A stretch of 64,000 nucleotides of DNA from Parafrankia discariae (GTDB lineage: Bacteria; Actinomycetota; Actinomycetes; Frankiales; Frankiaceae), in assembly GCF_000373365.1 (NCBI RefSeq), contig NZ_KB891103.1, forward strand, positions 119,474 through 183,473, given 5' to 3'. The translations under genes and the position numbers were made by a program. Every line of letters starts with the position of its first letter. The stretch's first letter is position 1. The notes under the pieces were generated by a model, which did no database searches, was not told the origin of the DNA, and saw only the letters and a list, made by a program, of their open reading frames with translations. Below, piece after piece: positions 1 to 64,000 of this stretch.

Positions 1-246
1 GGTGGCGAGCTGCTTGGCCAGCAGAACGGGGTTGCGGCCGGGCAGGACGGCGACCCCGGTACCCACCTTGATCGAGCTGGTGCGGCCCAGGGCGTACGCC
101 ATTCCGGCGAGCGGGTCGACGTTCGCGGCGGAGAGCTGCTCGGAAAGCCACAACGAGTCCACACCGAGGGCCTCGGCGGCGTCGACGCGGGCGGCGAAAT
201 CCCGGCCGGGCACGGCGGCGAACCCGATACCGATGCGCACCTTCAT
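1..246 (-). CDS. LLM-class (luciferase-like) F420/flavin-dependent oxidoreductase, N-terminal part
   Basis: Only the first 82 codons lie in the window; the gene runs off the left edge. The ATG is at 244-246 on the minus strand, and the protein opens with MKVRIGIGFAAVPG. The visible part has the first beta strand and helix of a luciferase-like TIM barrel, a DSLWLSEQ segment, and the GTGVAVLPGRNP strand typical of actinobacterial F420-dependent members. Such enzymes oxidise or reduce small substrates in the cytoplasm with F420 or FMN; the substrate cannot be told from this end. It is divergent from the small gene at 373. The family assignment is firm; the cofactor is inferred. Confidence 0.8.
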   Translation of the reverse strand, partial: MKVRIGIGFAAVPGRDFAARVDAAEALGVDSLWLSEQLSAANVDPLAGMAYALGRTSSIKVGTGVAVLPGRNPVLLAKQLAT

Positions 247-372
247 GCGGTCAGCCTAGGTCGAAACGCTACCCGGGGCCCCGCGCCGGGACCCCGGGTA
301 GCCCGCTTGCCCCGGCGAGACAGGCAAATCGGGGCATTGACCCCAGCGGGAATCCCGGAGGACCGTCGTCTG

Positions 373-579
373 ATGGGCGACGTCGGCAAGCCGGAACGCA
401 TCGTCGAGGACGAACCGATCGGATTCCCGGAACAGGAGCCGCTGACGGCTCCCGCGCCGGTCCCCGCACCACCGGCAACCGCACCACCGGTGCCGGTGCC
501 GGTGCCGGCCGAGCCGGAGAAGGAGCCGGCCCGCACCGGGCGGGCCGGGCAGGACGGCCGCGGGCCGCTCCCGCGGTGA
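373..579 (+). CDS. Small proline-rich protein, translationally coupled to the next gene
   Basis: This 68-residue protein starts MGDVGKPERIVEDEPIGF and then becomes a Pro/Ala/Val-rich tail with repeated PVP units. The ATG at 373 is chosen over an in-frame upstream ATG at 307 because a GGAGG lies at 356-360. No domain, signal peptide or membrane segment is visible, and I cannot assign a function. The stop TGA (577-579) overlaps the GTG start of the next gene (576-578), so the two are very probably co-translated. The acidic, charged N-terminus could be a binding motif with the tail as a disordered linker, but that is a guess. Confidence 0.6.
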   Translation: MGDVGKPERIVEDEPIGFPEQEPLTAPAPVPAPPATAPPVPVPVPAEPEKEPARTGRAGQDGRGPLPR

Positions 580-1067
580 GCCTGCTCGGGTGGCGCCAGT
601 GGGCGGTCGACTCCGACGGCCTGCTGCGCCCCGCCTGGACCCCCTGGTCACCCTTCCCGCCCGAGTTCCTGCTGTGGCGTCCGGACGGCCTGACCGAGGC
701 GCACTGCCTGCGCACCGACGATTCCGGGCAGGAGCAGCACGACCGCCTGCCGGGCGCGGACTGCGTGTGCGGCCTCTACGCCTGGCGCGATCCGTCCCTG
801 CTGATCACGGCGCGGCTGCCCCGGTGGACGAGATGCCCCTGCGTGATCGGCGTGGCCCGGCTCGGCGGCCGGGTGGTCGTCGCCGAGCGCGGCTACCGGG
901 CACAGCTGGGCTACCCGGTCGCGGTCTTCGACCCCCGCGGCGTCGTCTCCCCCCGGTACGCGGTCGCGCGTTACCGCAGGTGGCCGGCTCTGGTCGCCGA
1001 GTGGCACGCCGCGGGGCCCCGCGGCGGCGAGCCGGCCGACCCGGGCCCCGCCGGGCCGGGCGAATAG
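576..1067 (+). CDS. Conserved actinobacterial hypothetical protein (GWRxW / CxCGLYA type)
   Basis: The 163-residue protein begins MSLLGWRQWAVDSDGLLRP and contains the pattern C-x-C-GLYA followed by VIGVARLGGRVVVAERGYRAQ. I recognise this order (an opening tryptophan-rich strand, a cysteine pair, then a 'gRVv.he.G.RAe.a.P' strand) from unnamed actinobacterial proteins often found in multiple copies. There is no signal peptide or membrane segment. Its start overlaps the stop of the preceding small gene by four bases (GTGA). Function is unknown; the clustered cysteines could bind a metal. The C-terminal 20 residues are Gly/Pro-rich and probably disordered. Confidence 0.8.
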   Translation: MSLLGWRQWAVDSDGLLRPAWTPWSPFPPEFLLWRPDGLTEAHCLRTDDSGQEQHDRLPGADCVCGLYAWRDPSLLITARLPRWTRCPCVIGVARLGGRVVVAERGYRAQLGYPVAVFDPRGVVSPRYAVARYRRWPALVAEWHAAGPRGGEPADPGPAGPGE

Positions 1068-1343
1068 CCCGATGACCGATGGGCGCACCCGTGATCACCC
1101 ACCCAGAAATGGTCACCCAACGTGGCGTAAATCTGACCAATACCTGAACGGGGGTGACCAGAAGTGTCTTTGTGCCCATACCAGGTCACACGCGGCGACC
1201 AGGAATACGACCTGGCCGGCTAGGGTCAGATCAGCACGCAACGCCACGAGGCGGGCTTAACCGGGTCTCGTCGCGGCAGATCACTCCCTGGTGGAGCGCG
1301 CCCGACCCCAGGTGGCGCGACGGGCGCGCAGCGAGGGGGAACC

Positions 1344-3182
1344 GTGCGGACAACCGGCACCGCGGCGGACCCCACCGAAACCGGCGAGTCCGCCGAGCCC
1401 TCGGACGGGCCGCGGCCGAGCCATCACCACCGCCGTCACCGCCGGCGCAGGCCGCCGCGGGGCCGCGCGGGGCTGGTTCCGGTCGCGGTCCTCGCGGGGT
1501 ACCTCACGCTCGCCGTCGTCGTCTTCCGCTCCGCGTGGGCCGATCCGGGCGGCGTGGTCTACGGCTACAGCGATTCCGTGCTGTTCGCGTGGTATCTCGG
1601 CTGGGTTCCGCACGCCCTGTCCGAAGGTCTCGACCCGTTCGTCACCTCGTACCTGAACGCCCCGACTGGCACGAACATCCTGTGGAGCACACCCGTCCCG
1701 CTGCTCGGGCTGGTGACGGCGCCGGTGACCGCGCTGTTCGGCCCCGTCGTCTCCCTCACCCTGCTGCTGACGCTGGCGCCGGCGCTCTCCGCGTTCGCCC
1801 TGTTCTGGGTGCTGCGGCGCTGGGTGCCGGCGGCGCCGGCCGCCGTCGCCGGCCTGCTCTACGGCTTCGGCCCGTACCTGGTCGGCGAGTCGTACGGGCA
1901 CCTGCATCTGACCTTCGCCGTCTTCCCGCCGCTGCTGCTGCTCCTGCTCGACGACCTGATCGTGCGCCGGCGCCCGCCGGTGCGCACCGGGGTGCGGCTC
2001 GGCCTCGCGGTCGCCGCCCAGGCCATGATCAGCGAGGAGGTCCTCGCCACCGCCGCGCTGCTCGGCGCGCTCGGGCTCGTCATCGCCGGGCTGACCCACC
2101 GCGCCGCCGTCCGCGCGCGGGTGGGCGCGCTCCTGCGTGGCCTGGCGGCCTGCGGCGCGACGGCCGGGGCGTTGCTCGCCTGGCCGCTGACCGCGCAGTT
2201 CCTCGGCGGCCAGCGGGTCCACGGCAACATCCAGCCGCACAACGTCGCGGTGTCCGATCTGCTGACCTTCGTCACACCGACCCCGGCCCAGCGGATCGCG
2301 CCCGACGTCGCGCTGCGGCACAGCGTGCGTTTCACCGGCAACGCGGTCGAGGTGACCGGCTACCTGGGGCTTCCGCTGCTGCTCGGGGTGGCCGCGATCG
2401 CCGTCCGGTTCCGCCGCGAGCCGCTGGTGGCGCTGTTCGCCCCGCTCGGCGCGGTGACGGCGCTGCTCTCCCTGGGCGGGCACCTGCACGTGGACGGACG
2501 GGTCACCGGGATCCGCCTGCCCTGGCTGCCGCTGGAGAGCCTCCCGGTGATCAGCAGCGCGCTCCCGTCCCGGCTCGCGCTCTACCTGGCGATGTCGGTG
2601 GCGATCGTGCTCGCCGTGGGCCTGACCCGGCTGGCCGACTCCGCCCGGCTGGCCGACTCCGCCCGGCTGCCGTGGCCGGTCGCCCGGGCCGGGCTGGTGC
2701 TGCTCACCGCGGTACTGCTGGCGCCGCTCGTGCCGCGCAGCCACGTGGCGACGCCGGTCTCGACACCCGCCTTCTTCACCGGCGACGCCGTCCGGGCCGT
2801 TCCCGCGGGCTCGACGGCGCTGGTGCTGCCCTATCCCTATCCGACCCGCACCGAGGCGATGCTCTGGCAGGCCGAGGCGGGCTACCGGTTCCGGCTCGCG
2901 GGCTGCTACTGCACCGTCCCGGGGCCGGACGGGCGCGCCGTGTTCAACGCGTGGACCGACCCGCTCAACAGCGCGCTGGTCGCGATCGAGCAGGGCCGGG
3001 CGGACGCGGCGGGCGCGCTGGCCGATCCCGCCGTGCGCGCCGCCTTCGACCGGCTCGCGCCCGCCGCGGTGATCCTCGGCCCGACCGCGCACCGTGACGA
3101 GCTCGCCCGGCTGGTCACCGGCCTGGCCGGCGCCGGGCCGGCGGACGTCGCCGGGGTCCGGCTGTGGCTGACAACGCCCTGA
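1344..3182 (+). CDS. Polytopic membrane protein, GT-C glycosyltransferase-like
   Basis: The 612-residue protein has a charged His/Arg-rich cytoplasmic N-terminus (1-45) and about ten or more hydrophobic segments between residues 48 and about 490. A soluble C-terminal domain of about 120 residues follows, with VLPYPYPTRTEAMLWQAEAG and a CYCTVPGP segment. The first extracytoplasmic loop has YSDSVLFAWYLGW and SYLNAPTGTN, the acidic loop layout of lipid-linked-sugar GT-C enzymes. It probably transfers sugar from a polyprenyl carrier at the cell envelope; acceptor and donor are unknown. The start is GTG 1344, after a GAGGGGG ribosome site. A six-residue in-frame duplication (LADSAR twice) occurs at 2628-2663. 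It stands alone, with 276 bp of gene-free DNA upstream. Confidence 0.75.
   Translation: MRTTGTAADPTETGESAEPSDGPRPSHHHRRHRRRRPPRGRAGLVPVAVLAGYLTLAVVVFRSAWADPGGVVYGYSDSVLFAWYLGWVPHALSEGLDPFVTSYLNAPTGTNILWSTPVPLLGLVTAPVTALFGPVVSLTLLLTLAPALSAFALFWVLRRWVPAAPAAVAGLLYGFGPYLVGESYGHLHLTFAVFPPLLLLLLDDLIVRRRPPVRTGVRLGLAVAAQAMISEEVLATAALLGALGLVIAGLTHRAAVRARVGALLRGLAACGATAGALLAWPLTAQFLGGQRVHGNIQPHNVAVSDLLTFVTPTPAQRIAPDVALRHSVRFTGNAVEVTGYLGLPLLLGVAAIAVRFRREPLVALFAPLGAVTALLSLGGHLHVDGRVTGIRLPWLPLESLPVISSALPSRLALYLAMSVAIVLAVGLTRLADSARLADSARLPWPVARAGLVLLTAVLLAPLVPRSHVATPVSTPAFFTGDAVRAVPAGSTALVLPYPYPTRTEAMLWQAEAGYRFRLAGCYCTVPGPDGRAVFNAWTDPLNSALVAIEQGRADAAGALADPAVRAAFDRLAPAAVILGPTAHRDELARLVTGLAGAGPADVAGVRLWLTTP
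2628..2663 (+). repeat. 18-bp tandem duplication inside the GT-C-like gene
   Basis: Two exact head-to-tail copies of an 18-bp unit (2628-2645 and 2646-2663) encode LADSAR twice in a loop between membrane segments. The duplication keeps frame and looks like a recent replication slippage event. Confidence 0.9.
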
Positions 3183-3463
3183 TCACCGTGATCTGAACAC
3201 TGCGACTGAACACCGTGCTCTGAGCACCGTCCCGTGCGCGCCACCGGTACCCCGGTGTGGCCCGCCCGTGCGACGCGCTGTGACCAGGTGTCCGGAGTTC
3301 GACAGCCAAACCGCGGGACAGGACGGGGGCCCGGCTGTTGACTGCCGGTTAATCGCCGGTCGATAGCCTGCGGCGCAACGTTTCGGCGTCCGGTTCGGAC
3401 GTGCCCGCTCCGAACAGCGTCCGGCACGGATCGTCATTCTGAGGTCGTTCTAAGGATGCGGGG

Positions 3464-4654
3464 TTGTCCACGGAATCCAGGCTCGGCCGGCCGCGACCCG
3501 ACCGGTCGGGCGCAACGCTGACGACCCTGCAACGGGCCACGGTCGTCAGCCTTGTGGCGCTCTGCGCCGCGGTGGCGGTCGGCCTCGGCCTGACCGCCCG
3601 CGACGACCCGCCGAGCCCGGCCTGGCCACCGGGGCGGCAGTCGACGTCCTGCCAGAACGTGAAGATCTTCACCGGCCAGGTGGACTCGCCGTACAACCGG
3701 TTCGCGCGGGTGCTGCGCACCCGGCTGCAGGCCGCCCCCGAGCACTGGGACGTCGAGGTCGTCACGACCGGTGGCTCCGCGGAGAACATCTACCACCTGG
3801 AGGAACAGCAGTACCGGACGTGCTCCCTGGCGCTGGCCCAGCTCAGCACGACCGTGGACGCCGGGTCCGCCATCCACCAGTTCTCCCCCCAGCGGGGCGG
3901 CCACCTCGTCGACGGGCTGCGCACCCTCGGGCCCGCCCACGACGACCTCCTCCACGTGATCGTCCGCGCGCCCGGGACCAGCCCGCCCGGCACCGGCGCG
4001 GACGTGCGGACCTTCGCCGACCTCTGCGACCGGGCCATCGCCGCCGGGCAGCAGAACTCGGGCACCCGCCAGATCGGCGACGTCCTCCTGCACGTCGGCC
4101 TGCCGAGCAGCGGGTGCCGACCGCGGCTGGAGGACGGCTCCATCGACGACGGGCTGCGGCTGCTGGTCGCCGGCGCCGTCGACGCGGTGTTCTGGGCCGG
4201 TGGCGCCGGCACCGAGCGCATCCGGACCGAGCTCGCGAGCGGCGCGAAACTGCAGGTCCTCGACCTGGGGCAGTTCCGCGACGCGATCGCGGCGAACTGG
4301 GAGGAGGTCTACCACCCACCCGGGCGGTACTTCCCCGGCACCGTCTTCCCCCCCGGCCACCTCGGGCCACGGGACTACCCGGGGATGACGGACGTGGACA
4401 CCGTCTCGCTGCCCAACGGCGTCCTGGCGCACGAGCGGGCCGACCCGGCGCTGGTCCGGCGGGCGACAGCCGACCTCTTCGCCGATCCGGCCGAGTACGA
4501 ACGCGCCCTGTGGGGCGACAACCCGGCCGGCCGCCGCGTCCCGGACGCGCTGACCGTCTACGAGAGCCCGCTGTTCTGCTACGTCCCGCTGCATCCGGCC
4601 GCCGCCGAGTACTACCGGCTACGGTTCGACCGCGGACCCGACTGTGGCCGGTGA
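3464..4654 (+). CDS. TAXI-family (TRAP transporter-type) solute-binding protein, membrane-anchored
   Basis: The 396-residue protein has one N-terminal hydrophobic segment (about residues 22-46), then a periplasmic-binding-type fold with the TAXI features VKIFTGQVDSPYNRFARVL, VVTTGGSAENIYHLE and LALAQLS. These are close to the family's 'TGG..G.Yy..g' and 'qsD' regions. TAXI proteins normally capture organic anions for a TRAP permease, but no DctQ/DctM-like permease is present here. I chose the TTG start at 3464 because AAGGA lies 7 bases upstream and no better start fits. The kinase gene begins three bases after its stop, so they form one operon. The likely role is ligand sensing for the kinase rather than transport, by inference from context. 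Confidence 0.75.
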   Translation: MSTESRLGRPRPDRSGATLTTLQRATVVSLVALCAAVAVGLGLTARDDPPSPAWPPGRQSTSCQNVKIFTGQVDSPYNRFARVLRTRLQAAPEHWDVEVVTTGGSAENIYHLEEQQYRTCSLALAQLSTTVDAGSAIHQFSPQRGGHLVDGLRTLGPAHDDLLHVIVRAPGTSPPGTGADVRTFADLCDRAIAAGQQNSGTRQIGDVLLHVGLPSSGCRPRLEDGSIDDGLRLLVAGAVDAVFWAGGAGTERIRTELASGAKLQVLDLGQFRDAIAANWEEVYHPPGRYFPGTVFPPGHLGPRDYPGMTDVDTVSLPNGVLAHERADPALVRRATADLFADPAEYERALWGDNPAGRRVPDALTVYESPLFCYVPLHPAAAEYYRLRFDRGPDCGR

Positions 4655-4657
4655 CCC

Positions 4658-6199
4658 GTGCTGAGCCCGCTGACCGACTCCGACCCGCGCGTCATCGGCC
4701 CCTACCGGCTGTACAACCGGATCGGCGCCGGCGGGATGGGCATCGTCTACCTCGGATTCAGCCCGGACGACCGGCCGGTCGCGGTGAAGGTGCCGAACCC
4801 GCAGCACGCCACCGACCCGGAGTTCCGCGCCCGGTTCCGGGCGGAGGTGTCGGCCGCGCGGGGCGTGAACGGCCCCACGGTCGCCCGCGTCATCAACGCC
4901 GAGCTGAACGGCCCGCAGCCGTGGCTGGCCACCGAGTACGTGGAGGGCCCGAGCCTGAACGCGGCGGTGAACGACGGCTGCCCGCTGGTCGACCGCCAGC
5001 TCGACACGCTCGCCGTCGGCCTGGCCCAGGCCCTGGTCGCCATCCACCAGGCCGGCGTGGTGCACCGCGACCTCAAGCCGGCGAACATCGTGATGTCCTG
5101 GTCCGGCCCGAAGGTCATCGACTTCGGGGTGGCCCGCTCCGCCGACTACAGCGGCTACACCCGGGCCGGCGAGGTCGTCGGCACCGTCGCGTGGATGGCT
5201 CCGGAGCAGATCCGCGGGCACACCGCGGGGCCCGCGGCGGACGTCCACGCCTGGGCCCTCTGCGTCGGGTTCGCCGCGACCGGCCGCCGGCTCTTCCGCG
5301 GCGACACCCAGGAGATCGTGGCGTTGCAGATCAGCTCCGTGCCACCCGACCTGAGTGACATCCCCGAGCACCTGCTCGGACCGGTGCGCGCCGCCCTGGA
5401 CAAGTCACCGGACGAACGCCCGGACGCCCGCGACCTCCTCGCGATGCTGACCGGCGACGGCCCGCGCGCGGCGCCGACAGGCGGACGCCGGCCGGTCGGC
5501 GTCCGCCTGGGGGCCGGCGCCGGCCCCCAGGCGGACGCCGACGCGACCCGGGCGACGGCCTCGATCGGGGCCGGCACGAATCCACCCCCGGTCATCGCGC
5601 ACGTTTCCGACCCCCGCGGTCGCCCCGGCCCGCCCGCCGCTCCCCTCTCGTCCGGTTCCGCGGCGCCACCCGATGCCCCCAGCCACCCCGACTCCGGCTC
5701 GTCGCGGGATCGCTCTGATCACCAGGGCTCCGCGGTGTCGTCCGCGTGGTTCCTGCTGATGTCGTTGACCGCGGTGGGCCTGGCCGGCGCCGCCCTGCTC
5801 GGGGCCGCCGCGGCGGGCCTGGCGGCCGGTGTGACCGGGCCGGTCGGCGCGGGCGGGGTCGCCGCGGCCTGTGCCCACGCGCTCGCCCCGGCCCGCGGTC
5901 GGCGCGCCCTCACCGCCGTTCTCGCGGCCGCCGTCGGCGCGGCCGGCGGTCTCGTCCTCGCCCGGCTCGCCCACCTCGACGCGCCGATCCCCGTCCTGAC
6001 CGAGATCACGACCGCCTGTCTGCTGGCGAGCGCCGTCGCGATCGTGATGGCGGGCCCGCCCCGCACACCGCCGACCCGCACGCGCCCACCCCGTCCGGCC
6101 GAACCCGCTCAGGCTCCACGCGGCCCGGCCGAGCCGAGGAACGGCCCGGCCGAGCCGGCGAGCGGCGCCGCCGCTGTCAGCCGGCGCCGTTGTTGGTGA
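4658..6199 (+). CDS. Membrane-bound Hanks-type Ser/Thr protein kinase
   Basis: The 513-residue protein has a kinase domain at about residues 13-265: glycine loop GAGGMG (23-28), Lys44, catalytic HRDLKPAN (His136-Asp138), DFG (155-157) and APEQ. A Pro/Ala/Gly-rich linker (270-360) is followed by four hydrophobic segments (about 363-475) and a charged, Pro-rich C-terminal tail. It phosphorylates proteins on Ser/Thr in the cytoplasm. There are no PASTA repeats, so the sensor is probably the TAXI protein encoded just upstream. The GTG at 4658 follows that gene's stop by three bases. The linker region contains a 48-bp perfect DNA palindrome. The 3' end overlaps the convergent DUF11 gene by 23 bp. 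Confidence 0.92.
   Translation: MLSPLTDSDPRVIGPYRLYNRIGAGGMGIVYLGFSPDDRPVAVKVPNPQHATDPEFRARFRAEVSAARGVNGPTVARVINAELNGPQPWLATEYVEGPSLNAAVNDGCPLVDRQLDTLAVGLAQALVAIHQAGVVHRDLKPANIVMSWSGPKVIDFGVARSADYSGYTRAGEVVGTVAWMAPEQIRGHTAGPAADVHAWALCVGFAATGRRLFRGDTQEIVALQISSVPPDLSDIPEHLLGPVRAALDKSPDERPDARDLLAMLTGDGPRAAPTGGRRPVGVRLGAGAGPQADADATRATASIGAGTNPPPVIAHVSDPRGRPGPPAAPLSSGSAAPPDAPSHPDSGSSRDRSDHQGSAVSSAWFLLMSLTAVGLAGAALLGAAAAGLAAGVTGPVGAGGVAAACAHALAPARGRRALTAVLAAAVGAAGGLVLARLAHLDAPIPVLTEITTACLLASAVAIVMAGPPRTPPTRTRPPRPAEPAQAPRGPAEPRNGPAEPASGAAAVSRRRCW
5495..5542. repeat. 48-bp perfect palindrome inside a kinase gene
   Basis: Bases 5495-5542 are a perfect inverted repeat with two 24-bp arms and no spacer. 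A further copy of the outer arm core lies just upstream at 5480-5490 and can pair with 5497-5507. The palindrome is in frame, so both strands encode the same 16-residue peptide (VGVRLGAGAGPQADAD). It lies in the disordered linker of the kinase, where the protein tolerates change. Confidence 0.95.
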
Positions 6200-7703
6200 G
6201 GGTGAAGGTCGTGGTCGCGAAGACCGGGTCCGGGACGTAGTCGGTGGTGGCGCCGTCGGGAACGAACAGCGCGGCGATGACGATGGTGTCGACGCCGGAG
6301 AACTGACCGCGGTCGAACGTCAGTACCCGGATGTCGCTTCCCGGGAGGAGCGCCGGGACGACCGGGCACGGATTGCCGCTCACCGACTCGCAGGTCCAGA
6401 AGATCGTCCCGGGCGGAGTGGCCGCGGCGGGGCTGTCCGCGTTGACGGGGGTCGCCGTCCAGCTCACCGTGCCGGGAACACCGATGTCGACGTTGTCCGG
6501 CGGGGGGTTTCCGGGGTCGGCGGTGATGACGACACCGATCGCCGCCGGCCGGGGCGTCGCGCTGGCCGAGGCGGTGTTGTTGGCGGAGTTCGCGTCGGGG
6601 GTGTCCGCCGTGACGCTGGCGGTCACCGTCTGCGCGCCGAGGGACACGTCGCCGGCGAGGCCGTCCAGCGCCAGCGTCACGCTGGCCCCGGGAGCCAGGG
6701 AACCGACCGTCCACGTACCGGTCGACGGGTTGTAGGACGTGGAACCCGACGGGGCCGCGGCGGGCGACGCCAGCCCGGCGGGTACCGGGACGGTGGCGGT
6801 GACACCCGTCGAGGTGACCGTGGCGCTGGTGTTCGTCACCGTGGTCGTGAAGGTCACCGCACTGCCGTAGGCCGGCGTGGCGGTGCTGACCGTCTGGGCG
6901 ATGGACAGGTCCGCGTCCGATGAACCGACGACGGTGAGCGTCGCGGTGGCGGTGAGCCCCTTGGCCTTGGCCGTGACGGTGTGCGCGCCGGGCACGGTCG
7001 CGGTGCAGGTCGACTGGGTACAGCTGCCGTCGGGGGCGATCGTGAGATAGGCGCCCAGGTTCGACAGCGGGTTACCGGCCGCGTCGAAGCCCTGCACCGT
7101 GTAGTTCCGCGTCGCCCCGGGGGCGATCGTCGCGGTGGTCGGGCTGATCGCCAGCGTGGCCAGTACCCCGGCCTTCACCGTGATCGTGTCGGTCGTCGGG
7201 AACGGGATCGGCGCGGCGCCGACCGGCGTGAACGTGCCCGGGAACGCGTAGCTGCCCGGCGCGGTCGGCACCGTGACGCCGGCGTACGAAATGGTTCCGG
7301 TCTGCCCGGCGGCGCAGTTCGTCGCCACCGTGACGGCGGTCGACCCGTCCGGCTGCGCGGCGGTCCCCGTGATCTGGAACTGCGCGCACGCCGAACTCGT
7401 GCTCAGAAAGCCCTCGGCGGACGCCGAACCGGTCTGCGGAGTCGAGAAGCCCGCCGGCACCCGCACGCCCACCGTGCCGGGTACCGCCCCGCTGGGAGCG
7501 GTGTAGACCAGGCTCAACCCGACGCCCTGTGCCCCGCTCACCACCGAGTTGGTCGTCAGCCGCAACTGCCCTGGACGGACCGTCGCCGCCAGAGCGCTAC
7601 TTACCGTGACGAAAACCGCGAGCGCCGCGACGGCACCGACCACCGTCATACGTCTGCTCCGGCCGGTTCTCCGCAGCCGACGCCCCACATATTGAACTCT
7701 CAT
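6177..7703 (-). CDS. Secreted DUF11/Ig-like repeat surface protein
   Basis: The 508-residue protein has an Arg-rich N-terminus, a signal peptide (VVGAVAALAVFVTVSSALA, cleavage near ALAA) and an all-beta extracellular body rich in Thr, Ala, Val and Gly. An Ig-like region (ISPTTATIAPGATRNYTVQG, about residue 185 on) precedes a DUF11-like domain (ADLSIAQTVSTATPAYGSAV onward). It contains GLASPAAAPSG, SLAPGASVTLAL and the DANSANNTASA hallmark. There is no sortase motif or C-terminal anchor, so it is released or held by unknown means. The ATG at 7703 is preferred over an upstream TTG (7727) because a GGGGGGA purine run lies 7-8 bases before it. It is convergent with the kinase gene, overlapping 23 bp. 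Confidence 0.85.
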   Translation of the reverse strand: MRVQYVGRRLRRTGRSRRMTVVGAVAALAVFVTVSSALAATVRPGQLRLTTNSVVSGAQGVGLSLVYTAPSGAVPGTVGVRVPAGFSTPQTGSASAEGFLSTSSACAQFQITGTAAQPDGSTAVTVATNCAAGQTGTISYAGVTVPTAPGSYAFPGTFTPVGAAPIPFPTTDTITVKAGVLATLAISPTTATIAPGATRNYTVQGFDAAGNPLSNLGAYLTIAPDGSCTQSTCTATVPGAHTVTAKAKGLTATATLTVVGSSDADLSIAQTVSTATPAYGSAVTFTTTVTNTSATVTSTGVTATVPVPAGLASPAAAPSGSTSYNPSTGTWTVGSLAPGASVTLALDGLAGDVSLGAQTVTASVTADTPDANSANNTASASATPRPAAIGVVITADPGNPPPDNVDIGVPGTVSWTATPVNADSPAAATPPGTIFWTCESVSGNPCPVVPALLPGSDIRVLTFDRGQFSGVDTIVIAALFVPDGATTDYVPDPVFATTTFTLTNNGAG

Positions 7704-7737
7704 GCCCCGTCCCCCCAAAGAACCCAATGCCCAGTTC

Positions 7738-7754
7738 GGATACGGAACGTATCC
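7738..7754. promoter_or_regulatory. Operator-like inverted repeat in a divergent promoter region
   Basis: GGATAC and GTATCC (7738-7743, 7749-7754) form perfect 6-bp arms around a 5-bp spacer. The site sits between the DUF11 gene (minus strand, start 7703) and the hypothetical gene on the plus strand. The DNA here is more AT-rich than its surroundings. Confidence 0.4.
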
Positions 7755-7885
7755 AAAAACCGATCAATGGGGAGATTGAAGCGAGTAACCGAAACGGCGG
7801 TGCTCGATCAGGGTTCTCTCGGGCGGGTCAGCCGCCGGACGGCCTTGGTTCGGAGCTGCGCGACCGGCAGGTCGACGCGGCGCTC

Positions 7886-8278
7886 GTGTGGGGTGAGCAG
7901 GCCGTGCCGCTGCCGGAGGCCCCCCTGGATGTGATCATCACGATCGGCGAGATCGACCATCCGATGGTCACCGATGCCGCCGCCTGGATCGCGGCCGCGC
8001 TGTGGAAGGCGGGTTCCCGCGAGCCCTGGCTGCGGCGCGCGACCGAGTGGTGCTGGGCGACGCTGAAGCGCCCGGACGAGCTGAGCGGCTATCTGCTGAA
8101 GTTCGCCCTCGCCTTCCTCGACCAGGTTCCCGAGCCGGCCCGCGCCGACGGCGGCTGGACGTTCGACTGGCTCGGTTGGTCACCGGGACAGTCCGTCGAG
8201 TGGCGCGGTCTCGTCACGCTGCAAGCGCTGGAGACGCTCACCGCGCACGGCCGGATCACGCTGCCCCGCGCCGTCTGA
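7886..8278 (+). CDS. Hypothetical protein, no recognised domain
   Basis: This is a soluble protein of about 130 residues with ITIGEIDHPMVTDAAAWIAA, ATEWCWATLKRPDELSGYLL and a Trp-rich segment WTFDWLGWSPGQSVEWRG. I do not recognise the family. The frame is open back to an ATG at 7727. However, the first 40 codons of that longer form have only about half G/C at the third position, against over 90% further on, and they contain the inverted repeat at 7738-7754. I therefore place the start at GTG 7886 with low certainty. It lies 78 bp upstream of the Fic gene in the same direction, which may only reflect proximity. Confidence 0.55.
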   Translation: MWGEQAVPLPEAPLDVIITIGEIDHPMVTDAAAWIAAALWKAGSREPWLRRATEWCWATLKRPDELSGYLLKFALAFLDQVPEPARADGGWTFDWLGWSPGQSVEWRGLVTLQALETLTAHGRITLPRAV

Positions 8279-8356
8279 CAGTGGAGCGGCAGGCCACGCC
8301 ACGCGGGTCTCCCCGACTCGCTCGACGTGATGACTGTGTCAATCTATCGTTGATGC

Positions 8357-9493
8357 ATGCTTTATCCCACTCCGGCCCTCGGGCCCGCCGACGATCAGGT
8401 GCTCGGCGAGATCGACGGCCTGCGGGATGCGCTGCGGCACCAGATCCAGACCACATCGCCGAAATGGACTGACGGGCTCCGGAAGTTCCTGACCGCCGAT
8501 GCCGTCGCGGCCTCGAACTCCATCGAGGGTTTCAAGGTGTCCACGATCGACGTCCAGGATCTGATGGCCGGCGAGCGGGATGTCGAGGTCTCGGACGAGA
8601 ACCGCGAGGAGACCCTCGCCTATCAGCGGATGATGACGTACATCCAGACGCTCCACGATGCCGAGGACTTCAGCTACAGCAAAGGGCTGCTCAACGCGCT
8701 GCACTGGATGCTGCAGGGTCACCGGCACACCGTGCGCAAGCCGGCCGGGCAGTGGCGCCGGGGCCCGGTCTACGTCACCGACGCCCGCGACCCCGGCATC
8801 GCGGCCTATACAGCCCCGGGCGCCGAGGGCGTCCCCGCGCTGATGAACGAGCTCATCGGCTGGCTCGACGCCGCCGACGGCGCCCATCCGCTGGTACGGG
8901 CGGCAATGGCTCACCTGCACCTGGTGTCCATCCATCCCTGGGCTGACGGGAACGGCCGGATGTCCCGTTCGCTGCAGACGCTCATGATCGCCCGCGAAGG
9001 TGTCCTGGCCCCGGAGTTCTCGTCGGTCGAGGCGTGGCTCGGCCGGCCCGGCAACACCTGGGAGTACTACCGCGAACTCAGCGACCGGGGCGCGACGTAC
9101 CTTCCCGGCCAAAACGTCTCCAGCTGGATCCGGTTCAATCTGACCGCCTACCACCAGCAGGCCCAGACCGTTCAGGGCCGACTCGACCGCTCCGGGCGGG
9201 TGTGGGGGGCGCTCGCGGAATTCACCGAGAGCACCGGTCTGGACGAGCGTGTGGTGAGCGCCCTGCACGATGTGGCCATGGCCGGGCGGGTCCGCCGCTC
9301 ACGCTACGAGCAGGCCGAGGGCCTGAGCCTGCAGCAGGCGCAACGCGACCTGCGCGACCTCACGACCGCCCAGGTCCTGGAACCGGTCGGCCGAACCCGG
9401 GCCCGCTACTACACGGCCGGCCCCCGCTTCCCTCAGCCGGCACTCGACCTCGCACGCAAACCCATGACGCTGCGTAATCCCTACTCCGGCTGA
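8357..9493 (+). CDS. Fic-family protein (class II, AMP/UMP-transferase type)
   Basis: The 378-residue protein carries the Fic active-site loop HPWADGNGRMSR (193-204). It retains the catalytic His, the phosphate-binding GNGR and the final Arg, but has Trp where Phe is usual. Upstream, SNSIEG (53-58) matches the autoinhibitory (S/T)xxxE(G/N) helix, so this is a self-inhibited class II Fic protein. A C-terminal winged-helix-like segment (about 300-370) is normal for this group. It is expected to transfer a nucleotide monophosphate to a hydroxyl side chain of a target protein; the target is unknown. ATG 8357 follows an AT-rich stretch without a clear ribosome site, so the mRNA may be nearly leaderless. 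Confidence 0.92.
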   Translation: MLYPTPALGPADDQVLGEIDGLRDALRHQIQTTSPKWTDGLRKFLTADAVAASNSIEGFKVSTIDVQDLMAGERDVEVSDENREETLAYQRMMTYIQTLHDAEDFSYSKGLLNALHWMLQGHRHTVRKPAGQWRRGPVYVTDARDPGIAAYTAPGAEGVPALMNELIGWLDAADGAHPLVRAAMAHLHLVSIHPWADGNGRMSRSLQTLMIAREGVLAPEFSSVEAWLGRPGNTWEYYRELSDRGATYLPGQNVSSWIRFNLTAYHQQAQTVQGRLDRSGRVWGALAEFTESTGLDERVVSALHDVAMAGRVRRSRYEQAEGLSLQQAQRDLRDLTTAQVLEPVGRTRARYYTAGPRFPQPALDLARKPMTLRNPYSG

Positions 9494-9591
9494 GCCTTGC
9501 CCCGCGCCATGGCCCCTACCGTCCGACGGATCGCGGGTACTTTCACGTGCCCGTATCCGTTCGGGAGACGTGAGCGGGAGAGGAGTCCGGC

Positions 9592-9828
9592 GTGGCCGAC
9601 GCCGATGTTCGTATCCCCGCGGAGGCCCGGGACCGGCTCACCGAGGTGGCCGCGGCGGAGGGTCTGTCTCTGCGGGCCTACCTGGCGCGTCTCGCGCAGA
9701 CGCTGTTGACGCGGGAGTGGAACGGCTACGACCCCGCCCCCGGCCGTCCCGACGGCGCGGTCATCGCGACCGCGGCACCGCAGCGGTGGGCCGCCCGTCC
9801 GGTACGGATTCTCGACCTCGACCTGTGA
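9592..9828 (+). CDS. MazE/RHH-type antitoxin, no toxin partner in view
   Basis: The 78-residue protein begins MADADVRIPAEARDRLTEVA and continues AEGLSLRAYLARLAQTLL, the beta strand plus two helices of a ribbon-helix-helix dimer as in actinobacterial MazE7-like antitoxins. The C-terminal tail (WNGYDPAPGRPDG onward) would be the toxin-binding arm. The GTG start at 9592 follows GAGAGGAG at a good distance. No MazF- or VapC-like gene follows; the next feature is a hairpin and then a kinase gene. It is therefore an orphan antitoxin or a stand-alone DNA-binding regulator. Pairing with the upstream Fic protein is possible but unsupported, since that protein already has its own inhibitory helix. Confidence 0.7.
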   Translation: MADADVRIPAEARDRLTEVAAAEGLSLRAYLARLAQTLLTREWNGYDPAPGRPDGAVIATAAPQRWAARPVRILDLDL

Positions 9829-9893
9829 CGACTCGTCGGCCGCCCCAGTCGTTGCGGCCGCACGGCGGCTACTCGTAAGTAACAGTCGGCTGC

Positions 9894-9930
9894 CGGCGGT
9901 GGACCACCCGCCCGCTGTGGTCCACCGCCG
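9894..9930 (+). terminator. Hairpin between the antitoxin and kinase genes
   Basis: Perfect 14-bp arms (9894-9907 and 9917-9930) surround a 9-nt loop. There is no T run after it, as is common in high-GC actinobacteria. It lies 66 bp after the antitoxin stop and about 100 bp before the kinase start. Confidence 0.6.
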
Positions 9931-10033
9931 CCGTGTCAAGGCCGCTGGATGTCTACGATGTGTCCTCGCGTCCCGGTCCGGGCGCCGGCCTGGGATGCTG
10001 GCTTCGGGCGATGGGTGCGGCCGAGGGGGTCAG

Positions 10034-12124
10034 GTGGCGGTCGGTCCGGATGGCGCACGGGTCGTGGCCGGTCGTTACCGGCTGGTGGCACGGCTCGGAG
10101 CCGGTGCGATGGGAACCGTCTGGCGCGCCTTCGACCAGGTCCTGGAGACCGAGGCGGCGCTCAAGGAGATCGAGTTCGCCGGCGGCGTGCCCGACCACGA
10201 GCGCGCCGAACGGGTCGAGCGGGCGCTGCGCGAGGCGCGGCACGCGGCCAAGCTGCGCGGCCATCCGCACGTGGTGACCATCCTGGACGTCGTCCTCGAG
10301 GACGGCCTGCCGTGGATCGTGATGGAGCTCGTCCCGTCCAGGTCGCTGTTCGAGGTGGTGCGGGACGACGGGCCGCTGCCGGTGCCGCAGGTCGCCCGGA
10401 TCGGCGTCGCGATGATCGACGCGCTGCTCGCCGCCCGCGCCCAGGGAATCGTGCACCGGGATGTGAAACCGTCCAATGTTCTGATCGGCACGGACGGGCG
10501 CGTGGTGCTCACCGACTTCGGAATCGCCACCGGCGACGGCGATCCGACTCTCACCGTGACCGGAGTACTGGGCACCCCGCTGTACATGGCACCCGAGCGG
10601 CTGAACAACGCTCCGGCCACCTTCGAGGCCGACCTGTTCAGTCTCGGGGGAACGCTGTACTTCGCCGTCGAGGGCCGACCGCCGTTCGAGCGGGAGAGCT
10701 TCGGCGCGATGCTCGCCTCGGTGCTGCTGCACCCGCCGACGCCGATGCGGCTCGCCGGCCCGCTGGCGGACGTCCTGACCGGACTGCTGGAGAAGGAGCC
10801 GGAGCGGCGGCTGCCGGCCGGGGTGGCCTGGTCGATGCTCGACACACTGATCAGGAGCGGGATGGCCGCGGGAGGCGGAGGCGGCTCGCCCGTCGGCGGC
10901 GCGACCGCGACCGGTACCGCCGTGCTCGGGAACCGGGCCGGCCGTCCGGTCGTGCGCGCCGACGGGCTGGGCTGGCAGGCTCGTGCGGACGGTGCGGACG
11001 GTGCCGAATCCTGGCGGGCGCCGGGCACGTTGGAAGGCGAGCCGGAGTTCGGCAGCGGTCGGATCCAGCCACCCGGGCTGGTACCCCGGGTGGACCCCGA
11101 GGCCCCGACGACCCTCGCCGGCATTCCGCCCGTCCGTCCCGGCGGGCCAGCACCCGTCGAGACCGGGGCTGAGCCCGACGGGCACGATGACGCCGAGCGG
11201 CACAGTGCCGCGGACGAGCCGGTCGGCACGCCGCCACCGCCCACCGAAGTCTCCGTCGTCGAGCAGGACGGCGCGCTGCTGATCACCTGGGAGCCCTCGC
11301 CGGGCGCCGCGGCCTACCGGGTGATCCGGGTCGTCCCGGACGCCGCCGCGGCCGGCGGGCGGCGGGAGCGCAGTCTCGGCAGCACCACCGCGACCGAGCT
11401 GTTCGACGCCGGGGTGCCCAAGGGCGTCCAGGTGTGGCACGAGGTCATCGCGATCGGGCCGGGTGCGGGCGGTGGCGCCCGGTCGGCACCCGCCCGCGGC
11501 CCCGCCCGGGTGGTGCTGCCGCCGGTGACCGCGCTGCGCGCCGACATGACGGACGACGCCGTCGCGCTGTCCTGGCGTCCCGTCCCGGGCCGCGACGAGG
11601 TGATCATCGAACGGACGCACGACCAGACGTCCTCGATGCGCGGGGCGATGCGGCGGTACCGCGGCTTCGGCGGGGCCTTCGTCGACAGCGACGTGCAGGC
11701 GGGCGCGGTCTACCGCTACCGCGTGTGGGTGGCGGCGGGCGAGGAGTCGGACGGGCTGCGCCCGGCGGCGTGCGCCGAGGTCACCGCCCGGGTGATCGCC
11801 AGACCGCGCGCCGTCGTCGACCTGGAGGCGCGGGAGACCCTCGGCGGTACCGTGCTGCGCTGGACGACCGTGCCCGGATCTGTGGTCCGCGTGTACGCCA
11901 CCCAGGCTCCGGAGCAGGCGGGCCTGGCCGGCACCGGCCCGTTCGGCCCGGTGGACCGCGAGGTCGGCCTCGGTTCCCTGGAGGGCCGGGCCCGCCTCGT
12001 CGGTGAGAGCCGGCGGGGCCGGCTGATCGACCGGGACAGCACCGGCACGGTGGTCTACACCCCGGTGAGCGTCGCGGAGGACCGGGCGGTGATCGGCACC
12101 GCCGTCACCCACACCGCCCCGTGA
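10034..12124 (+). CDS. Soluble Ser/Thr protein kinase with C-terminal fibronectin-III-like domains
   Basis: The 696-residue protein has an N-terminal kinase domain (about 14-270): glycine loop GAGAMG (22-27), Lys44, HRDVKPSN (141-148), DFG (161-163) and APERL. A Gly/Pro-rich linker follows, then three beta-sandwich repeats. Each opens like a fibronectin type III domain (VSVVEQDGALLITWEPSP, LRADMTDDAVALSWRPVPG, VDLEARETLGGTVLRWTTVP). No transmembrane segment is visible, so it is cytoplasmic, and the repeats probably bind partners or substrates. GTG 10034 is preferred to the far upstream ATG (9899), because GAGGGGG sits a few bases before it and the longer N-terminus overlaps a terminator-like hairpin. 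Confidence 0.9.
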   Translation: MAVGPDGARVVAGRYRLVARLGAGAMGTVWRAFDQVLETEAALKEIEFAGGVPDHERAERVERALREARHAAKLRGHPHVVTILDVVLEDGLPWIVMELVPSRSLFEVVRDDGPLPVPQVARIGVAMIDALLAARAQGIVHRDVKPSNVLIGTDGRVVLTDFGIATGDGDPTLTVTGVLGTPLYMAPERLNNAPATFEADLFSLGGTLYFAVEGRPPFERESFGAMLASVLLHPPTPMRLAGPLADVLTGLLEKEPERRLPAGVAWSMLDTLIRSGMAAGGGGGSPVGGATATGTAVLGNRAGRPVVRADGLGWQARADGADGAESWRAPGTLEGEPEFGSGRIQPPGLVPRVDPEAPTTLAGIPPVRPGGPAPVETGAEPDGHDDAERHSAADEPVGTPPPPTEVSVVEQDGALLITWEPSPGAAAYRVIRVVPDAAAAGGRRERSLGSTTATELFDAGVPKGVQVWHEVIAIGPGAGGGARSAPARGPARVVLPPVTALRADMTDDAVALSWRPVPGRDEVIIERTHDQTSSMRGAMRRYRGFGGAFVDSDVQAGAVYRYRVWVAAGEESDGLRPAACAEVTARVIARPRAVVDLEARETLGGTVLRWTTVPGSVVRVYATQAPEQAGLAGTGPFGPVDREVGLGSLEGRARLVGESRRGRLIDRDSTGTVVYTPVSVAEDRAVIGTAVTHTAP

Positions 12125-12146
12125 GCTGTCGGGGCGCGATGCGAGC

Positions 12147-13121
12147 ATGGCCGCCGTGAACATCTCCACCTCCGAGATCGACGCCCACGGGAACGACAGC
12201 GCCGAGCACGGCGAGCAGGGCGACGACAGCTACCGGCTCGACAGCGACGGCCTCGACGGCACCGGCCTCGACAGCACCGGCGACGGCCTCGACGGCGGCG
12301 AGCCCGTGGCCGACGAGCAGGGCGCCCGGCCCGCGTACGGGTACACCGAGATCGACTCCGCCGGCGCCCGCGCCGCGAACAGGCACTACTGGGATTCCGA
12401 AGCCCCCTCCTACTACGCCGAGCACGGCGACTTCCTGGGTGACGTCGACTTCTGCTGGAGCCCGGAGGGGCTGCGCGAGTCCGAGGCGCGGCTGCTCGGG
12501 GACGTCGCCGGCCGGGTCGTCCTGGAGGTCGGCTGCGGCGGGGCGCAGTGCTCGCGGTGGCTGGCCGGGCAGGGCGCGACCGTCGTCGCCACCGACCTGT
12601 CGACCGGCCAGCTCGCGCAGGCGCGCGCGCTGAACGACCGCACCGGAGTGTCGGTTCCGCTGTTCCAGGCCGACGCCATCACGCTGCCGGTGCGCTCGGA
12701 GAGCGTCGACATCGCCTGTTCGGCGTTCGGCGCCGTCCCGTTCGTCACCGACAGCGCGGCCCTGATGCGGGAGGTCGCCCGGGCCCTGCGGCCCGGCGGC
12801 CGCTGGGTCTTCTCGACCACCCACCCCTTCGTGTGGTGCCTGCCGGACGCCCCCGACGCCAACGGGCTAGTCGTCTTCCACAGTTACTTCGACCGCCGGG
12901 CGTACACGGAGCACTCCGGCACCGGGGAACCGACCTACATAGAGGCACACCGGACGATGGGCGACCGCGTGCGCGAGATCATCGCCGCCGGCCTGGTCCT
13001 ACTCGACGTCATCGAGCCGGAATGGCCTGAGGGTCACAACCGGGTGTGGGGCCAGTGGGGACCCCTTCGGGGGCAGTTCGTTCCGTCGACGTCGATCTTC
13101 GTCACGGCCAAACCGGGCTGA
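12147..13121 (+). CDS. Class I SAM-dependent methyltransferase
   Basis: The 324-residue protein has a Rossmann-fold methyltransferase core. Motif I is VLEVGCGGAQCSRWLA (about residue 127 on), the acidic end of beta 2 is VVATDLS, then ADAITLPVRSESVDIACSAF, and motif III is ALRPGGRWVFSTTHP. Residues 12-55 are an unusual acidic, Asp/Gly-rich repeat (DSDGLDGTGLDSTGDGLDGG) that is probably disordered and looks slippage-derived. It transfers a methyl group from S-adenosylmethionine; the substrate is not deducible. The start is ATG 12147, with GTG 12156 as an alternative. It lies 22 bp downstream of the kinase gene and may share its transcript. Confidence 0.9.
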   Translation: MAAVNISTSEIDAHGNDSAEHGEQGDDSYRLDSDGLDGTGLDSTGDGLDGGEPVADEQGARPAYGYTEIDSAGARAANRHYWDSEAPSYYAEHGDFLGDVDFCWSPEGLRESEARLLGDVAGRVVLEVGCGGAQCSRWLAGQGATVVATDLSTGQLAQARALNDRTGVSVPLFQADAITLPVRSESVDIACSAFGAVPFVTDSAALMREVARALRPGGRWVFSTTHPFVWCLPDAPDANGLVVFHSYFDRRAYTEHSGTGEPTYIEAHRTMGDRVREIIAAGLVLLDVIEPEWPEGHNRVWGQWGPLRGQFVPSTSIFVTAKPG

Positions 13122-13252
13122 CGGCGACCGACCTTCGGGCCATCCGTGGTCTCGCTCACCGCGACGGCCGGCGGTCGACCCGCGAGATCCCGCCTACGGT
13201 GGGTGCAGGTCGACGCGACGCCCCACTGCACGGGCGCCGGGAGGTGATCGCC

Positions 13253-14284
13253 ATGCGTGATACGCCAAGAAGCCAGTCGGCCCAGTACTTGCGGGCCTCG
13301 ATGTACGAGGTGCTCGGGATCGCACCTACGGCTTCGGACGAGGAGGTCCATGCCGCCTATCGGCGCGTGGTGAAACGCGCCCATCCGGACGCCGGCGGAT
13401 CCCAACGCGCGTTCCTCCGGGTGAACGCGGCGTACCGGGTGTTGAGCGACCCCGGTATGCGGCGAGCCCACGATCTGTGGCTCGCCCATCTGCTCGACGC
13501 ATATGACCAGCCGGGACGCACCGGCGGCGGGCGCTCGCCCGGCGGGCGGACCCCGCCCTCCGGACGCCACCCCGCCGACGGACGTCCCGGATCCGACGGA
13601 CGAACGAACCCGGGCGGGCGCACGACGCCCGGCGGGCAGGCGGACAACCCCGGGCAGGTGGCTCCCGGCAATCGGGGCACCTCGGATGACCGGACACCCC
13701 CCGCGGGGGGTGCCGCCCCGGGCCGGCGGGGAGCGTCCGGGCGGGCCTCCGATCAGTGGGGGCCCGGCCAGGGCGCGGACACCGCCGGCGGCTGGGGTGA
13801 GGCCGGCGGCTGGGGCAGCGCCGGTGACTGGGGCGAGGCCGCTGCCGATCCCCGGTCGGCTGAGGGCCGGGCTCCCGGCGGCCGGGGCGGCCCGGACCGG
13901 CGGGCACACCCCGGGCCGCGCGGGGTCTCCGGTGGGCGGCGCCGCTCGCGCCGGCGCCCACCGGCCGACGCCGCCGAGTGGGTCGTGCCGCCCGGCCAGG
14001 CCACGGCACCGGACGGCGGTCCGGCCGGGCCGCCGCCGTACGAGGTGACCGGCGGGGCCGAGACCTGGGCCACCTGGTCGGACGAGGACCACCTCAGGCG
14101 GGACCTCGGCCGGCGGGCACAGCGCAGGTACCTGGTCTCGATGGCGCTGTGCCTGACGCTGTTCGTGCTGGCGGGCGCGGTGGTGCGGCTCTACTCCATC
14201 CCGGTGGCGCTGGGCATGATGCTGGCCTCGATGGTGATCCCGCCGCTGGCGGTCCTGGCGGTCAACGCCGCGCGCCGCCGCTGA
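13253..14284 (+). CDS. J-domain protein with C-terminal DUF3099-like membrane hairpin
   Basis: The 343-residue protein starts at ATG 13253, directly behind a near-perfect GGAGGTGAT ribosome site; the longer open frame from 13046 overlaps the preceding gene. Residues 14-68 form a J-domain with the Hsp70-activating HPD tripeptide (44-46). A long Gly/Pro/Arg linker (about 80-275) contains repeats of the type GGWGEAGGWGSAGDWGEA. The C-terminus has two membrane helices (YLVSMALCLTLFVLAGAVV and ALGMMLASMVIPPLAVLAV) resembling DUF3099. The architecture suggests a membrane-tethered Hsp70 co-chaperone facing the cytoplasm. There is no zinc or client-binding domain, so it is not a classical DnaJ. An Hsp70-like fusion is encoded at 46735, but no link is shown. 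Confidence 0.85.
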   Translation: MRDTPRSQSAQYLRASMYEVLGIAPTASDEEVHAAYRRVVKRAHPDAGGSQRAFLRVNAAYRVLSDPGMRRAHDLWLAHLLDAYDQPGRTGGGRSPGGRTPPSGRHPADGRPGSDGRTNPGGRTTPGGQADNPGQVAPGNRGTSDDRTPPAGGAAPGRRGASGRASDQWGPGQGADTAGGWGEAGGWGSAGDWGEAAADPRSAEGRAPGGRGGPDRRAHPGPRGVSGGRRRSRRRPPADAAEWVVPPGQATAPDGGPAGPPPYEVTGGAETWATWSDEDHLRRDLGRRAQRRYLVSMALCLTLFVLAGAVVRLYSIPVALGMMLASMVIPPLAVLAVNAARRR

Positions 14285-14450
14285 GACGCTTCGCTCAGCT
14301 GCCGCGCGGGGGCCGCTCACGGTCTGCCGGACAGTTCCGAAATCGCAGGTGTTAACGGCATCGTTTGGGGAATCCCTGCAACAGGTCGACGAACGGACAA
14401 TGCGACCCCATGTGGGGAGAACACCCGGTAACGAGCCGAAGGAGAAGGCG

Positions 14451-14582
14451 ATGAGGTTGCTGCCCAGGATTCGCCGTGAGGCCCGACGCGACGTCAACAA
14501 GGCCGACCGTGCCGGAGCTCGCGGGCTTCGGCGGCTCCGTCGGCGCTCGCACAGCCGCGGGACGACCACCACCAGCTATTGA
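14451..14582 (+). CDS. Small basic protein (43 residues)
   Basis: ATG 14451 is preceded by GAAGGAGAAGG, a strong ribosome site. The product opens MRLLPRIRREARRDVNKADR, has about one third Arg/Lys, and ends TTTTSY. A strong hairpin follows 30 bp after the stop, giving a complete small transcription unit. The protein is too short for family assignment; it could be a nucleic-acid-binding or ribosome-associated peptide. An upstream in-frame start at 14349 is less likely because it has no ribosome site. Confidence 0.6.
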   Translation: MRLLPRIRREARRDVNKADRAGARGLRRLRRRSHSRGTTTTSY

Positions 14583-14611
14583 TCGGCCGCCCCGGAACAG
14601 AAATACGCGAC

Positions 14612-14661
14612 AACAGGGTGGGGCGCGACACCGGACACACGGTGTCGCGCCCCACCCTGTT
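14612..14661 (+). terminator. Strong hairpin after the small basic gene
   Basis: Perfect 21-bp arms (14612-14632 and 14641-14661) surround an 8-nt loop. No T run follows. It separates the small gene from the OmpA-like operon. Confidence 0.75.
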
Positions 14662-14799
14662 CGGCCGATACGGCACACGGCACCGCAATCACCGGTGACT
14701 GGCACCCACCGGACCGAACAGCGACAAACATGATCGATACATGTCATACATCAACGCAATACGGATTAATCCCACAGTCGACACAACGCCCAAGCCTGG

Positions 14800-14830
14800 G
14801 TGACAAGGTGCTTTTCGGCACGGTTATGGT
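14800..14830 (+). promoter_or_regulatory. Possible promoter of the envelope lipoprotein operon
   Basis: GTGACA (14800-14805) and TATGGT (14825-14830) resemble -35 and -10 boxes but are 19 bp apart (18 if TTATGG is used). They lie about 30 bp upstream of the GTG at 14861, in the most AT-rich stretch nearby. Confidence 0.3.
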
Positions 14831-14860
14831 TGGCCCCGCACTTGCCGTTGGGGGCCGACC

Positions 14861-15421
14861 GTGTATCACGCGTTTCGCACCGCCGGACGTGCCGCGTCCA
14901 GGCGACGTCGGCGGTCCGGGGTTCCGGCGTGCGCGGCACTCGCGCTCACCGTCGTCCTCGGACTCGCCGCAGCCTGCTCGAGTGACGCGGCCGCGTCCAG
15001 TTTCACTCCCGCGCCGCATGCCACGAGAGTGCCCCCGTCGGTCGCTCCGGACCCGCTCCCACCGCTGAGCAGCTTCATCACCCAGCCGGACGGCAGCCGG
15101 GTCTCGACCGTCAGCGCGGACTACCTCTTCGACGCGAACAGCGCTGACCTGCGGCCCGCGGCCGCCACCGCGCTCGCCGGGATCGTCCCGCAGATCCGTG
15201 AGCACGACGGGCGGGTCCAGGTCGTCGGATACAGCGACGGCCTCGGGTCCACGGAGCACAACCTCGACCTCTCCCGCCGGCGGGCGGTGGCCGTCCAGGC
15301 CTACCTGACGAGCCAGGACATCCCGGCCTCGCTGCTCGAGGTCGAGGCCAAGGGCGAGGAGGGCGCCACCGACGGGGTCGCGGACGCCAGCCGGCGCCGA
15401 GTGGAGATCGTGCTGCGATGA
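14861..15421 (+). CDS. OmpA-domain lipoprotein
   Basis: The 186-residue protein has an Arg-rich n-region, a hydrophobic core and the lipobox LAAAC (Cys39), so it should be lipid-anchored on the outer face of the membrane. After a Pro/Ser linker it has a complete OmpA-like peptidoglycan-binding domain. It includes ADYLFDANSADLRP, GYSDGLGSTEHN (the Asp that contacts diaminopimelate) and LDLSRRRAVAVQAYL (the conserved Arg). The start is GTG 14861 with GGGGG upstream. Its stop overlaps the ATG of the next lipoprotein gene by four bases. The protein probably grips cell wall near the membrane as part of the envelope complex encoded downstream. Confidence 0.88.
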   Translation: MYHAFRTAGRAASRRRRRSGVPACAALALTVVLGLAAACSSDAAASSFTPAPHATRVPPSVAPDPLPPLSSFITQPDGSRVSTVSADYLFDANSADLRPAAATALAGIVPQIREHDGRVQVVGYSDGLGSTEHNLDLSRRRAVAVQAYLTSQDIPASLLEVEAKGEEGATDGVADASRRRVEIVLR

Positions 15422-16308
15422 CCGGGGCGACGACAACGACCACGACGTCCGCGAAGACCACGACGTCCGCGGCACCGGTGACATCCCGGCGCCGCGGCGG
15501 GGCGGGACGCCCACGCGCCCGCGGGGCCGGTCTGCTCGCCGCCGCGCTGCTCACACTGCCCCTGCTCACCTCCTGCGACGCGATGGACACGATGCTCGGG
15601 CGGGAGGCCGGCGGCCCGCTCGACTGCACCCGCTACCAGGAGGACGCGCCCAAGGGCGGCGCCCCGCTGCTCATGCTCTATCTGGACGTCTCCGACAACT
15701 CGCCGGAGAACGCCACCCGCGTCTCCGAGGGCCTGCGGCCCTATTTCGAGGCCGCGCTGCGGGAGGGCCAGTACATCCGCCTCGTCGCCAGCGGCGGCGG
15801 GGACGCCGGCCTGACCTATTCGGACTGCCTCGACGGCGGAGCCGTCTTCAGGATCGACCGGAACAACGACACCCGCGAAGAGAAGGACCGCACCGCGGCG
15901 ACCGACGCGCTCACCGAGGAGGTCGACCACGTCGTGCAGAGCGAGCAGGTCCGCCCCACAGGCAGCGTCACCGGCCTGCTCTCCGGCGTGAACGACGAGA
16001 TCGCCACGCTGCGGGCGGCGCCCAACGTCGAGATCGGCGCGGTCACCGTCGTGGTCTGGAGCGATCTGCTCGGTACCGGCCAGGCCTCCGACTGCCTCAA
16101 CGTGGACGGGAAGAAGGCGTCGGTGCAGATCGCGGAGGCCATGGTGCGCCGCTGCTTCTCCCCGGAGACCCAGCAGCTCACGGCGATCGCGAACAGCAAG
16201 GTCCGCTTCATCGGTGTGAACGAGGGGGCGGCGACCAGGCCTCAGCAGGATATCGCCCGCTATCTGAAGGGCGAGCTGTGTCGACGGATCAGCAGTGACT
16301 GCGGCTGA
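15418..16308 (+). CDS. Lipoprotein with von Willebrand A-like fold
   Basis: The 296-residue protein opens with a Thr/Ala-rich segment and Arg cluster, then a hydrophobic stretch ending in lipobox LLTSC (Cys53). The extracytoplasmic part alternates strands and helices as in a vWA domain. A first strand LLMLYLDVSDNS (Asp90, Ser92) sits where the metal-site DxSxS lies, VTVVVWSDLLGTG sits where strand 4 carries its Asp, and VRFIGVNEG follows. The metal site is therefore partly conserved. Four or more cysteines in the exported region (70, DCLDGG, DCLN, RRC, LCRR, DCG) suggest disulfides. It is translationally coupled to the OmpA-like gene (ATGA overlap). A binding or sensing role in a wall-linked complex is inferred. 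Confidence 0.7.
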   Translation: MTGATTTTTTSAKTTTSAAPVTSRRRGGAGRPRARGAGLLAAALLTLPLLTSCDAMDTMLGREAGGPLDCTRYQEDAPKGGAPLLMLYLDVSDNSPENATRVSEGLRPYFEAALREGQYIRLVASGGGDAGLTYSDCLDGGAVFRIDRNNDTREEKDRTAATDALTEEVDHVVQSEQVRPTGSVTGLLSGVNDEIATLRAAPNVEIGAVTVVVWSDLLGTGQASDCLNVDGKKASVQIAEAMVRRCFSPETQQLTAIANSKVRFIGVNEGAATRPQQDIARYLKGELCRRISSDCG

Positions 16309-16432
16309 CGCCGCCCCCATCACCCAGCTGGGGGGTGCGCCAAGCCCGGGGATCGCAGCCACGCCCTCCGCCGGGACGCACACCGCGGTGCCGCGAGTGC
16401 CCGTGGCCGACGCAACCGCGAGGAGACGACCG

Positions 16433-16918
16433 ATGGGCCTGCTGTTCGAGCCCGAGGACCAACATTTCAGTCCGGCCCTGATGCGGTCGACCGTGGTGAT
16501 CCTGACCTGCCTCGCCCTGCTCGCCGTCCTGGAGACGTGGGTCTGGCTGACCCTGTCGTCGCCGTTCGCCCGGGTGTCCGTCACCGGGTCGATGATCGTG
16601 ACCGCTGTCAGCTTCTTCATCGCCGGCAACACCTTCCGCCTGCGCGACATCCGCCGCCGGGTCGGTAACCGCGCCCGCGCCGGCCGGATCGCCCCCATCG
16701 ACGCGCTGTCGAGCCTGCCGCCGCGGGAGACCATCGCCCGACGCTTCCTGCTCGGCGCGATCGGTGCCGTCGTCGGTGTCGGCACCCTCGTCCTGACCAT
16801 GGTCTTCGCCGGCGACGAGACGGAGGGCGCCCGGGAGGCCATGGTCGCCTCGGTGCTCGGGATCGTCTGCGCGATGCTCTGTTTCGTGGGGGGGACCTTT
16901 GCCCGGCCGATCGACTGA
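16433..16918 (+). CDS. Four-helix inner-membrane protein of the envelope operon
   Basis: The 161-residue protein has four hydrophobic segments: STVVILTCLALLAVLETWVW, VSVTGSMIVTAVSFFIAG, FLLGAIGAVVGVGTLVLTMV and SVLGIVCAMLCFVGGTF. A basic cytoplasmic loop (RDIRRRVGNRARAGR) lies between helices 2 and 3. I do not recognise a family. ATG 16433 is chosen because GAGGAG lies 8 bases upstream. The frame is open back to GTG 16295, which overlaps the lipoprotein gene by 14 bp, but those 46 codons have weaker third-position G/C and low-complexity sequence. The longer form cannot be excluded. It is the third gene of the operon. Confidence 0.75.
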   Translation: MGLLFEPEDQHFSPALMRSTVVILTCLALLAVLETWVWLTLSSPFARVSVTGSMIVTAVSFFIAGNTFRLRDIRRRVGNRARAGRIAPIDALSSLPPRETIARRFLLGAIGAVVGVGTLVLTMVFAGDETEGAREAMVASVLGIVCAMLCFVGGTFARPID

Positions 16919-17087
16919 CGTTCTCCCGCCCGTCCCAGGTTCCAGGACCGTCCTGCTTTCTGATTTCTGATTTCTGAGGCTGACCGGACTCGACGAGGCC
17001 GTCCAGACCGCGCAAGCCGTCCAGCCGGCTGCAACCGTCCAGACAGCTGAGGCCGCCCGAACGAAGACACGGAAGAGAGACCCTCAG

Positions 17088-18167
17088 GTGCTGCGCAGGG
17101 GAAATCGGCCAGGCCGTCTAGCCAAGCAGCTCATCCGCCAGGTCGGGGACGCCGACATCGCCCTGGCGGGGGCCGAGACCCGCCCCAAGGTCCTGAAGAG
17201 CCTGGAAGAAGCGGAGATCCAGGAGGTCCGCGCCGCCGTCCGAGCGGACGCCCGGACCCTGGAGGAGCTGATCGCCGAGCTCCGGATGGAAATCGACTCC
17301 AGGGCCGAGCGGCGGGAACGCCGGACCGAGCTGATCAAGAACAAGGTCGAACAGGGCCGGCTCTGGCGCAGCGTCGGCATCCAGGAACGCATCCCGCAGA
17401 TGCAGTTCGCGCCGGCGGTCCGCCACCTCATCCTGCTGGTGCTCGCCTCCCTCGACTTCTTCGTCTTCGCCGACGCCTACGGCGTGCTCACCGACGCCGC
17501 CGACTACGGCGTCAGCTGGTTCCTCGGCGGCATCCTGGGCATCGCGGTCTTCATCGCCGGAATGGTGCTCGCCCACGCGATCAAGAGCGCGATCCTGGCC
17601 CGGGCCCAGATCCAGCTCCTCAAGGCCGCGGACGTCGGCGAGGTCAAGATGGACCAGGAGGTCCGCGAACAGCTCGTCACCACCAGGACGTCCGCCCTCG
17701 CCCTCACCCTCACCTCGACGATCTTCCTGCTGCTGTCGATCGCGGGGGTGCTGGTGCGGATCCAGGGCGCGTCCGGCGACGGCGGCGACGGCCCGGCGAT
17801 CCTGTTCACCGCGCTCATCCCGCTGGTGGCGGTGGCCGTGGAGCTCTACCTGCACGACCCGACCGAGCGCGACGAGCCGATGCCCAACGTCGTCGACCGG
17901 CGGCTGGAGCGCCGGCTCGCCAAGGCGGAACGGCGGCTGCGGATCGTCGCCGCGCAGGTCGAGGCCAAGGTCGCGAAGATCGAGAAGCTGTACCGGGTGG
18001 AGGAGACCATCCTCGACGTCGAGCAGCGCGACATGGGCATGCGCCACACCACCGACCTGGTCCTCGGCGGCGGCCACCAGATCCCGACCGTCGCCACGAA
18101 CGGCCGCTCCGCCGAAGTGGACCGGGACCAGCTCGAGAAGACCATCAAGATGGCCCGCCGATCCTGA
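17088..18167 (+). CDS. Membrane protein with flanking coiled coils
   Basis: The 359-residue protein has a charged helical N-terminus (about 30-108, many Glu/Arg heptads) and four membrane segments between about 112 and 265 (HLILLVLASLDFFVFADAY, FLGGILGIAVFIAGMVLAHA, ALALTLTSTIFLLLSIAGVL, ILFTALIPLVAVAVELYL). A second coiled coil follows (about 270-315, RRLERRLAKAERRLRIVAA). The layout is reminiscent of DUF4407-type membrane proteins, but I cannot confirm that. The start is GTG 17088. It lies 170 bp after the previous gene in the same direction and probably belongs to the envelope operon as a cytoplasm-facing scaffold. Function is unknown. Confidence 0.8.
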   Translation: MLRRGNRPGRLAKQLIRQVGDADIALAGAETRPKVLKSLEEAEIQEVRAAVRADARTLEELIAELRMEIDSRAERRERRTELIKNKVEQGRLWRSVGIQERIPQMQFAPAVRHLILLVLASLDFFVFADAYGVLTDAADYGVSWFLGGILGIAVFIAGMVLAHAIKSAILARAQIQLLKAADVGEVKMDQEVREQLVTTRTSALALTLTSTIFLLLSIAGVLVRIQGASGDGGDGPAILFTALIPLVAVAVELYLHDPTERDEPMPNVVDRRLERRLAKAERRLRIVAAQVEAKVAKIEKLYRVEETILDVEQRDMGMRHTTDLVLGGGHQIPTVATNGRSAEVDRDQLEKTIKMARRS

Positions 18168-18297
18168 CCCCGCCCTCCCCCGACCGGCTTGGCGGGCCCG
18201 CGGCGGACCCGATGATCCACGAACGCGCGTGCCGGTCGGTGCCACCCGCCTGGGCCCATTGACGTCCGGGCATGATGGACTGGACTACGTGGACCAG

Positions 18298-18654
18298 ATG
18301 TTCTCCGTGGACGAGGCCCGTGCCCTTATGCCCGAAATCCACGAGCGCGCCGCCGAGTTCGTCGCGCGGCGGGCGGACCTCACCGAACTCAGCGCCGCAC
18401 TGGCGGATGGCGCGTCGTCCCCCAAAGGGGGACTCGCCGAGATGAAAGCCCTGCAGGCCTGGCTGTCCGAAGCGCTGGCCTGGTTTCCCGACCACGGCAT
18501 CCAGGTCAAGGGCGCGGCCCCGCTGCTGATCGACTTCCCCGCCGTCCTCGACGGCGAGAACGTGCTGCTGTGCTGGATCGAGGGCGAGCCAAACCTCGCC
18601 TGGTACCACCGGGCCGACCTCGGCTTCGCCGGCCGCCGCCCCCTCCCCAGCTGA
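18298..18654 (+). CDS. DUF2203 family protein
   Basis: The 118-residue protein opens MFSVDEARALMPEIHERAAE and ends DFPAVLDGENVLLCWIEGEP and LAWYHRADLGFAGRRPL. This is the complete DUF2203 pattern (helical N-terminal half, then beta-rich half with 'llCW.eGE....yH'). These proteins are soluble and of unknown function. ATG 18298 matches the usual family N-terminus; GTG 18289 is an alternative with no better ribosome site. It follows the envelope operon by about 130 bp and ends in a strong T-tailed terminator. Confidence 0.88.
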   Translation: MFSVDEARALMPEIHERAAEFVARRADLTELSAALADGASSPKGGLAEMKALQAWLSEALAWFPDHGIQVKGAAPLLIDFPAVLDGENVLLCWIEGEPNLAWYHRADLGFAGRRPLPS

Positions 18655-18678
18655 CTCAATATCCCCACCGCTCCAGAT

Positions 18679-18728
18679 GTGTGGCGGGTGGGTGAGCCCA
18701 TGGGCTCACCCACCCGCCACACTTTTTT
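18679..18728 (+). terminator. Intrinsic terminator after the DUF2203 gene; hairpin family copy 1
   Basis: Perfect 21-bp arms (18679-18699 and 18702-18722) with a 2-nt loop are followed by six T (18723-18728). The stem core TGGCGGG(T/C)G recurs in hairpins at 37073 and 63568. Confidence 0.92.
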
Positions 18729-18795
18729 GGAGACACCCGGCCAGCCGGCGATGCCGCCCCCGCCCGCGCGAGAAGCGAAGCCACGGCCCACAGCA

Positions 18796-18866
18796 CCGCC
18801 AGAGCGTCATCCATCAGATAAAACCGGCACGCGCCAGGGCGTCCTGCTCGCCGTTTGATTTCTCTC
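18796..18866 (-). repeat. Intergenic element A, copy 1 (CAAACGGCGAGCAGG type)
   Basis: Read on the minus strand, the segment contains AAACGGCGAGCAGG, then a GC-rich stretch and GGTTTTATCTG. A closely related segment in the same orientation lies at 63640-63697. In both places it follows a TGGCGGG hairpin on the plus strand. Here it lies downstream of the PlsC-like gene and could hold its 3' end signals. Confidence 0.5.
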
Positions 18867-18886
18867 TCGCCATAAGGATGACGCGC

Positions 18887-19921
18887 TCACCCGCCACGCA
18901 TCGGTTCGGGACCCGGGGATTCGGGGGTTGGGGGGCGGCGGGAGTCGATCCAGGCGTCCACCACCGCCCAGTTCATGGTCAGCCAGTCGGCGCGTTCTGT
19001 TCCGGTGGGGGGTAGTTCGGGTGTGGGGAACCACCACCAGCGCAGTTCCATCGGGGCGGTCAGGGGCAGGGCCCGCCAGACGAGACCTGGTGTGACCAGG
19101 AGGTCCAGGCCGGTGTGGGCGACCACGGCCGTTCCCCCCACGGTTCGCGCGTCCAGTGCGGCGAGCACGCCGGCGGGGCGGGGCGGCAGGACGTGGGTGA
19201 GGTTCTCGGCCACCGCGGCCCGGCTCGACTGGCCGCGCAGCCGCAGCCCGCGGATCACCCGCCGGCGGCGTCGCGCGGTGAAGTTCGCCCCCTCGGGAAA
19301 GATGACGAGGGCGTCGTGGGACGTCAGCCTGGTGGCCAGGTCGTGCACCCGGGCGGGCGCCGTAGGGTCGGCGCCCTCCGTGCGCAGGAAGCAGGCGCCC
19401 AGCCGGCCGAGCAGGATGTCGATCGCCGGGTCGAGCTGCAGGCTCGCCAGGAGCACGACCCGCGGCGTCCGTTGGTAACGGTCGAGCAGCAGGTGGACCA
19501 AGGCGAAGGAGTCGCCGACCCCCGCGTGCCTGCTGGCGACCAGGACGGGTCGGCCGGCGCAGTCGACAGTGCCCGCCGGTGGTTCGCGCACGGTCAGCCG
19601 GAACGCGACCAGCCGCCCGGCGGCGGCGGTGACAAAGCCCAGGACGCCGCGCAGCAGGCGCAGGTGGACCTCCTCCCACCTGGCCCGGAGCAGCGGCCGG
19701 GCCAGCCACAGCCCGAAACCGCTCACGATCACGACGACCTCGGCGGCGAGATAGGCCCCGGCCAGGGCCGCCACCCGGGACACCCGTAACCGGCGGTCGA
19801 CGGGCACGCTGGCCAGGCCGAGCAAAGCGACCAGCACACCCAGCACCGCGCCAGCCGCCGCGACCGGGACGAACAGGGGATCGACCACGAGCCGGCGGAT
19901 CGCCCTCGGCGGCACTCTCAC
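18887..19921 (-). CDS. PlsC-like lysophospholipid acyltransferase
   Basis: The 344-residue protein has two or three N-terminal hydrophobic segments (about 12-75), then the acyltransferase motifs. HAGVGD gives the catalytic HxxxxD pair within VLVASRHAGVGDS, and VIFPEGANF matches the FPEG motif that binds the glycerol phosphate. It probably moves acyl groups to a lysophospholipid or related acceptor at the cytoplasmic membrane. The GTG start (19919-19921) overlaps the stop of the patatin gene by four bases, so a phospholipase and an acyltransferase are co-translated, a natural deacylation/reacylation pair. The C-terminal 30 residues (PPTPESPGPEPMRGG) are Pro-rich and atypical. Confidence 0.85.
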   Translation of the reverse strand: MRVPPRAIRRLVVDPLFVPVAAAGAVLGVLVALLGLASVPVDRRLRVSRVAALAGAYLAAEVVVIVSGFGLWLARPLLRARWEEVHLRLLRGVLGFVTAAAGRLVAFRLTVREPPAGTVDCAGRPVLVASRHAGVGDSFALVHLLLDRYQRTPRVVLLASLQLDPAIDILLGRLGACFLRTEGADPTAPARVHDLATRLTSHDALVIFPEGANFTARRRRRVIRGLRLRGQSSRAAVAENLTHVLPPRPAGVLAALDARTVGGTAVVAHTGLDLLVTPGLVWRALPLTAPMELRWWWFPTPELPPTGTERADWLTMNWAVVDAWIDSRRPPTPESPGPEPMRGG

Positions 19922-20799
19922 GCCCCACGCCCCGGGGCGGCCAGGAGGTCGAGATAGTCGGCCGTGGCCTGGCGGGCCCGTTCGACCCGGCGGCGGACCC
20001 CGTTGGCGGACCGGTACCGCAGCCCGACCAGCGGTACCCCGGTGGCGTCACCGATCGGCAGCAGGTGGACGGCGACGTCCGCCGGCAGGGCTGCCATCGC
20101 GTCGGCGAAGCCGCGGCGGCGGGCGATCTCGAAGGCCACGAGGCCGGCCTCCCAGGGCCAGCGGCCGGGGCGCAGCGGCCGTTCGATCCGCCCGACGTGC
20201 AGGACGTAGACCGTTCGCGCGCCCAGCGCCACCGCCCGGCCCACCGGGGTGCTGTCGATGAGGCCGCCGTCGACGAAGTGCTCGTCCCCGATCTTCACCG
20301 GGGGTAGCAGCGCGGGCACCGCGCACGACGCGAGCACGGCGTCGACCAGCGGGCCGCGGTCGAACCAGTGGGCCGCCGCCCGTTCGACGCTGGCGGCCAC
20401 GCACTGGAAGGGCACCGCCAGCCGATCGAACGAGGACGGCAGGTTCGCCTTCAGAATCCGGCGCAGTGGCGCGTTCGAGTGCAGGTAGCCGTGCTGGACG
20501 ACGGTGGCCAGCCGCTTTGCCGGCCCGCCGCCGAAGACGTCCGAGCTGCCCAGGTCGGCCCACAGGTCGGTCAGTCGCTCGATCGCGGCTCTGGACGGGT
20601 CGGCGGCGACGGCGGCACCGTTGATGGCACCGACGGACGTCCCGACGACCAGGTCGGGGCGGACGCCCGCGGCCAGCAGTGCGTCGAGCATTCCCACCTC
20701 GGCGGCGCCCAGAACGCCGCCACCGCCGAGCACGAACGCCACCGGCCCCGGCTGTTTCTCAGGCGGAATCCTCGTCTTCTCGGGCGGAATACTCGTCAC
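19918..20799 (-). CDS. Patatin-like phospholipase
   Basis: The 293-residue protein shows all patatin signatures: oxyanion-hole GGGGVLG (25-31), nucleophile elbow GTSVG (53-57, Ser55) and DGG (Asp177-Gly179) completing the Ser-Asp dyad. It should hydrolyse acyl esters of membrane lipids from the cytoplasmic side; no signal peptide is seen. The N-terminus (TSIPPEKTRIPPEKQPGP) contains a short IPPEK duplication. The GTG at 20799 is the only start that leaves the glycine motif intact with margin, but the ribosome site is weak. It overlaps and is probably co-regulated with the downstream PlsC-like gene. A TPR-like gene is transcribed divergently from 20913. Confidence 0.92.
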   Translation of the reverse strand: MTSIPPEKTRIPPEKQPGPVAFVLGGGGVLGAAEVGMLDALLAAGVRPDLVVGTSVGAINGAAVAADPSRAAIERLTDLWADLGSSDVFGGGPAKRLATVVQHGYLHSNAPLRRILKANLPSSFDRLAVPFQCVAASVERAAAHWFDRGPLVDAVLASCAVPALLPPVKIGDEHFVDGGLIDSTPVGRAVALGARTVYVLHVGRIERPLRPGRWPWEAGLVAFEIARRRGFADAMAALPADVAVHLLPIGDATGVPLVGLRYRSANGVRRRVERARQATADYLDLLAAPGRGA

Positions 20800-20912
20800 C
20801 GCAGCCTGCTACCCCGCCGGTTCGGCCCGGAACCCGGTGGTCGGGCGACGCTTGCACCCCCCTGTGGCCTCCTCCTCCCCGCCCGGCCGGGACGGGGCGC
20901 GGGCGGAGAACA

Positions 20913-21551
20913 ATGGCCGTCATGCGCACGCTCACCGAGGACGACATCCTCACCGAGGACGACATCGAAGAGATCGTCATCGAGGCCGCGGGCGACGGCC
21001 GCCACCGGCAGGCCGCGGCACAGTTCGAGGGTCTCGCCGCGCGGCCTGAGCTTCACGGCCAGGTCAGCGCGTCGACACTGCTGGTCCACGCCGGCGGCCA
21101 GTTCGGCCTCGCCGACGAGTGGGGCGAGGCGGTGCGGTGCTACCGCGCCGCGGTGGTCGCCAACGACGCGGCAACCGCCGAGGCCACGGCGGCCGACGCG
21201 GCGGACATCGACCCGCGGGTCTGGCTCCATGACGCGCTCGTACGCAAGGGCGACGAGGCCGAGGCCACGACGCTGCGCGCCAAGATCAAGTCGAGTCGCT
21301 CCACCAATCCGGACGTCTACGCGGCGGTCGCGGAGACCCTCGCGGAGCACGGCCGGCAGCAGGAGGCGCTCACCTGGTTCACGATGGGCTTCCACCGCTG
21401 CCAGGACGCGGACATCCCGGTGTACATGCTCCACCTGCTGCTGATCGGGCGCCGCGCGATCCGCCGGGGCCTCGGCTTCCCGCCGGACGAGCTGGACGAG
21501 ATCGCCGACGCCTACGTCGACCACCTGGAGGCCACCGACAACCTCGCGTGA
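20913..21551 (+). CDS. TPR-like helical repeat protein
   Basis: The 212-residue soluble protein begins MAVMRTLTEDDILTEDD, with a short LTEDDI duplication. It is then built of helix pairs resembling tetratricopeptide repeats: GEAVRCYRAAVVANDAATAE, ALVRKGDEAEATTLRAKIKS, VAETLAEHGRQQEALTWFTM and HCQ-type helices. ATG 20913 follows GCGGAG closely. Such proteins usually act as protein-binding scaffolds; I recognise no catalytic motif. It is divergent from the patatin gene (113 bp between starts) and convergent with the acyl-CoA synthetase gene, only 5 bp from it. Confidence 0.75.
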   Translation: MAVMRTLTEDDILTEDDIEEIVIEAAGDGRHRQAAAQFEGLAARPELHGQVSASTLLVHAGGQFGLADEWGEAVRCYRAAVVANDAATAEATAADAADIDPRVWLHDALVRKGDEAEATTLRAKIKSSRSTNPDVYAAVAETLAEHGRQQEALTWFTMGFHRCQDADIPVYMLHLLLIGRRAIRRGLGFPPDELDEIADAYVDHLEATDNLA

Positions 21552-21556
21552 CCCGG

Positions 21557-23440
21557 TCAGGCGTCCGGGAGGAGAACGGGCCGCAGGGCGTCGAGCACGG
21601 CGACGTCCTCGATGGTGGAGGGGATCGCCGGTGAGCGGCCGTCGGCCAGCTCACGCATGGTGCGGCGCAGGATCTTGCCGGACCGGGTCTTCGGGAGGGC
21701 GGCGACGACGTCCACCCGTCGCATCGAGGCGACCGGCCCGATCTCGGCGCGGACCCGCGCGACGAGCTCGGCCGCCAGCGTGTCCGGCGTGATCTCCGCG
21801 CCGCTCTTCATCACCACGAGCCCGCGGGGCACCTGGCCCTTGAACGGGTCGGTGACGCCGACGACGGCGCACTCCGCCACCGCCGGGTGGGCCGCCAGCA
21901 CCGCCTCCATCGATCCGGCGGAGAGCCGGTGCCCGGCCACGTTGATGACGTCGTCGGTGCGCCCCAGGACGAACACGTAGCCGTCGTCGTCGACATAGCC
22001 GCCGTCGCCGGTCAGGTAGTAGCCGTCGAAGGCCGAGAGGTAGGAGGCGATGTAACGCTCGTCGTCCTCCCACAGTGTGGGCAGCGCGCCCGGCGGCAGT
22101 GGCAGGCGGATGCAGATGGCCCCCTCGGTTCCGGGTGGGACCTCAGCCCCGGTCGCGTCCAGGACCCGGACGTCGTAGCCCGGCATCGGCACCGACGGGC
22201 TCCCGGCCCTGAGCGGCAGCGGTTCCAGCCCGATCGGCGCGGCGCAGATCGGCCAGCCCGTCTCGGTCTGCCACCAGTTGTCGACGACGGGCCGGCCCAG
22301 CGCGGCCGAGGCCCATTCGTAGGTGGCCGGGTCCAGCCGCTCGCCGGCCAGGAACAGCGCCCGCAGCGTCCCCAGGTCGTACCGGCCGACGAGCTCGGCC
22401 GCCGGGTCCTCCTTCTTGATCGCCCGGATCGCGGTGGGCGCGGTGAACAGCACGTTCACCCCGTGCTCGGCGATCACCCGCCAGAACGCCCCGGCGTCGG
22501 GGGTGCCGACCGGCTTCCCCTCGTAGAGCACCGTCGTGGCGCCGACCAGCAGCGGCGCGTAGACCGTGTAGGAGTGGCCGACCGCCCAGCCGATGTCGGA
22601 GGCCGCCCACATCACGTCACCCGGCCCGATGCCGTACACGTTGCGCATCGACCAGGACATCGCCACGGCGTGGCCGCCGTTGTCCCGGACGATGCCCTTC
22701 GGCCGCCCGGTCGTCCCGGAGGTGTAGAGGATGTACAGCGGGTCGGTGGCCGCGACGGGCACCGGGTCCAGCGGGGCCGCGGAGCCGACGAGGGCGTCCC
22801 AGCCGTGGTCGCGGCCGGCCACGAGATCACAGCGGTGCTGCTCGCGCTGCACGATGAGGCAGCCGGCCGGCTTGTGGGCGGCCAGCTCGATCGCCGCGTC
22901 CATCATCGGCTTGTAGGGGACGAGCCGCGTCGGTTCGATCCCGCAGGACGCGCTGACCACGACCTTCGGGCGGGCGTCGTCCATCCGGGCGGCGAGCTCC
23001 GGGGCGGCGAACCCGCCGAAGACCACCGAGTGGACGGCGCCGAGGCGGGCGCAGGCCAGCATCGCCACGACCGCCTCGGGGATCATCGGCATATAGATGA
23101 TGACGCGGTCGCCCCGGTCGACCCCGAGTGCGGCGAGCGCGCCGGCGGCCCGGGCCACCTCGTCTGTGAGCCGCGCGAACGTGTACCGGCGGGACGTCCC
23201 GGTGACCGGCGAGTCGTAGACCAGGGCGAGCGCGTCCCCGCGGCCGGCGGCGACGTGCCGGTCCAGGGCGTTGGCGCAGGTGTTCAGCTCAGCGTCGGGG
23301 AACCAGCGGTAGAACGGTGGCGCGCCCGCGTCGAGGATCCGCTCCGGGGCGCGGGTCCAGTCGATGTCCCGCGCGGCGGCGGCCCAGAAGGCCTCGGGGT
23401 CGGTCCGCTCGTTTTCGTACGCCCGCCGGTATTCGCCCAT
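21557..23440 (-). CDS. prpE: AMP-forming propionyl/acetyl-CoA synthetase (PrpE/Acs family)
   Basis: The 627-residue enzyme activates a short-chain carboxylate with ATP and CoA. It has the N-terminal ACAS segment ([20 protein letters not shown]), core motif A3 [11 protein letters not shown], the adenylate-binding [12 protein letters not shown], the hinge region [18 protein letters not shown], and the acetylation-site lysine context [10 protein letters not shown] near the C-terminus. WWQTETG with INVAGHRLS is typical of propionyl-CoA synthetases rather than long-chain ligases. I start at ATG 23440 because AGAGGA lies 9 bases upstream; ATG 23449 sits directly on that purine run. The divergent LLM gene begins at 23577. 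The specificity within short chains is inferred. Confidence 0.88.
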
Positions 23441-23576
23441 GCCTGTCATCCTCTCGCTCCCCGCCGGGCCGTCCAGGCACTTCGGAGCCAAGCCTCGAAG
23501 GGAAACGCGACGCCCCGATGGGGAAGGCCGGGCCCCGGCGGGGAAGACGGGCGCGGGTGCGGCGGTTGGCCGAAGG

Positions 23577-24680
23577 GTGAGCCTGACGAGACCGGTGCCG
23601 TTGTCCGTCCTCGACCTGGTGCCGGTGGGCACCGGTGTCTCCGCCGGCGAGGCCGTCCGCGGCAGCCTTGAGCTGGCCCGGCGGGCCGAGGCGCTCGGTT
23701 TCACCCGCTACTGGCTGGCCGAGCACCACGGCATGCCGGGCATCGCGAGTTCCGCGACGACCATCCTGATGGGCCAGGTGGCCGCGGCGACGTCCACCAT
23801 CCGGGTCGGTTCGGGCGGGGTGATGCTGCCCAACCACGCCCCGCTCACGATCGCCGAGCAGTTCGGGACCCTGGGCGCCTTCTTCCCCGACCGCATCGAC
23901 CTCGGCATCGGCCGGGCCCCCGGGACGGACCAGAGCACCGCGCGGGCGCTGCGCCGCGGCCCGGGGCCGCTGTCCGCGGACGACTTCCCCGACCAGCTGG
24001 CCGAGCTGACGACCTTCCTCTCCGGCGGGTCGTTCCCCGCCGGACACCCGCTGCACGGGGTGGAGGCGTACCCGCGGGCGGACGCGCCGCCGATCTGGCT
24101 GCTCGGTTCGAGTGGCTACAGCGCCCAGGTCGCCGGGTTCCTCGGCCTGCCGTTCGCGTTCGCGCACCATTTCAGCTCGGCCAGCACGCTGCCCGCGCTG
24201 CGGCTGTACCGCGACTCGTTCCGGCCGTCACCCGGCCGGGAGCGTCCGTACGCGATGGTCGCCGCCGGTGTGCTGTGCGCCGAGGACGACGAGCGGGCCC
24301 GGTGGCTGGCCGGGCCCACCCGCCTGACGATGCTGCGCCTGCGCCTGGGACGTCCCGGTGCCTATCCCACGCCGGAGGAGGCCGCGGCCTACCCGTGGAC
24401 GCCGCGGGAGCGCGAGGTGGCTGAGTCGGCGACGTCCTCGCACATCGTGGGCGGGCCGGAGACCGTGCGGGAGGGCCTGAACGCCCTGCTCGAGGCGACC
24501 GAGGCCGACGAGCTCATGATCGTCACGAACGTGCACTCCAACGCCGACCGGATCCGCTCCTACGAGCTGGTCGCCCGGCTGGCGCTGGCGGAGCCGGCCG
24601 GCGGGCGGGACGGCGAGGCCGGCGGGCGGGACGGCGAGCGGGTCACGGGTTTCCGCGCGGCCGGAGCGTCCGGGCGGTGA
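23577..24680 (+). CDS. LLM-class flavin-dependent monooxygenase (MsnO8/YhbW-like)
   Basis: The 367-residue protein is a luciferase-like TIM barrel. It has [64 protein letters not shown] and the late [12 protein letters not shown] and MIVTNVHS strands. The EHH and GRAPGTD signatures place it with FMN-using flavin-reductase-dependent members, not the F420 group of the first gene in the window. GTG 23577 directly follows a GAAGG; nothing upstream looks coding. The C-terminus contains a 21-bp tandem duplication (24597-24638) adding GGRDGEA repeats, and the last 38 bp overlap the convergent SDR gene. The substrate is unknown. Confidence 0.88.
24597..24638 (+). repeat. 21-bp tandem duplication at the 3' end of the LLM gene
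   Basis: Two exact 21-bp copies (24597-24617, 24618-24638) encode a repeated GGRDGEA segment. They extend the protein's tail so that it overlaps the convergent SDR gene. Confidence 0.9.
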
Positions 24681-25437
24681 TCCCCGCGACGAGCCCCCGA
24701 CCCAGCAGGCGGGACGCGTTCGAGGTCAGGTAGTTGAGCCGGCCGTCGATCACGTAGGGCAGGCCGCGGTCGAGGCCGCGGAAGGCGGCCGTGACGACCT
24801 CGTCGGTGGTGCGCAGCCGTCCCCCGGCGCTCATCCGCCGGCCGAGGACGTCGAAGAAGTGCGTGTCGGTCGGCCCCGGGCACACCGCCAGCACCTGGAC
24901 GCCCCGCGACCGGTACTCCGCCCACAGTGCGATCGAGTAGGACAGCACGAACGCCTTCGACGCCCCGTACACGGCCATGTAGGGGACGGCCTGGAACCCC
25001 GACGTCGACGACACGTTGACGACGGTGCCGCGGCCCCGCTCGACCATCGCCGGCAGGAGCAGGTGCGTCATCCGTTCGACCGCGACGACGTCCAGCATGA
25101 CCTCGCGGTGGTCGCGGTCCGCGGGCAGCTCCTCGTACCGGCCGTAGGTGCCGAACCCGGCGTTGTTCACCAGCACGTCGACCGCGTCACCGGTGGCCGC
25201 CCGGGCCTGTTCGACGAGCAGGTCCGGGCCGTCCTCCCGGGCGAGGTCGACCGGGACCGCCCACACCCGCGCCCCGTGCAGCGCGCGCAGCCGCTCGGCC
25301 ACCGGCCGCAGCCTCTCCTCGGACGGCGCGGCGAGCACGAGATCGGCCCCGTGGGCCGCGAGCGCCTCGGCGAACGCGGCCCCGATCCCCGACGAGGCCC
25401 CCGTGACCAGCGCGGTCCGGTTCCGGAAGTCGGTCAC
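24643..25437 (-). CDS. Short-chain dehydrogenase/reductase (classical SDR)
   Basis: The 264-residue protein has the NAD(P)-binding TGASSGIG (12-19), NNAG (91-94), catalytic Ser in NVSS (about 144) and YGASK (Tyr157, Lys161). The C-terminal PGPTDTHFF loop and a following Arg-rich helix resemble DltE/YqjQ-type SDRs often linked to lipid or aldehyde reduction. It acts in the cytoplasm; substrate and cofactor preference are unknown. The start is GTG 25437, at the first residue of [13 protein letters not shown]. It is convergent with the LLM gene (38-bp overlap) and codirectional with recQ, 57 bp away. Confidence 0.9.
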
Positions 25438-25494
25438 GCGAGCGCAGCTCCTCAGGTCGACAGGTCGACGGCCGGCGGTGACGTTACAGCGGGG

Positions 25495-26589
25495 CTAGTC
25501 GGCGACCGCCAGCAGGCCCCGCTCGGTCACCGCCGCCACCGACAGCGTGCGGTAGCCGACCTCGTCGAACAGGACGGTGATGCGGTCGCCGTCCTCCTTC
25601 ATCACCTGGCCGGCCCCCCACCGCACATGGCGGACGGCCAGCCCGGCCGGGAACGGGGAGTCCTCCGCCGGGGCCCCGTCGTCGCCCGCCGGAGCCGACG
25701 ATCCGGCCGCGGTGGCGGTAGCGGCCGCCGCGCCGTCCCCGCCCGGCGTTCGCTGCCCGGGCAGCCGGGACCGGCAGACGTCGCAGTTCCCGCAGGTGGC
25801 GGGGGACGTGTCGCCGAAGTAGGCGAGCAGATAACGCCGCCGGCATTCGCGGGTCTCGGCGTACCCGCGCATCATGTCCACCCGCGACCGCTCGAACTCG
25901 ACCCGCGCCGCGGCCAGCTCGACGGCGCGCCGCGCCGCCTGCTCGGGCTCCGGGGCCCCGGCGCTGCGCTCGATCCGCCCGTCGTCGTGGACGGTGACCG
26001 CGTCCGCCCGTTCGAGCAGGTCCACCATGCGGGTCAGCGCGGTGTCGCCGACCCCGGCGGCCTCCGCCAGGGCACGCGCGCTGACCGGCTCCTCGGCGTG
26101 GCCGAGCAGCACGGCGACGCGGCGCAGCACGGTCTCGTCCGGGTGTGACGAGGCGAAGAAACGACGCAGCCCCAGGTCCTCGGGCCGGTAGAACAGGCAG
26201 GCGAGGGCCGGCCGGCCGTCGCGGCCGGCGCGCCCGATCTCCTGGTAGTAGGAGTCGATCGAGTCGGCCACCTCGGCGTGGATCACAAACCTGACGTTGG
26301 GCTTGTCGATGCCCATGCCGAACGCGGTCGTCGCCACGACGACGTCGCACCGGTCGGCCATGAAGTCCTCCTCGACCTCACGGCGCCGCGCCGCGCGCAG
26401 CCCGGCGTGGTAGGCGCTCGCGGTGAGCCCGAGGTCCGCGAGCTCGGCGGCGAGGTCCTCCGCGCCGCGGCGGGTCGCCGTGTAGACCAGGCCGGGCTTG
26501 GTCTCGGCGGCGATCCGCTCGACCAGCCGGGCCTTCTTGTCATCGTCGTCGACGAAGGACTCGACGCTCAGGGTGATCTCCGGACGATC
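25495..26589 (-). pseudogene. recQ: RecQ helicase, C-terminal fragment (frameshifted)
   Basis: This is the second half of a RecQ helicase, in a different frame from the first half. It has helicase domain 2 ([69 protein letters not shown]), the zinc-binding region (RECRRRYLLAYFGD, CGNCDVC) and a C-terminal beta domain (VRHVRWGAGQVMKEDGDRIT). Homology in this frame begins at the Asp codon near 26589. Upstream, the frame stays open only as antisense-like sequence back to 26739. Without a start of its own it is probably not made as a functional protein. Third-position G/C is still high, so the break is recent or an assembly error. Confidence 0.85.
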
Positions 26590-27545
26590 TCCACCGGGTC
26601 CGCGAGCCGCAGGCGTTCGGTTATCTCCCGGCGCACCGGCGGCGACGCGGTGGCCGTCAACGCGACGACCACCGGCCGGCCGAGGTCGTCGATCACCTGG
26701 CCCAGACGGGCGTAGTCGGGGCGGAAGTCGTGGCCCCAACTGGAGATGCAGTGCGCCTCGTCCACGACGAACAGGGAGGGCCGGGCCGCGCGCAGCGCCT
26801 CCCGGACGTCGTCGCGCGCGAGCTGTTCGGGCGCCAGGAACAGGAACTCGGCCCGGCCGTGGCGGACGGCGTCGATCGCCGCGAGCGCCCCGCCGCGCCC
26901 GCTCTGCGAGTTCGCCGCCACCGCGGGCGCGGCCGCCTCGGCTCCGGCCCCGGCCGGCTGGTCGGTGGCGGACTCACCGGACCCGGGCCCGCCGGCGGGG
27001 ACCGCGTCCAGCAGGCTGCCCAGGCGCTCGGTGAGCCCGCGCACCTGGTCGCGCTGAAGCGCGATGAGCGGCGAGACGACCACGGTCGGCCCGGCGGTGA
27101 GCAGGGCCGGGATCTGGTAGACGGCCGACTTGCCGCCTCCGGTCGGCAGGACACACAGCGTGTCCCGGCCCGCGGTCACGGCCCGCATCGCCTCAAGCTG
27201 GCCGGGGCGCAGCTCGGCGAACCCGAAACCCTCCCGGGCCACGGCCCGCAGCAGGTCATCCAGCTCGGCACGGTCTTCGGCACGGTCTTCACCGTGATCC
27301 TCGCCGGCTCGCGGCGAAGCGGGGCGGGCGGCGTCCGCCACCACCGCCTCGGTCGACGCCGGCTTCTCGACCAGCGCCAGCTCGTCGACTGGTGTGGCCT
27401 GCTCGACCGGTGCTGGAGGCGGCGGAGCCACCGAAGGCGGCGGGGGCGCGGAAGGCAGGGCGGGGCTGTCGCGGTGGCGGCGTTGCAGCGGTAGGCGGCG
27501 CAACCAGCCCGCCAGCCGGGTGCGTGCCGGATCATGACCATTCAT
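26568..27545 (-). pseudogene. recQ: RecQ helicase, N-terminal fragment (frameshifted)
   Basis: This is the first half of a 3'-5' DNA helicase of the RecQ family. It has [17 protein letters not shown] (motif 0), [19 protein letters not shown] (Walker A), [13 protein letters not shown] (Ia), [19 protein letters not shown] (DEAH box) and [14 protein letters not shown] (III). A Pro/Ala-rich N-terminal extension precedes the helicase. The frame then reads VEIVRRSP and stops at 26568, where a normal RecQ continues 'VEIVRGFDRPEI'. The rest of the protein is in the next frame. The ATG at 27545 is preferred over GTG 27587. The truncated product would have ATPase motifs I-III but no second RecA lobe. 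Confidence 0.85.
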
Positions 27546-27680
27546 GGTGGATGTCGGCGTACCCGTTCCCAGGACCTTCGCACACACCGGACCAACACCC
27601 GTCCGGCCGCGGTCGGGACGGAACCGACCGCGGCCGGACAGGACCGTTCGAGAACCGCCCGCTCGGCGGCTCGGCCCGAC

Positions 27681-28352
27681 TCAGCCGATGAAGGCCCGGA
27701 CCTGACTGGCCACGGTGTTGTCGTCGTGCAGCTCGGAATGGCCGAGGCAGCCGGCCGCGGTGTTCGTGGCGCCGGTGAGGGCGACACTGGAATCCGGATT
27801 GATGGTGTCGTCACAGGACGACCACCAGGTGCGGTAGTTGACCGCGCCCGGCGTCTCGTCACCGGAGTTCAGGGTGTTCAGGAAGGACGACCCCGGGCTC
27901 ATGTCCGAGCAGGCCGTGTAGAGCCATCCGCACAGGGTCGCGGTGGTGGTCCCGTGGTTCGGGCCGCCCAGCGACACGAACTCGTCGACGACGGAAGTAC
28001 CACCGAGGTTTTTTAGATAATAGCGCGCGGAAAGCGCTCCCATGGAGTGGGTGACGAGGTCCACCTTGGCCGCGCCGGTGGCGCTGCGCACGGCGGATAC
28101 CTTGGCTGCCAGCTGGTTCGCGGTGGTGACGTTCGACTGGTGCGAGTCATAGGTGAAGATAACCAGGTCGGACGAGGACCAGCCGTTCGCCTGGAAGTCG
28201 GCGACCATGTCGGTCCAGGTGGATGTCGATCCGTTGAAACCGTAGACGAAGATTACGGGTTCATGTGTCGCCGCGGAGGCGGCGGTCGACGAGCCGAGCA
28301 GAGCCGCGGTGGCGACCGCGAGAGCGCCAAGGATCCTGGCCGCTCTGGACAT
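27681..28352 (-). CDS. Secreted triacylglycerol lipase/esterase (LipA-like alpha/beta hydrolase)
   Basis: The 223-residue protein has a signal peptide (ILGALAVATAALLGSSTAASA) and a compact alpha/beta hydrolase fold. EPVIFVYGFNGSTSTW carries the oxyanion-hole region, nucleophile elbow THSMG has Ser103, and SLGGPNHGT follows. A late GHSELHDD supplies the likely catalytic His. It resembles small actinobacterial and Bacillus family I lipases with no lid. ATG 28352 has AGGAGCT five bases upstream. Cysteines at CGWLYTACSD, SSCDD and AGCLG may form disulfides. The codons near 28006-28022 (TAT TAT CTA AAA) are unusually AT-rich for this genome. Confidence 0.9.
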   Translation of the reverse strand: MSRAARILGALAVATAALLGSSTAASAATHEPVIFVYGFNGSTSTWTDMVADFQANGWSSSDLVIFTYDSHQSNVTTANQLAAKVSAVRSATGAAKVDLVTHSMGALSARYYLKNLGGTSVVDEFVSLGGPNHGTTTATLCGWLYTACSDMSPGSSFLNTLNSGDETPGAVNYRTWWSSCDDTINPDSSVALTGATNTAAGCLGHSELHDDNTVASQVRAFIG

Positions 28353-28549
28353 GGGAGCTCCTGTCGGGTTGCGGGGTCAGCGCGTCGAAGTCTTACAGCC
28401 CCGCGGGAAGCTCCCGGTAAATCAGCAGGACGTTCACCAACGGTTGCCGGACCGGCCAACCTGCCGTTGGCACGGCACCGCCGCGGAAATCCCGATGGAA
28501 TTCCCGGGTAATTTCCGCCGAACCCGGAGGGTGGGCCGCCCCCGCCGAC

Positions 28550-29314
28550 TCAGGAGACCTTTTGCGCCGGCCGCATCACGATGTCGGTCACCTCGACGCG
28601 GCGCGGCAGCTCCACCACCGAGAGCACCATCGCCGCGACATCCTCGGGCTGCATGAGGGCCTCGGGATCCCAGGCCCGGCCCTCCGTCTCGAAGATCTTC
28701 CGCTGCATCGCGGTGGCCGTCCGGCCGGGCAGGATCGTGCAGACCCGCGGCCCCGTCGGCCCCAGCTCGCCACGCAGGCTGTCCGCGATCGCGCGCAGCG
28801 CGTGCTTCGTCGCGGCGTACTGGCCGACCTCCGGGCTCGCCGACAGGCCCTGGGTGGAGTTGACGAAGATGATGTCGCCCAGGGTGCGGGTGAGATCGGG
28901 CAGCAGCAGCTGGGTCAGCGCGTACGGGGCCCGCAGGTTGACCGCGTAGTGATCGTCGAGGTCGGCGAGGCTCGCCATGGTCATCGGACCACTGTGGTAG
29001 ACCCCGGCCGAGTGGACCAGCACGGAGATCTCACCGAGCTCCGCCCGGGCCGTCGCGACGAGTCGCTCCCGGCCACCGGCGTCGGTTATCTCGGTGGCGA
29101 AGACGCGCAGGTCGACCTGGTCGGCGGCGGCCGTGTGGGCTAGTTGGGACAGTGCCGCGCCGTCCCGCCCCGTGGCCAGGACGCGGGCCCCGGCGGCGGC
29201 GAGCTCGAGCGCGATCGCGTGACCGATGCCGCTGGAGGCACCGGTCACCACGGCCGCCCGGCCGGCCAGGCGGCCCGGGGGCGGGAGAACTCCGTTGAGT
29301 GGCGACCGCACCAT
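28550..29314 (-). CDS. Short-chain dehydrogenase/reductase
   Basis: The 254-residue protein has TGASSGIG (24-31), a variant HSAG at 101-104 in place of NNAG, NSTQG with Ser153, and the Tyr166-x3-Lys170 catalytic pair in YAATK. The C-terminal TILPGRTATAM and MQPEDVAAMVLSVVELP segments are typical of actinobacterial oxidoreductases of this type. It probably interconverts a hydroxyl and a keto group in acyl or polyketide-like substrates. It lies just downstream of, and codirectional with, the acyl-CoA ligase gene (48 bp between), so a shared pathway is likely. The ATG at 29314 fits the family length. Confidence 0.9.
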   Translation of the reverse strand: MVRSPLNGVLPPPGRLAGRAAVVTGASSGIGHAIALELAAAGARVLATGRDGAALSQLAHTAAADQVDLRVFATEITDAGGRERLVATARAELGEISVLVHSAGVYHSGPMTMASLADLDDHYAVNLRAPYALTQLLLPDLTRTLGDIIFVNSTQGLSASPEVGQYAATKHALRAIADSLRGELGPTGPRVCTILPGRTATAMQRKIFETEGRAWDPEALMQPEDVAAMVLSVVELPRRVEVTDIVMRPAQKVS

Positions 29315-29362
29315 GGGAGACGAACAACCCTTACGTTAGTGGAAGGTTCAGTCGGTCCCACC

Positions 29363-31066
29363 CTACGACCAAACCCGCGGCGCGGGTCCAACCGGCCCGC
29401 CGCGCCGCGCCGCGGAACCGCGATCCGCCGGCGGGGTCGGCGCGGCTGGCCGGGTGAGCGTCGTCCGCAGGGCCGCCCGGTCCGTCTTGAGCATGCCGGT
29501 GCGCGGGATCTCCGGGACGATCCGGACCTCCCGCGGGTACCGCAGCGGCCCGAGCCGCTCCCGCCCGAACCGGACGAGCTCCTCCGCCGGGACGGCCGCA
29601 CCCGGCCCGAGCTGGACGAACGCGACGATCTCCTCGCCGAGCCGGCGGTCGGGACGGCCCACCACGGCCACCTCGGCGACGGCCGGGTGCTCCCGCAGCG
29701 CGTCCTCGACATCGCGTGGGTAGATGTTGAACCCGCCCCGGATGATCAGATCCTTCAGCCGGTCGACGAGGTGGAGGAAGCCGTCCCGGTCGAGGCGGCC
29801 GACGTCGCCGGTGTGCAGCCAGCCGGCGCGGACCGTGCGCGCGGTCGCCGCGGGATCACGCCAGTAGCCCAGCATGACGCCCGGCCCACGCACGCAGATC
29901 TCCCCGACCGGGGAGTCATCCGCGCCGTCATGGTCGCCGTCGGTGTCGCCGCCGGTGTCGGTGTCGGTCAAGGGCTCGATCCGGAGTTCCACGCCGGGCG
30001 CCGGGCGGCCGACGCTGCCCAGCCGGGCCCGCCCCGGTGGCATCACCGTGACGATCGCGGACGCCTCGGTGCAGCCGTAGCCCTCCACGAGCTCGACCCC
30101 GGGCAGCCGGCGCGCCCACTCGTCGGCCAGCTCGCGCGGCAGCGCCGAGCTCCCGGAGACCACCTGGCGCAGCGCCGACAGGTCGTAGCCGTCGAGATCC
30201 TGGTCCAGGATCATCCGGGCCATGGCGGGGACGACCGCCGTCTGCGCCACCCGGTGCTCGACCGCCAGCTCCAGGAACCGGACGGGCTCGAACCAGCGCA
30301 TCAGGACAGCCGTCGCCGGGGTCTCGGCGTAGGTGGCCATGACACTCACGGTCATCCCGTAGACGTGCGACATCGGCAGCGGCAGCAGGCCGGGCAGGCC
30401 CTCGCCCAGCCGCGTCGAGTGCACCGCCCAGGCGGCCGCCGAGACGTTGTCATGGGAGAGCACCACGCCGCGGGCCCGCCCCGTCGTCCCCCCGGTGTAG
30501 AGCAGCGCGGCCATGTCGGACGGGTCGACGTCCACCAGGGCGGACTCGGCCGCGGCTTCCAGCTCGGCGAACAGCAGCACCGGTGGCCCGTCGCGGCCCG
30601 CGGGCTCGTCGTGGCCGGCGGGCTCGGGCGCACGGTCGGGCCGCTCGGCCAGCACGACGGCGCGCAGCGTGGGCAGGCCCCGGGCCGCCGCGTGGACCCT
30701 GCCCAGGAGGTCCGGGGTGGTCACGACGAACGAGGCGCCGCTGTCGGCCAGCACGTGGCGCAGATCCGTGTCCCCCAGCAGGAAGAGCACCGGTGTGACG
30801 GCCGCGCCGGCCCGCCAGGTCGCCTGGTAGGTGATGCCGACCTCGGGGCAGTTCGCCATGCAGACCGCGACCCGCTCCCCCGGCGCGAGCCCGGCTGAGC
30901 GCAGCCCGCCGGCCAGGCGCCGGGCCCGGGCCGCGAGCTGCCCGGCCGTCCAGCGCTGCCCCTCGAAGATCAGCGGGCCGGTGCCGCCGGTCCGCTCGAT
31001 CGACAGCTCGGCCAGCCGGCCGAGGCTCGTGCCCGAGGGCACCGCCGCCGGCGTCGACGCGGTCAT
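29363..31066 (-). CDS. Acyl-CoA ligase (class I adenylate-forming, FadD-like)
   Basis: The 567-residue enzyme activates a carboxylic acid, probably a fatty acid, to its CoA thioester. It has A3 YTGGTTGRARG, LPMSHVYGMT, A5 VEGYGCTEAS, A7 WLHTGDVGRLDRDG, A8 DRLKDLIIRGGFNIYPRDVE and an A10 region PRTGMLKTDRAAL. The A10 catalytic Lys is present, but the usual GK is LK. An Asp/Thr-rich insert (TDTDTGGDTDGDHDGADD) sits in a surface loop before A7. The ATG is at 31066. Neighbours (SDR, binding lipoprotein, CoA-transferase, thiolase) suggest import and beta-oxidation-like breakdown of an organic acid. Confidence 0.9.
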   Translation of the reverse strand: MTASTPAAVPSGTSLGRLAELSIERTGGTGPLIFEGQRWTAGQLAARARRLAGGLRSAGLAPGERVAVCMANCPEVGITYQATWRAGAAVTPVLFLLGDTDLRHVLADSGASFVVTTPDLLGRVHAAARGLPTLRAVVLAERPDRAPEPAGHDEPAGRDGPPVLLFAELEAAAESALVDVDPSDMAALLYTGGTTGRARGVVLSHDNVSAAAWAVHSTRLGEGLPGLLPLPMSHVYGMTVSVMATYAETPATAVLMRWFEPVRFLELAVEHRVAQTAVVPAMARMILDQDLDGYDLSALRQVVSGSSALPRELADEWARRLPGVELVEGYGCTEASAIVTVMPPGRARLGSVGRPAPGVELRIEPLTDTDTGGDTDGDHDGADDSPVGEICVRGPGVMLGYWRDPAATARTVRAGWLHTGDVGRLDRDGFLHLVDRLKDLIIRGGFNIYPRDVEDALREHPAVAEVAVVGRPDRRLGEEIVAFVQLGPGAAVPAEELVRFGRERLGPLRYPREVRIVPEIPRTGMLKTDRAALRTTLTRPAAPTPPADRGSAARRGGPVGPAPRVWS

Positions 31067-31156
31067 CCGATGGCCTGCCCCCTCCGCGGAACGGAGAGCA
31101 CATCGTCCCCCGCGGACAGCGACGGGGCCAGCCAGGAGCGCGCGCCGGAGAAGCGG

Positions 31157-32329
31157 TCAGGAGGTGATCAGGTCCGAGATCCGCCCGAGATCCGTGATCT
31201 CGCCGTCCTGCACCTTGTAGAGGTAGACGGTCGAGCGCCTGAGCTCGCCGTTCTCCTCGAACTCGATCTTCCTGGTGAGGCCGTCCCAGCTGACGGTGCG
31301 GAAGGCCCGCGCGACGGACTCCCGGCTGATGCCGTTCCCGAGCCGCCGCAGGACGTCGACGAGGGCCCGGGCGGCGTCGTAGGCCTCCCCCGAGTAGGTC
31401 CCGGGCAGCGCACCGCCGTTGACGTCCCTGTACGACGCCACGAACTCCTTCGCGGCCGGGTCGGTGCCGACGTCGGAGCAGGCGCACGAGAAATAGGCGC
31501 CCTCGGCGGCGGCCGCGCCCGACCGCGTGACGAACCGCGGGTCGCGGGCCGCGTCCCCGCCCATGACGGCGCCGGTGAAGCCGCCGTCCTCGAGTGCCTT
31601 GTTGAGCAGCGCGAACTCGGCGTACCGGCCGGAGTAGAAAAGCACGTCCGGGTTCTCGGCGAGGATCTTCGCGGCTTCGCGCGTGTAGTCCCGGGTCGGG
31701 TCGATCCCGTCGTGGACGACGTCCACGCCGTCGGAGAAGAGCTCCGCCTCCAGCGCGGTCGACAGGCCGACGCCGTACTCGCTGCGGTCGTCGACCGAGT
31801 ACACCTTGCCCGCGTCGAGGACGGTGGAGAGGTAGTCGGCCGCGGCCCGGCCCTGCACGGAGTCGGGGGCGACGACCCGGTAGAACGTGGTGAAGCCGAG
31901 GTCGGTGAGCGCCGGCGCGGTGGCGGACGGGCTCACCGAGAGCAGACCGGCCTCGCTGTAGAACGGCTCGCTGGCCTCCGTCGCGTCCGAGAGCATCGGG
32001 CCGATGACGGCGACCACGTCGGAGTCGTCGATGAGTTCGCGCGCGGCGGCCGGCGCCCGCTCGGGCGACCCGCCGTCGTCGGCGGAGACGAGCTCGACCC
32101 GGAACGGCAGGCTGGCGTCCGCGTTGATCTCCTCGATCGCCGTGCGCACCCCGTAGAGGGCGTTGACCCCCAGCTGCTTGTCGCCGCCCGACAGGACGCC
32201 CTGGAACCCGATGGTGACCGTCCGGCGGCCGTCACCGGACGAGGAGACCCCGTCACCGCTACAGGCCGCGACGATCACCGCCGTCAGGGCGGCGGCGACG
32301 ATCGCGCCCACGGCCGGTCGCCTGATCAT
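31157..32329 (-). CDS. Branched-chain amino acid/amide-type ABC transporter substrate-binding lipoprotein
   Basis: The 390-residue protein has a lipoprotein signal (lipobox IVAAC, Cys23) and a Leu/Ile/Val-binding-type fold: VTIGFQGVLSGGDKQLG, AIEEINADA, LVSADDGGSPERA, VVAVIGPMLSDAT and YLYKVQDGEI at the end. It should bind a small organic ligand outside the membrane. No HAA-type permease or ATPase genes lie nearby, so it serves a transporter encoded elsewhere or a sensor. ATG 32329 is preceded by GGAGGAGAG, a strong ribosome site. It sits between the acyl-CoA ligase and CoA-transferase genes on the same strand, so the ligand may be a catabolised acid. Confidence 0.9.
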   Translation of the reverse strand: MIRRPAVGAIVAAALTAVIVAACSGDGVSSSGDGRRTVTIGFQGVLSGGDKQLGVNALYGVRTAIEEINADASLPFRVELVSADDGGSPERAPAAARELIDDSDVVAVIGPMLSDATEASEPFYSEAGLLSVSPSATAPALTDLGFTTFYRVVAPDSVQGRAAADYLSTVLDAGKVYSVDDRSEYGVGLSTALEAELFSDGVDVVHDGIDPTRDYTREAAKILAENPDVLFYSGRYAEFALLNKALEDGGFTGAVMGGDAARDPRFVTRSGAAAAEGAYFSCACSDVGTDPAAKEFVASYRDVNGGALPGTYSGEAYDAARALVDVLRRLGNGISRESVARAFRTVSWDGLTRKIEFEENGELRRSTVYLYKVQDGEITDLGRISDLITS

Positions 32330-32503
32330 GCTGTCTCTCCTCCGGGTGCCACCGTCGAGATGTCGCAGACCCAGTCCTACGCGACGTCGACCCGCCGCAT
32401 GGCCCGAACGGCCCGATCGGGCCGCACGCCCGGGCCGAACGGCCAGGCCGGACGCCCGGGCCGGACGGCCACGCCGAACGGGCCGGGCGTCCGGGCCGGT
32501 GGC

Positions 32504-33904
32504 TCAGAGCGGGCGGGGCTCCCACTCGGGTGGGCTGGTGCCGAGCGAGGCCGGCGCCATCGTCCACGCCGGTGCCCGGCCGTCGACCGTTCCCGTCGGG
32601 GCCACGTAGGAGAGCTCACCGAACTCGCTGCGCAGCCGCCGGCAGAACTCCTCCACGTCGGCCCGGGTCGGGTCCGGGGCGGCGAGGGTGTCGTGGTGGC
32701 CGAGGCTCTGCAGCCATCGGCCGGTCTGGGCCAGCGAGACCCGTACCTGCCAGCTGCCGCCCTCCACCGCGCGCCGGGCCAGCGCCGACAGCACGCCGTA
32801 CGCCGCCAGGTACCCGGTCGCGTGGTCGAGGGCCTGGGCGGGCAGCGGGCGCGGCGTCTCCTCACCGCTGGCCTCGGCCGCCGCCCACGAGATACCGGAC
32901 GCCGTCTGGACCAGGCTGTCGAAGCCCCGCAGGCCGCTCCACGGCCCACTGCGACCGTAGGCGCTGATCGTCGCGACGACGATCCCCGGGCGCAGCCGCG
33001 CCAGCGCGTCCGGGCCGAAGCCCAGCCGGTCGAGGGCCCGCGGGCGGTACGCCTGGAGCACGACGTCCGCCGTCGAGACGAGCTCCTGCAGCCGGCGGGC
33101 GTCCGCGGCGACGCGCAGGTTCAGGAAGGTGTTGCGTTTGCCGAACCCGGTGTCCATCAGCAACGACCGGACCTCCGGCAGGTGCGCGGCACCGACCCGC
33201 AGCACCTCGGCGCCGTGGGCGGCCAGCGTCCGCCCGCAGACCGGGCCGGCGATGACCCGCGTCATGTCGACCACCCGGATGCCCTCGGCCGGCAGGTCCG
33301 CCGGTTCGAGCCGCTGCGCGGGGGCGTCCCCGATCCGCTCGGTCTCCAGCACGGGCAGCTCGGCGACGGCCTTGGCCTGCCGGTGCGCCCGCCACTCGTC
33401 CTCGTCGCGGGCCATCGTGGCGCACATGCCCATCGCCTGGAGCTCAAGCTCCAGGGACTCGGCCTCGAATCGGGCCACCGACCGCTCGACCGCCGCCCGG
33501 TCGTTCGGCGCGTCGAGCAGTTCCAGGATGCCGTTGCGGTGATGCGGGAAATTGCAGTGCAGCTGGATCCACCGGTCGTCGGCCGTCCGGTAGTAGCCCG
33601 AGATCGGGTCCCAGGGATTCGGCAGCGGACGGCCGTCGAGGCGCAGGTAGCGCTCGCTGCGGAAGGCCGCGCTGACATGCCGGGTGTCGACGGTGACCGC
33701 CGGCTGGGACGGGCTGGCGTTGCGCGCGGCCAGTAACCGGCCCGCGCCGACGGAGGCGGCGGCGACGCTGGCCGCCGCCATGGTTGTCACCCGGTAGAGG
33801 CTCGGCAGGACGTCCGGGGGGCCGGTCACGGTCAGGCGGTCGGTTACTCCCGGTTCGTCGACGAGCGTCGCGACCTGGGCGGCGATCATCGATTGGTCGG
33901 ACAT
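32504..33904 (-). CDS. CaiB/BaiF-type (class III) CoA-transferase
   Basis: The 466-residue protein has the class III fold markers IRVVDMTRVIAGPVCGRTLA, HGAEVLRVGAAHLPE, GKRNTFLNLR, DVVLQAYRPRALDRLGFGP and YGRSGPWSG. An N-terminal 200-residue region with SGYYRTADDRWIQLHCNFPH is a rearranged second half, as in fused or permuted members. Such enzymes move CoA between carboxylic acids without ATP. The catalytic Asp is expected shortly after GKRNTF but I cannot fix it by eye. ATG 33904 gives MSDQSMIAAQ. It is in a run of acyl-CoA genes. An inverted repeat at 33950-33966 lies 45 bp upstream and may be its operator. Confidence 0.88.
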   Translation of the reverse strand: MSDQSMIAAQVATLVDEPGVTDRLTVTGPPDVLPSLYRVTTMAAASVAAASVGAGRLLAARNASPSQPAVTVDTRHVSAAFRSERYLRLDGRPLPNPWDPISGYYRTADDRWIQLHCNFPHHRNGILELLDAPNDRAAVERSVARFEAESLELELQAMGMCATMARDEDEWRAHRQAKAVAELPVLETERIGDAPAQRLEPADLPAEGIRVVDMTRVIAGPVCGRTLAAHGAEVLRVGAAHLPEVRSLLMDTGFGKRNTFLNLRVAADARRLQELVSTADVVLQAYRPRALDRLGFGPDALARLRPGIVVATISAYGRSGPWSGLRGFDSLVQTASGISWAAAEASGEETPRPLPAQALDHATGYLAAYGVLSALARRAVEGGSWQVRVSLAQTGRWLQSLGHHDTLAAPDPTRADVEEFCRRLRSEFGELSYVAPTGTVDGRAPAWTMAPASLGTSPPEWEPRPL

Positions 33905-34235
33905 ATCCCCATCCTGTGAAGCGGATCACGCGTGTCGCCTGATGTGTCACCGGACGAACTGTCCGGGCTACTCCCGCCCCCAGACCATGTCCCAGAGTGA
34001 GGCTTATGTGACGGACAGCATTGCACACCGGCGCCATCACGCGCACGCGACACCGCTCCAAGGCACGTCAAACCATCTGAGCAAGCGCCAGCCAACCCCC
34101 GAACGCCGGGCGAGCACCACGGCCGGAGGCCCGGAATCCGCTCTCCGGCCACCGCGCACCGGCCACCGGTCCTCACTGAACCACCGCGGTCGAGCCCCGC
34201 CGAGGCCGGGCCCGGCGAGCCGGCAACCGGACACC
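33905..34235. other. Gene-free stretch upstream of the CoA-transferase gene
   Basis: I see no convincing gene. A plus-strand frame is open through this stretch into the asparaginase gene, but its composition (Pro/Arg/Ser-rich, no motif) is that of antisense. The part nearest the CoA-transferase start is relatively AT-rich and holds the inverted repeat CCGGAC-N5-GTCCGG (33950-33966). Confidence 0.6.
33950..33966. promoter_or_regulatory. Inverted repeat upstream of the CoA-transferase gene
   Basis: CCGGAC and GTCCGG form perfect 6-bp arms around GAACT, 45 bp upstream of the minus-strand start at 33904. The position suits an operator for a dimeric regulator. Confidence 0.35.
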
Positions 34236-35306
34236 TCAACCGGGCGACGAGCACCTCAGCCGGCCGACCGGAACCCCACCGCCGAGCACCACGGGAGCGG
34301 ACAGGGCGTCGAGCCTGCCGACGTCCGGGCTCGCGGCCGGAGCCGGGCCGGTGCCGGCGCCCGGGACGGCGCCGGGGTCGAGCGCGCCGATCCGGCGCAG
34401 CGCGGTGACCAGGACGGGCATCGCCGCGCGCTGGGAACCGTCCTCGATCTTGACCGCCACCGCGTACCCGGTCGCCGTCGCCGCGACGGTCACCCCCTCG
34501 GCGCCGTCCTTCGCGATGATCCACGGGACGGCGAGCATCAGCTCCGTGTCCGGTCGCCCGGGACCACCGACGAGCTCCGGGAAGGCCCGCATCGCCACCG
34601 CGACGCGCTGCCGGGGTGAACTCGGGCCGGCCGCGGCGAGAGCGATCCCGCGCAGCCCACGGGCGAGGCCGAGCAGGGGGACGCCGAACAGCGGGGCGCC
34701 GCAGCCGTCCACCGCGGTGGACTCGATCGTGGCACCGGTGAGCTCCTCGATCGTGGCCCGGATCCGGCGCTGCAGCGGATGCGCCGGGGCGGTGTAGCCC
34801 GCCACCGGCCAGCCGGCGGCGACACAGGTGGCGATCATCCCGGCGTGCTTGCCGGAGCAGTTCATCAGCAGCCGTTCGGGCCCGCCGCCGGCGGCCAGGT
34901 GCCGCTCGTGGGCGAGCCGCCCGATGGGGAGGTCGGCGGGGCAGGCCAGCGCGTCCTCGCCGCACCCGGCCGCCGCCAGCACGGCCCGCACGGCCGCCAG
35001 CTGCTCGGGCTCACCGCTGTGTGAGGAGGACACGATCGCGAGCAGTTCGGGCGGAATGCCACCGCCCGGGCCGAACGCCGCGTCGAGCCCGGCGAGCAGC
35101 ATCCCGACGGCCTGCAGCGGTTTCACCGTGGACCGCGGGGAGATCACCGCGGTCGGGTCGCCGACGGCCAGCACCACCGCGCCGGTCGGGTCCAGCCCGA
35201 CGACCGTCCCCCGGATCCGGCTCTCGACCAGAACCGTGTCATCGCCGGTGTCCCGCTCGATCCACGCGACCACGGGCGGGGCGGCGTCTCCTCCGGACTC
35301 GCTCAC
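34236..35306 (-). CDS. L-asparaginase, Rhizobium etli type II (PF06089 family)
   Basis: The 356-residue protein matches the thermolabile R. etli-type asparaginase family, unrelated to AnsA/AnsB of E. coli. It has the Ser-Lys tandem PRSTVKPLQAV (SxxK), IVSSSHSGEPEQ, LLMNCSGKHAGMIATC with the conserved Cys, and DGCGAPLFGVPL. It hydrolyses asparagine to aspartate and ammonia in the cytoplasm. The GTG at 35306 is close to the divergent thiolase promoter. The C-terminus (about 25 residues) is Gly/Pro-rich. Two inverted repeats in the intergenic region could control this gene and the thiolase together. Confidence 0.88.
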   Translation of the reverse strand: MSESGGDAAPPVVAWIERDTGDDTVLVESRIRGTVVGLDPTGAVVLAVGDPTAVISPRSTVKPLQAVGMLLAGLDAAFGPGGGIPPELLAIVSSSHSGEPEQLAAVRAVLAAAGCGEDALACPADLPIGRLAHERHLAAGGGPERLLMNCSGKHAGMIATCVAAGWPVAGYTAPAHPLQRRIRATIEELTGATIESTAVDGCGAPLFGVPLLGLARGLRGIALAAAGPSSPRQRVAVAMRAFPELVGGPGRPDTELMLAVPWIIAKDGAEGVTVAATATGYAVAVKIEDGSQRAAMPVLVTALRRIGALDPGAVPGAGTGPAPAASPDVGRLDALSAPVVLGGGVPVGRLRCSSPG

Positions 35307-35400
35307 GATCCGGAATCGTTCATGATCGCGAATCCGTCATGCACATCAGGGTAAGCGCGCCCCCCGCCACCGCCCGGGACCCGCACCTGGGCGATCCGCA

Positions 35401-35468
35401 TCAGTTGCTTTTTCCAACTGACTACGCGCACACTGGGACCACCAGTGAGTTTGGTTTTCGAACTCACT
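35401..35468. promoter_or_regulatory. Divergent control region with two inverted repeats
   Basis: TCAGTTG-N7-CAACTGA (35401-35421, the spacer includes five T) and AGTGAGTT-N9-AACTCACT (35444-35468) are both perfect. They lie between the asparaginase start (35306, minus) and the thiolase start (35488, plus) in an AT-rich island. The second repeat ends 20 bp before the thiolase ATG, so a bound regulator would block it. Confidence 0.5.
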
Positions 35469-35487
35469 CCTGGAAAAGGAGCCTCCG

Positions 35488-36673
<1,186 letters not shown>

Positions 36674-36681
<8 letters not shown>

Positions 36682-36715
36682 CCAGGCGCCTCTGACCAGG
36701 CACTTCTGACCAGGC
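36674..36715 (+). repeat. 14-bp tandem repeat (3 copies) spanning the thiolase stop codon
   Basis: Three 14-bp units (36674-36687, 36688-36701, 36702-36715) contain CTCTGACCAGGC. The third differs at its first positions. The thiolase TGA (36679-36681) is in the first unit, and each later unit has the same TGA. Confidence 0.85.
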
Positions 36716-36819
36716 ACCGCCGATCGGGCGCGCGGGCGGACCGAGCGCTCCGAACAGGTTGGCGCTGCGGGTGGGCGATCGGCCGGCGCCACGGCCGATC
36801 GCCGGCCTATCCTGGGCCG

Positions 36820-37053
36820 GTGCCCGCTTACGAGTACCGATGCCGTGTCTGCGACGCGTCCTTCGAGGTCCGCCGCGGAATCAACAGTGACACGACCGCA
36901 CCGGCACCCTGCCCGGCCGGCCACGCCGAGACCTCACGGATCTTCTCCGCGGTCGCGGTGAGCCGCGGCGCGTCCGCCCCCGCGATGGCCGCGGCCCCCG
37001 CCCCTGCCGCCGGTGGCGGCGGTTCCTGCTGCGGCGGCGGCTGCTGCGCCTGA
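36820..37053 (+). CDS. FmdB-family zinc ribbon protein
   Basis: The 77-residue protein begins MPAYEYRCRVCDASFEV and continues with a second half-site CPAGH, the actinobacterial version of the FmdB zinc ribbon (CxxC ... CPxGH). The C-terminus is an Ala/Pro/Gly linker ending in a cysteine-rich GGSCCGGGCCA, a common feature of this family. It likely binds zinc and acts as a small regulator; the true role is unknown. GTG 36820 gives the canonical N-terminus. A hairpin at 37073 follows its stop. Confidence 0.92.
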   Translation: MPAYEYRCRVCDASFEVRRGINSDTTAPAPCPAGHAETSRIFSAVAVSRGASAPAMAAAPAPAAGGGGSCCGGGCCA

Positions 37054-37072
37054 CACCCCGGCCAAGCCGATG

Positions 37073-37115
37073 CGTGGCGGGTGAGTGAGTCCCTGGGACT
37101 CACTCACCCGCCACG
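37073..37115. terminator. Hairpin after fmdB; hairpin family copy 2
   Basis: Perfect 21-bp arms (37073-37093, 37095-37115) flank a single central T. Stem core TGGCGGGTG matches the hairpins at 18679 and 63568. There is no long T run. It could end transcripts from either side, since the convergent small gene at 37348-37100 stops inside it. Confidence 0.75.
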
Positions 37116-37348
37116 GTTTCGCAGGGGGCGGCGTGCGGGCCACGGGGGCTGCGCGCGGCCCGGCTGCGGGTACCGACGTCGACCTGCCGGTCGCGCTGGC
37201 CCCCGGCAGCAGCCGCGCGCTCCGCGTTGAGCCGCCTGGTGATGATCCGCAGCGTCTCGTCGCGTTCCCGCTCGTCGAGGCCGTCCGCCAATGTCGCCAG
37301 CAGGTCGGAGGATCCCGGCCCGCACACACCGCCCAAGGTCCCAGCCAT
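37100..37348 (-). CDS. Small hypothetical protein (82 residues)
   Basis: ATG 37348 opens MAGTLGGVCGPGSSDLLATL, followed by a helical, charged segment LDERERDETLRIITRRLNAE and a basic tail. Third-position G/C is high throughout, which supports coding. No family is recognised and the ribosome site (GGGGA) is weak. The stop codon lies within the right arm of the hairpin at 37073-37115, so terminator and gene end overlap. It is convergent with fmdB. Confidence 0.45.
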   Translation of the reverse strand: MAGTLGGVCGPGSSDLLATLADGLDERERDETLRIITRRLNAERAAAAGGQRDRQVDVGTRSRAARSPRGPHAAPCETVAGE

Positions 37349-37499
37349 GGCAGTCCCCTACCCAGGTCTGCCCGCCGGCACGCCTGGGCACGACGACCTG
37401 CGTGCCGCCTCGACTACCTGGGGTGACCGACCGCCCCGCGAACGACCCGACCTGTGGCCGGCGAGCAGTCGCCGGCGGCCGGCTGTCAGCCGCCGGCTG

Positions 37500-38102
37500 T
37501 CAGTCGCCGGCCGGCCGGTCGCGCCGGGCCCGGTTCTCGACGCGACGGGCCGTCCTGCCCCCCGTCCGCGCCAGGCCGCGGGCCGCTCGACCGGCCTCCC
37601 GCCGGCCGACGACGGCGGCGCGGCGGGCACCGGCCCGGAGCTCCTCCGTCGGGACCTGCCAGTCGACCCCCGGCCGGCCGAGCACCAGCCCCGTCGCGGC
37701 GATGAGCGTCCAGAATCCGAGGACGGCGCCCACCGCGAACAGGTCCAGCGCGCCGACCAGCGCCGAGGCGACGAGTAGCACACCCGCCCCGATCAGCCCG
37801 AACGCGACCGGATGCGCACCCACCCACCCGGTGACTCCGTTCCCGCCCCGCACCGCCACGGACCCGGCCGAGGCGGGGCGCCGCGGAACCTTGCCGGCGC
37901 CCACCTTGCCGGCGCCCACCGCGGCCGGCCGCGGCCGGCGTGCAGCGGGCGCACGCGCGCCGTCCTCGGCGACGGGGTCGGGGCGCACGCCGATCGGGCT
38001 GGGTACCTGCGGGCCGCCGAAGGGCCGGCGCCGCTGACGGGAGCGTCGTTCCAGGACAGGACCATCCATGCCAGCGTCTGTGCCCGTGCTCCGGAGCGTC
38101 AT
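37500..38102 (-). CDS. Two-helix membrane protein with basic termini
   Basis: The product is about 200 residues long. Its Arg/Pro-rich N-terminal half carries a VGAGK pair (a 15-bp tandem repeat at 37888-37917). Two adjacent membrane helices follow (VAFGLIGAGVLLVASALVGA and FAVGAVLGFWTLIAATGLVL), then an Arg/Ala-rich cytoplasmic tail. I do not recognise a family and cannot infer a function. ATG 38102 is preceded by GAGG; GTG 38117 and ATG 38072 are alternatives. Its coding nature is supported by codon bias in the membrane part rather than by homology. Confidence 0.6.
   Translation of the reverse strand: MTLRSTGTDAGMDGPVLERRSRQRRRPFGGPQVPSPIGVRPDPVAEDGARAPAARRPRPAAVGAGKVGAGKVPRRPASAGSVAVRGGNGVTGWVGAHPVAFGLIGAGVLLVASALVGALDLFAVGAVLGFWTLIAATGLVLGRPGVDWQVPTEELRAGARRAAVVGRREAGRAARGLARTGGRTARRVENRARRDRPAGD
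37888..37917. repeat. 15-bp tandem duplication
   Basis: Two exact 15-bp units (37888-37902 and 37903-37917) encode GK-VGA repeats in the N-terminal half of the membrane protein. Confidence 0.85.
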
Positions 38103-38244
38103 GCCTGCCTCGCCCACCGATATGCCCCCTCACCCGCGGCGTTCCTCACCCCGGTTCCCGGTTTACGGCCTCGGCGCGGCACCCCCCGCACCGCGCACCG
38201 CCAGCTCACCCACGCGACTCACCCGACGCGGGCTCGACTCGGGC

Positions 38245-38670
38245 TCAGTACCGGTGCGACTCGACGTGCGCGTCGTCGCGCAGCGCGCGCCAGAGCTGGC
38301 CCAGCGAGGTGAACTGGACCCCCTCGGGTGCCGCGCGGACCTCGTCGACCACCCGGTCCGGCGCGTGGTAGTGACGCAGGTGGTCCATCACCTCGTCCCG
38401 CTCGGCGGGGAAGACCGCGCGCCCGAGCCACCGGGCCAGCTCCGAACGCTCCTCGACATCGACCGTCGTCATCCCGGGCGGGGCGCTGCCGAGGACGCCG
38501 GCGCCGTCCGGGCGGGCCGCGAGCGCGGGAACGTCCTCGCCCGGTGGCTCCGGCGACCTCCACTCGTCGGCTCGGGTGTCCCGGCGGGCGCGGACGAGGC
38601 CCTCGACCTCGTGGGCCATCAGCTCGTCGCGCACGGCCCCGTGCTTGGCGCTGCCCCGATCCATCGACAT
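38245..38670 (-). CDS. DUF2795 domain protein
   Basis: The 141-residue protein begins MSMDRGSAKHGAVRDELMAHE. Its C-terminal half has the DUF2795 pattern: SELARWLGRAVFPAERDEVM, HYHAPDRVVDEVRAAPEG and FTSLGQLWRALRDD. Members are small helical actinobacterial proteins of unknown role, often near stress genes. ATG 38670 has AGAGG upstream; the longer open frame to 38790 has no ribosome site. It is followed on the same strand by nothing closer than 142 bp. A hemerythrin-like gene lies upstream in the same direction. Confidence 0.85.
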   Translation of the reverse strand: MSMDRGSAKHGAVRDELMAHEVEGLVRARRDTRADEWRSPEPPGEDVPALAARPDGAGVLGSAPPGMTTVDVEERSELARWLGRAVFPAERDEVMDHLRHYHAPDRVVDEVRAAPEGVQFTSLGQLWRALRDDAHVESHRY

Positions 38671-38878
38671 GTGGCGTCCTCTTTCCTCGTGATGCCTCGT
38701 CGCGCCGGGCACCGCGCCGGTGGCGGGCGCCCCTTGTGGCATCCGGTGGCATCCGGTGGTGCCGAGCGGCCACCCGCCGCCCGGTACCACCGGTGTGTCA
38801 GGGACCTACCCGGCCTCGGCCGGTCCGCGCACTCCGGGCACGGACTTTTCGCCGCCGGACCCCACCTCCGGGTCAGGC

Positions 38879-39433
38879 CTAGCGCTGTCGACGCCCGGAG
38901 AGCAGGTCACGGGCCCGGTCGGCCATGCCCGTCCCGACCCCGAGGAGGACGTTGAACGGCGGCCGGTCGGGAGCCGCCGGGTGCGGGCGGGTCGGCACGA
39001 CGACCTTCGCGCCCTCGACGAGCTCGGCGAGCCGGCGGCGCTCCGCGGCGGGCATGAGCCGGCGCAGCCGCGGGAACCAGTCCTTCTCCTCCTCACGCAC
39101 GTGGCCCCGGATCACCCGCATCAGGTCGCGCACCAACGGGTCGAACTCGGCGTCCATCGGCTTGCACCGCTCCAGCCGGTGCATGATCCGCTCGGCCTCG
39201 GAGTGCTCGGCGATCTCCCGGTCGATGACCGCCGGGCCGTCCGGGAGGACGAGCCGGGCCCGCGGGTAGACGTACATCTCCTCGGCCTCGGCGTGCCGGA
39301 CGAGCTCGATGACGATGTTGGTGATCAGGCGCCTGCGCTCGGCCGGCGACGGCGTCCCCTCGTAGTCGCGGAACCACCGCTCGACCCGCGCGTGGTCAGC
39401 GGTCAGCACATCGACGACGTCTCGCTCAGGCAT
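38879..39433 (-). CDS. Hemerythrin HHE-domain protein
   Basis: The 184-residue protein is helical with metal-ligand positions in order: LTADHARVERWF, VIELVRHAEAEEMYVYP, IAEHSEAERIMHRLE and IRGHVREEEKDWFPRL. This is the HHE cation-binding four-helix bundle that carries a non-heme di-iron centre. Such proteins sense or store O2, NO or iron in the cytoplasm. ATG 39433 (MPERDVVDVL) with GAGAGG upstream is preferred over the frame start at 39463. The C-terminal FNVLLGVGTGMADRARDLL segment is an added helix of unknown use. Confidence 0.9.
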   Translation of the reverse strand: MPERDVVDVLTADHARVERWFRDYEGTPSPAERRRLITNIVIELVRHAEAEEMYVYPRARLVLPDGPAVIDREIAEHSEAERIMHRLERCKPMDAEFDPLVRDLMRVIRGHVREEEKDWFPRLRRLMPAAERRRLAELVEGAKVVVPTRPHPAAPDRPPFNVLLGVGTGMADRARDLLSGRRQR

Positions 39434-39521
39434 GTCATGCCTCTCGGTAGGTGTGTCCCTCAACGGATGCGCGTTGCACCGATGGAGTTCCCCTCCGCGA
39501 CGGAACTAGCACTCACGGCGA

Positions 39522-40286
39522 CTAAACGGAGGCCGGCACCGCCGGCGCCGGGTCGAGCCGGGCACCCACCTCGTACAGCGCGAACGCCTTCCCGATCACC
39601 GGACGGGCCACGTTGCGCACCGGGACCCCGCCGGCCGTCCGCCCCCTCTCCGTCCCCCCGTGGGCGTGCCCGTGCAGCGCCAGCTGGGCGCCGCCGGCGT
39701 CCACCGCCTCCGCCAGGTGGTAGCTGCCGAGGAAGGGGAAGATCTCTGGTCGCTCGCCCGCGAGGGTGTCCGGGACGGGCGCGTAATGAGTGAGAGCCAC
39801 CCGCACGTCGCACTCCAGGCTCTCCAGGGCGGTTCGCAGACCGGCGCTCACCTCCTTGGTGTGCCGGACGAACGCCTTCATCAGCGGCTCGCCGAAGTCG
39901 CTGCCGCTGGCACCCGCGAAGCCTCCGCCGAAGCCCTTGACCCCGGCGACGCCGAGGCGGCACCCGCCCGCCCGCGGCCCACCGACCCGCACCAGCGCCG
40001 CGGAGCCCTCAAGCACCTCGACACCGGCCTGCCCCAGCACGGCGGCCACCTCGTCGGCACGGTCGCTGTGATGGTCGTGGTTACCGAGGACGGCGATCAC
40101 CGGGATCTCCGACGCGGCGAGCTCGGCCGCGGCCACCTCGGCCTCGGACACCCGTCCGTGCTGGGTCAGGTCACCGGCGACGAGCAGGACGTCAGCCAGG
40201 TCGCCGATCCCGGCCAGGCACGGCGCGAAGGACCCGCGCGAGTCGGTACCCAGGTGGATGTCCCCGACCGCGGCGATCCGGATCAC
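39522..40286 (-). CDS. Calcineurin-like metallophosphoesterase
   Basis: The 254-residue protein has the complete metal-binding set: GDIHLG (Asp9, His11), VAGDLTQHG (Asp39), LGNHDHH (Asn69, His70), ALTHYAPV and LHGHAHGG. It hydrolyses phosphoester bonds in the cytoplasm; the substrate may be a nucleotide, nucleic acid or phosphoprotein. The GTG start (40284-40286) overlaps the stop of the NTase-BON gene by four bases (GTGA), so the two proteins are co-translated and probably act on linked substrates. There is no C-terminal domain beyond the catalytic core. Confidence 0.92.
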   Translation of the reverse strand: MIRIAAVGDIHLGTDSRGSFAPCLAGIGDLADVLLVAGDLTQHGRVSEAEVAAAELAASEIPVIAVLGNHDHHSDRADEVAAVLGQAGVEVLEGSAALVRVGGPRAGGCRLGVAGVKGFGGGFAGASGSDFGEPLMKAFVRHTKEVSAGLRTALESLECDVRVALTHYAPVPDTLAGERPEIFPFLGSYHLAEAVDAGGAQLALHGHAHGGTERGRTAGGVPVRNVARPVIGKAFALYEVGARLDPAPAVPASV

Positions 40287-41128
40287 GACACACTCTCCAT
40301 CGTCGACGGTGAGTCGCGCTTCGACACGACGACGTCGTTGCGGACGGGCCGGCCGGGCACCGCGTCGGCCAGCACCGCGTCGACCGCGCGGCGGCGGCCC
40401 TCGGTGGCCACCTCCCCGCGCACGGTGATCCCCTCCGGGCCGACGGCGACGTCCAGGCCGAGCTCGGCGACCCGCGGATCCTCCGCCAGGCGCTCGTGCA
40501 GGTCACCGGCCAGGTACTCCGCCGGCTCGTTGACGTCCAGGACGGTGACCGGCTCGCCGCCGCCCACGGCGGGCGGTGGGATCAGCTTCAGCCGGGTGGC
40601 GACCAGCAGCGCGGCCTCGGCGAACGGCGACTCGGCGGTGGCCCGGCGGACCTGCTCCCAGTCGACCTGCTCGCGCATCGCGCGGATCATGGGGATCACC
40701 CGGCCGAGGTCGCAGTACCGCTCGTCGAGGGCGAGCAGGGTCATCTCGAACCAGTCGGTGGCGTCGAGGACGGGCATCCGGACCGAGTCGACGGACATCT
40801 CGCTCGAGCGGGCCAGCATCTGGTCGGTGACCGCCCGACCGACCGGATGGTGGATCAGGTCGACCAGGACGTCGCCGTCGAAGACCTTGGTCAGCCAGTC
40901 CTCGGGCGGGTCCACCGGGCGCAGCCCACCCGCGCAGAGGACCTCCACGGCGCGCGGGACGTCCGCCTCGCGGAGCATGAAGTCCACGTCGTGCACGGGC
41001 TCCGGCCCGCCGCGGGCCCAGCACGCGTAGCTGCCGCCGAGCGCGAAGGGGATCTCCGCCTCTTTCAACGTCACGGCGACACGTTTGAGACTTTCCCGCA
41101 GACCGCGGGGCGCATCATCCATGACCAT
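40283..41128 (-). CDS. Nucleotidyltransferase-like domain fused to a BON domain
   Basis: The 281-residue protein has an N-terminal nucleotidyltransferase-fold signature: FALGGSYACWARGGPEPVHD with GGS at 31-33, then HDVDFML (Asp47, Asp49). It is followed by DWLTKVFDGDVLVDLIHHP and ATDWFEMTLLAL, as in minimal NTase and related nucleotidyl transferases. The C-terminal 75 residues (LHERLAEDPRVAELGLDVAV, GITVRGEVATEGRRRAV) form a BON domain, usually a membrane- or ligand-binding module. The pairing of an NTase and a BON domain in one chain is unusual to me. ATG 41128 or 41122 may start it. It overlaps the phosphoesterase gene by four bases. Confidence 0.78.
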   Translation of the reverse strand: MVMDDAPRGLRESLKRVAVTLKEAEIPFALGGSYACWARGGPEPVHDVDFMLREADVPRAVEVLCAGGLRPVDPPEDWLTKVFDGDVLVDLIHHPVGRAVTDQMLARSSEMSVDSVRMPVLDATDWFEMTLLALDERYCDLGRVIPMIRAMREQVDWEQVRRATAESPFAEAALLVATRLKLIPPPAVGGGEPVTVLDVNEPAEYLAGDLHERLAEDPRVAELGLDVAVGPEGITVRGEVATEGRRRAVDAVLADAVPGRPVRNDVVVSKRDSPSTMESVS

Positions 41129-42037
41129 CGGGGTACCCGCGCCGATCGTCCTGACTCCCCGAAGGCCGCATCCGGTGCCGGGCCCCCCCGCATCGGGCGG
41201 CGCTCGGGCGCATCACCGCCAATTCGGACACAACCGCGCGGCAGCACCTCGGTGACAGAGCCGACCCCATGTCGTGTTCACGACACGTACGCACACGGTC
41301 TTCCGCCGGCGCCAACTGCACACGGCCGACGCCGTTCCACCGCCTACCGCTTCCACGGAACGCCGGGCGGAACGTCGGGCGGAACATGCGCCCGCGCCCG
41401 CGCCCGGACCGTTCTTCACGACCGAGACGAAGAAGTGCGCCTTGTTGTTCCCGCGCGGGACGGGCGTGACCTACGCATCCCTCGGAGCGAGGAGTGTACG
41501 CACCATCCGGTAGCCGCCGACGATATTTGCCGACATAGGTCCCGCGGACATATGCACTCCAACAGTCGCCACATGCCGCCGCGCTGCGCCGGAGCGTGCT
41601 TTGAAGCCGCTGGTCGAGCACTTCGGCAACGGCCCTGACGGGCTACGCCGAGCTGTCGGCGATGACACTGTCGGGCCAGTGGAAACTGTCCGTCCTGCAT
41701 AGCTCGGCCCGTGCGGCGGCACAGTCGGCGCCGCCGCCGGGACCTCACGGACACCACGAGAGACACGCGGCGAGGCGCCCGAAGACCAGCCGGCGGATAT
41801 CTTTCGTCGAGTAGCGATGTTTTGGTGCATGCCGGATGAGTTACCCGTTCCGGGGGGTCGTCCTGACTCGATTCCTCCGGCTTGCCGGCAACGGGCGTAC
41901 AGATGCGAGATGATGACCAACGCGAAGCCCTGCCGTCGCGCGCTCGAACGTCCCCGCCCACCATCCAGGAATGGAACGAAGCCCTGACCCCGCCCGCACG
42001 ATCCGAGCATGTGACCATCGAGACCGGTGAGGACGCC
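41129..42037. other. 900-bp stretch with no convincing gene
   Basis: Several short open frames exist on both strands, but all lack ribosome sites, motifs and consistent codon bias. One, at 41274-41513 on the plus strand (79 residues, Arg/Pro-rich), is the least unlikely. Local AT-rich islands at 41519-41565 and 41797-41850 could be promoters, the latter for the MarR gene. G/C skew at third positions is irregular, which suggests decayed or regulatory DNA. Confidence 0.5.
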
Positions 42038-42556
42038 GTGAACCAGCGATACCCGGGACCGAGACGGCCGGCCGAGGAGACCGACCCCGGCCGCGCGCGG
42101 CCCGTCGCAGACCTGTCGACACACCCCGGACAGCTTGCCCGCCGTCTGCAGCAGGTCACATATCAACTGTGGACCGCCACCGTGTCCACCGAGACAACCC
42201 CGCCACAGTTCGTGGTTCTCAACAGCCTGCTCGCCGACCCCGACATCGACCAGCGCACGCTGGGCGAACGGGCGTCGCTGGACCGCTCCACCGTCGCCGA
42301 CGTGGTCGCGCGACTGGTGCAGCGGGGGCTGATCCGCCGCGTGCGCGACCCCCGTGACGGCCGCCGCAACGTACTGCGGCTCACGCAGCGCGGCGAGTCG
42401 ACCCACAGCCACGTCGCTGGGCGGGTGGAGCGGATGAACGACCTCCTGCTCTCCCCGCTCTCGGCGGACGAACGCACCGCCCTGCTCTCCATGCTGACGC
42501 GGATCGTCGAGTCCGTGCCGGCGATCTCGGCGGCCGAGGGGAACGCCGCCGTCTGA
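42038..42556 (+). CDS. MarR-family transcriptional regulator
   Basis: The 172-residue protein has the winged helix of MarR: VVLNSLLADPDIDQRTLGER, then the recognition helix SLDRSTVADVVARLVQRGLI. The wing RRVRDPRDGRRNVLRLTQRG and a C-terminal dimerisation helix follow. It binds palindromic operators as a dimer and responds to small aromatic or oxidant ligands. GTG 42038 is chosen because GGTGAGG lies 6 bases upstream. The frame is open further back to 41882, but that part has poor codon bias. Two palindromes just after its stop (42584-42620) are candidate operators, either for itself or for the downstream CapA-like gene. Confidence 0.88.
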   Translation: MNQRYPGPRRPAEETDPGRARPVADLSTHPGQLARRLQQVTYQLWTATVSTETTPPQFVVLNSLLADPDIDQRTLGERASLDRSTVADVVARLVQRGLIRRVRDPRDGRRNVLRLTQRGESTHSHVAGRVERMNDLLLSPLSADERTALLSMLTRIVESVPAISAAEGNAAV

Positions 42557-42583
42557 CGGCGGGATCGGCCGTAACACCGACAA

Positions 42584-42620
42584 GATCCGATCAACATCGG
42601 ATCCAACTACTCAAAGTAGT
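42584..42620. promoter_or_regulatory. Two adjacent palindromes between the MarR and CapA-like genes
   Basis: GATCCGAT-CAAC-ATCGGATC (42584-42603) and ACTACT-CAA-AGTAGT (42606-42620) are perfect. Arm length and spacing fit MarR-type sites. They lie 28 bp after the MarR stop and 59 bp before the CapA-like ATG at 42679. The first could also act as a weak terminator. Confidence 0.5.
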
Positions 42621-42678
42621 GAGCCAGACACCCGTCGCCTAGGTTGGAAGGGTCCACCCCTCCGATCAGACCCAGGCG

Positions 42679-44223
42679 ATGGGAACGATGTTCCGCAGAC
42701 GCTCCGCACGCGGCCCGCGCCGCGGCCCACCGCTCCAGGCGGGCCGTTCCGGGCTGGCGGGAGCCGCGGAACACCACGAGTCACCGCCGGCGGCGGGTCA
42801 CGACGACCCGCCGTCGGCGCGGCCCGAGGAACCCCGGCCCACGCGGCACAGCCCCCGGCCCACGCGGCACGAATTGCCGCCGACGCGGCCCCTGGTGGTG
42901 GCGGTCTGCGTCCTGGCGGTGGCGGCCGTGGGCCTCGGGCTGTTCTCCGACGTCCTGACCCGGCACGTCCTGACCCTCGGTCCCGGCCGGGCCGGCGGCC
43001 CACCATCCGTGGGCGCCGCCAAGGGACCACCCGGCCTGGGCGCCACCGCGGACGAGGCGGGACAGCCCCCCTGGGGCACCCCGGCCGGCGAGCAACCGGG
43101 ACCGGTCTGGCCACCGCGGGCGGGCAGCGCGTCCGGTGCCGGGGACACGACCGAACTCACCCTCACCTTCAGCGGTGATCTGGACCTCGACCCGTCCGGC
43201 GCCCGCGCGGCGCTGGCGCCGCTCGGCAGTCTGCTGTCCTCCGCCGACCTCGCGATCTGCCGCGGGCCGACGCCCACCACCCGACCGGAGGCCGTCGCCG
43301 AGGCCCTGCGGCGGGTGGGTTTCGACGCTTGCGCCACCGCCTCCAACCGGGCCGCCCGGCTCGGTGGCGCCGGGGTGCGCGGCCTGCTCGACGCCCTCGA
43401 CGGCGCGGCGATCGACCACAGCGGCACGGCCCGCGACCCGCTGGAGGCCGGCACCCTGTCACTGCTGCCCGTACGCGGCGCGCAGATCTCGCTGCTCTCC
43501 TACACCGAGAACTCCGGAACCACCGGAACCACCGGGACCACCCCCGCGGACCCGGGTGCCGCCGGCTGGACGGTGAGCGGACTGGACTCGGCCCGGATCC
43601 TGCGGGACGCCGCCCGCGCCCGCGCGGCCGGCGCCGATCTGGTCGTGGTCGCGCTGTCCTGGGCCCCCGACCAGACCGGACCGGACCGGACCGAACCACC
43701 GGCGACCGGACCGCCGGGAACACCGCCGGGCGCGTCGGCACCGCCGGGGACGGCGCCGACGCAGCGGCAGCGGGCGACCGCGCGTGAGTTGCTCCACTCA
43801 CCGCTCGTCGACCTGGTCGTGGGCACCGGCACCGGCACCGTGCGGCCGGTCGAACGCGTCGACGGCAAGTACGTCGCCTACGGGACGGGGTCGATCACCA
43901 CCCCGGCGGCGGACGCCACCACCGGAGCCGCCGGCGGTGGCGCCGCCGGGCGCGGCCGGGACGGCGCCCTCCTGCACGCCCGGGTACGGCGCACCGCGCT
44001 CGGCTGGATGATCGTCGGCCTCACCTACAGCCCGACCTGGACGGGCTCCGACGGAGCCGTCCGCCCGGTCGCGGACGCCCTCGACGACCCGGGCACCACC
44101 GGGTCGGCCCGGGCCGAGCTGACGGCGTCCTGGCTGCGCACCGTGGCCGCGCTGACCTCGCTGGGACAGGTGGACGGGGTCCGCCCGGAACGGGTGCCGC
44201 GCCAGCTCGGGGCCGGTGCCTGA
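42679..44223 (+). CDS. CapA/PgsA-like protein with degenerate metal site
   Basis: The 514-residue protein has a basic cytoplasmic N-terminus, one membrane helix (PLVVAVCVLAVAAVGLGLFS, about 70-90) and an extracytoplasmic domain with the order of CapA-type poly-gamma-glutamate synthesis phosphoesterases. It has LTLTFSGDLDL, DACATASNRA (normally 'SLANNH'), ISLLSYTENS, GADLVVVALSW (normally 'HWG'), VDLVVGTGTGTVRPVE (normally 'GtHpHv.qp.E') and KYVAYGTGS. The histidines and asparagines that hold metals are replaced, so catalysis is doubtful while the fold is kept. A short Thr/Gly-rich slippage repeat is present. It may now bind wall polymer. ATG 42679 or 42688 starts it. Confidence 0.72.
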   Translation: MGTMFRRRSARGPRRGPPLQAGRSGLAGAAEHHESPPAAGHDDPPSARPEEPRPTRHSPRPTRHELPPTRPLVVAVCVLAVAAVGLGLFSDVLTRHVLTLGPGRAGGPPSVGAAKGPPGLGATADEAGQPPWGTPAGEQPGPVWPPRAGSASGAGDTTELTLTFSGDLDLDPSGARAALAPLGSLLSSADLAICRGPTPTTRPEAVAEALRRVGFDACATASNRAARLGGAGVRGLLDALDGAAIDHSGTARDPLEAGTLSLLPVRGAQISLLSYTENSGTTGTTGTTPADPGAAGWTVSGLDSARILRDAARARAAGADLVVVALSWAPDQTGPDRTEPPATGPPGTPPGASAPPGTAPTQRQRATARELLHSPLVDLVVGTGTGTVRPVERVDGKYVAYGTGSITTPAADATTGAAGGGAAGRGRDGALLHARVRRTALGWMIVGLTYSPTWTGSDGAVRPVADALDDPGTTGSARAELTASWLRTVAALTSLGQVDGVRPERVPRQLGAGA

Positions 44224-44462
44224 CAGCCGGTGCCGATCGATGTCCGCCGTAGCGTCACCACCGAGGGAGTGAGCGGTTACTTTGTCACCCAAGCTGTCGA
44301 ATCTGGGCCGGAGTACCGCTACCGTCTGATCTCATCGTCCACCTGACCCACGACGGCGCCGGTTCCACAGGCATCCGAAACCGGGCACCCACAACCGATC
44401 ACCTACACCCGATGGTCCGAACCGGTCCGGACCGGCCGGTCCCCTCCTGGGAGGCAGTACCC

Positions 44463-44990
44463 GTGACCTCGCCCGACACCGCGGCGCTCATATTCAGAAT
44501 CATCGTCGGCCTCACGCTGGTCGCCCACGGCTACAACCACGTCTTCGGGCCCGGCGGGATCCAGGGCACCGCGGGCTGGTTCGCGAGCATGGGCCTGCGG
44601 CCCGGCATCGTGCACGCCTGGACGTCCGGTCTGGTGGAGATCGCGGCCGGCTTCGGGCTCGCCTTCGGCTTCCTGAACCCGTTCAGCGCCGGCGCGATCA
44701 TGGGGACGATGGTGGTCGCCGGGATCACCGCGCACCGCAAGAACGGCTTCTTCATCTTCAAGCCCGGCCAGGGCTACGAGTACGTGCTCATGATCGCCGT
44801 CCTGTGCGCGGGAATCGCCATCCTCGGCCCGGGCAAGGCCTCGCTCGACCACGCGATCGGGATCGACGACGACCTCGACGGCTGGGTGGGCGCGATCATC
44901 GCCCTCGTGCTCGGGATCGGCGGCTCGGCCGGCCTCCTCGCGACCGCGTGGCGCCCGAACAAGCCGGCGCCCACGACGCCGTCCGCCTGA
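44463..44990 (+). CDS. DoxX-family membrane protein
   Basis: The 175-residue protein has four membrane helices and the DoxX signature: LIFRIIVGLTLVAHGYNHVF, GWFASMGLRPGIVHAW, LVEIAAGFGLAFGFLNPFSA and MGTMVVAGITAHRKNGFF. Members are linked to redox and thiol stress at the cytoplasmic membrane in actinobacteria. GTG 44463 has GGGAGG upstream, partly inside a CCTCC/GGAGG mini-palindrome. It stands alone between the CapA-like and phosphoribosyltransferase genes, all on the plus strand. Confidence 0.88.
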   Translation: MTSPDTAALIFRIIVGLTLVAHGYNHVFGPGGIQGTAGWFASMGLRPGIVHAWTSGLVEIAAGFGLAFGFLNPFSAGAIMGTMVVAGITAHRKNGFFIFKPGQGYEYVLMIAVLCAGIAILGPGKASLDHAIGIDDDLDGWVGAIIALVLGIGGSAGLLATAWRPNKPAPTTPSA

Positions 44991-45092
44991 CCCACGACCG
45001 CCGGGCGGCCCGCGCGACGGGCCGCGCCGCCGGACGGGCCGCGGATCGCGGCGCTCGGGTCATGGCGGGCACGGCGGGGTAGGCCCACCCGC

Positions 45093-45731
45093 ATGTACCT
45101 GTTCGCCGACCGGCGGGAGGCCGGCGCGCTGCTGGCGGACCGGCTCGCCGGCGCCGCCCCGGGCGGGCTCGTCCTGGGCCTGCCCCGGGGCGGTGTCCCG
45201 GTCGCCGCCGAGGTCGCCCGCCGGCTCGGCGCCGAACTGGACGCCCTGACCGTGCGCAAGCTCGGCGCGCCCGGCCAGCCCGAGTTCGCCATCGGGGCGA
45301 TCGCGACCGGCGGGATCCGCATCGTGAACGAGCCCGTGGTGCGCCGGCTCGGGCTGGCCCCCGACGTCATCGACACCATCGCGGACGGCGAGGGGCACGA
45401 GCTGGCCCGCCGCGAACGCGCCTACCGCGGTGACCGGCCGCCACCCGCGGCCGCCGGTCGCGAGGTGATAGTCGTCGACGACGGCCTCGCGACCGGCGCG
45501 ACCATGATCGCGGCCGTGCGCGCGATGCGCTCGGCCGGCGCGGCGCGGGTGACCGCCGCCGTACCGGTCGCCTCGGACCAGGGCGCGCGGGCCCTGCGGC
45601 CCGAGGTCGACGCCCTGGTCTGCCTGGCCGTCCCCGACGGCTTCGTGGCCGTCGGGCCGTACTACCGCGACTTCGGCGCCACCACGGACGACGAGGTCCG
45701 CGGGTTCCTCTCCCCCGCGTCCCCCGCGTGA
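45093..45731 (+). CDS. Phosphoribosyltransferase-domain protein
   Basis: The 212-residue protein has LVLGLPRGGVPVAAEVARRL, then VRKLGAPGQPEFAIGAIA. The PRPP-binding loop VIVVDDGLATGATM, with its adjacent acidic pair, follows. This matches the stand-alone actinobacterial PRTase group that is often encoded beside stress genes or fused to hydrolases. It probably binds a phosphoribosyl substrate; the base acceptor is unknown and no pathway genes are near. ATG 45093 gives the usual short N-terminus (MYLFADRREAG). Confidence 0.9.
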   Translation: MYLFADRREAGALLADRLAGAAPGGLVLGLPRGGVPVAAEVARRLGAELDALTVRKLGAPGQPEFAIGAIATGGIRIVNEPVVRRLGLAPDVIDTIADGEGHELARRERAYRGDRPPPAAAGREVIVVDDGLATGATMIAAVRAMRSAGAARVTAAVPVASDQGARALRPEVDALVCLAVPDGFVAVGPYYRDFGATTDDEVRGFLSPASPA

Positions 45732-45810
45732 CGCCCGCCGACGGTGGATGATCCCCGTGCCGACGGCCACCGACGACAGGCGCCCGGTGTCGACCGGCGG
45801 GTGCCCGGTG

Positions 45811-46059
45811 CTAGCCCCCGACGCCGGCGGCGCGGCGACGGCCGGCCCGGGTCCGCCGCGGGTCCGGGCTGCCGGCGTCGGGGAACCGGCGCAGGTACTC
45901 CCGCTCCAGTTCCAGCATCCGCTGGGTGTGGGTCTCGAAGGCGTCCTCGCTCCCGGCCAGGAACGTGTCGTGCCTGGTCAGGTGCAGATGCCGGACTTCA
46001 CGGACGAGGTCGGAGTCGGAGAGCTCGGGCGCGGGAATTCCCTCGGGGCGGTGGCTCAT
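45811..46059 (-). CDS. DUF6158 family small protein
   Basis: The 82-residue protein starts MSHRPEGIPAPELSDSDLVR, with REVRHLHLTRHDTFLAGSED and THTQRMLELEREYLRRFPDA. This is a helical actinobacterial family I recall as DUF6158, of unknown role. The C-terminal tail is Arg/Gly-rich. ATG 46059. It is convergent with the phosphoribosyltransferase gene and 54 bp from the end of the proline-rich gene on the same strand. Confidence 0.82.
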   Translation of the reverse strand: MSHRPEGIPAPELSDSDLVREVRHLHLTRHDTFLAGSEDAFETHTQRMLELEREYLRRFPDAGSPDPRRTRAGRRRAAGVGG

Positions 46060-46113
46060 GAAGGACCACTACCCCGTGCGGACGTGTCTCCCACTCCCCG
46101 ATGCACTTCGCGC

Positions 46114-46374
46114 TCACGCCGGGGCACCACCGGGCAGCAGATCAGGCCCCGGCACCGGCGGGACGGGGTCGGGCACCGGACCGGGCGGGACGGGATCCGG
46201 GTCGGGAGCGGGCGGCACCGGATCCGGACCCGGACCCGGCGGCACCGGATCCGGGCCCGGGCCGGGGGGCACCGGATCGGGAATCGGGCTGGGCGGGACG
46301 GGATCGGGCCCCGGGCCGGGCGGCGTCACCGCGACGTCCCCGCTGGCGATCGACTCCACGTTCCTGATCAACAT
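46114..46374 (-). CDS. Proline-rich nonapeptide-repeat protein
   Basis: The 86-residue protein begins MLIRNVESIASGDVAVTPPG, then has six 9-residue units of the form PDPVPPxPx (residues 23-76) and ends [17 protein letters not shown] lies 8 bases before ATG 46374, so this start is well supported; the longer frame to 46482 is not. There is no signal peptide. The repeats would form an extended polyproline rod, possibly binding an SH3-like or WW-like partner or the ribosome. I do not recognise a family. Confidence 0.65.
   Translation of the reverse strand: MLIRNVESIASGDVAVTPPGPGPDPVPPSPIPDPVPPGPGPDPVPPGPGPDPVPPAPDPDPVPPGPVPDPVPPVPGPDLLPGGAPA
46147..46308 (-). repeat. 27-bp tandem repeat (6 units)
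   Basis: Six contiguous 27-bp units encode PDPVPP plus three variable residues each. The units differ mainly at the variable codons, so the array is not freshly duplicated. Confidence 0.9.
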
Positions 46375-46734
46375 GGCCGGAACCTCCTCGTCGCCGGGTG
46401 CCCCGGACCCGCTCGCCGCGCGCCCGACGCCTGGTGATCTCTCTCGTCGCCTACCCGCGTCACCGCGGAGCACACCCCCCACCCGGCTTTCCCCGAACCC
46501 GCCCGGTCGCGCCCTGACGTCGGACGGCCACGCCGAGCGGTCACCGACCTCCCGGGCGGGACGCGCCCGGCGGCGCGTGGGCGGCCGTCGCTACGATTCC
46601 CGGAATACTTCGGCCATCTCCGGACAACTCATCTTGATCAACAGGTCGGACACCCGACCGGCGGTGAGGGATCACCTCTGTCCGGTGACGTGGTCCGGTG
46701 ACGTAGGCCTGCGACGTCGACGGGGAGGGTGCCG
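46375..46734. other. Gene-free stretch before the Hsp70-WD40 gene
   Basis: There is no supported gene. The 5' part is the upstream region of the proline-rich gene. Near 46597-46660 there is a relatively AT-rich stretch that could hold a promoter. A 13-bp direct repeat (46680-46705) lies just before the Hsp70-WD40 start. Confidence 0.6.
46680..46705 (+). promoter_or_regulatory. Tandem 13-bp direct repeat upstream of the Hsp70-WD40 gene
   Basis: GTCCGGTGACGTG and GTCCGGTGACGTA are adjacent (46680-46692, 46693-46705), 29 bp before the start. They may be a regulator site or a slippage product. Confidence 0.35.
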
Positions 46735-49077
46735 GTGGTGGAGCCGATCCTCGCGATCGACTACGGCACCTACAGCGCGTCCGCGGCGCTGGTCGTCGAC
46801 GGCAAGGTGGCCACGGTCCGGGAGCCCGCGAGCGGCGCCGCCGGCTGGCCGGCCTCCGTCTTCGCCGACGGCGAGATTCTGGTGGTCGGCACCCTCGCCG
46901 AGCGCCGCAAGCGGATCTGGCCCGCGGCCTACCGCGGTGGGGTCAAACGCGACCTGACCAGGAACACCGCCATCGCCCTGGACGGCCGGGCCCACCAGCC
47001 GGCCGCGCTGGTCACCGCGGTTCTGGCGGCGCTGCGCGCCGAGGCCGAGGTCCAGCTCGCCGGGGAGGCGCTGCACCGGGCGGTCGTGACCGTACCGGCC
47101 AGCTACGACCCGGCCGGGCCGCTGCGGCGGACGATGATCCGGGCCGCCGAGGAGGCCGGCTTCGTCGACGTCGACCTGCTCGCCGAACCGGTCGCCGCCG
47201 CCTGGGCGCCGATGGGCCCCGCCGGCCCGCAGCCCGGCAACCTCGTCCTCGTCTACGACCTCGGCGGCGGGACGTTCGAGGCGTCCCTGATCGTGGTCGG
47301 CGAGGACGGCCGGCACGAGCTGCTCGGGCACGCCGGCCTGCACGACTGCGGCGGGCGCGACTTCGACCAGCTGCTGTTCGACGAGATCCTCGGCCACTAC
47401 GGGCCGGGCCTCGAACCACTGCTCAACCCGACCGGCGTCGGCGAGGTGTTCCAGACCGCCGCCAGCCGGACCCGCCACGAGCTGCTGGACTTCGCCCGCG
47501 CGGTGAAGCACCAGCTCACCGACGTCGCCTTCGTCGAGGACGTCTTCAGCCCCGCCGGCCTGCTGGTCAGCCTGGAGCGGGACCGGTTCGACAAGCTCGC
47601 CTCACCGACCCTGGCCCGGACGATGGCCTGCTGCCAGCACCTGCTGGAGAGCACCGGCATCAGCCCGGAGCAGCTCGACGGGGTGCTGCCGGTCGGCGGC
47701 TCGTCGCGGATGCCGGTGGTCACCGAGATCCTCGCCGGCCGGCTCGGGGTGGGCACCGACTGGCCGCACCAGCACGTGTTCACCGCCCCGGAGCCGGACC
47801 AGGCCGTCGTGCTCGGCGCGGCCTCCTGGGCGGCGACGGTCTCGACCCGGCGCACCGTCGCCGCGCGGCCCGACCCGGTGGTACGCCCGGCCCGCTGGGA
47901 CATTCCCGGCGGGCGGGCCACGATGGTCCGCTGGCTCGTCGAGCCCGGTGCCCGCTTCGACGCCGGGGCGGTGCTCGCCCGGGTCCGGCTGACCGACGGC
48001 GCGCTGTTCGACCTGGCCGCCGAGGGTCCGGGCAGCCTCGTCGAGACCCACGCCGAGCCGGGTTCGGTGGTGCGCGACGTCGACTGGCTGGCCACCACGC
48101 TGCCGTCCGGCCCGGCGCCGGCCGGTTCGGCCCGCCCCGCCGACCTGCGCGGGTTCGAGCGCAGCAACCGGCCGTCCCGCAACGTCGAGGTCACCACACG
48201 GGTGACGCTGACCGGCCACGAACGCGACGTCACCTCGGCCGCGTTCTCCCCCGACGGCCGGCTGCTCGCCACCACCAGCCGGGACGGCGCCCGGCTGTGG
48301 GACACCACGACCGGGCGCACCGTCGGCCGGCTGAGCGGACGCAGAATCTCCGCCGTGCACGGCTGCGCGTTCTCCCCGGACGGCGACCTGCTCGCGACCA
48401 CCGGCAGCGACAAGACCGCCCGGATCTGGGAGATCGCCACCGAGCGGCTGACCCTGACCCTCACCGGCCACAAGGGCCCCGTCTACGGCTGCGCGTTCTC
48501 CCCCGACGGCCGGCTGCTCGCCACGGTCAGCACGGACCGGACGGTCAAGCTGTGGGGGGTCTCGACCGGGACCAACATCGCCACACTGACCGGGCACCGC
48601 GGCTCGGTGTACGGGTGCGCGTTCTCCCCGGACGGCCGGCTGCTCGTCACCGCGGGCGCCGAGTCGACCCTGCTCTGGGACGTCACCGTCGGCGAGACGA
48701 TCACCAGTCTGGCCGGGCACACCAACTTCGCGAACGGCTGCTCGTTCTCCCCCGACGGCCTGCTGCTGGCCACGACCAGCAACGACGGCACCCGCCTCAC
48801 CGACACCCCGACCGGGACGACCACGCTCACCCTGCCCGGCTCGGCGCAGAGCTGCGCGTTCTCCCCGGACGGCGTCCTGCTGGCGACGGCGAGCACCGAC
48901 GACACCGCCCGGCTGTGGGACGTCGCCACCGGGACGGCGGTGGCGACGCTGACCGGCCACAGCAGCACCGTCATGGCCTGCGCGTTCGCGCCCTACGGCC
49001 TGCTACTGGCCACCACCAGCACGGACAAGACCGCCCGCCTGTGGGACATCACCTACACGCCGGACGCGGCGCGCTGA
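46735..49077 (+). CDS. Hsp70-like ATPase fused to biotinyl/lipoyl-like and WD40 propeller domains
   Basis: The protein is 780 residues long. Residues 1 to about 370 form an Hsp70/actin-type ATPase: phosphate-1 IDYGTYSASAAL (Asp9), then DLGGGTFEASL (175-185, Glu where Hsp70 has Asp) and adenosine loop VGGSSRMPVV. There is no Hsp70 substrate domain. Instead, about 396-455 (WLVEPGARFDAGAVLARVRL, PGSVVRDVDWLATT) resembles a biotinyl/lipoyl swivel without a lysine. About 490-775 are seven WD40 repeats with the recurring CAFSPDGRLLATTS core, making one full propeller. GTG 46735 is chosen because GGAGG lies 6 bases before. It probably couples ATP-driven shape change to partner binding on the propeller; the target is unknown. 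Confidence 0.85.
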   Translation: MVEPILAIDYGTYSASAALVVDGKVATVREPASGAAGWPASVFADGEILVVGTLAERRKRIWPAAYRGGVKRDLTRNTAIALDGRAHQPAALVTAVLAALRAEAEVQLAGEALHRAVVTVPASYDPAGPLRRTMIRAAEEAGFVDVDLLAEPVAAAWAPMGPAGPQPGNLVLVYDLGGGTFEASLIVVGEDGRHELLGHAGLHDCGGRDFDQLLFDEILGHYGPGLEPLLNPTGVGEVFQTAASRTRHELLDFARAVKHQLTDVAFVEDVFSPAGLLVSLERDRFDKLASPTLARTMACCQHLLESTGISPEQLDGVLPVGGSSRMPVVTEILAGRLGVGTDWPHQHVFTAPEPDQAVVLGAASWAATVSTRRTVAARPDPVVRPARWDIPGGRATMVRWLVEPGARFDAGAVLARVRLTDGALFDLAAEGPGSLVETHAEPGSVVRDVDWLATTLPSGPAPAGSARPADLRGFERSNRPSRNVEVTTRVTLTGHERDVTSAAFSPDGRLLATTSRDGARLWDTTTGRTVGRLSGRRISAVHGCAFSPDGDLLATTGSDKTARIWEIATERLTLTLTGHKGPVYGCAFSPDGRLLATVSTDRTVKLWGVSTGTNIATLTGHRGSVYGCAFSPDGRLLVTAGAESTLLWDVTVGETITSLAGHTNFANGCSFSPDGLLLATTSNDGTRLTDTPTGTTTLTLPGSAQSCAFSPDGVLLATASTDDTARLWDVATGTAVATLTGHSSTVMACAFAPYGLLLATTSTDKTARLWDITYTPDAAR

Positions 49078-49188
49078 CCGGGCCGCGGGCCCGGATCTCA
49101 CGCATCCGATGACCTGGGGTTTTACTCACGATCATCCGGATATAGCCTCCCCTCGGCGGTTTTGGCCCGAGGTTGTGGAGGAACAGGC

Positions 49189-49698
49189 GTGTTCGGGTGG
49201 CGGAAGGTCGTCAGTAGTGGTCGCGGTGTCGTCGAGCCCCCGACGCGGCTGATCACTCCGGGGCTGCGGGGCTTCAAGCAGTTCCTGATGCGGGGCAACA
49301 TCGTCGACCTGGCCATCGCGGTGGTCGTCGGCACGGCGTTCACGGCCGTCGTCCAGTCGCTGGTGAAGAACATCTTCACGCCGTTGATCGCCGCGATCGG
49401 CGGCGAGCCGGACTTCTCCAGCCTGACGTTCACCATCAACGACAGCAAGTTCAACTACGGAACGTTCCTCAACGATGTGATCACGTTCATCGTGGTCGCC
49501 GCGGTGATCTACTTCGTGATCGTCCTGCCGCTCGCCAAGGCGAACGAGATGCGCCGGCGCGGCGAGGAGCCGGAACCCAAGGAGGAGCCGGTGATCAGCG
49601 ACGAGGCCCGACTGCTCACCGAGATCCGCGACCTGCTCGCGGCGAACGGCCACCCCGCCGCCGTGCCGCTGGTCGCTCAGCCGCCGCAGAACAGCTGA
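49189..49698 (+). CDS. mscL: Large-conductance mechanosensitive channel MscL
   Basis: The 169-residue protein has the MscL signature GLRGFKQFLMRGNIVDLAIA, VVVGTAFTAVVQSLV (pore helix), NIFTPLIAAIGG, the second helix VITFIVVAAVIYFVIVLPLA and the C-terminal bundle DEARLLTEIRDLLA. It forms a pentameric channel that opens under membrane tension to release solutes. An N-terminal extension of about 25 residues makes it longer than the usual 130-150. GTG 49189 follows GGAGGAA at good distance. It is 111 bp downstream of the Hsp70-WD40 gene on the same strand. Confidence 0.96.
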   Translation: MFGWRKVVSSGRGVVEPPTRLITPGLRGFKQFLMRGNIVDLAIAVVVGTAFTAVVQSLVKNIFTPLIAAIGGEPDFSSLTFTINDSKFNYGTFLNDVITFIVVAAVIYFVIVLPLAKANEMRRRGEEPEPKEEPVISDEARLLTEIRDLLAANGHPAAVPLVAQPPQNS

Positions 49699-49835
49699 CG
49701 GAGAGCGGGCAGAAGGCCGACGCCGGGCTGGGCTCCCCGTGGGCCCAGCCCGGCGGCCTCGAACCCGGGGCTCAGCCGCCGGTCACTCGAACTTCGGGCG
49801 CACGCGCCGGACGGGCGCCTCAGCCGAGACGCCGG

Positions 49836-50372
49836 TCAGGCGTCGAAGTCGGGCTGGTCGCTCGGGCACTCCAGGTCGAGATCCGCCGCGACGGTGGTCG
49901 GGACGATGCCGCAGCCGACCTCGTAGCTGCCGATCTGGATCAGCTCCCACCCCGAGTCGCCGCGGTGCAGGACGCCCTCGGCCCGGTCGACCTCGTCGGT
50001 GACGGGCACGAGCTCGACCCAGGCCCAGCTCTGGTCGCTGCGGGCGAGGACCGTGCCCGTGACCCGGTAGCTCTCCGGCGGGACTGCGGACGTGAGGGCG
50101 CTGCTCCGGACCGCGTTCACGATCACCGACGACTCCTGCGCCGAGGGGGCCACGGTGCCGGGCCCGCTGGCGGTCGCGGTGACGACGCCGACCCGCTGCG
50201 CGGGCACCGGCGGCGCGGCCGAGGTGGACCCCGACACCGCGAACGCCGTACCGACCGTGACGGCACCCGCGGCCACGACCGTGGCGGCGGTGACAACGGG
50301 ACGCGCGGCGCGCCGGGACCCGCCGGGGCGGGTCGACCGGCGCGGCGAGGCAGGACTGCGGTGTCGGGCCAT
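49836..50372 (-). CDS. Secreted or membrane-anchored hypothetical protein
   Basis: The 178-residue protein has a basic N-terminus, one hydrophobic segment (PVVTAATVVAAGAVTVGTAF) and an exported domain of about 110 residues with YRVTGTVLARSDQSWAWVEL, WELIQIGSYEVGCG and LDLECPSDQPDFDA. The two cysteines (GCG, ECP) may pair. This resembles actinobacterial exported proteins of unknown role. ATG 50372 has TAGGTG 7 bases upstream; GTG 50381 is an alternative. It is convergent with mscL. Confidence 0.78.
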   Translation of the reverse strand: MARHRSPASPRRSTRPGGSRRAARPVVTAATVVAAGAVTVGTAFAVSGSTSAAPPVPAQRVGVVTATASGPGTVAPSAQESSVIVNAVRSSALTSAVPPESYRVTGTVLARSDQSWAWVELVPVTDEVDRAEGVLHRGDSGWELIQIGSYEVGCGIVPTTVAADLDLECPSDQPDFDA

Positions 50373-50703
50373 GGGGTGCACCTACCCAGTCTGCGCAGAT
50401 GAACCCACCAAATCGAGCGAGTTACCGGTCAGGCTGCCGACAGACCACATCCCACCCACTGCACGCATAAGATCACGTTGCGGTGCAAGGGATGCCAGTA
50501 CCACCAGATGCGACATGCCACCCGGTGGACCGGGGCGAGGACACCATCCGGCCCACCCGCTCCCCGACTCGACGGCCCGACTCAGGTGAGGCCACCACCA
50601 CCCGCGCCGACTGGGTGCCGGCCTACCGCCGAGCGCTCCGGTCGGGTGAAATGGTCAGTTCCCAGCGGAAGTCGCCGGGTGGTGGGTGTGAGGAGCGATT
50701 GCC
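50373..50703. other. Gene-free stretch between the exported protein and the ABC operon
   Basis: The half near 50373 is moderately AT-rich and probably holds the promoter of the minus-strand gene. The rest has open frames without motifs or ribosome sites. No hairpin or clear regulator site was seen. Confidence 0.55.
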
Positions 50704-51558
50704 GTGTCGGACTCGACCGGGTCATCCGGTTCGTCCTCGCCCGGGGCGCCCGGGACGCCGAAGTCATCCGGGTCATCCGGGGTGTCGGGCACGGGGGCGG
50801 ACGAGCCCGCCGTCCGGTTACGGTCGGTGTACCGCACCTTCGACGCCGAGACCGCCCCGGTGCACGCACTGCGGGGCGCCGGCCTGACCGTGGCCCGCGG
50901 CGAGTTCGTCGCGGTGATGGGGCCGTCCGGCAGCGGCAAGTCGACCCTGCTGAACGTCGTCGCCGGGCTCGAACGGGTCGACGACGGGTCGGTCACCGTC
51001 GCCGGCATCGCGCTGACCGCGCTGTCCGAGGCCGATCTCGCCCGGCTGCGCCGCCGCCACGTCGGGATGGTGTTCCAGTTCTTCCACCTGCTCGAGGCGA
51101 TGTCCGTGGCGGACAACGTCGTGCTCGCCGCCCGGCTGTCGGGCGCGGGCCGGCGCGCCGCCGTCCGGCGTGGGCATGACCTGCTCGACCTGCTCGGGCT
51201 GCTGGAGCGGGCCGACTCGATGCCGGGCACGCTCTCCGGCGGCCAGCGCCAGCGCCTCGCGATCGCCCGCGCGCTCGCGAACGAGCCGACCGTGCTGCTC
51301 GCCGACGAGCCGACCGGGGCGCTCGACTCGGCCGGGGCGGCCGAGGTCCTGGATCTGTTCACCCGGCTGCACGAGCGCGGGCAGACCATCCTGATGGTCA
51401 CCCACGACCCGCAGGTGGCGGCCGGCGCGCAGCGGATCGTCACCATGCGCGACGGCCGTGTCTCCGTCAGCGGCACCCGCGCCGGCGGCGGCGGCGGTTC
51501 GGGTGCCGCCGGCGGCGGCGCGGGTGCCGGTCGTGGCCGGGCCGAGGTGCCGGCGTGA
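50704..51558 (+). CDS. ABC transporter ATP-binding protein (MacB/LolD type)
   Basis: The 284-residue protein has a Ser/Gly-rich N-terminus (1-33), then Walker A GPSGSGKST, the Q-loop region VFQFFHLLEAMSVADNV, the ABC signature LSGGQRQRLAIARALA, Walker B VLLADEPTGALDS and the H-loop VTHD. This is the MacB/LolD class, which drives mechanotransmission permeases of the FtsX type like the one encoded 1.6 kb downstream. The C-terminus is Gly/Ala-rich. GTG 50704 has GAGGAG upstream. Its stop overlaps the histidine kinase start by four bases. Confidence 0.95.
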   Translation: MSDSTGSSGSSSPGAPGTPKSSGSSGVSGTGADEPAVRLRSVYRTFDAETAPVHALRGAGLTVARGEFVAVMGPSGSGKSTLLNVVAGLERVDDGSVTVAGIALTALSEADLARLRRRHVGMVFQFFHLLEAMSVADNVVLAARLSGAGRRAAVRRGHDLLDLLGLLERADSMPGTLSGGQRQRLAIARALANEPTVLLADEPTGALDSAGAAEVLDLFTRLHERGQTILMVTHDPQVAAGAQRIVTMRDGRVSVSGTRAGGGGGSGAAGGGAGAGRGRAEVPA

Positions 51559-53204
51559 CGCACCCGCGGCGCCAGCTGCTCACCGCGGCCGTGCTGGCCG
51601 GGGCCGCGGTGAGCGCCGCGTGCGCGGCCCCGCGCCTGCTCGGCGCCGGGACGCCGCCGTGGTCCGCCCCGCTGGCCCTGGACGCCGTCCTGCTCACCGC
51701 CGGGGTGGCCGCCGGCTGGGCGCCCCGGGCGCGGCGCCGTTCCGAACGTGTCCTGACGATCGCCGCCGACCTCGCCTGTCTCGCCGCGATCGCGGCGGTG
51801 GGGCTCGCGGGCGCGCTGGCCACCCTCGGGCACCGCCCGCCGGACGGCGGCGAGAGCTTCACCGGCCCGGTCCTGATGGCGGCGGCCCTCGCCGCCGTCC
51901 TGGCGGCCGGGGCGCGGGCCCGGACGGCGGCGCTCGTCCGGCACGCCGTGCGGGGCGCCCGGTACGCGCCCGACGACGTCCTGCGGACCTTCGGCGAGGA
52001 CGCGAGCCGTGGCACCAGCCTGGACGAGGCGCTGGCCGGGCTGGGTGACGCCCTCCGGCGCAGCCTCTCCCTGCAACGGGTGGAGATCTGGACCGGCGCG
52101 GCCGGTCGCCTCACCGCCGCCGTCGTGACCCCGGAGAGCCCACCCGCCGGCACACCGGACGTCGGTGGGCCCGCCGAGGTCGGCTCGGCGATCGCCCTCA
52201 CCGCCGGTGATCTCATCGTGCTCGCCCGGACCAGGGTGGCGGGGCCCGGCTGGCTGTCGCTGTGGGTCCCCCAGCTCGCCCGCCGGTACCTGGACACCCA
52301 GGTGCGGGTCGTTCCCGCCCGCGCCGGTGGTGCCCTGCTCGGGATGCTCGTCGCCCAGCGGCCGCCGGAGGCTCCCCGGTTCTCCGAGGCGGAGGACCGG
52401 ATGCTCGCCGAGCTCGGCACGCGGGTCGGCACCGTGCTGCACAACCGCCAGCTCGACGCCAACCTGCGCGACGCGCTCGCCGACCTGCGGCACGCCAACG
52501 AGGAGCTGCGCGGCTCCCGGGCCCGGCTGGTCGCCACCGCGGACGCCGAGCGGCGGCGGATCGAGCGCGACCTGCACGACGGCGCCCAGCAGCAGCTGGT
52601 CTCGCTCGCCGTCGGCCTCCGGCTGGTCCGCGACCTCATCTCGGACGGCGGCGACTCGGACGGCGGCGGCCCGACCGGCGGCGGCGCCGGCGTGCCCGGC
52701 GCGCCGGAACGCGACGAGGACCTGGCCGCCGCCGACGAGCTGCTCACCGCCATGGCCGAACAGGTGACCGAGACGATCACCGAGGTCCGCAACCTCGCGC
52801 ACGGCATCTACCCGCCGCTGCTGCGCTCCTCGGGCCTGACCGAGGCGCTGCGGGCCGCCGGGCAGCGTTCCACGGTCGGCGTGACGGTGCGGGCCGACGA
52901 CATCGGCCGCTACCCCCCGGACGTCGAGGCCGCCGTCTACTTCTGCTGCCTGGAGGCGCTGCAGAACGCGGCCAAGCACGCCCCCGGCAGCTCGGTGGAC
53001 GTCACGCTCGGCGAGCGGGAGGGGTCGCTCACCTTCGCCGTGTGGGACGACGGCGCCGGCTTCGAACCGGAGGGCTCGGCGCGTGGCCACGGCATGACGA
53101 ACATGGCGGACCGCATCGGCGCGATCGGCGGCACGCTGCGCTGGGAGTCGTCCCCCGGCTCGGGGACGGGCGTCATCGGCGTCGTGCCCGTGGGCGGCGG
53201 CTGA
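51555..53204 (+). CDS. NarL/DesK-type sensor histidine kinase within the ABC operon
   Basis: The 549-residue protein has N-terminal hydrophobic segments (about 8-30, 38-55, 67-88, 100-120) and a GAF-like middle region (RRSLSLQRVEIWTGA to GMLVAQRPPEAPRFSEAE). The HisKA_3 box RRIERDLHDGAQQQLV follows with His341, then an HATPase: EALQNAAKHAPG (N box), VWDDGAGFEP (G1) and RGHGMTNMADRIGAIGG (G2). A Gly/Asp-rich insert sits after the H box. It autophosphorylates and passes phosphate to a NarL-type regulator; the LuxR-type regulator at 56200 is the obvious partner. It overlaps the ATPase gene by four bases and the permease gene by one. Confidence 0.93.
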   Translation: MTHPRRQLLTAAVLAGAAVSAACAAPRLLGAGTPPWSAPLALDAVLLTAGVAAGWAPRARRRSERVLTIAADLACLAAIAAVGLAGALATLGHRPPDGGESFTGPVLMAAALAAVLAAGARARTAALVRHAVRGARYAPDDVLRTFGEDASRGTSLDEALAGLGDALRRSLSLQRVEIWTGAAGRLTAAVVTPESPPAGTPDVGGPAEVGSAIALTAGDLIVLARTRVAGPGWLSLWVPQLARRYLDTQVRVVPARAGGALLGMLVAQRPPEAPRFSEAEDRMLAELGTRVGTVLHNRQLDANLRDALADLRHANEELRGSRARLVATADAERRRIERDLHDGAQQQLVSLAVGLRLVRDLISDGGDSDGGGPTGGGAGVPGAPERDEDLAAADELLTAMAEQVTETITEVRNLAHGIYPPLLRSSGLTEALRAAGQRSTVGVTVRADDIGRYPPDVEAAVYFCCLEALQNAAKHAPGSSVDVTLGEREGSLTFAVWDDGAGFEPEGSARGHGMTNMADRIGAIGGTLRWESSPGSGTGVIGVVPVGGG

Positions 53205-55726
53205 TGGCCGTCCTCGGCGCGATCGGGATGATCGCGCGCGGTGAGCTGCGCCGGCGGTGGGCGGCGTTGGTCGCCCTCGGCGTGCTCATCGGCCTGGTCG
53301 TCGCCGTGGTCGCCGGGACGGCGGCGCTGATCCGGCGCACCGCCACGGCGCACGACCGCCTCGAACGCGCCTCCGCCGTGGCGGACCTCCAGGTGAGCTA
53401 CTTCAGCCACGACCCGGAGCTGGCCCGGCGGGTGGCCGCCGTCCCGGGGGTCGCCCAGGCGTGGACGGGCGTCGGCATGGTCGGCCGGCTGGAGGACCAG
53501 CCCTCCCTCGCCTACCTCGGCATCATCGGCGGCCCGGCCGATCACCACGGCCTGTACGAGCCCGTGGTCGTCAGCGGTCACGGGTACGACCCGGCCGACC
53601 CGGACGAGGCCGTCCTCGACGAGCGGGCGGCCGCCCGGTGGGGGGTGGCCGTCGGCGACACGCTGCACCTGCGGCTGCTGACCCCGTCGGACTTCCTCAG
53701 CTTCGACACCGGTTTCGGCACCCCGGGCGGGCCCGTCCTGAAGCTGACGATCACCGGCCTGACCCGGACGGCCGGCGAGAACGCCCGGCAGATGCCGCTG
53801 ACCGTCAGCCCGGCCCTGGCCGGCCGGCTCGATCCCGTCTCCACCTCGGTCATGCTGCGGCTCGAGCCCGGCCCGCGGACCGCCGCGGCCGTCAGCACGG
53901 CGCTGCGGCGGCTGGGGGACGGCCTGGCACGGGACCCGCTGGCCGGGGAGTTCCCCGCGCTTCAGGTGTCCAGCCCGGCGACCGACGGCGACGCCCGCAT
54001 CGGCGCGACCCAGCGCGTCCTCGTCACCGGGCTGGTCGTCTTCGCCGTCGTGGTCGGCGTCGCCGGCCTCGCCGCCGCGGGGCAGGCGTTCTACCGGCAC
54101 CACGCGGCGGGGGCGCACGCCCAGCGCATCGAGGCGGTCCTCGGCCTCACCGGGCCGGGCCGGGCCGGCGCGCGGACCCTGGCGGCGCTGCCCGCCGCCG
54201 GGCTGGCCGGGGTGACCGCCGCCGCCGGTCCCCTCCTCGCGGGCCTGCTCGAACCACTCGGGCCGCTCGCCGGGATGGAGCCCCACCCCGGCTACGCGCC
54301 GCACCTCGCGCTGGTGTGCGGCGCCGGCGCGGCGGCCGTGGTCATCACCCTGCTGCTCGCCGGCGGCACCGCGGCCCGCGTCGGACGGCGCCCGGCCGAC
54401 CCCGCGTCGGCGTCGGCGACTGCGGTCGCGACGGGCCGGGGCGGGGCCGGCTCTTCGCCGGCCCACGGCGCGGCCGGCATGCGCGGCCCGGTCTGGCTGT
54501 GGATCGGCACCGCGTTCGCGCTCGGGCGCCGCCGGGACCGCTCGCCGGCCACCCGCCGGCCCGCCGTCGCGGGCGCGGCCATCGGCGTGACCGGGCTGGT
54601 CGCCGCCGCGACGATCGCCGCCGGCCTGAACCGCCTGGTCGACGAGCCGCACCGGTACGGATGGAACGCGGACCTGGAGGTCACCGACGCCCGCCCGGAG
54701 ATCGTCAACCGGCTCGCGGCCGACCCCCGGATCGCCGCCGTCAGCATGCTCGACGCGTCGACCGCGACCGTCGAGGTCGACGCCGCGGGCCGGGCGTTGC
54801 GGGCACCGGACCCGGTCCAGGGCGACGGCCCGGGCGACGCCGGCCCCGGCGCGATCGGGCGGGGCGACACCGGCCCCGGTGAGGACGTCGCCGTCTACGC
54901 CCTCTCGCCGAAGGCGACCACACCGAAGGCCACACCGGGCACGTCCACTGAGCCGGTGGGGTGGACGATCTTCGAGGGCGCGGCGCCACGGAGCCCGGAC
55001 GAGGCCGTCCTCGGCCCGCGGGCCGCCCGGCGCTTCGCCCTCGGGGTGGGCGACACGGTGAGCGTGACGGCGAACGACGGCGGGCACGCCCTGCTCACCC
55101 TCGTCGGCATCGGGGTCGGTCCGGTCCCCGGCGGGGAGCGCCTCGGCGAGAGCATGCTCGTCGAGCCGGACACCCTCGCCCGGATCCAGCGGACGCAGCC
55201 GCTGCGCAGCGCCCTCGTCCGCGCCGTCGACCGGGTGGACCCGGTGAACCTCGCCGCCGCGCTGGGCACCGAGTACGAGCTGGACGTCGGCCGTCCGCCG
55301 ACCGAGATCGCCAACCTGGGCGGCATCGGCCGGCTCCCGGCCCTGCTGCAGACCGTGCTCGCCGCGCTGGCCGTGGCCGCCGCGGGCCACGCCGCCGGCA
55401 CCACCTGGCGGCGCCGCCACGGCGAGCTCGCGATCCTGCGCACCCTCGGCTTCACGCCGTCCCAGACGGCCCGCATCCCGCTGACCACCTCGTGTGTGAG
55501 CGCGGCGCTGGCCGTCGCCGTCGGCCTGCCGGCCGGAATGCTGATCGGACGCCTGATCTGGTGGGAGATCGCGACCGCGACCGGGGTGTCCGCCGACCTG
55601 GCGATCCCGGTGTGGATGCTGGTCACGCTCCCACCGGCCGCGATCGTCGTCGGCCTGCTCGTCGCCGCCCTGCCCGCCTGGCGCGCGTGGCGGCTGCTCC
55701 CGGGGGCCGTCCTGCGCGGGGAGTGA
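53204..55726 (+). CDS. FtsX/MacB-type ABC transporter permease (large, duplicated)
   Basis: The 840-residue protein has a first membrane helix (LVALGVLIGLVVAVVAGTAA), a large exported domain with DPDEAVLDERAAARWGVAVG, and three central helices with LVFAVVVGVAGLAAAGQAF. A second copy of the same layout follows: SPDEAVLGPRAARRFALGVG, then VLAALAVAAAGHAAGTTWRR with the coupling-type GELAILRTLGFTPSQ, and final helices. This is the two-FtsX-domain form of macrolide/lipoprotein-type permeases, which move substrates or reshape envelope components. The ATG (53204) overlaps the kinase stop by one base. Confidence 0.92.
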   Translation: MAVLGAIGMIARGELRRRWAALVALGVLIGLVVAVVAGTAALIRRTATAHDRLERASAVADLQVSYFSHDPELARRVAAVPGVAQAWTGVGMVGRLEDQPSLAYLGIIGGPADHHGLYEPVVVSGHGYDPADPDEAVLDERAAARWGVAVGDTLHLRLLTPSDFLSFDTGFGTPGGPVLKLTITGLTRTAGENARQMPLTVSPALAGRLDPVSTSVMLRLEPGPRTAAAVSTALRRLGDGLARDPLAGEFPALQVSSPATDGDARIGATQRVLVTGLVVFAVVVGVAGLAAAGQAFYRHHAAGAHAQRIEAVLGLTGPGRAGARTLAALPAAGLAGVTAAAGPLLAGLLEPLGPLAGMEPHPGYAPHLALVCGAGAAAVVITLLLAGGTAARVGRRPADPASASATAVATGRGGAGSSPAHGAAGMRGPVWLWIGTAFALGRRRDRSPATRRPAVAGAAIGVTGLVAAATIAAGLNRLVDEPHRYGWNADLEVTDARPEIVNRLAADPRIAAVSMLDASTATVEVDAAGRALRAPDPVQGDGPGDAGPGAIGRGDTGPGEDVAVYALSPKATTPKATPGTSTEPVGWTIFEGAAPRSPDEAVLGPRAARRFALGVGDTVSVTANDGGHALLTLVGIGVGPVPGGERLGESMLVEPDTLARIQRTQPLRSALVRAVDRVDPVNLAAALGTEYELDVGRPPTEIANLGGIGRLPALLQTVLAALAVAAAGHAAGTTWRRRHGELAILRTLGFTPSQTARIPLTTSCVSAALAVAVGLPAGMLIGRLIWWEIATATGVSADLAIPVWMLVTLPPAAIVVGLLVAALPAWRAWRLLPGAVLRGE

Positions 55727-55752
55727 CCACCCCCCGCAGGGGCCAGCCCCGG

Positions 55753-56148
55753 CTATCGGGGCGGCTCGGACGGCGGCGTGCGCCGGCTCCAGATCTCGCG
55801 CAGGACGCTCGGCGCCAGGTCCTCCTTGCAGAGGTAGTCCAGCCCGCTGGCCGCGACGGCCGCCGGCAGGTCCGTCCGCCCGTACGTCGAGCACAGGACG
55901 ACGACCGTGTCGGGCGCGTCCGCGCGGATGCGCGCGCCGGCGACCACGCCGTCGATACCCGGCAGGTTGACGTCCATGAGCACCAGGTCAGGGCGCAGTT
56001 CGGCGGCGGCGGTAAGCGCGTCCTCGCCCGTCTCGGCCTCACCGGCGAGGACGAAACCGGCGGCGCGGCGCAGGACCGCGCGCACGGCGAGCCGGAAGGG
56101 CCGCTGGTCGTCGACGACCAGCACGGAGACCGCCGGAGGGGAGCTCAT
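55753..56148 (-). CDS. Stand-alone receiver-domain protein
   Basis: The 131-residue protein is a CheY-like receiver only: acidic pocket VVDDQ (13-14), phospho-acceptor Asp59 in LVLMDVNLPGIDG, switch Ser/Thr in VLCSTYG, and Lys in YLCKEDL. There is no output domain, so it acts by protein binding or as a phosphate sink. ATG 56148 is used; GTG 56154 is an alternative. It lies 26 bp from the permease stop on the opposite strand and 51 bp from the LuxR-type regulator on the same strand, so the two regulators are co-transcribed. Confidence 0.9.
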   Translation of the reverse strand: MSSPPAVSVLVVDDQRPFRLAVRAVLRRAAGFVLAGEAETGEDALTAAAELRPDLVLMDVNLPGIDGVVAGARIRADAPDTVVVLCSTYGRTDLPAAVAASGLDYLCKEDLAPSVLREIWSRRTPPSEPPR

Positions 56149-56199
56149 GGACACAGTCTCGCGGTGCGGCTCACGGTGACCAAGGGTGCGACCATGTCA

Positions 56200-56907
56200 T
56201 CAGGTCGGTGTGGCTACCTTCCCCGTCGACCCGCTTGCGGGGCGATGCCCCGAGTGCAGGTAGAGCAGGACGGCCTTCACCCGCCGGTTCAGGTCCGGCT
56301 CGTCGGTCAGGCCGAGCTTCGCGAAGATCGAGTTACTGTGCTTCTCCACCGCCCGTTCGGACAGGACGAGCGTCCCGGCGATCGCCGCGTTGCTCCAGCC
56401 CTGGGCCATGTGGCTCAGCACCTCCCGCTCGCGCGGGGTGAGCCGGTCCAGCTCGGTGTGCTGGCGGCGCGCGTTCGCCGCGACCAGCCCCTCCACCACG
56501 GCCGGGTCGATCACCGACTCCCCGGCCGCGACCGCGCGGATGGCCCGCAGCAGGTCGTCCACGCCGGCCACCCGCTCCTTGAGCAGGTACGCCCGCCCGG
56601 ATGAGCCGCCTTCGAGCAGCGCGAGGGCGTAGGTGGCCTCGGCGTGCTGGCTGAGGACGACCACGCCGACCGCCGGGCGTTCCCGGCGCAGCCACCCGGC
56701 GACCTTGATGCCCTCGTCCGAACGGGACGGCGGCATCCTGATGTCGGTCACCACCACGTCCGGATCGTGGTCGCGCACCGCCTGTTCCAAGGACGGCCGG
56801 TCGGTCGCCGTGCCGACGAGCTCCAGGCCGTCCGCCCGCTCGATCAGCGTCGCCAGACCATGCCGGAGCAGGGCGTTGTCCTCAGCGAGGACTACACGAA
56901 CGGCCAT
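56200..56907 (-). CDS. NarL/LuxR-family response regulator
   Basis: The 235-residue protein has an N-terminal receiver (VVLAEDNALLR, Asp55 in VVVTDIRMPP, GRAYLLKERV) and a C-terminal LuxR helix-turn-helix (LDRLTPREREVLSHMAQGWS, AIAGTLVLSERAVEKHSNSI, FAKLGL). It binds DNA as a dimer once phosphorylated, most likely by the NarL-type kinase encoded at 51555. ATG 56907 (MAVRVVLAEDN) is chosen over the frame start at 56934. It is followed by the receiver-only gene. Likely targets are the ABC operon and itself. Confidence 0.94.
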   Translation of the reverse strand: MAVRVVLAEDNALLRHGLATLIERADGLELVGTATDRPSLEQAVRDHDPDVVVTDIRMPPSRSDEGIKVAGWLRRERPAVGVVVLSQHAEATYALALLEGGSSGRAYLLKERVAGVDDLLRAIRAVAAGESVIDPAVVEGLVAANARRQHTELDRLTPREREVLSHMAQGWSNAAIAGTLVLSERAVEKHSNSIFAKLGLTDEPDLNRRVKAVLLYLHSGHRPASGSTGKVATPT

Positions 56908-57060
56908 TGGTCCACTGTAGGCGCGGCCTGACACCCATAGCGGGCCACCTGGACACGATGCCGTCGTCCCGACGACACCCGCCGGTCCGGGCCCGGACCG
57001 GCGGGTGTCGAGGAAATGTCGCCCGCGTTGTCGACCAGGACCAGACGGCGGTGGCCAGGG

Positions 57061-58119
57061 CTAGGCGGCGGTGGCCACGGCCGTGCCGGTCTCGGTGCCG
57101 CCCCGGCCGCCCTCCAGCCGGATGGCTGACGGGACGAGGGCGGTCTGCCGCGCGACCGGGCCGGCCATGCCGGGCGGGGGCGGCACTGGTGCTCCGCCCC
57201 GGGAGGTCGGGGCCACCCCACTCGTCGACCCGGTGCCCTGCCCCGACGGCGCGCCCTGCCCTGGCTGCGAGCCGGGGAACGTGCCCCCGTTCAGCCCGCC
57301 GCCTCCCATCGGGCCACCCGCTCCGTTCGGCAGCTGGCCCTGACCTCCCTGGCCCTGACCCTGGTTCTGGTTCTGGTTCTGGCCCTGACTCTGGCCGGTC
57401 GTCTCCTCGATGATCGCGGTCGCGGTCGCGGCGGCCGTCGACGTGGTGCCGTCGGCCGGGTTGTCGTCGGGCACGGTCGCGGTGACCCCGACGGTGTCGC
57501 CGACGTCGACGTTGTCGATCCCGCCCGTGCGGCCGTCCACGAGGGTCTCGTCGGTGACCGTGTACGTCGCGGTGAAACCGTCCGTGCTGCGCACCGTGAC
57601 GGCGGTGGGCTGCACCGTCGTGACCGCGCCGGACTGGGTCCGGACGGTCGTGTAGCCCCCGGAGCGGTCCGCGGTGACGAACTCCCCGTGCAGCGAGCCG
57701 GTGCCGACACCGCCCGTCACCGCCGAGCCGGCCGGGTTCATCAGCTGGAACGGCCCGCCGCGCGCCCCACCTGCACCACCACCGGCTCCGTCCGAGCCGA
57801 GGCTGCTGGCGTTCACCGCGGCCGCCGCGCCGACGGCGAGGCCGAGCGCGATGACACCGGCCACGGCCGTCCGCCCCAGGCTCCACCGGGGCAGCGCACC
57901 CGAAGCCACCCGCGGCTGCGCGCTCGCCCCCGGGCCCGGTCCAGGCACAGGCACACCCGGCCCAGGCCCGCTCGGGGCTGATCCCGGCGACGGCGGCGGC
58001 CCACTCCAGGCCGGTGACCCGGTCCAGCCGGGCGGCTGGGGATTCCCACCGGCCGGCGACGGGGCCGGCCCGCTCGACGGCGAGGACTCGGGCGGGTCGT
58101 CGGGCCCGACGTGACTCAT
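57061..58119 (-). CDS. Single-pass membrane protein with DUF5666-like exported domain
   Basis: The 352-residue protein has a Pro/Gly/Ser-rich cytoplasmic part (1-80), one membrane helix (RTAVAGVIALGLAVGAAAAV) and an exported domain like DUF5666: GGYTTVRTQSGAVTTVQPTA, TYTVTDETLVDGRTG and VDVGDTVGVTATV. A disordered Gln/Asn/Gly-rich tail (GQNQNQNQGQGQGG) follows. The fold is a beta barrel of the OB type, of unknown role. ATG 58119 has GAGGAG 9 bases upstream. It is divergent from the response regulator gene; the boxes at 58262-58301 lie between, so it may belong to the same regulon. Confidence 0.8.
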   Translation of the reverse strand: MSHVGPDDPPESSPSSGPAPSPAGGNPQPPGWTGSPAWSGPPPSPGSAPSGPGPGVPVPGPGPGASAQPRVASGALPRWSLGRTAVAGVIALGLAVGAAAAVNASSLGSDGAGGGAGGARGGPFQLMNPAGSAVTGGVGTGSLHGEFVTADRSGGYTTVRTQSGAVTTVQPTAVTVRSTDGFTATYTVTDETLVDGRTGGIDNVDVGDTVGVTATVPDDNPADGTTSTAAATATAIIEETTGQSQGQNQNQNQGQGQGGQGQLPNGAGGPMGGGGLNGGTFPGSQPGQGAPSGQGTGSTSGVAPTSRGGAPVPPPPGMAGPVARQTALVPSAIRLEGGRGGTETGTAVATAA

Positions 58120-58261
58120 GTCCGAACTCCTCGTCCCGGCGGGTCGGTCCCGGCCGTCGGAAGGAGATTTGGCCGACAACCTGTGCGCAGCCTGTGACGA
58201 CGCTGAGCGCTGGATATGTGCCCGGCCGCGCCCGGCCGGCCGGGCACACCGCCCACACGGG

Positions 58262-58301
58262 GCACAGCCAACCCACAGGCGACGTTCAGGAAGCCCACAG
58301 G
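58262..58301 (+). promoter_or_regulatory. PhoP-like box: four heptads at 11-bp period
   Basis: GCACAGC (58262-58268), CCACAGG (58273-58279), GTTCAGG (58284-58290) and CCACAGG (58295-58301) are each separated by exactly 4 bp. The last ends 21 bp before the response regulator ATG at 58323. The M. tuberculosis PhoP site is TCACAGC-N4-TCACAGC with the same period. Confidence 0.75.
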
Positions 58302-58322
58302 AATGCGCCTCATGCTGACGGA

Positions 58323-59018
58323 ATGCAGCCGTCGAGCCCTCGGATTCTGGTCGTGGACGACGAGAACACACTGTCGGAGCTGCTGTCCATGGCCCTGCGT
58401 TACGAGGGCTGGGAGGTCCGCACCGCGCCGGACGGGCGCGGCGCGCTGCGCGTCGCCCGCGACTTCCGGCCGGACGCGGTCGTGCTCGACATCATGCTGC
58501 CCGACATGGACGGCCTCGAGGTGCTGCGCAAGCTGCGCGCGGACAGCCCGGAGGTACCGGTGCTGTTCCTCACCGCCCGCGACGCCGTCGAGGACCGGGT
58601 CGCCGGCCTCACCGCCGGCGGCGACGACTACGTCACCAAGCCGTTCAGCCTGGAGGAGCTCGTCGCGCGCCTGCGCGGGCTGCTGCGCCGGCTGCACCGC
58701 TCGACGATCTGGGACGGCGCGGTGCTGGTCGTCGGCGATCTCATCATGAACGAGGAGAGCCGCGAGGTGACCCGGGCCGGCCGCGAGATCCGCCTGACGG
58801 CGACCGAGTTCGAGCTGTTGCGCTTCTTCATGCGCAACCCGCGCCGGGTGCTGAGCAAGGCGCAGATCCTGGACCGGGTGTGGAACTACGACTTCGGCGG
58901 TCAGGCGAACGTCGTCGAGCTGTACGTCTCCTACCTGCGCAAGAAGATCGACGCCGGCCGTCCCGCCATGATCCACACGATGCGCGGCGCGGGCTACGTG
59001 CTCCGGCCGGCGACCTGA
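58323..59018 (+). CDS. PhoP-like OmpR-family response regulator
   Basis: The 231-residue protein has a receiver (ILVVDDENTLSELL, Asp56 in AVVLDIMLPDMDG, LFLTARD, YVTKPFSLEELVARL) and a winged-helix DNA-binding domain (EIRLTATEFELLRFFMRNPR, RVLSKAQILDRVWNYDFGGQ, VVELYVSYLRKKID, IHTMRGAGYVLRP). The DYVTKPFSLEE and NYDFGG stretches are close to mycobacterial PhoP. It binds tandem direct repeats; a four-heptad box lies right upstream, so it probably regulates itself. ATG 58323 has no clear ribosome site and the mRNA may be leaderless. The kinase gene begins 8 bp after its stop. Confidence 0.95.
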   Translation: MQPSSPRILVVDDENTLSELLSMALRYEGWEVRTAPDGRGALRVARDFRPDAVVLDIMLPDMDGLEVLRKLRADSPEVPVLFLTARDAVEDRVAGLTAGGDDYVTKPFSLEELVARLRGLLRRLHRSTIWDGAVLVVGDLIMNEESREVTRAGREIRLTATEFELLRFFMRNPRRVLSKAQILDRVWNYDFGGQANVVELYVSYLRKKIDAGRPAMIHTMRGAGYVLRPAT

Positions 59019-59026
59019 CCGGGCCC

Positions 59027-61009
59027 GTGACGATGACGGGCGCCACAGGCGCCACAGGCACCACAGGCACCACGGGCACCGCAGACGCCACGGGCCCCGT
59101 AAGCACCGCCGGCTCCACGGGCGCCCACCGGCGGCACGGCCCGGCCGGCTGGTCGCTGCGCACCAGGCTCCTCGCGCTGCTCCTCGCGCTGCTCGCCGTG
59201 ATGTCCGCGGTGATCGTCTTCGTGACGGCGGTCGCGTTGCGCGGGGTGCTCATCCAGCAGCTCGACGACCGGCTGGAGGAGGCGAGCCGCCGCTGGGGGC
59301 CGACCAGCCAGTCCGGACCGGTCCTGCTGCCCGGCTACGGCATCGCCGGACCGGGAGGCGCAGGTACACCCGGCCTGACCCAGCCCAGGCCCGCCCGGAC
59401 CGCCGACGAGCGGGTGAACGATTTCCTGGACTTTCGCGGTCAGCCGCCGGGGGCCCTCGGCGCGGTCTTCGAACTACGGGATCCCGACACCGCCGCCCAG
59501 GGCTCGGCGCGCGAGGCGCTGCGAGGCGCGCCACCGCCGGGCGCGGCGGCCCCGGACCTGACCTCCCTGATCGAGAACGCCGCCGTCGCCGTCATCGACA
59601 GCGACGGCGGAGTGCAGCCGCTCACCGGAGTGGACGCCGCCGTGGTGGCCCAGATCCCGCTCGACGGCCAGGAGCACACCCGCGCGATCGCCGACCGGGG
59701 CGACTACCGCCTCGTCGCGCACTTCGACCCCAACGGGCAGACGGTGCTCGTCACCGGCGTGCCGATGAACGAGGTCAGCGCGACCCTGACCGAGGTCGGG
59801 ATCGCCGGCGCGATCGTCGCGGCGCTGGGGGTGCTGGCCGCCGGGATCGCGGGCGCGGCGATCATCCGGGTCACGCTGCGGCCACTGAGCCGGGTCGCGG
59901 CGACCGCGAGCCGGGTGGCCGAGCTCCCGCTCGACCGCGGGGCCGTCGACCTCATGGCGGTGGCGCCGGACGTCGACACCGACCCCCGGACGGAGGTCGG
60001 GCAGGTCGGCGCGGCGCTGAACCGGATGCTCGGCCACATCGGGGCGGCCTTCTCGGCCCGGCACGCCAGCGAGACGCGGATGCGCCAGTTCCTCGCCGAC
60101 GCCAGCCACGAGCTGCGCACCCCGCTGGCGGCGATCAGCGGCTACGCCGAGCTCACCAGGCGCACCCGCGGCACCGTCCCGCCGGACGTCGCCTACGCGA
60201 TGGGCCGGGTCGAGTCCGAGAGCGCGCGGATGACCGCGCTCGTCTCCGACCTGCTGCTGCTGGCCCGCCTCGACTCGGGACGCCCGCTCGTGCGGGAGGC
60301 CGTCGACCTCTCCCGGCTCGTGGTGGACGCGGTCAGCGACGCCCATGTGGCCGCGCCCGAACACCGTTTCGAGCTGGACCTGCCCAGCATGCCCGTGACC
60401 GTGGCGGGCGATCCGGCCCGGCTGCACCAGGTCCTCGCCAACCTGCTCGCCAACGCCCGCACGCACACCCCGCCGGGCAGCCGGGTGACAGCCCGGCTGA
60501 CCGTCGAGCCGGGGCCTTCCGCTCCGGGACCTTCCGCTCCGGCGTCTTCCGCTTCGGGACCTTCCGCCTCGACGCCTTCCGCTCCGGCGGCGAACGAGCC
60601 GGGCGCGGACCGGCCGTCCGCGGTGCTCTCGGTGATCGACGACGGGCCGGGCATCCCGGACGCGCTGCTCCCGAAGGTGTTCGAGCGCTTCGCGCGGGGG
60701 GACAGTTCGCGTTCCCGCGCGGCCGGCAGCACCGGGCTCGGCCTGTCCATCGTGGCGGCGGTGGTCGAGGCGCACCATGGACGGGTCTCGGCGGCGAGCC
60801 GTCCCGGCCGCACCGCCTTCACCGTGGTCCTGCCCCTGGACACCCCCGACCCAAGCGCCCTGGACCCGGGCGCTCCCGACCCGCCGGACACCGTCGACAG
60901 CTGCCCGCCCGACGCCCCCGACCCCGCCGTGACGGCCGCGGAGACCAGTCCGCGCGGCGGGACGGCGTCGGGCAGCCACTCTCGTTCGGTGAGCGGTTCC
61001 CCGGCCTGA
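59027..61009 (+). CDS. OmpR-type sensor histidine kinase (partner of the PhoP-like regulator)
   Basis: The 660-residue protein begins with a Thr/Gly repeat (TGATGATGTTGTTGT) and has a membrane helix (LLALLLALLAVMSAVIVFVT). An exported sensor loop of about 200 residues is followed by a second helix (GIAGAIVAALGVLAAGIAGA), a HAMP region (TLRPLSRVAATASRVAELPL), the H box FLADASHELRTPLAAISGYA with His361, and an HATPase domain (LANLLANARTHTPPG, VIDDGPGIPD, GLGLSIVAAVVEAHHG). A Pro/Ser/Ala repeat interrupts the ATPase lid. The long Asp/Pro-rich C-terminus is disordered. GTG 59027 lies 8 bp after the regulator's stop; ATG 59033 is an alternative. Confidence 0.94.
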   Translation: MTMTGATGATGTTGTTGTADATGPVSTAGSTGAHRRHGPAGWSLRTRLLALLLALLAVMSAVIVFVTAVALRGVLIQQLDDRLEEASRRWGPTSQSGPVLLPGYGIAGPGGAGTPGLTQPRPARTADERVNDFLDFRGQPPGALGAVFELRDPDTAAQGSAREALRGAPPPGAAAPDLTSLIENAAVAVIDSDGGVQPLTGVDAAVVAQIPLDGQEHTRAIADRGDYRLVAHFDPNGQTVLVTGVPMNEVSATLTEVGIAGAIVAALGVLAAGIAGAAIIRVTLRPLSRVAATASRVAELPLDRGAVDLMAVAPDVDTDPRTEVGQVGAALNRMLGHIGAAFSARHASETRMRQFLADASHELRTPLAAISGYAELTRRTRGTVPPDVAYAMGRVESESARMTALVSDLLLLARLDSGRPLVREAVDLSRLVVDAVSDAHVAAPEHRFELDLPSMPVTVAGDPARLHQVLANLLANARTHTPPGSRVTARLTVEPGPSAPGPSAPASSASGPSASTPSAPAANEPGADRPSAVLSVIDDGPGIPDALLPKVFERFARGDSSRSRAAGSTGLGLSIVAAVVEAHHGRVSAASRPGRTAFTVVLPLDTPDPSALDPGAPDPPDTVDSCPPDAPDPAVTAAETSPRGGTASGSHSRSVSGSPA

Positions 61010-61195
61010 CGGCGCTGGGCTGACGTGGCGAGATCAGGTCTGTCGGGCCGCCGGGGTGTGCCCGTCGAAGCAAGTCGCGCCACCAGCAGATGGACTGGCC
61101 CGGGCAACTCGGAACGGCGCTGCCCCGGCGGCCGGGCCGCCCGGTGCCCCGGCGGCCCGTTCTTGCGATGTGCTGCGCGACTTGGGCGCCAGTAC

Positions 61196-61224
61196 CCACA
61201 GGTGATGCACAGGCAGGGCACAAG
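61196..61224 (+). promoter_or_regulatory. PhoP-like box: three heptads at 11-bp period
   Basis: CCACAGG (61196-61202), GCACAGG (61207-61213) and GCACAAG (61218-61224) are spaced by exactly 4 bp, 33 bp before the GT39 start. Same period and strand as the boxes at 58262 and 63896. Confidence 0.75.
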
Positions 61225-61257
61225 GTCGGGAAAGGTCGACGTCCGACCCTGATCCTT

Positions 61258-63549
61258 ATGCCGACCTCACCGACGCCGTCACCGCCGACCGACCAGTTCG
61301 ACCACGCGGCCTACGCGGGGGCTGACCGTGCGGCCTACCCGAGGGCCGACCACGCGGCCTACCCGGGGACCGACCACGCGACCGTTCCGGGCACGCGCTG
61401 GCCCGCCGGTGTTCCCGGCCGGGCGGGCGGGGCGTCCGGGCGGCATCTGGCCGGTGACGGTCGGATCGGCCGGTTCGCGCGGGGGCGTCCCGACGACCCG
61501 CGGTGGGTGCGGCCCGCGCTGCTCGGGCTGCTCGCGGCGACGGCCGTCCTCTACCTGTGGGGGCTGGGCGCCTCCGGCTGGGCGAACGCCTTCTACTCGG
61601 CGTCGGTGCAGGCCGGCTCGGTGAGCTGGAAGGCGATGTTCTACGCCTCCTCGGACGCCGGGAACTCCATCACCGTCGACAAGCCCCCGGCCTCGATCTG
61701 GGTGATGGCGCTGTCCGCGCGCGTCTTCGGGGTGAACGCCTGGAGCATCCTCGTCCCGCAGGCGCTGATGGGCGTCGCCACGGTCGGCCTGCTCTACGCC
61801 GCGGTGCGCCGGGCCTTCCCCGCCGGCGCGGCGCTGCTCGCCGGGGCCGTCCTGGCGATCACCCCGGTCGCGACGCTGATGTTCCGGTTCAACAACCCGG
61901 ACGCCCTGCTCGTCCTGCTGCTGGTCGCCGCGGCGTACGCGACGCTGCGCGCCGTCGAGACCGCGAGCACCCGCTGGCTGGTCTGGGCCGGGGTGTTCAT
62001 CAGCTTCGGCTTCCTGACGAAGATGCTGCAGGCGCTGCTGATCGTCCCGGTGCTGGGCCTCGTCTACCTCGTCACCGCGCCGACGCGGTTCACCCGGCGG
62101 CTGTGGCAGGTCGGAGCGAGTGTGCTCGGGCTGGTCGTCCCGGCCGGGATCTTCATCGCGATCGTCGAGCTCGTCCCCGACTCGGCCCGGCCGTACATCG
62201 GCGGGTCGCAGCACAACAGCATCCTGGAGCTGACCCTCGGCTACAACGGCCTGGGCCGGCTGACCGGCAACGAGTCCGGCAGCGTCGGCGGTGGCGGCGC
62301 GCCGGGCGGTGCCGGTGGTGGCGGCGGCAACATGTGGGGCGCTACCGGCTGGGGCCGGATGTTCGGCTCCGAGGTCGGCGGGCAGATCTCCTGGCTGCTG
62401 CCGACCGCGCTCGCTCTGCTGGTGGCGGGTCTGTGGATCACCCGGCGGGCACCCCGCACCGACCCCGGACGGGCCGCGCTCGCGGTCTGGGGCGGCTGGC
62501 TGCTGGTCACCGGCATCGTGTTCAGCCAGATGCAGGGCATCTTCCACGCCTACTACACGGTCGCGCTCGCGCCGGCGGTCGGCGCCGTGGTCGGGATGGG
62601 GGCCGCGACCCTGTGGCGCCGCCGGGAGCACCCGGTCGCCGCGGCCACCATGGCCGGCATCCTGGTGCTGACCGCCCTGTGGTCGTACGTCCTGCTGGAT
62701 CGCACGCCCGACTGGAACCCGTGGATGCGCTGGGTGGTGCTGATCGTCGGCTTCGCGGCGGCCCTGCTGCTCATCGTGCTCTCCCGGCTGCCGCGGGCGG
62801 CCCGGCTGGTGGTCGTCGCGGCCGCGCTGGTCGCGGCGCTGCTCGGGCCACTCGGCTACTCGGTCGCGACCGCGGCCACCCCGCACACCGGTTCCATCCC
62901 GTCCGCGGGCCCGGCCGGCTCGGGTTTCGGCGGCCCGGGTGGCCGCGGCGGCCCGGGCGGTGGTGGTGGCGGACGGCAGCTGTTCGGCGGCAACGGCGGG
63001 GCGCAGCAGGGAACGACGCAGGTCCCCGGCGGCGGCACAGCCCCGGGCGGGACGGGCGGCACGGCCCCCGGCGGCGCCGGCGCGGCTCAGGGCGGCACGG
63101 CTCAGGGCGGGCCCGGCGGCGGTATGGGTGGCGGCATGGGCGGCCTGCTCGACGCCGGTAAGCCCAGCGATGAGGTCCTCGCGCTGCTGAAGGCGGACGC
63201 CTCGTCCTACACCTGGGTGGCGGCGTCCGTCGGGTCGAACACCGCGGCTGGCTACCAGCTCGCCAGCGGTGATCCGGTGATGGCGATCGGCGGCTTCAAC
63301 GGCAGCGACCCCTCCCCCACCCTCGAACAGTTCAAGCAGTACGTGGCGGACGGCCGCATCCACTACTTCATCGGCGGCGGCGGCTTCGGCGGGCAGAACG
63401 GCGGCAGCCAGGCGTCCAGTGACATCGCCGCCTGGGTGGCGGCGAACTTCACCGCCACCACCGTCGACGGCACGACCCTCTACAACCTGACCACCCCGAC
63501 CACCACGACCACCACCGACACCACCACCGGCGGCACCACCACAGCCTGA
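61258..63549 (+). CDS. GT39 (ArnT/YkcB-like) membrane glycosyltransferase
   Basis: The 763-residue protein has an N-terminal disordered segment with imperfect repeats (HAAYAGADRAAYPRADHAAY). A GT-C domain follows with about 11 membrane helices. The first loop has YASSDAGNSITVDKPPASIW, the acidic 'DKPP' signature of ArnT-like enzymes, followed by LMFRFNNPDALLVLLLVAAA. After a Gly-rich linker (about 555-620) comes the YkcA/B-type exported C-terminal domain (YTWVAASVGSNTAAGYQLAS, PVMAIGGFNGSDPSPTLEQF) and a Thr-rich tail. It likely transfers a sugar from a polyprenyl phosphate to an envelope acceptor. ATG 61258. A PhoP-like box just upstream suggests control by the adjacent two-component system. 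Confidence 0.9.
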   Translation: MPTSPTPSPPTDQFDHAAYAGADRAAYPRADHAAYPGTDHATVPGTRWPAGVPGRAGGASGRHLAGDGRIGRFARGRPDDPRWVRPALLGLLAATAVLYLWGLGASGWANAFYSASVQAGSVSWKAMFYASSDAGNSITVDKPPASIWVMALSARVFGVNAWSILVPQALMGVATVGLLYAAVRRAFPAGAALLAGAVLAITPVATLMFRFNNPDALLVLLLVAAAYATLRAVETASTRWLVWAGVFISFGFLTKMLQALLIVPVLGLVYLVTAPTRFTRRLWQVGASVLGLVVPAGIFIAIVELVPDSARPYIGGSQHNSILELTLGYNGLGRLTGNESGSVGGGGAPGGAGGGGGNMWGATGWGRMFGSEVGGQISWLLPTALALLVAGLWITRRAPRTDPGRAALAVWGGWLLVTGIVFSQMQGIFHAYYTVALAPAVGAVVGMGAATLWRRREHPVAAATMAGILVLTALWSYVLLDRTPDWNPWMRWVVLIVGFAAALLLIVLSRLPRAARLVVVAAALVAALLGPLGYSVATAATPHTGSIPSAGPAGSGFGGPGGRGGPGGGGGGRQLFGGNGGAQQGTTQVPGGGTAPGGTGGTAPGGAGAAQGGTAQGGPGGGMGGGMGGLLDAGKPSDEVLALLKADASSYTWVAASVGSNTAAGYQLASGDPVMAIGGFNGSDPSPTLEQFKQYVADGRIHYFIGGGGFGGQNGGSQASSDIAAWVAANFTATTVDGTTLYNLTTPTTTTTTDTTTGGTTTA

Positions 63550-63567
63550 CCCCGAATCGGCACAATT

Positions 63568-63607
63568 GTGGCGGGCGGGCGAGTCCCTGGACTCACCCGC
63601 CCGCCAC
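63568..63607. terminator. Hairpin after the GT39 gene; hairpin family copy 3
   Basis: 19-bp arms (63568-63586 and 63589-63607) with one mismatch and a 2-nt loop. The stem core TGGCGGG matches the hairpins at 18679 and 37073. It is 19 bp from the GT39 stop. Confidence 0.75.
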
Positions 63608-63639
63608 GCGGCGTTACGCGCACCCCACACCTGCATCTA

Positions 63640-63697
63640 ACGGATAAAAACCCCCGACATCGGGGCAGCCTGCTCGCCGTTTGGCATCCTGCTCGCC
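63640..63697 (-). repeat. Intergenic element A, copy 2 (CAAACGGCGAGCAGG type)
   Basis: On the minus strand it reads GGCGAGCAGGATGCC, AAACGGCGAGCAGG, CTGCCCC, then a hairpin and TTTTTATCCG. The order matches 18796-18866. GGCGAGCAGG occurs twice within this copy. Confidence 0.55.
63645..63665 (-). terminator. Intrinsic terminator on the minus strand
   Basis: Read on the minus strand, CCCCGA-TG-TCGGGG is followed by GTTTTTATC. This 6-bp GC stem with a 2-nt loop and T5 tail is a classical layout. No minus-strand gene ends here convincingly, so it may end a small RNA. Confidence 0.55.
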
Positions 63698-63895
63698 CCT
63701 TCAGAGCTGACTGCGCCGGGAATGCCCCCTGAAACGGCGAGAAAGAAACCAAATCGCGAGTAGCCGAGCACCGGCATCGGCCCCGGGGCCTCCACCGCCA
63801 GACCGAGGATCGCCGACGGCCGAGGCACCGGCGACACCCCGGCCCGGCCAGAGCGCGGCGACACCGCCGCCTCCCGGCCCGCCCGGGAGGCGGTC

Positions 63896-63935
63896 TCACA
63901 GCGGGGGCACAGGGATGGCACACTCCGGGCACAGG
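63896..63935 (+). promoter_or_regulatory. PhoP-like box: four heptads at 11-bp period
   Basis: TCACAGC (63896-63902), GCACAGG (63907-63913), GCACACT (63918-63924) and GCACAGG (63929-63935) are each separated by exactly 4 bp. The first matches the M. tuberculosis PhoP heptad. The last ends 22 bp before ATG 63958, nearly the same distance as in front of the response regulator gene. Confidence 0.75.
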
Positions 63936-63948
63936 CCCCGGGCGGACC

Positions 63949-64000
63949 GTGAACAACATGACGACGGATGCCAGGACCAGCGACAGCAGGGTGACCAGCT
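63949..64000 (+). CDS. Start of an unidentified gene, truncated by the window edge
   Basis: GTG 63949 reads MNNMTTDARTSDSRVTS to the edge, with ATG 63958 as an alternative start. Third-position G/C is high. The main support is the four-heptad box just upstream, placed as in the two other promoters of this cluster. Too little is visible to name the product. The minus strand also reads a hydrophobic stretch here, so the call is tentative. Confidence 0.35.
   Translation, partial: MNNMTTDARTSDSRVTS

Follow-up and report, generated by a model that had tools for sequence, protein, structure and literature searches.

The window analysed here is a stretch of 64,000 nucleotides from Parafrankia discariae. 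On its forward strand, the gene at 46735–49077 encodes a 780-residue protein in which an Hsp70 nucleotide-binding domain (NBD) is followed by a module of predicted lipoyl/biotinyl fold and then by a seven-bladed WD40 propeller. The features are as follows.

45811–46059, minus strand: DUF6158 gene, an upstream landmark (Pfam PF19655, E 4.8e-28)
46735–49077, plus strand: whole gene, an open frame for 780 amino acids with a GTG start, stop included
46744–47847, plus strand: Hsp70-type NBD, residues 4–371 (Pfam HSP70, E 1.6e-35; DnaK chain, E 4.7e-37)
46756–46770, plus strand: phosphate-1 motif IDYGT, residues 8–12, with DnaK D8 and T11 kept (D and T in 21/21)
46900–46902, plus strand: Glu56, aligned with DnaK K70, Glu in 21/21 (HMMER against DnaK, MAFFT against the genome's own DnaK)
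47173–47193, plus strand: DLLAEPV, residues 147–153, with DnaK R167, N170 and T173 replaced and E171 kept
47257–47280, plus strand: phosphate-2 motif DLGGGTFE, residues 175–182 (D175 and T180 in 21/21)
47884–48102, plus strand: predicted lipoyl/biotinyl-fold module, residues 384–456 (predicted model m24f3372f98cb and Biotin_lipoyl matches)
47992–48000, plus strand: TDG turn, residues 420–422, with Gly422 at the lysine position, Gly in 21/21 (profile alignment to E2 lipoyl domains)
48103–48183, plus strand: variable linker, residues 457–483 (mean pairwise identity 0.65)
48184–49059, plus strand: seven-bladed WD40 propeller, residues 484–775 (seven Pfam WD40 stretches, PF00400)

Architecture, distribution and constraint

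Third-position GC of the gene is 0.97. An alternative in-frame GTG lies at 46729, two codons 5' of the assigned start, and the N-terminus common to 20 full-length orthologues begins at 46735. A sequence-only reading of the same DNA had proposed the three-domain order and the seven WD40 repeats; both were borne out by Pfam and by structure prediction, which gave a seven-bladed model. In the AlphaFold2 model of the full-length protein (mean pLDDT 59.8) the propeller is the sole confident part, too little to support conclusions on how the domains are arranged. When this model was used for a fold search, the matches were filled by propellers and were uninformative on the NBD.

Block means of pLDDT in the propeller are 62–95, mostly at least 84. 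The propeller model matches 7big at Z 47.0 (rmsd 1.0 over 280 residues) and the WD40 domain of PkwA (5yzv) at Z 45.7, with 41% identity over 285 residues. The best-matching blade was the same-position blade in 35/35 tests. The proposed role of the propeller as recognition module of the protein is plausible.

The gene is present in all 27 genomes of the Parafrankia (g1), Frankia (g2) and Pseudofrankia (g7) groups, with one strong match per genome, and in 0/8 of the other genomes of the bacterial family. The survey of relatives comprised 102 in all, 22 of which were left out. These three genus groups are known for root-nodule symbiosis. The order of Hsp70 NBD, lipoyl-fold module and propeller was found in them only, and no description of it was found in the literature searched (including the available passages of PMC7159879, PMC4611139, PMC12406271 and PMC10520049); the survey of domain orders thus did not reveal a common, already characterised family. 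FRAAL3899 is annotated with TPR domains in the single passage of PMC10520049 that names WD-40, and that passage does not identify it with the present gene.

Residue counts were taken from 21 sequences, the query and 20 orthologues. In this set the mean pairwise identity of the linker is 0.65 versus 0.78–0.83 for the domains; the highest value among the three domains is that of the lipoyl-fold module, 0.825 versus 0.784 and 0.803 for the other two. Whole-gene dN/dS is 0.10–0.42 in four pairs, values that are rough because dS is compressed by the extreme GC content, and the module has the lowest value of the three domains in 4/4 pairs. Purifying selection acts on the gene, which is fixed and present in one copy.

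The nucleotide-binding domain and the DnaK switch

The Pfam HSP70 profile (PF00012) matches residues 77–371 and the match ends at profile position 377 of 599; the peptide-binding domain is therefore absent, as the sequence-only reading had held. PDB DnaK chains match residues 4–367, and the NBD is 32–35% identical to three Hsp70-type open frames of the same genome, its own DnaK among them. In the alignment, the family retains the DnaK nucleotide contacts D8, T11, E171, D194 and T199 and the GG pair. These motifs suggest that the NBD binds ATP, and the conserved D8, E171, D194 and T199 would allow hydrolysis. The last residue of DLGGGTFE, residue 182, is Glu in 16/21 sequences and Asp in 5/21 (L029–L033). 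This rules out the Glu-for-Asp change as a family trait and leaves the proposal that it alters hydrolysis without support.

The residues by which DnaK couples nucleotide state to its output are replaced. DnaK R167 has a part in J-protein binding. R167 is replaced by Asp and N170 by Ala in 21/21 sequences, and T173 by Val or Leu in 21/21; within DLLAEPV, D147, A150 and E151 are present in 21/21, and residue 153 is Val in 18 and Leu in 3. In a 23-row table, the K70 column holds Lys or Arg in 12/12 DnaK-type and other rows, Glu in 5/5 family rows, Ala or Leu in 5/5 rows of a second Hsp70 type (C124, see below; three of these five rows are proteins of this genome with a propeller in the same ORF) and Glu in the single Hsp70–PBP fusion. 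The assignment of Glu56 to the K70 place rests on sequence alignment because the AlphaFold2 model of the NBD is poor, with low confidence. The VLLLD linker has no aligned equivalent in five family rows aligned to DnaK, in which columns 389–391 are A, A and R and column 393 is D, N or S. As read from these alignments, loss of the DnaK switch (K70, N170/T173 and the VLLLD linker) is invariant in the family.

According to the available passages of PMC12406271, T11 and K70 are the gamma-phosphate sensors of DnaK, N170 holds the linker, and signal transmission needs the contacts of D393 with N170 and T173 together with the VLLL linker. The same source reports that DnaK allostery is disabled by K70 replacements without polar groups or by an altered linker (PMC12406271). 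As Glu is polar and that paper covers non-polar replacements, it is our own inference that the acidic Glu would be unable to serve in the K70 role. Arg57, Arg58 and Lys59 adjoin Glu56 (Arg57 in 20/21 with one unread, Arg58 and Lys59 in 21/21) and could supply the charge missing at the K70 place.

These data bear on the earlier proposal that the protein is an ATP-gated scaffold. On this view the NBD would bind and hydrolyse ATP and thereby shift the propeller, much as DnaK shifts its peptide-binding domain, and the module would act as a relay. The retained nucleotide contacts, the basic residues after Glu56 and the location of the module directly after the NBD, as SBD-beta in DnaK, are consistent with such a machine. 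Against it stand the replacement of K70, N170, T173 and R167, the unaligned VLLLD linker, and the loss of DnaK allostery reported for non-polar K70 replacements or a changed linker (PMC12406271). The term 'ATP-gated' thus finds no support in the residues concerned, and gating of this kind is rather unlikely.

The lipoyl-fold module and the genomic neighbourhood

The assignment of residues 384–456 to the lipoyl/biotinyl fold rests on the predicted fold and on weak profile matches. In the AlphaFold2 model of the module, block means of pLDDT are 73–89 over residues 386–445 and 56 over 446–455. This model (m24f3372f98cb) matches lipoyl and biotinyl domains overall at Z 10–11.5 (Foldseek E 5.4e-5), with Z 11.5 to ODP2 and 10.2 both to a PDH lipoyl domain and to a BCCP; to E2 lipoyl domains, Z is 10.2–11.5 over 75–80 residues at 1.4–2.6 A. 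The query module scores 12.3 bits on Biotin_lipoyl (PF00364) versus a curated cut-off of 22.1 (E 0.15–0.22). This family is matched by 13/21 members when hits to E 10 are counted (best E 0.014), and any other Pfam family by at most 5 of the 21.

The hairpin that carries the acceptor lysine reads DKA in lipoyl domains and MKM in biotinyl domains. At the corresponding turn the present module reads TDG, and 20/21 sequences have no lysine anywhere in residues 376–460. A swivel-like module that lacks the modifiable lysine, as the sequence-only reading had described it, does appear in the structure prediction, and Gly422 is invariant.

The module leans towards E2 lipoyl domains in sequence. It has a (I/V)VRWLVE.GE stretch in common with E2 proteins. 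Four E2-type proteins score 16.9–18.6 bits with the family profile over their lipoyl domains, and the biotinyl domain of the neighbouring pyruvate carboxylase scores 0.4 bits (best domain), a comparison that is biased because the E2 proteins were chosen for matching. A less biased profile search of 393 class genomes gave a single match outside the family (G297, E 4.8e-6), which reads as an E2 acyltransferase whose TDKA is intact. With the higher scores on the E2-type matches, derivation of the module from the nearby carboxylase is unsupported.

Pyruvate carboxylase, recognised by its Pfam domains, lies downstream of the gene in all three genus groups and at most about 22 kb away in all 18 of the 27 genomes that have both on one contig. 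In the Pseudofrankia group it is adjacent and co-directional (8/8 genomes); in Frankia and Parafrankia it lies about 8–22 kb off on the opposite strand in 10/19 genomes, the other nine having the two genes on different contigs. The DUF6158 gene is upstream on the opposite strand in 14/14 loci with more than 6 kb of upstream DNA, six other loci being too short. DUF6158 occurs in 47/148 class genomes and in 5/5 genomes of group g6, which are without the Hsp70–propeller gene, and was for this reason dropped as a dedicated partner. A Pro-rich open frame lies beside the DUF6158 gene. The mscL gene was also dropped as a functional neighbour; it adjoins the gene in the window and in 4/20 orthologue loci, each of which belongs to the Parafrankia group.

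This neighbourhood would suit a decoy function, in which the pseudo-lipoyl module imitates a swinging-arm domain and docks an enzyme acting on lipoyl or biotinyl domains (an E1 or E3 component, a ligase or pyruvate carboxylase), whose regulation or localisation would fall to the NBD and propeller. The closeness of the module to E2 lipoyl domains, its rank as the most constrained domain despite the loss of the lysine, and the downstream carboxylase in all three groups point in this direction. The distance and opposite strand of the carboxylase in Frankia and Parafrankia, and the low score of the family profile on its biotinyl domain, argue against it, and the carboxylase neighbourhood may be plain vertical synteny. 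A decoy is unlikely. Unlikely to a similar degree is a Frankia-lineage-wide reuse of the lipoyl fold as a docking output module that would recruit or hold a lipoyl- or biotin-handling metabolic enzyme, perhaps pyruvate carboxylase, under nucleotide control; in such an Hsp70 the peptide-binding domain would have given way in evolution to a lysine-less lipoyl domain that bears a WD40 receptor.

Proposed role and comparison with known systems

In its overall character the protein resembles a docking scaffold more than a chaperone. The explanation preferred here, with a probability of about 0.5, is a single-copy, vertically inherited, nucleotide-stabilised scaffold of the Frankia lineage that has a docking role and is not a DnaK-style ATP-gated machine. 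The NBD would bind ATP or ADP chiefly to clamp the structure, hydrolysis would be slow or nil, and a J-protein-driven cycle would be absent. The lipoyl-fold module would sit at the chain position of SBD-beta and no longer carry a swinging arm; it might be a rigid element that docks or couples the NBD and the propeller, or might bind a partner by the surface with which lipoyl domains face their enzymes. Since each blade retains its identity at its own position, the propeller probably binds a fixed partner. The bound nucleotide may adjust how stable the protein is or how it assembles, and would not drive a chaperone cycle.

By analogy with NTPase–propeller threshold proteins and with the HSP70 proteins of GAP1-N2 systems that are without a peptide-binding domain, the protein might instead be a sensor in a conflict or stress system. 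Proteins with an HSP70 domain alone occur in a subset of GAP1-N2 neighbourhoods (PMC7159879), and other Hsp70–propeller proteins of the same genome adjoin dynamin-like GTPases. The present gene, however, is fixed in a single copy and subject to purifying selection; a Pfam scan of ten proteins of the window found no effector, and no PADLOC model matched the protein at E 1e-5. The scan showed no GTPase or GrpE gene among those ten proteins, and no GTPase, GrpE or effector gene was recognised by eye near the orthologues. The available passages of PMC7159879 mention no lipoyl module. A sensor role is quite improbable. A true chaperone, with the propeller in place of the peptide-binding domain and DnaJ and GrpE as co-workers, would fit the Hsp70 ancestry but is very improbable given the N170-to-Ala and R167-to-Asp replacements in 21/21 sequences and since inspection by eye of the called genes around the locus picked out no J-protein or GrpE gene.

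In the docking scaffold, an Hsp70 NBD would have parted from the DnaK switch and been joined to another output, in a protein whose best conserved domain is an acceptor-less lipoyl fold. The fixed single-copy gene is a defined target for asking what role is played by Hsp70 NBDs without a peptide-binding domain, and also why a lysine-less lipoyl domain stays under strong constraint.

With DnaK/Hsp70 (PF00012), the protein has in common an NBD with both phosphate motifs and the nucleotide contacts; unlike DnaK, it is without the peptide-binding domain (SBD-beta and lid), the VLLLD linker, K70 and N170/T173. The module is alike to the E2 lipoyl domains of 2-oxo-acid dehydrogenases in its predicted barrel-sandwich hybrid fold, whereas those domains carry the acceptor lysine and are attached to an acyltransferase, and the module has Gly and no acyltransferase. 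The WD40 domain of PkwA has the same blade number and fold as the present propeller, but is joined to a protein kinase instead of an Hsp70 NBD and pseudo-lipoyl module.

An Hsp70 NBD with a propeller is also found in three proteins on contig C124 of the same genome:

L009, 7945–10227: Hsp70 NBD and propeller protein
L009, 10209–12638: Hsp70 NBD and propeller protein
L010, 4242–6365: Hsp70 NBD and propeller protein

In these the NBD is followed by a PQQ or WD40 propeller and K70 is lost as well, but no lipoyl module was seen, the three copies are clustered with dynamin-like GTPases, and their NBDs are on a separate long branch. With regard to a possible common origin, both NBD trees place the C124 NBDs and the present family on long branches, between which lies a very short connecting branch (support 87/93 in the second tree); the first tree was poorly trimmed, with several rows extended beyond the NBD. 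L121, L122, L123 and L127 were dropped from both trees and from the 23-row table, and own_C118PBP from the second tree. The HSP70 proteins of GAP1-N2 systems, mostly from actinobacteria and firmicutes, likewise have an NBD without a peptide-binding domain; in the available passages no propeller or lipoyl module is mentioned for them, and their gene context differs from that of the present gene (PMC7159879).

Domain composition and the middle module

The gene under study encodes a protein in which an Hsp70 nucleotide-binding domain (NBD), a lipoyl/biotinyl-fold module and a WD40 propeller follow one another.

46735-49077, + strand: NBD-module-propeller gene, an open frame of 780 aa with a third-position GC of 0.97

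In the window protein, Pfam detects seven WD40 stretches besides HSP70 at residues 77-371 (E 1.6e-35), and residues 4-367 align to a DnaK chain in the PDB. The HSP70 match stops at position 377 of the 599 of the family; the protein therefore has no peptide-binding domain.

On their own, residues 376-486 match Biotin_lipoyl of Pfam only weakly (E 0.15). This family is matched by 13 of 21 sequences, i.e., the window protein and its 20 full-length orthologues (best E 0.014), and any other Pfam family by at most five. When the module was folded on its own with the alignment of these sequences (A2, 21 rows) as input, pLDDT block means were 73-89 for residues 386-445 and 56 for residues 446-455. The best PDB chain for this model is the ODP2 lipoyl domain 9a5h (Z 11.5, rmsd 1.4, 76 residues), the top two rows being integrative models, not crystal structures. 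The PDH lipoyl domain 3crk and the biotin carboxyl carrier protein 5gua both score Z 10.2, and HlyD, a related fold not known to bear a modification, Z 9.9. As most PDB rows tie within 1 Z, fold alone cannot separate lipoyl from biotinyl.

The sequence-only reading had called the module biotinyl-like; its sequence affinity appears to lean towards lipoyl rather than biotinyl. Best-domain scores of the family profile are 16.9-18.6 bits for four proteins from other genomes, against 0.4 bits for the biotinyl domain of the neighbouring pyruvate carboxylase; the comparison is biased because the four proteins were chosen for matching the profile. In Pfam all four contain Biotin_lipoyl, and three contain E3-binding and 2-oxo-acid dehydrogenase acyltransferase domains.

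The module has no acceptor lysine: the hairpin-tip residue that is lysine in E2 proteins is Gly422, within [TSA]-D-G, in all 21 sequences. Residues 376-460 are lysine-free in 20 of the 21, the remaining orthologue (L031) having one lysine elsewhere in the module. A lysine-free module is by itself weak evidence because the whole proteins hold just 8-15 lysines each.

Switch residues of the NBD and conservation of the propeller

DnaK positions were assigned by HMMER alignment to DnaK and by MAFFT alignment to the DnaK of the same genome; E267 and K270, placed differently by the two, were left out of the analysis. The nucleotide contacts D8, T11, E171, D194, T199 and GG are retained in 21/21 sequences. 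According to PMC12406271, T11 and K70 form the gamma-phosphate sensor of DnaK, and contacts from N170 and T173 keep D393 of the linker in place in the ATP state. In all 21 family sequences the K70 position is Glu and the N170 position is Ala; the T173 position is Val in 18 and Leu in three, the R167 position is Asp, and no VLLLD linker aligns in the alignments to DnaK.

In a 23-row table of the K70 column, Lys or Arg occupies all 12 DnaK-type and other rows, Glu all five family rows as well as the one Hsp70-PBP fusion, and Ala or Leu all five rows of C124-type Hsp70s (C124 being another contig of the same genome). Loss of the lysine therefore recurs where the NBD has a different output. Against the reading that switching itself has been lost stand the polarity of the Glu, the poor structure model of the NBD, and Arg57, Arg58 and Lys59, which immediately follow the Glu and could stand in for K70. 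ATP hydrolysis by the NBD is possible.

In the full-length AlphaFold2 model, confidence is good only at residues 484-774, the propeller, which matches seven-bladed propellers with Z of 47.0 (7big), 46.8 (2ymu) and 45.7 (PkwA). Inside the window protein the blades are on average 54% identical to one another, and the best cross-species match is the same-position blade in 35 of 35 tests (seven blades by five species pairs). The blades have retained individual identities, as would be needed if they formed a conserved binding surface.

The module has the highest mean pairwise identity (0.825), followed by the propeller (0.803), the NBD (0.784) and the module-propeller linker (0.649). The module dN/dS is the lowest among the three domains in 4/4 pairs, with dS compressed by GC bias. 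That the module is the best-kept domain despite its lost chemistry is most simply explained by a binding or coupling surface.

Distribution and gene neighbourhood

A contig scan with the window protein as query kept 78 loci. Full-length matches occur at 20, all titled Frankia, Parafrankia or Pseudofrankia; at the other 58 only one part matched, mostly WD40. The gene is present in every searched genome of these three genus groups, each of the 27 giving one strong match to the module query. Strong module matches are found in none of the eight remaining Frankiaceae genomes; three of these give weak ones (best E 8e-5 to 8e-4) at four places, which are the four profile-matched Biotin_lipoyl proteins; G031 has an additional weak second place. 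At E 1e-5, profile A2 finds 28 of 393 class genomes, namely the same 27 and G297 (E 4.8e-6), whose ORF, the sole non-family match, would as read be an E2 acyltransferase with intact TDKA. The NBD search of the eight gene-less genomes gave nothing above 110 bits; the same query scores 590-822 bits on the window protein and four orthologues, by a different program with matched stretches summed. These module, profile and NBD searches indicate that the common ancestor of the three groups already had the gene, whether it originated there or was acquired.

The neighbourhood includes the following features.

46114-46482, - strand: Pro-rich open frame with (PDPVPPGPG)n repeats, between DUF6158 and the gene
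C2 (contig of the window) 184992-188384, - strand: pyruvate carboxylase of the same genome, starting about 1.5 kb past the window's right end
L029 (Pseudofrankia-group locus) 3181-6627, + strand: pyruvate carboxylase adjoining the gene

All 14 orthologue loci with more than 6 kb of upstream sequence have DUF6158 upstream of the gene on the opposite strand, the other six being too short; among class genomes, 47 of 148 carry DUF6158. PDPVPPGPG-type repeats also occur upstream of the gene in four further Parafrankia-group, three Pseudofrankia-group and four checked Frankia loci. Pyruvate carboxylase adjoins the gene downstream on the same strand in 8/8 Pseudofrankia-group genomes; in the Parafrankia and Frankia groups it lies about 8-22 kb off on the opposite strand in the 10 of their 19 genomes that have both genes on one contig. 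In another genus group, g6, pyruvate carboxylase is present in 5/5 genomes and the gene is absent. When two g6 loci were compared with the gene's loci, no other neighbour clearly matched (remaining matches 31-36% identical), the Frankia loci compared stopping short of pyruvate carboxylase. Conservation of the neighbourhood would reflect vertical synteny first, with a hint of a functional link between the gene and pyruvate carboxylase.

Directly downstream of the gene is mscL (49162-49698, + strand; E 9.1e-38). It is also downstream in four Parafrankia-group loci; the 16 remaining orthologue loci do not have it beside the gene over the extent covered.

A putative docking scaffold and its relatives

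A protein of this composition and conservation, having lost the acceptor lysine and the switch residues, may be a nucleotide-stabilised docking scaffold, to which we give a probability of roughly one half. The NBD would bind nucleotide and work as a clamp, with the module packing onto it and the propeller binding a ligand. The protein is filed neither as an Hsp70 chaperone nor as a lipoyl carrier because the defining features of both were looked for and found wanting.

Other Hsp70-NBD fusions are encoded in this genome.

C124, L009 7945-12638 (- strand), L010 4242-6365 (- strand) and L009 13282-17475 (+ strand): Hsp70-NBD/propeller and GTPase region
L014 5955-9017, + strand: Hsp70-PBP fusion ORF of 1021 aa, with a divergent Hsp70 NBD, a hydrophobic segment and a PBP-like domain

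Contig C124 carries three Hsp70-NBD/propeller ORFs, two with WD40 propellers and one with a PQQ-type propeller; a pair of dynamin-like GTPases is encoded nearby. Compared with PADLOC, one GTPase matches LeoA and LeoBC (best E 4.9e-23) and the other LeoA only. At a cut-off of E 1e-50, five of 148 class genomes have NBDs of this type, P. discariae included. The 1021-aa ORF also has Glu at the K70 position, and its hydrophobic segment resembles a membrane span on visual inspection.

No description of the NBD-module-propeller order was found in the literature searched; each single domain is already known, and the order is lineage-restricted within the collections searched. The architecture comes closest to that of the NBD-propeller proteins encoded elsewhere in this genome and of the HSP70s without a peptide-binding domain in GAP1-N2 systems (PMC7159879).
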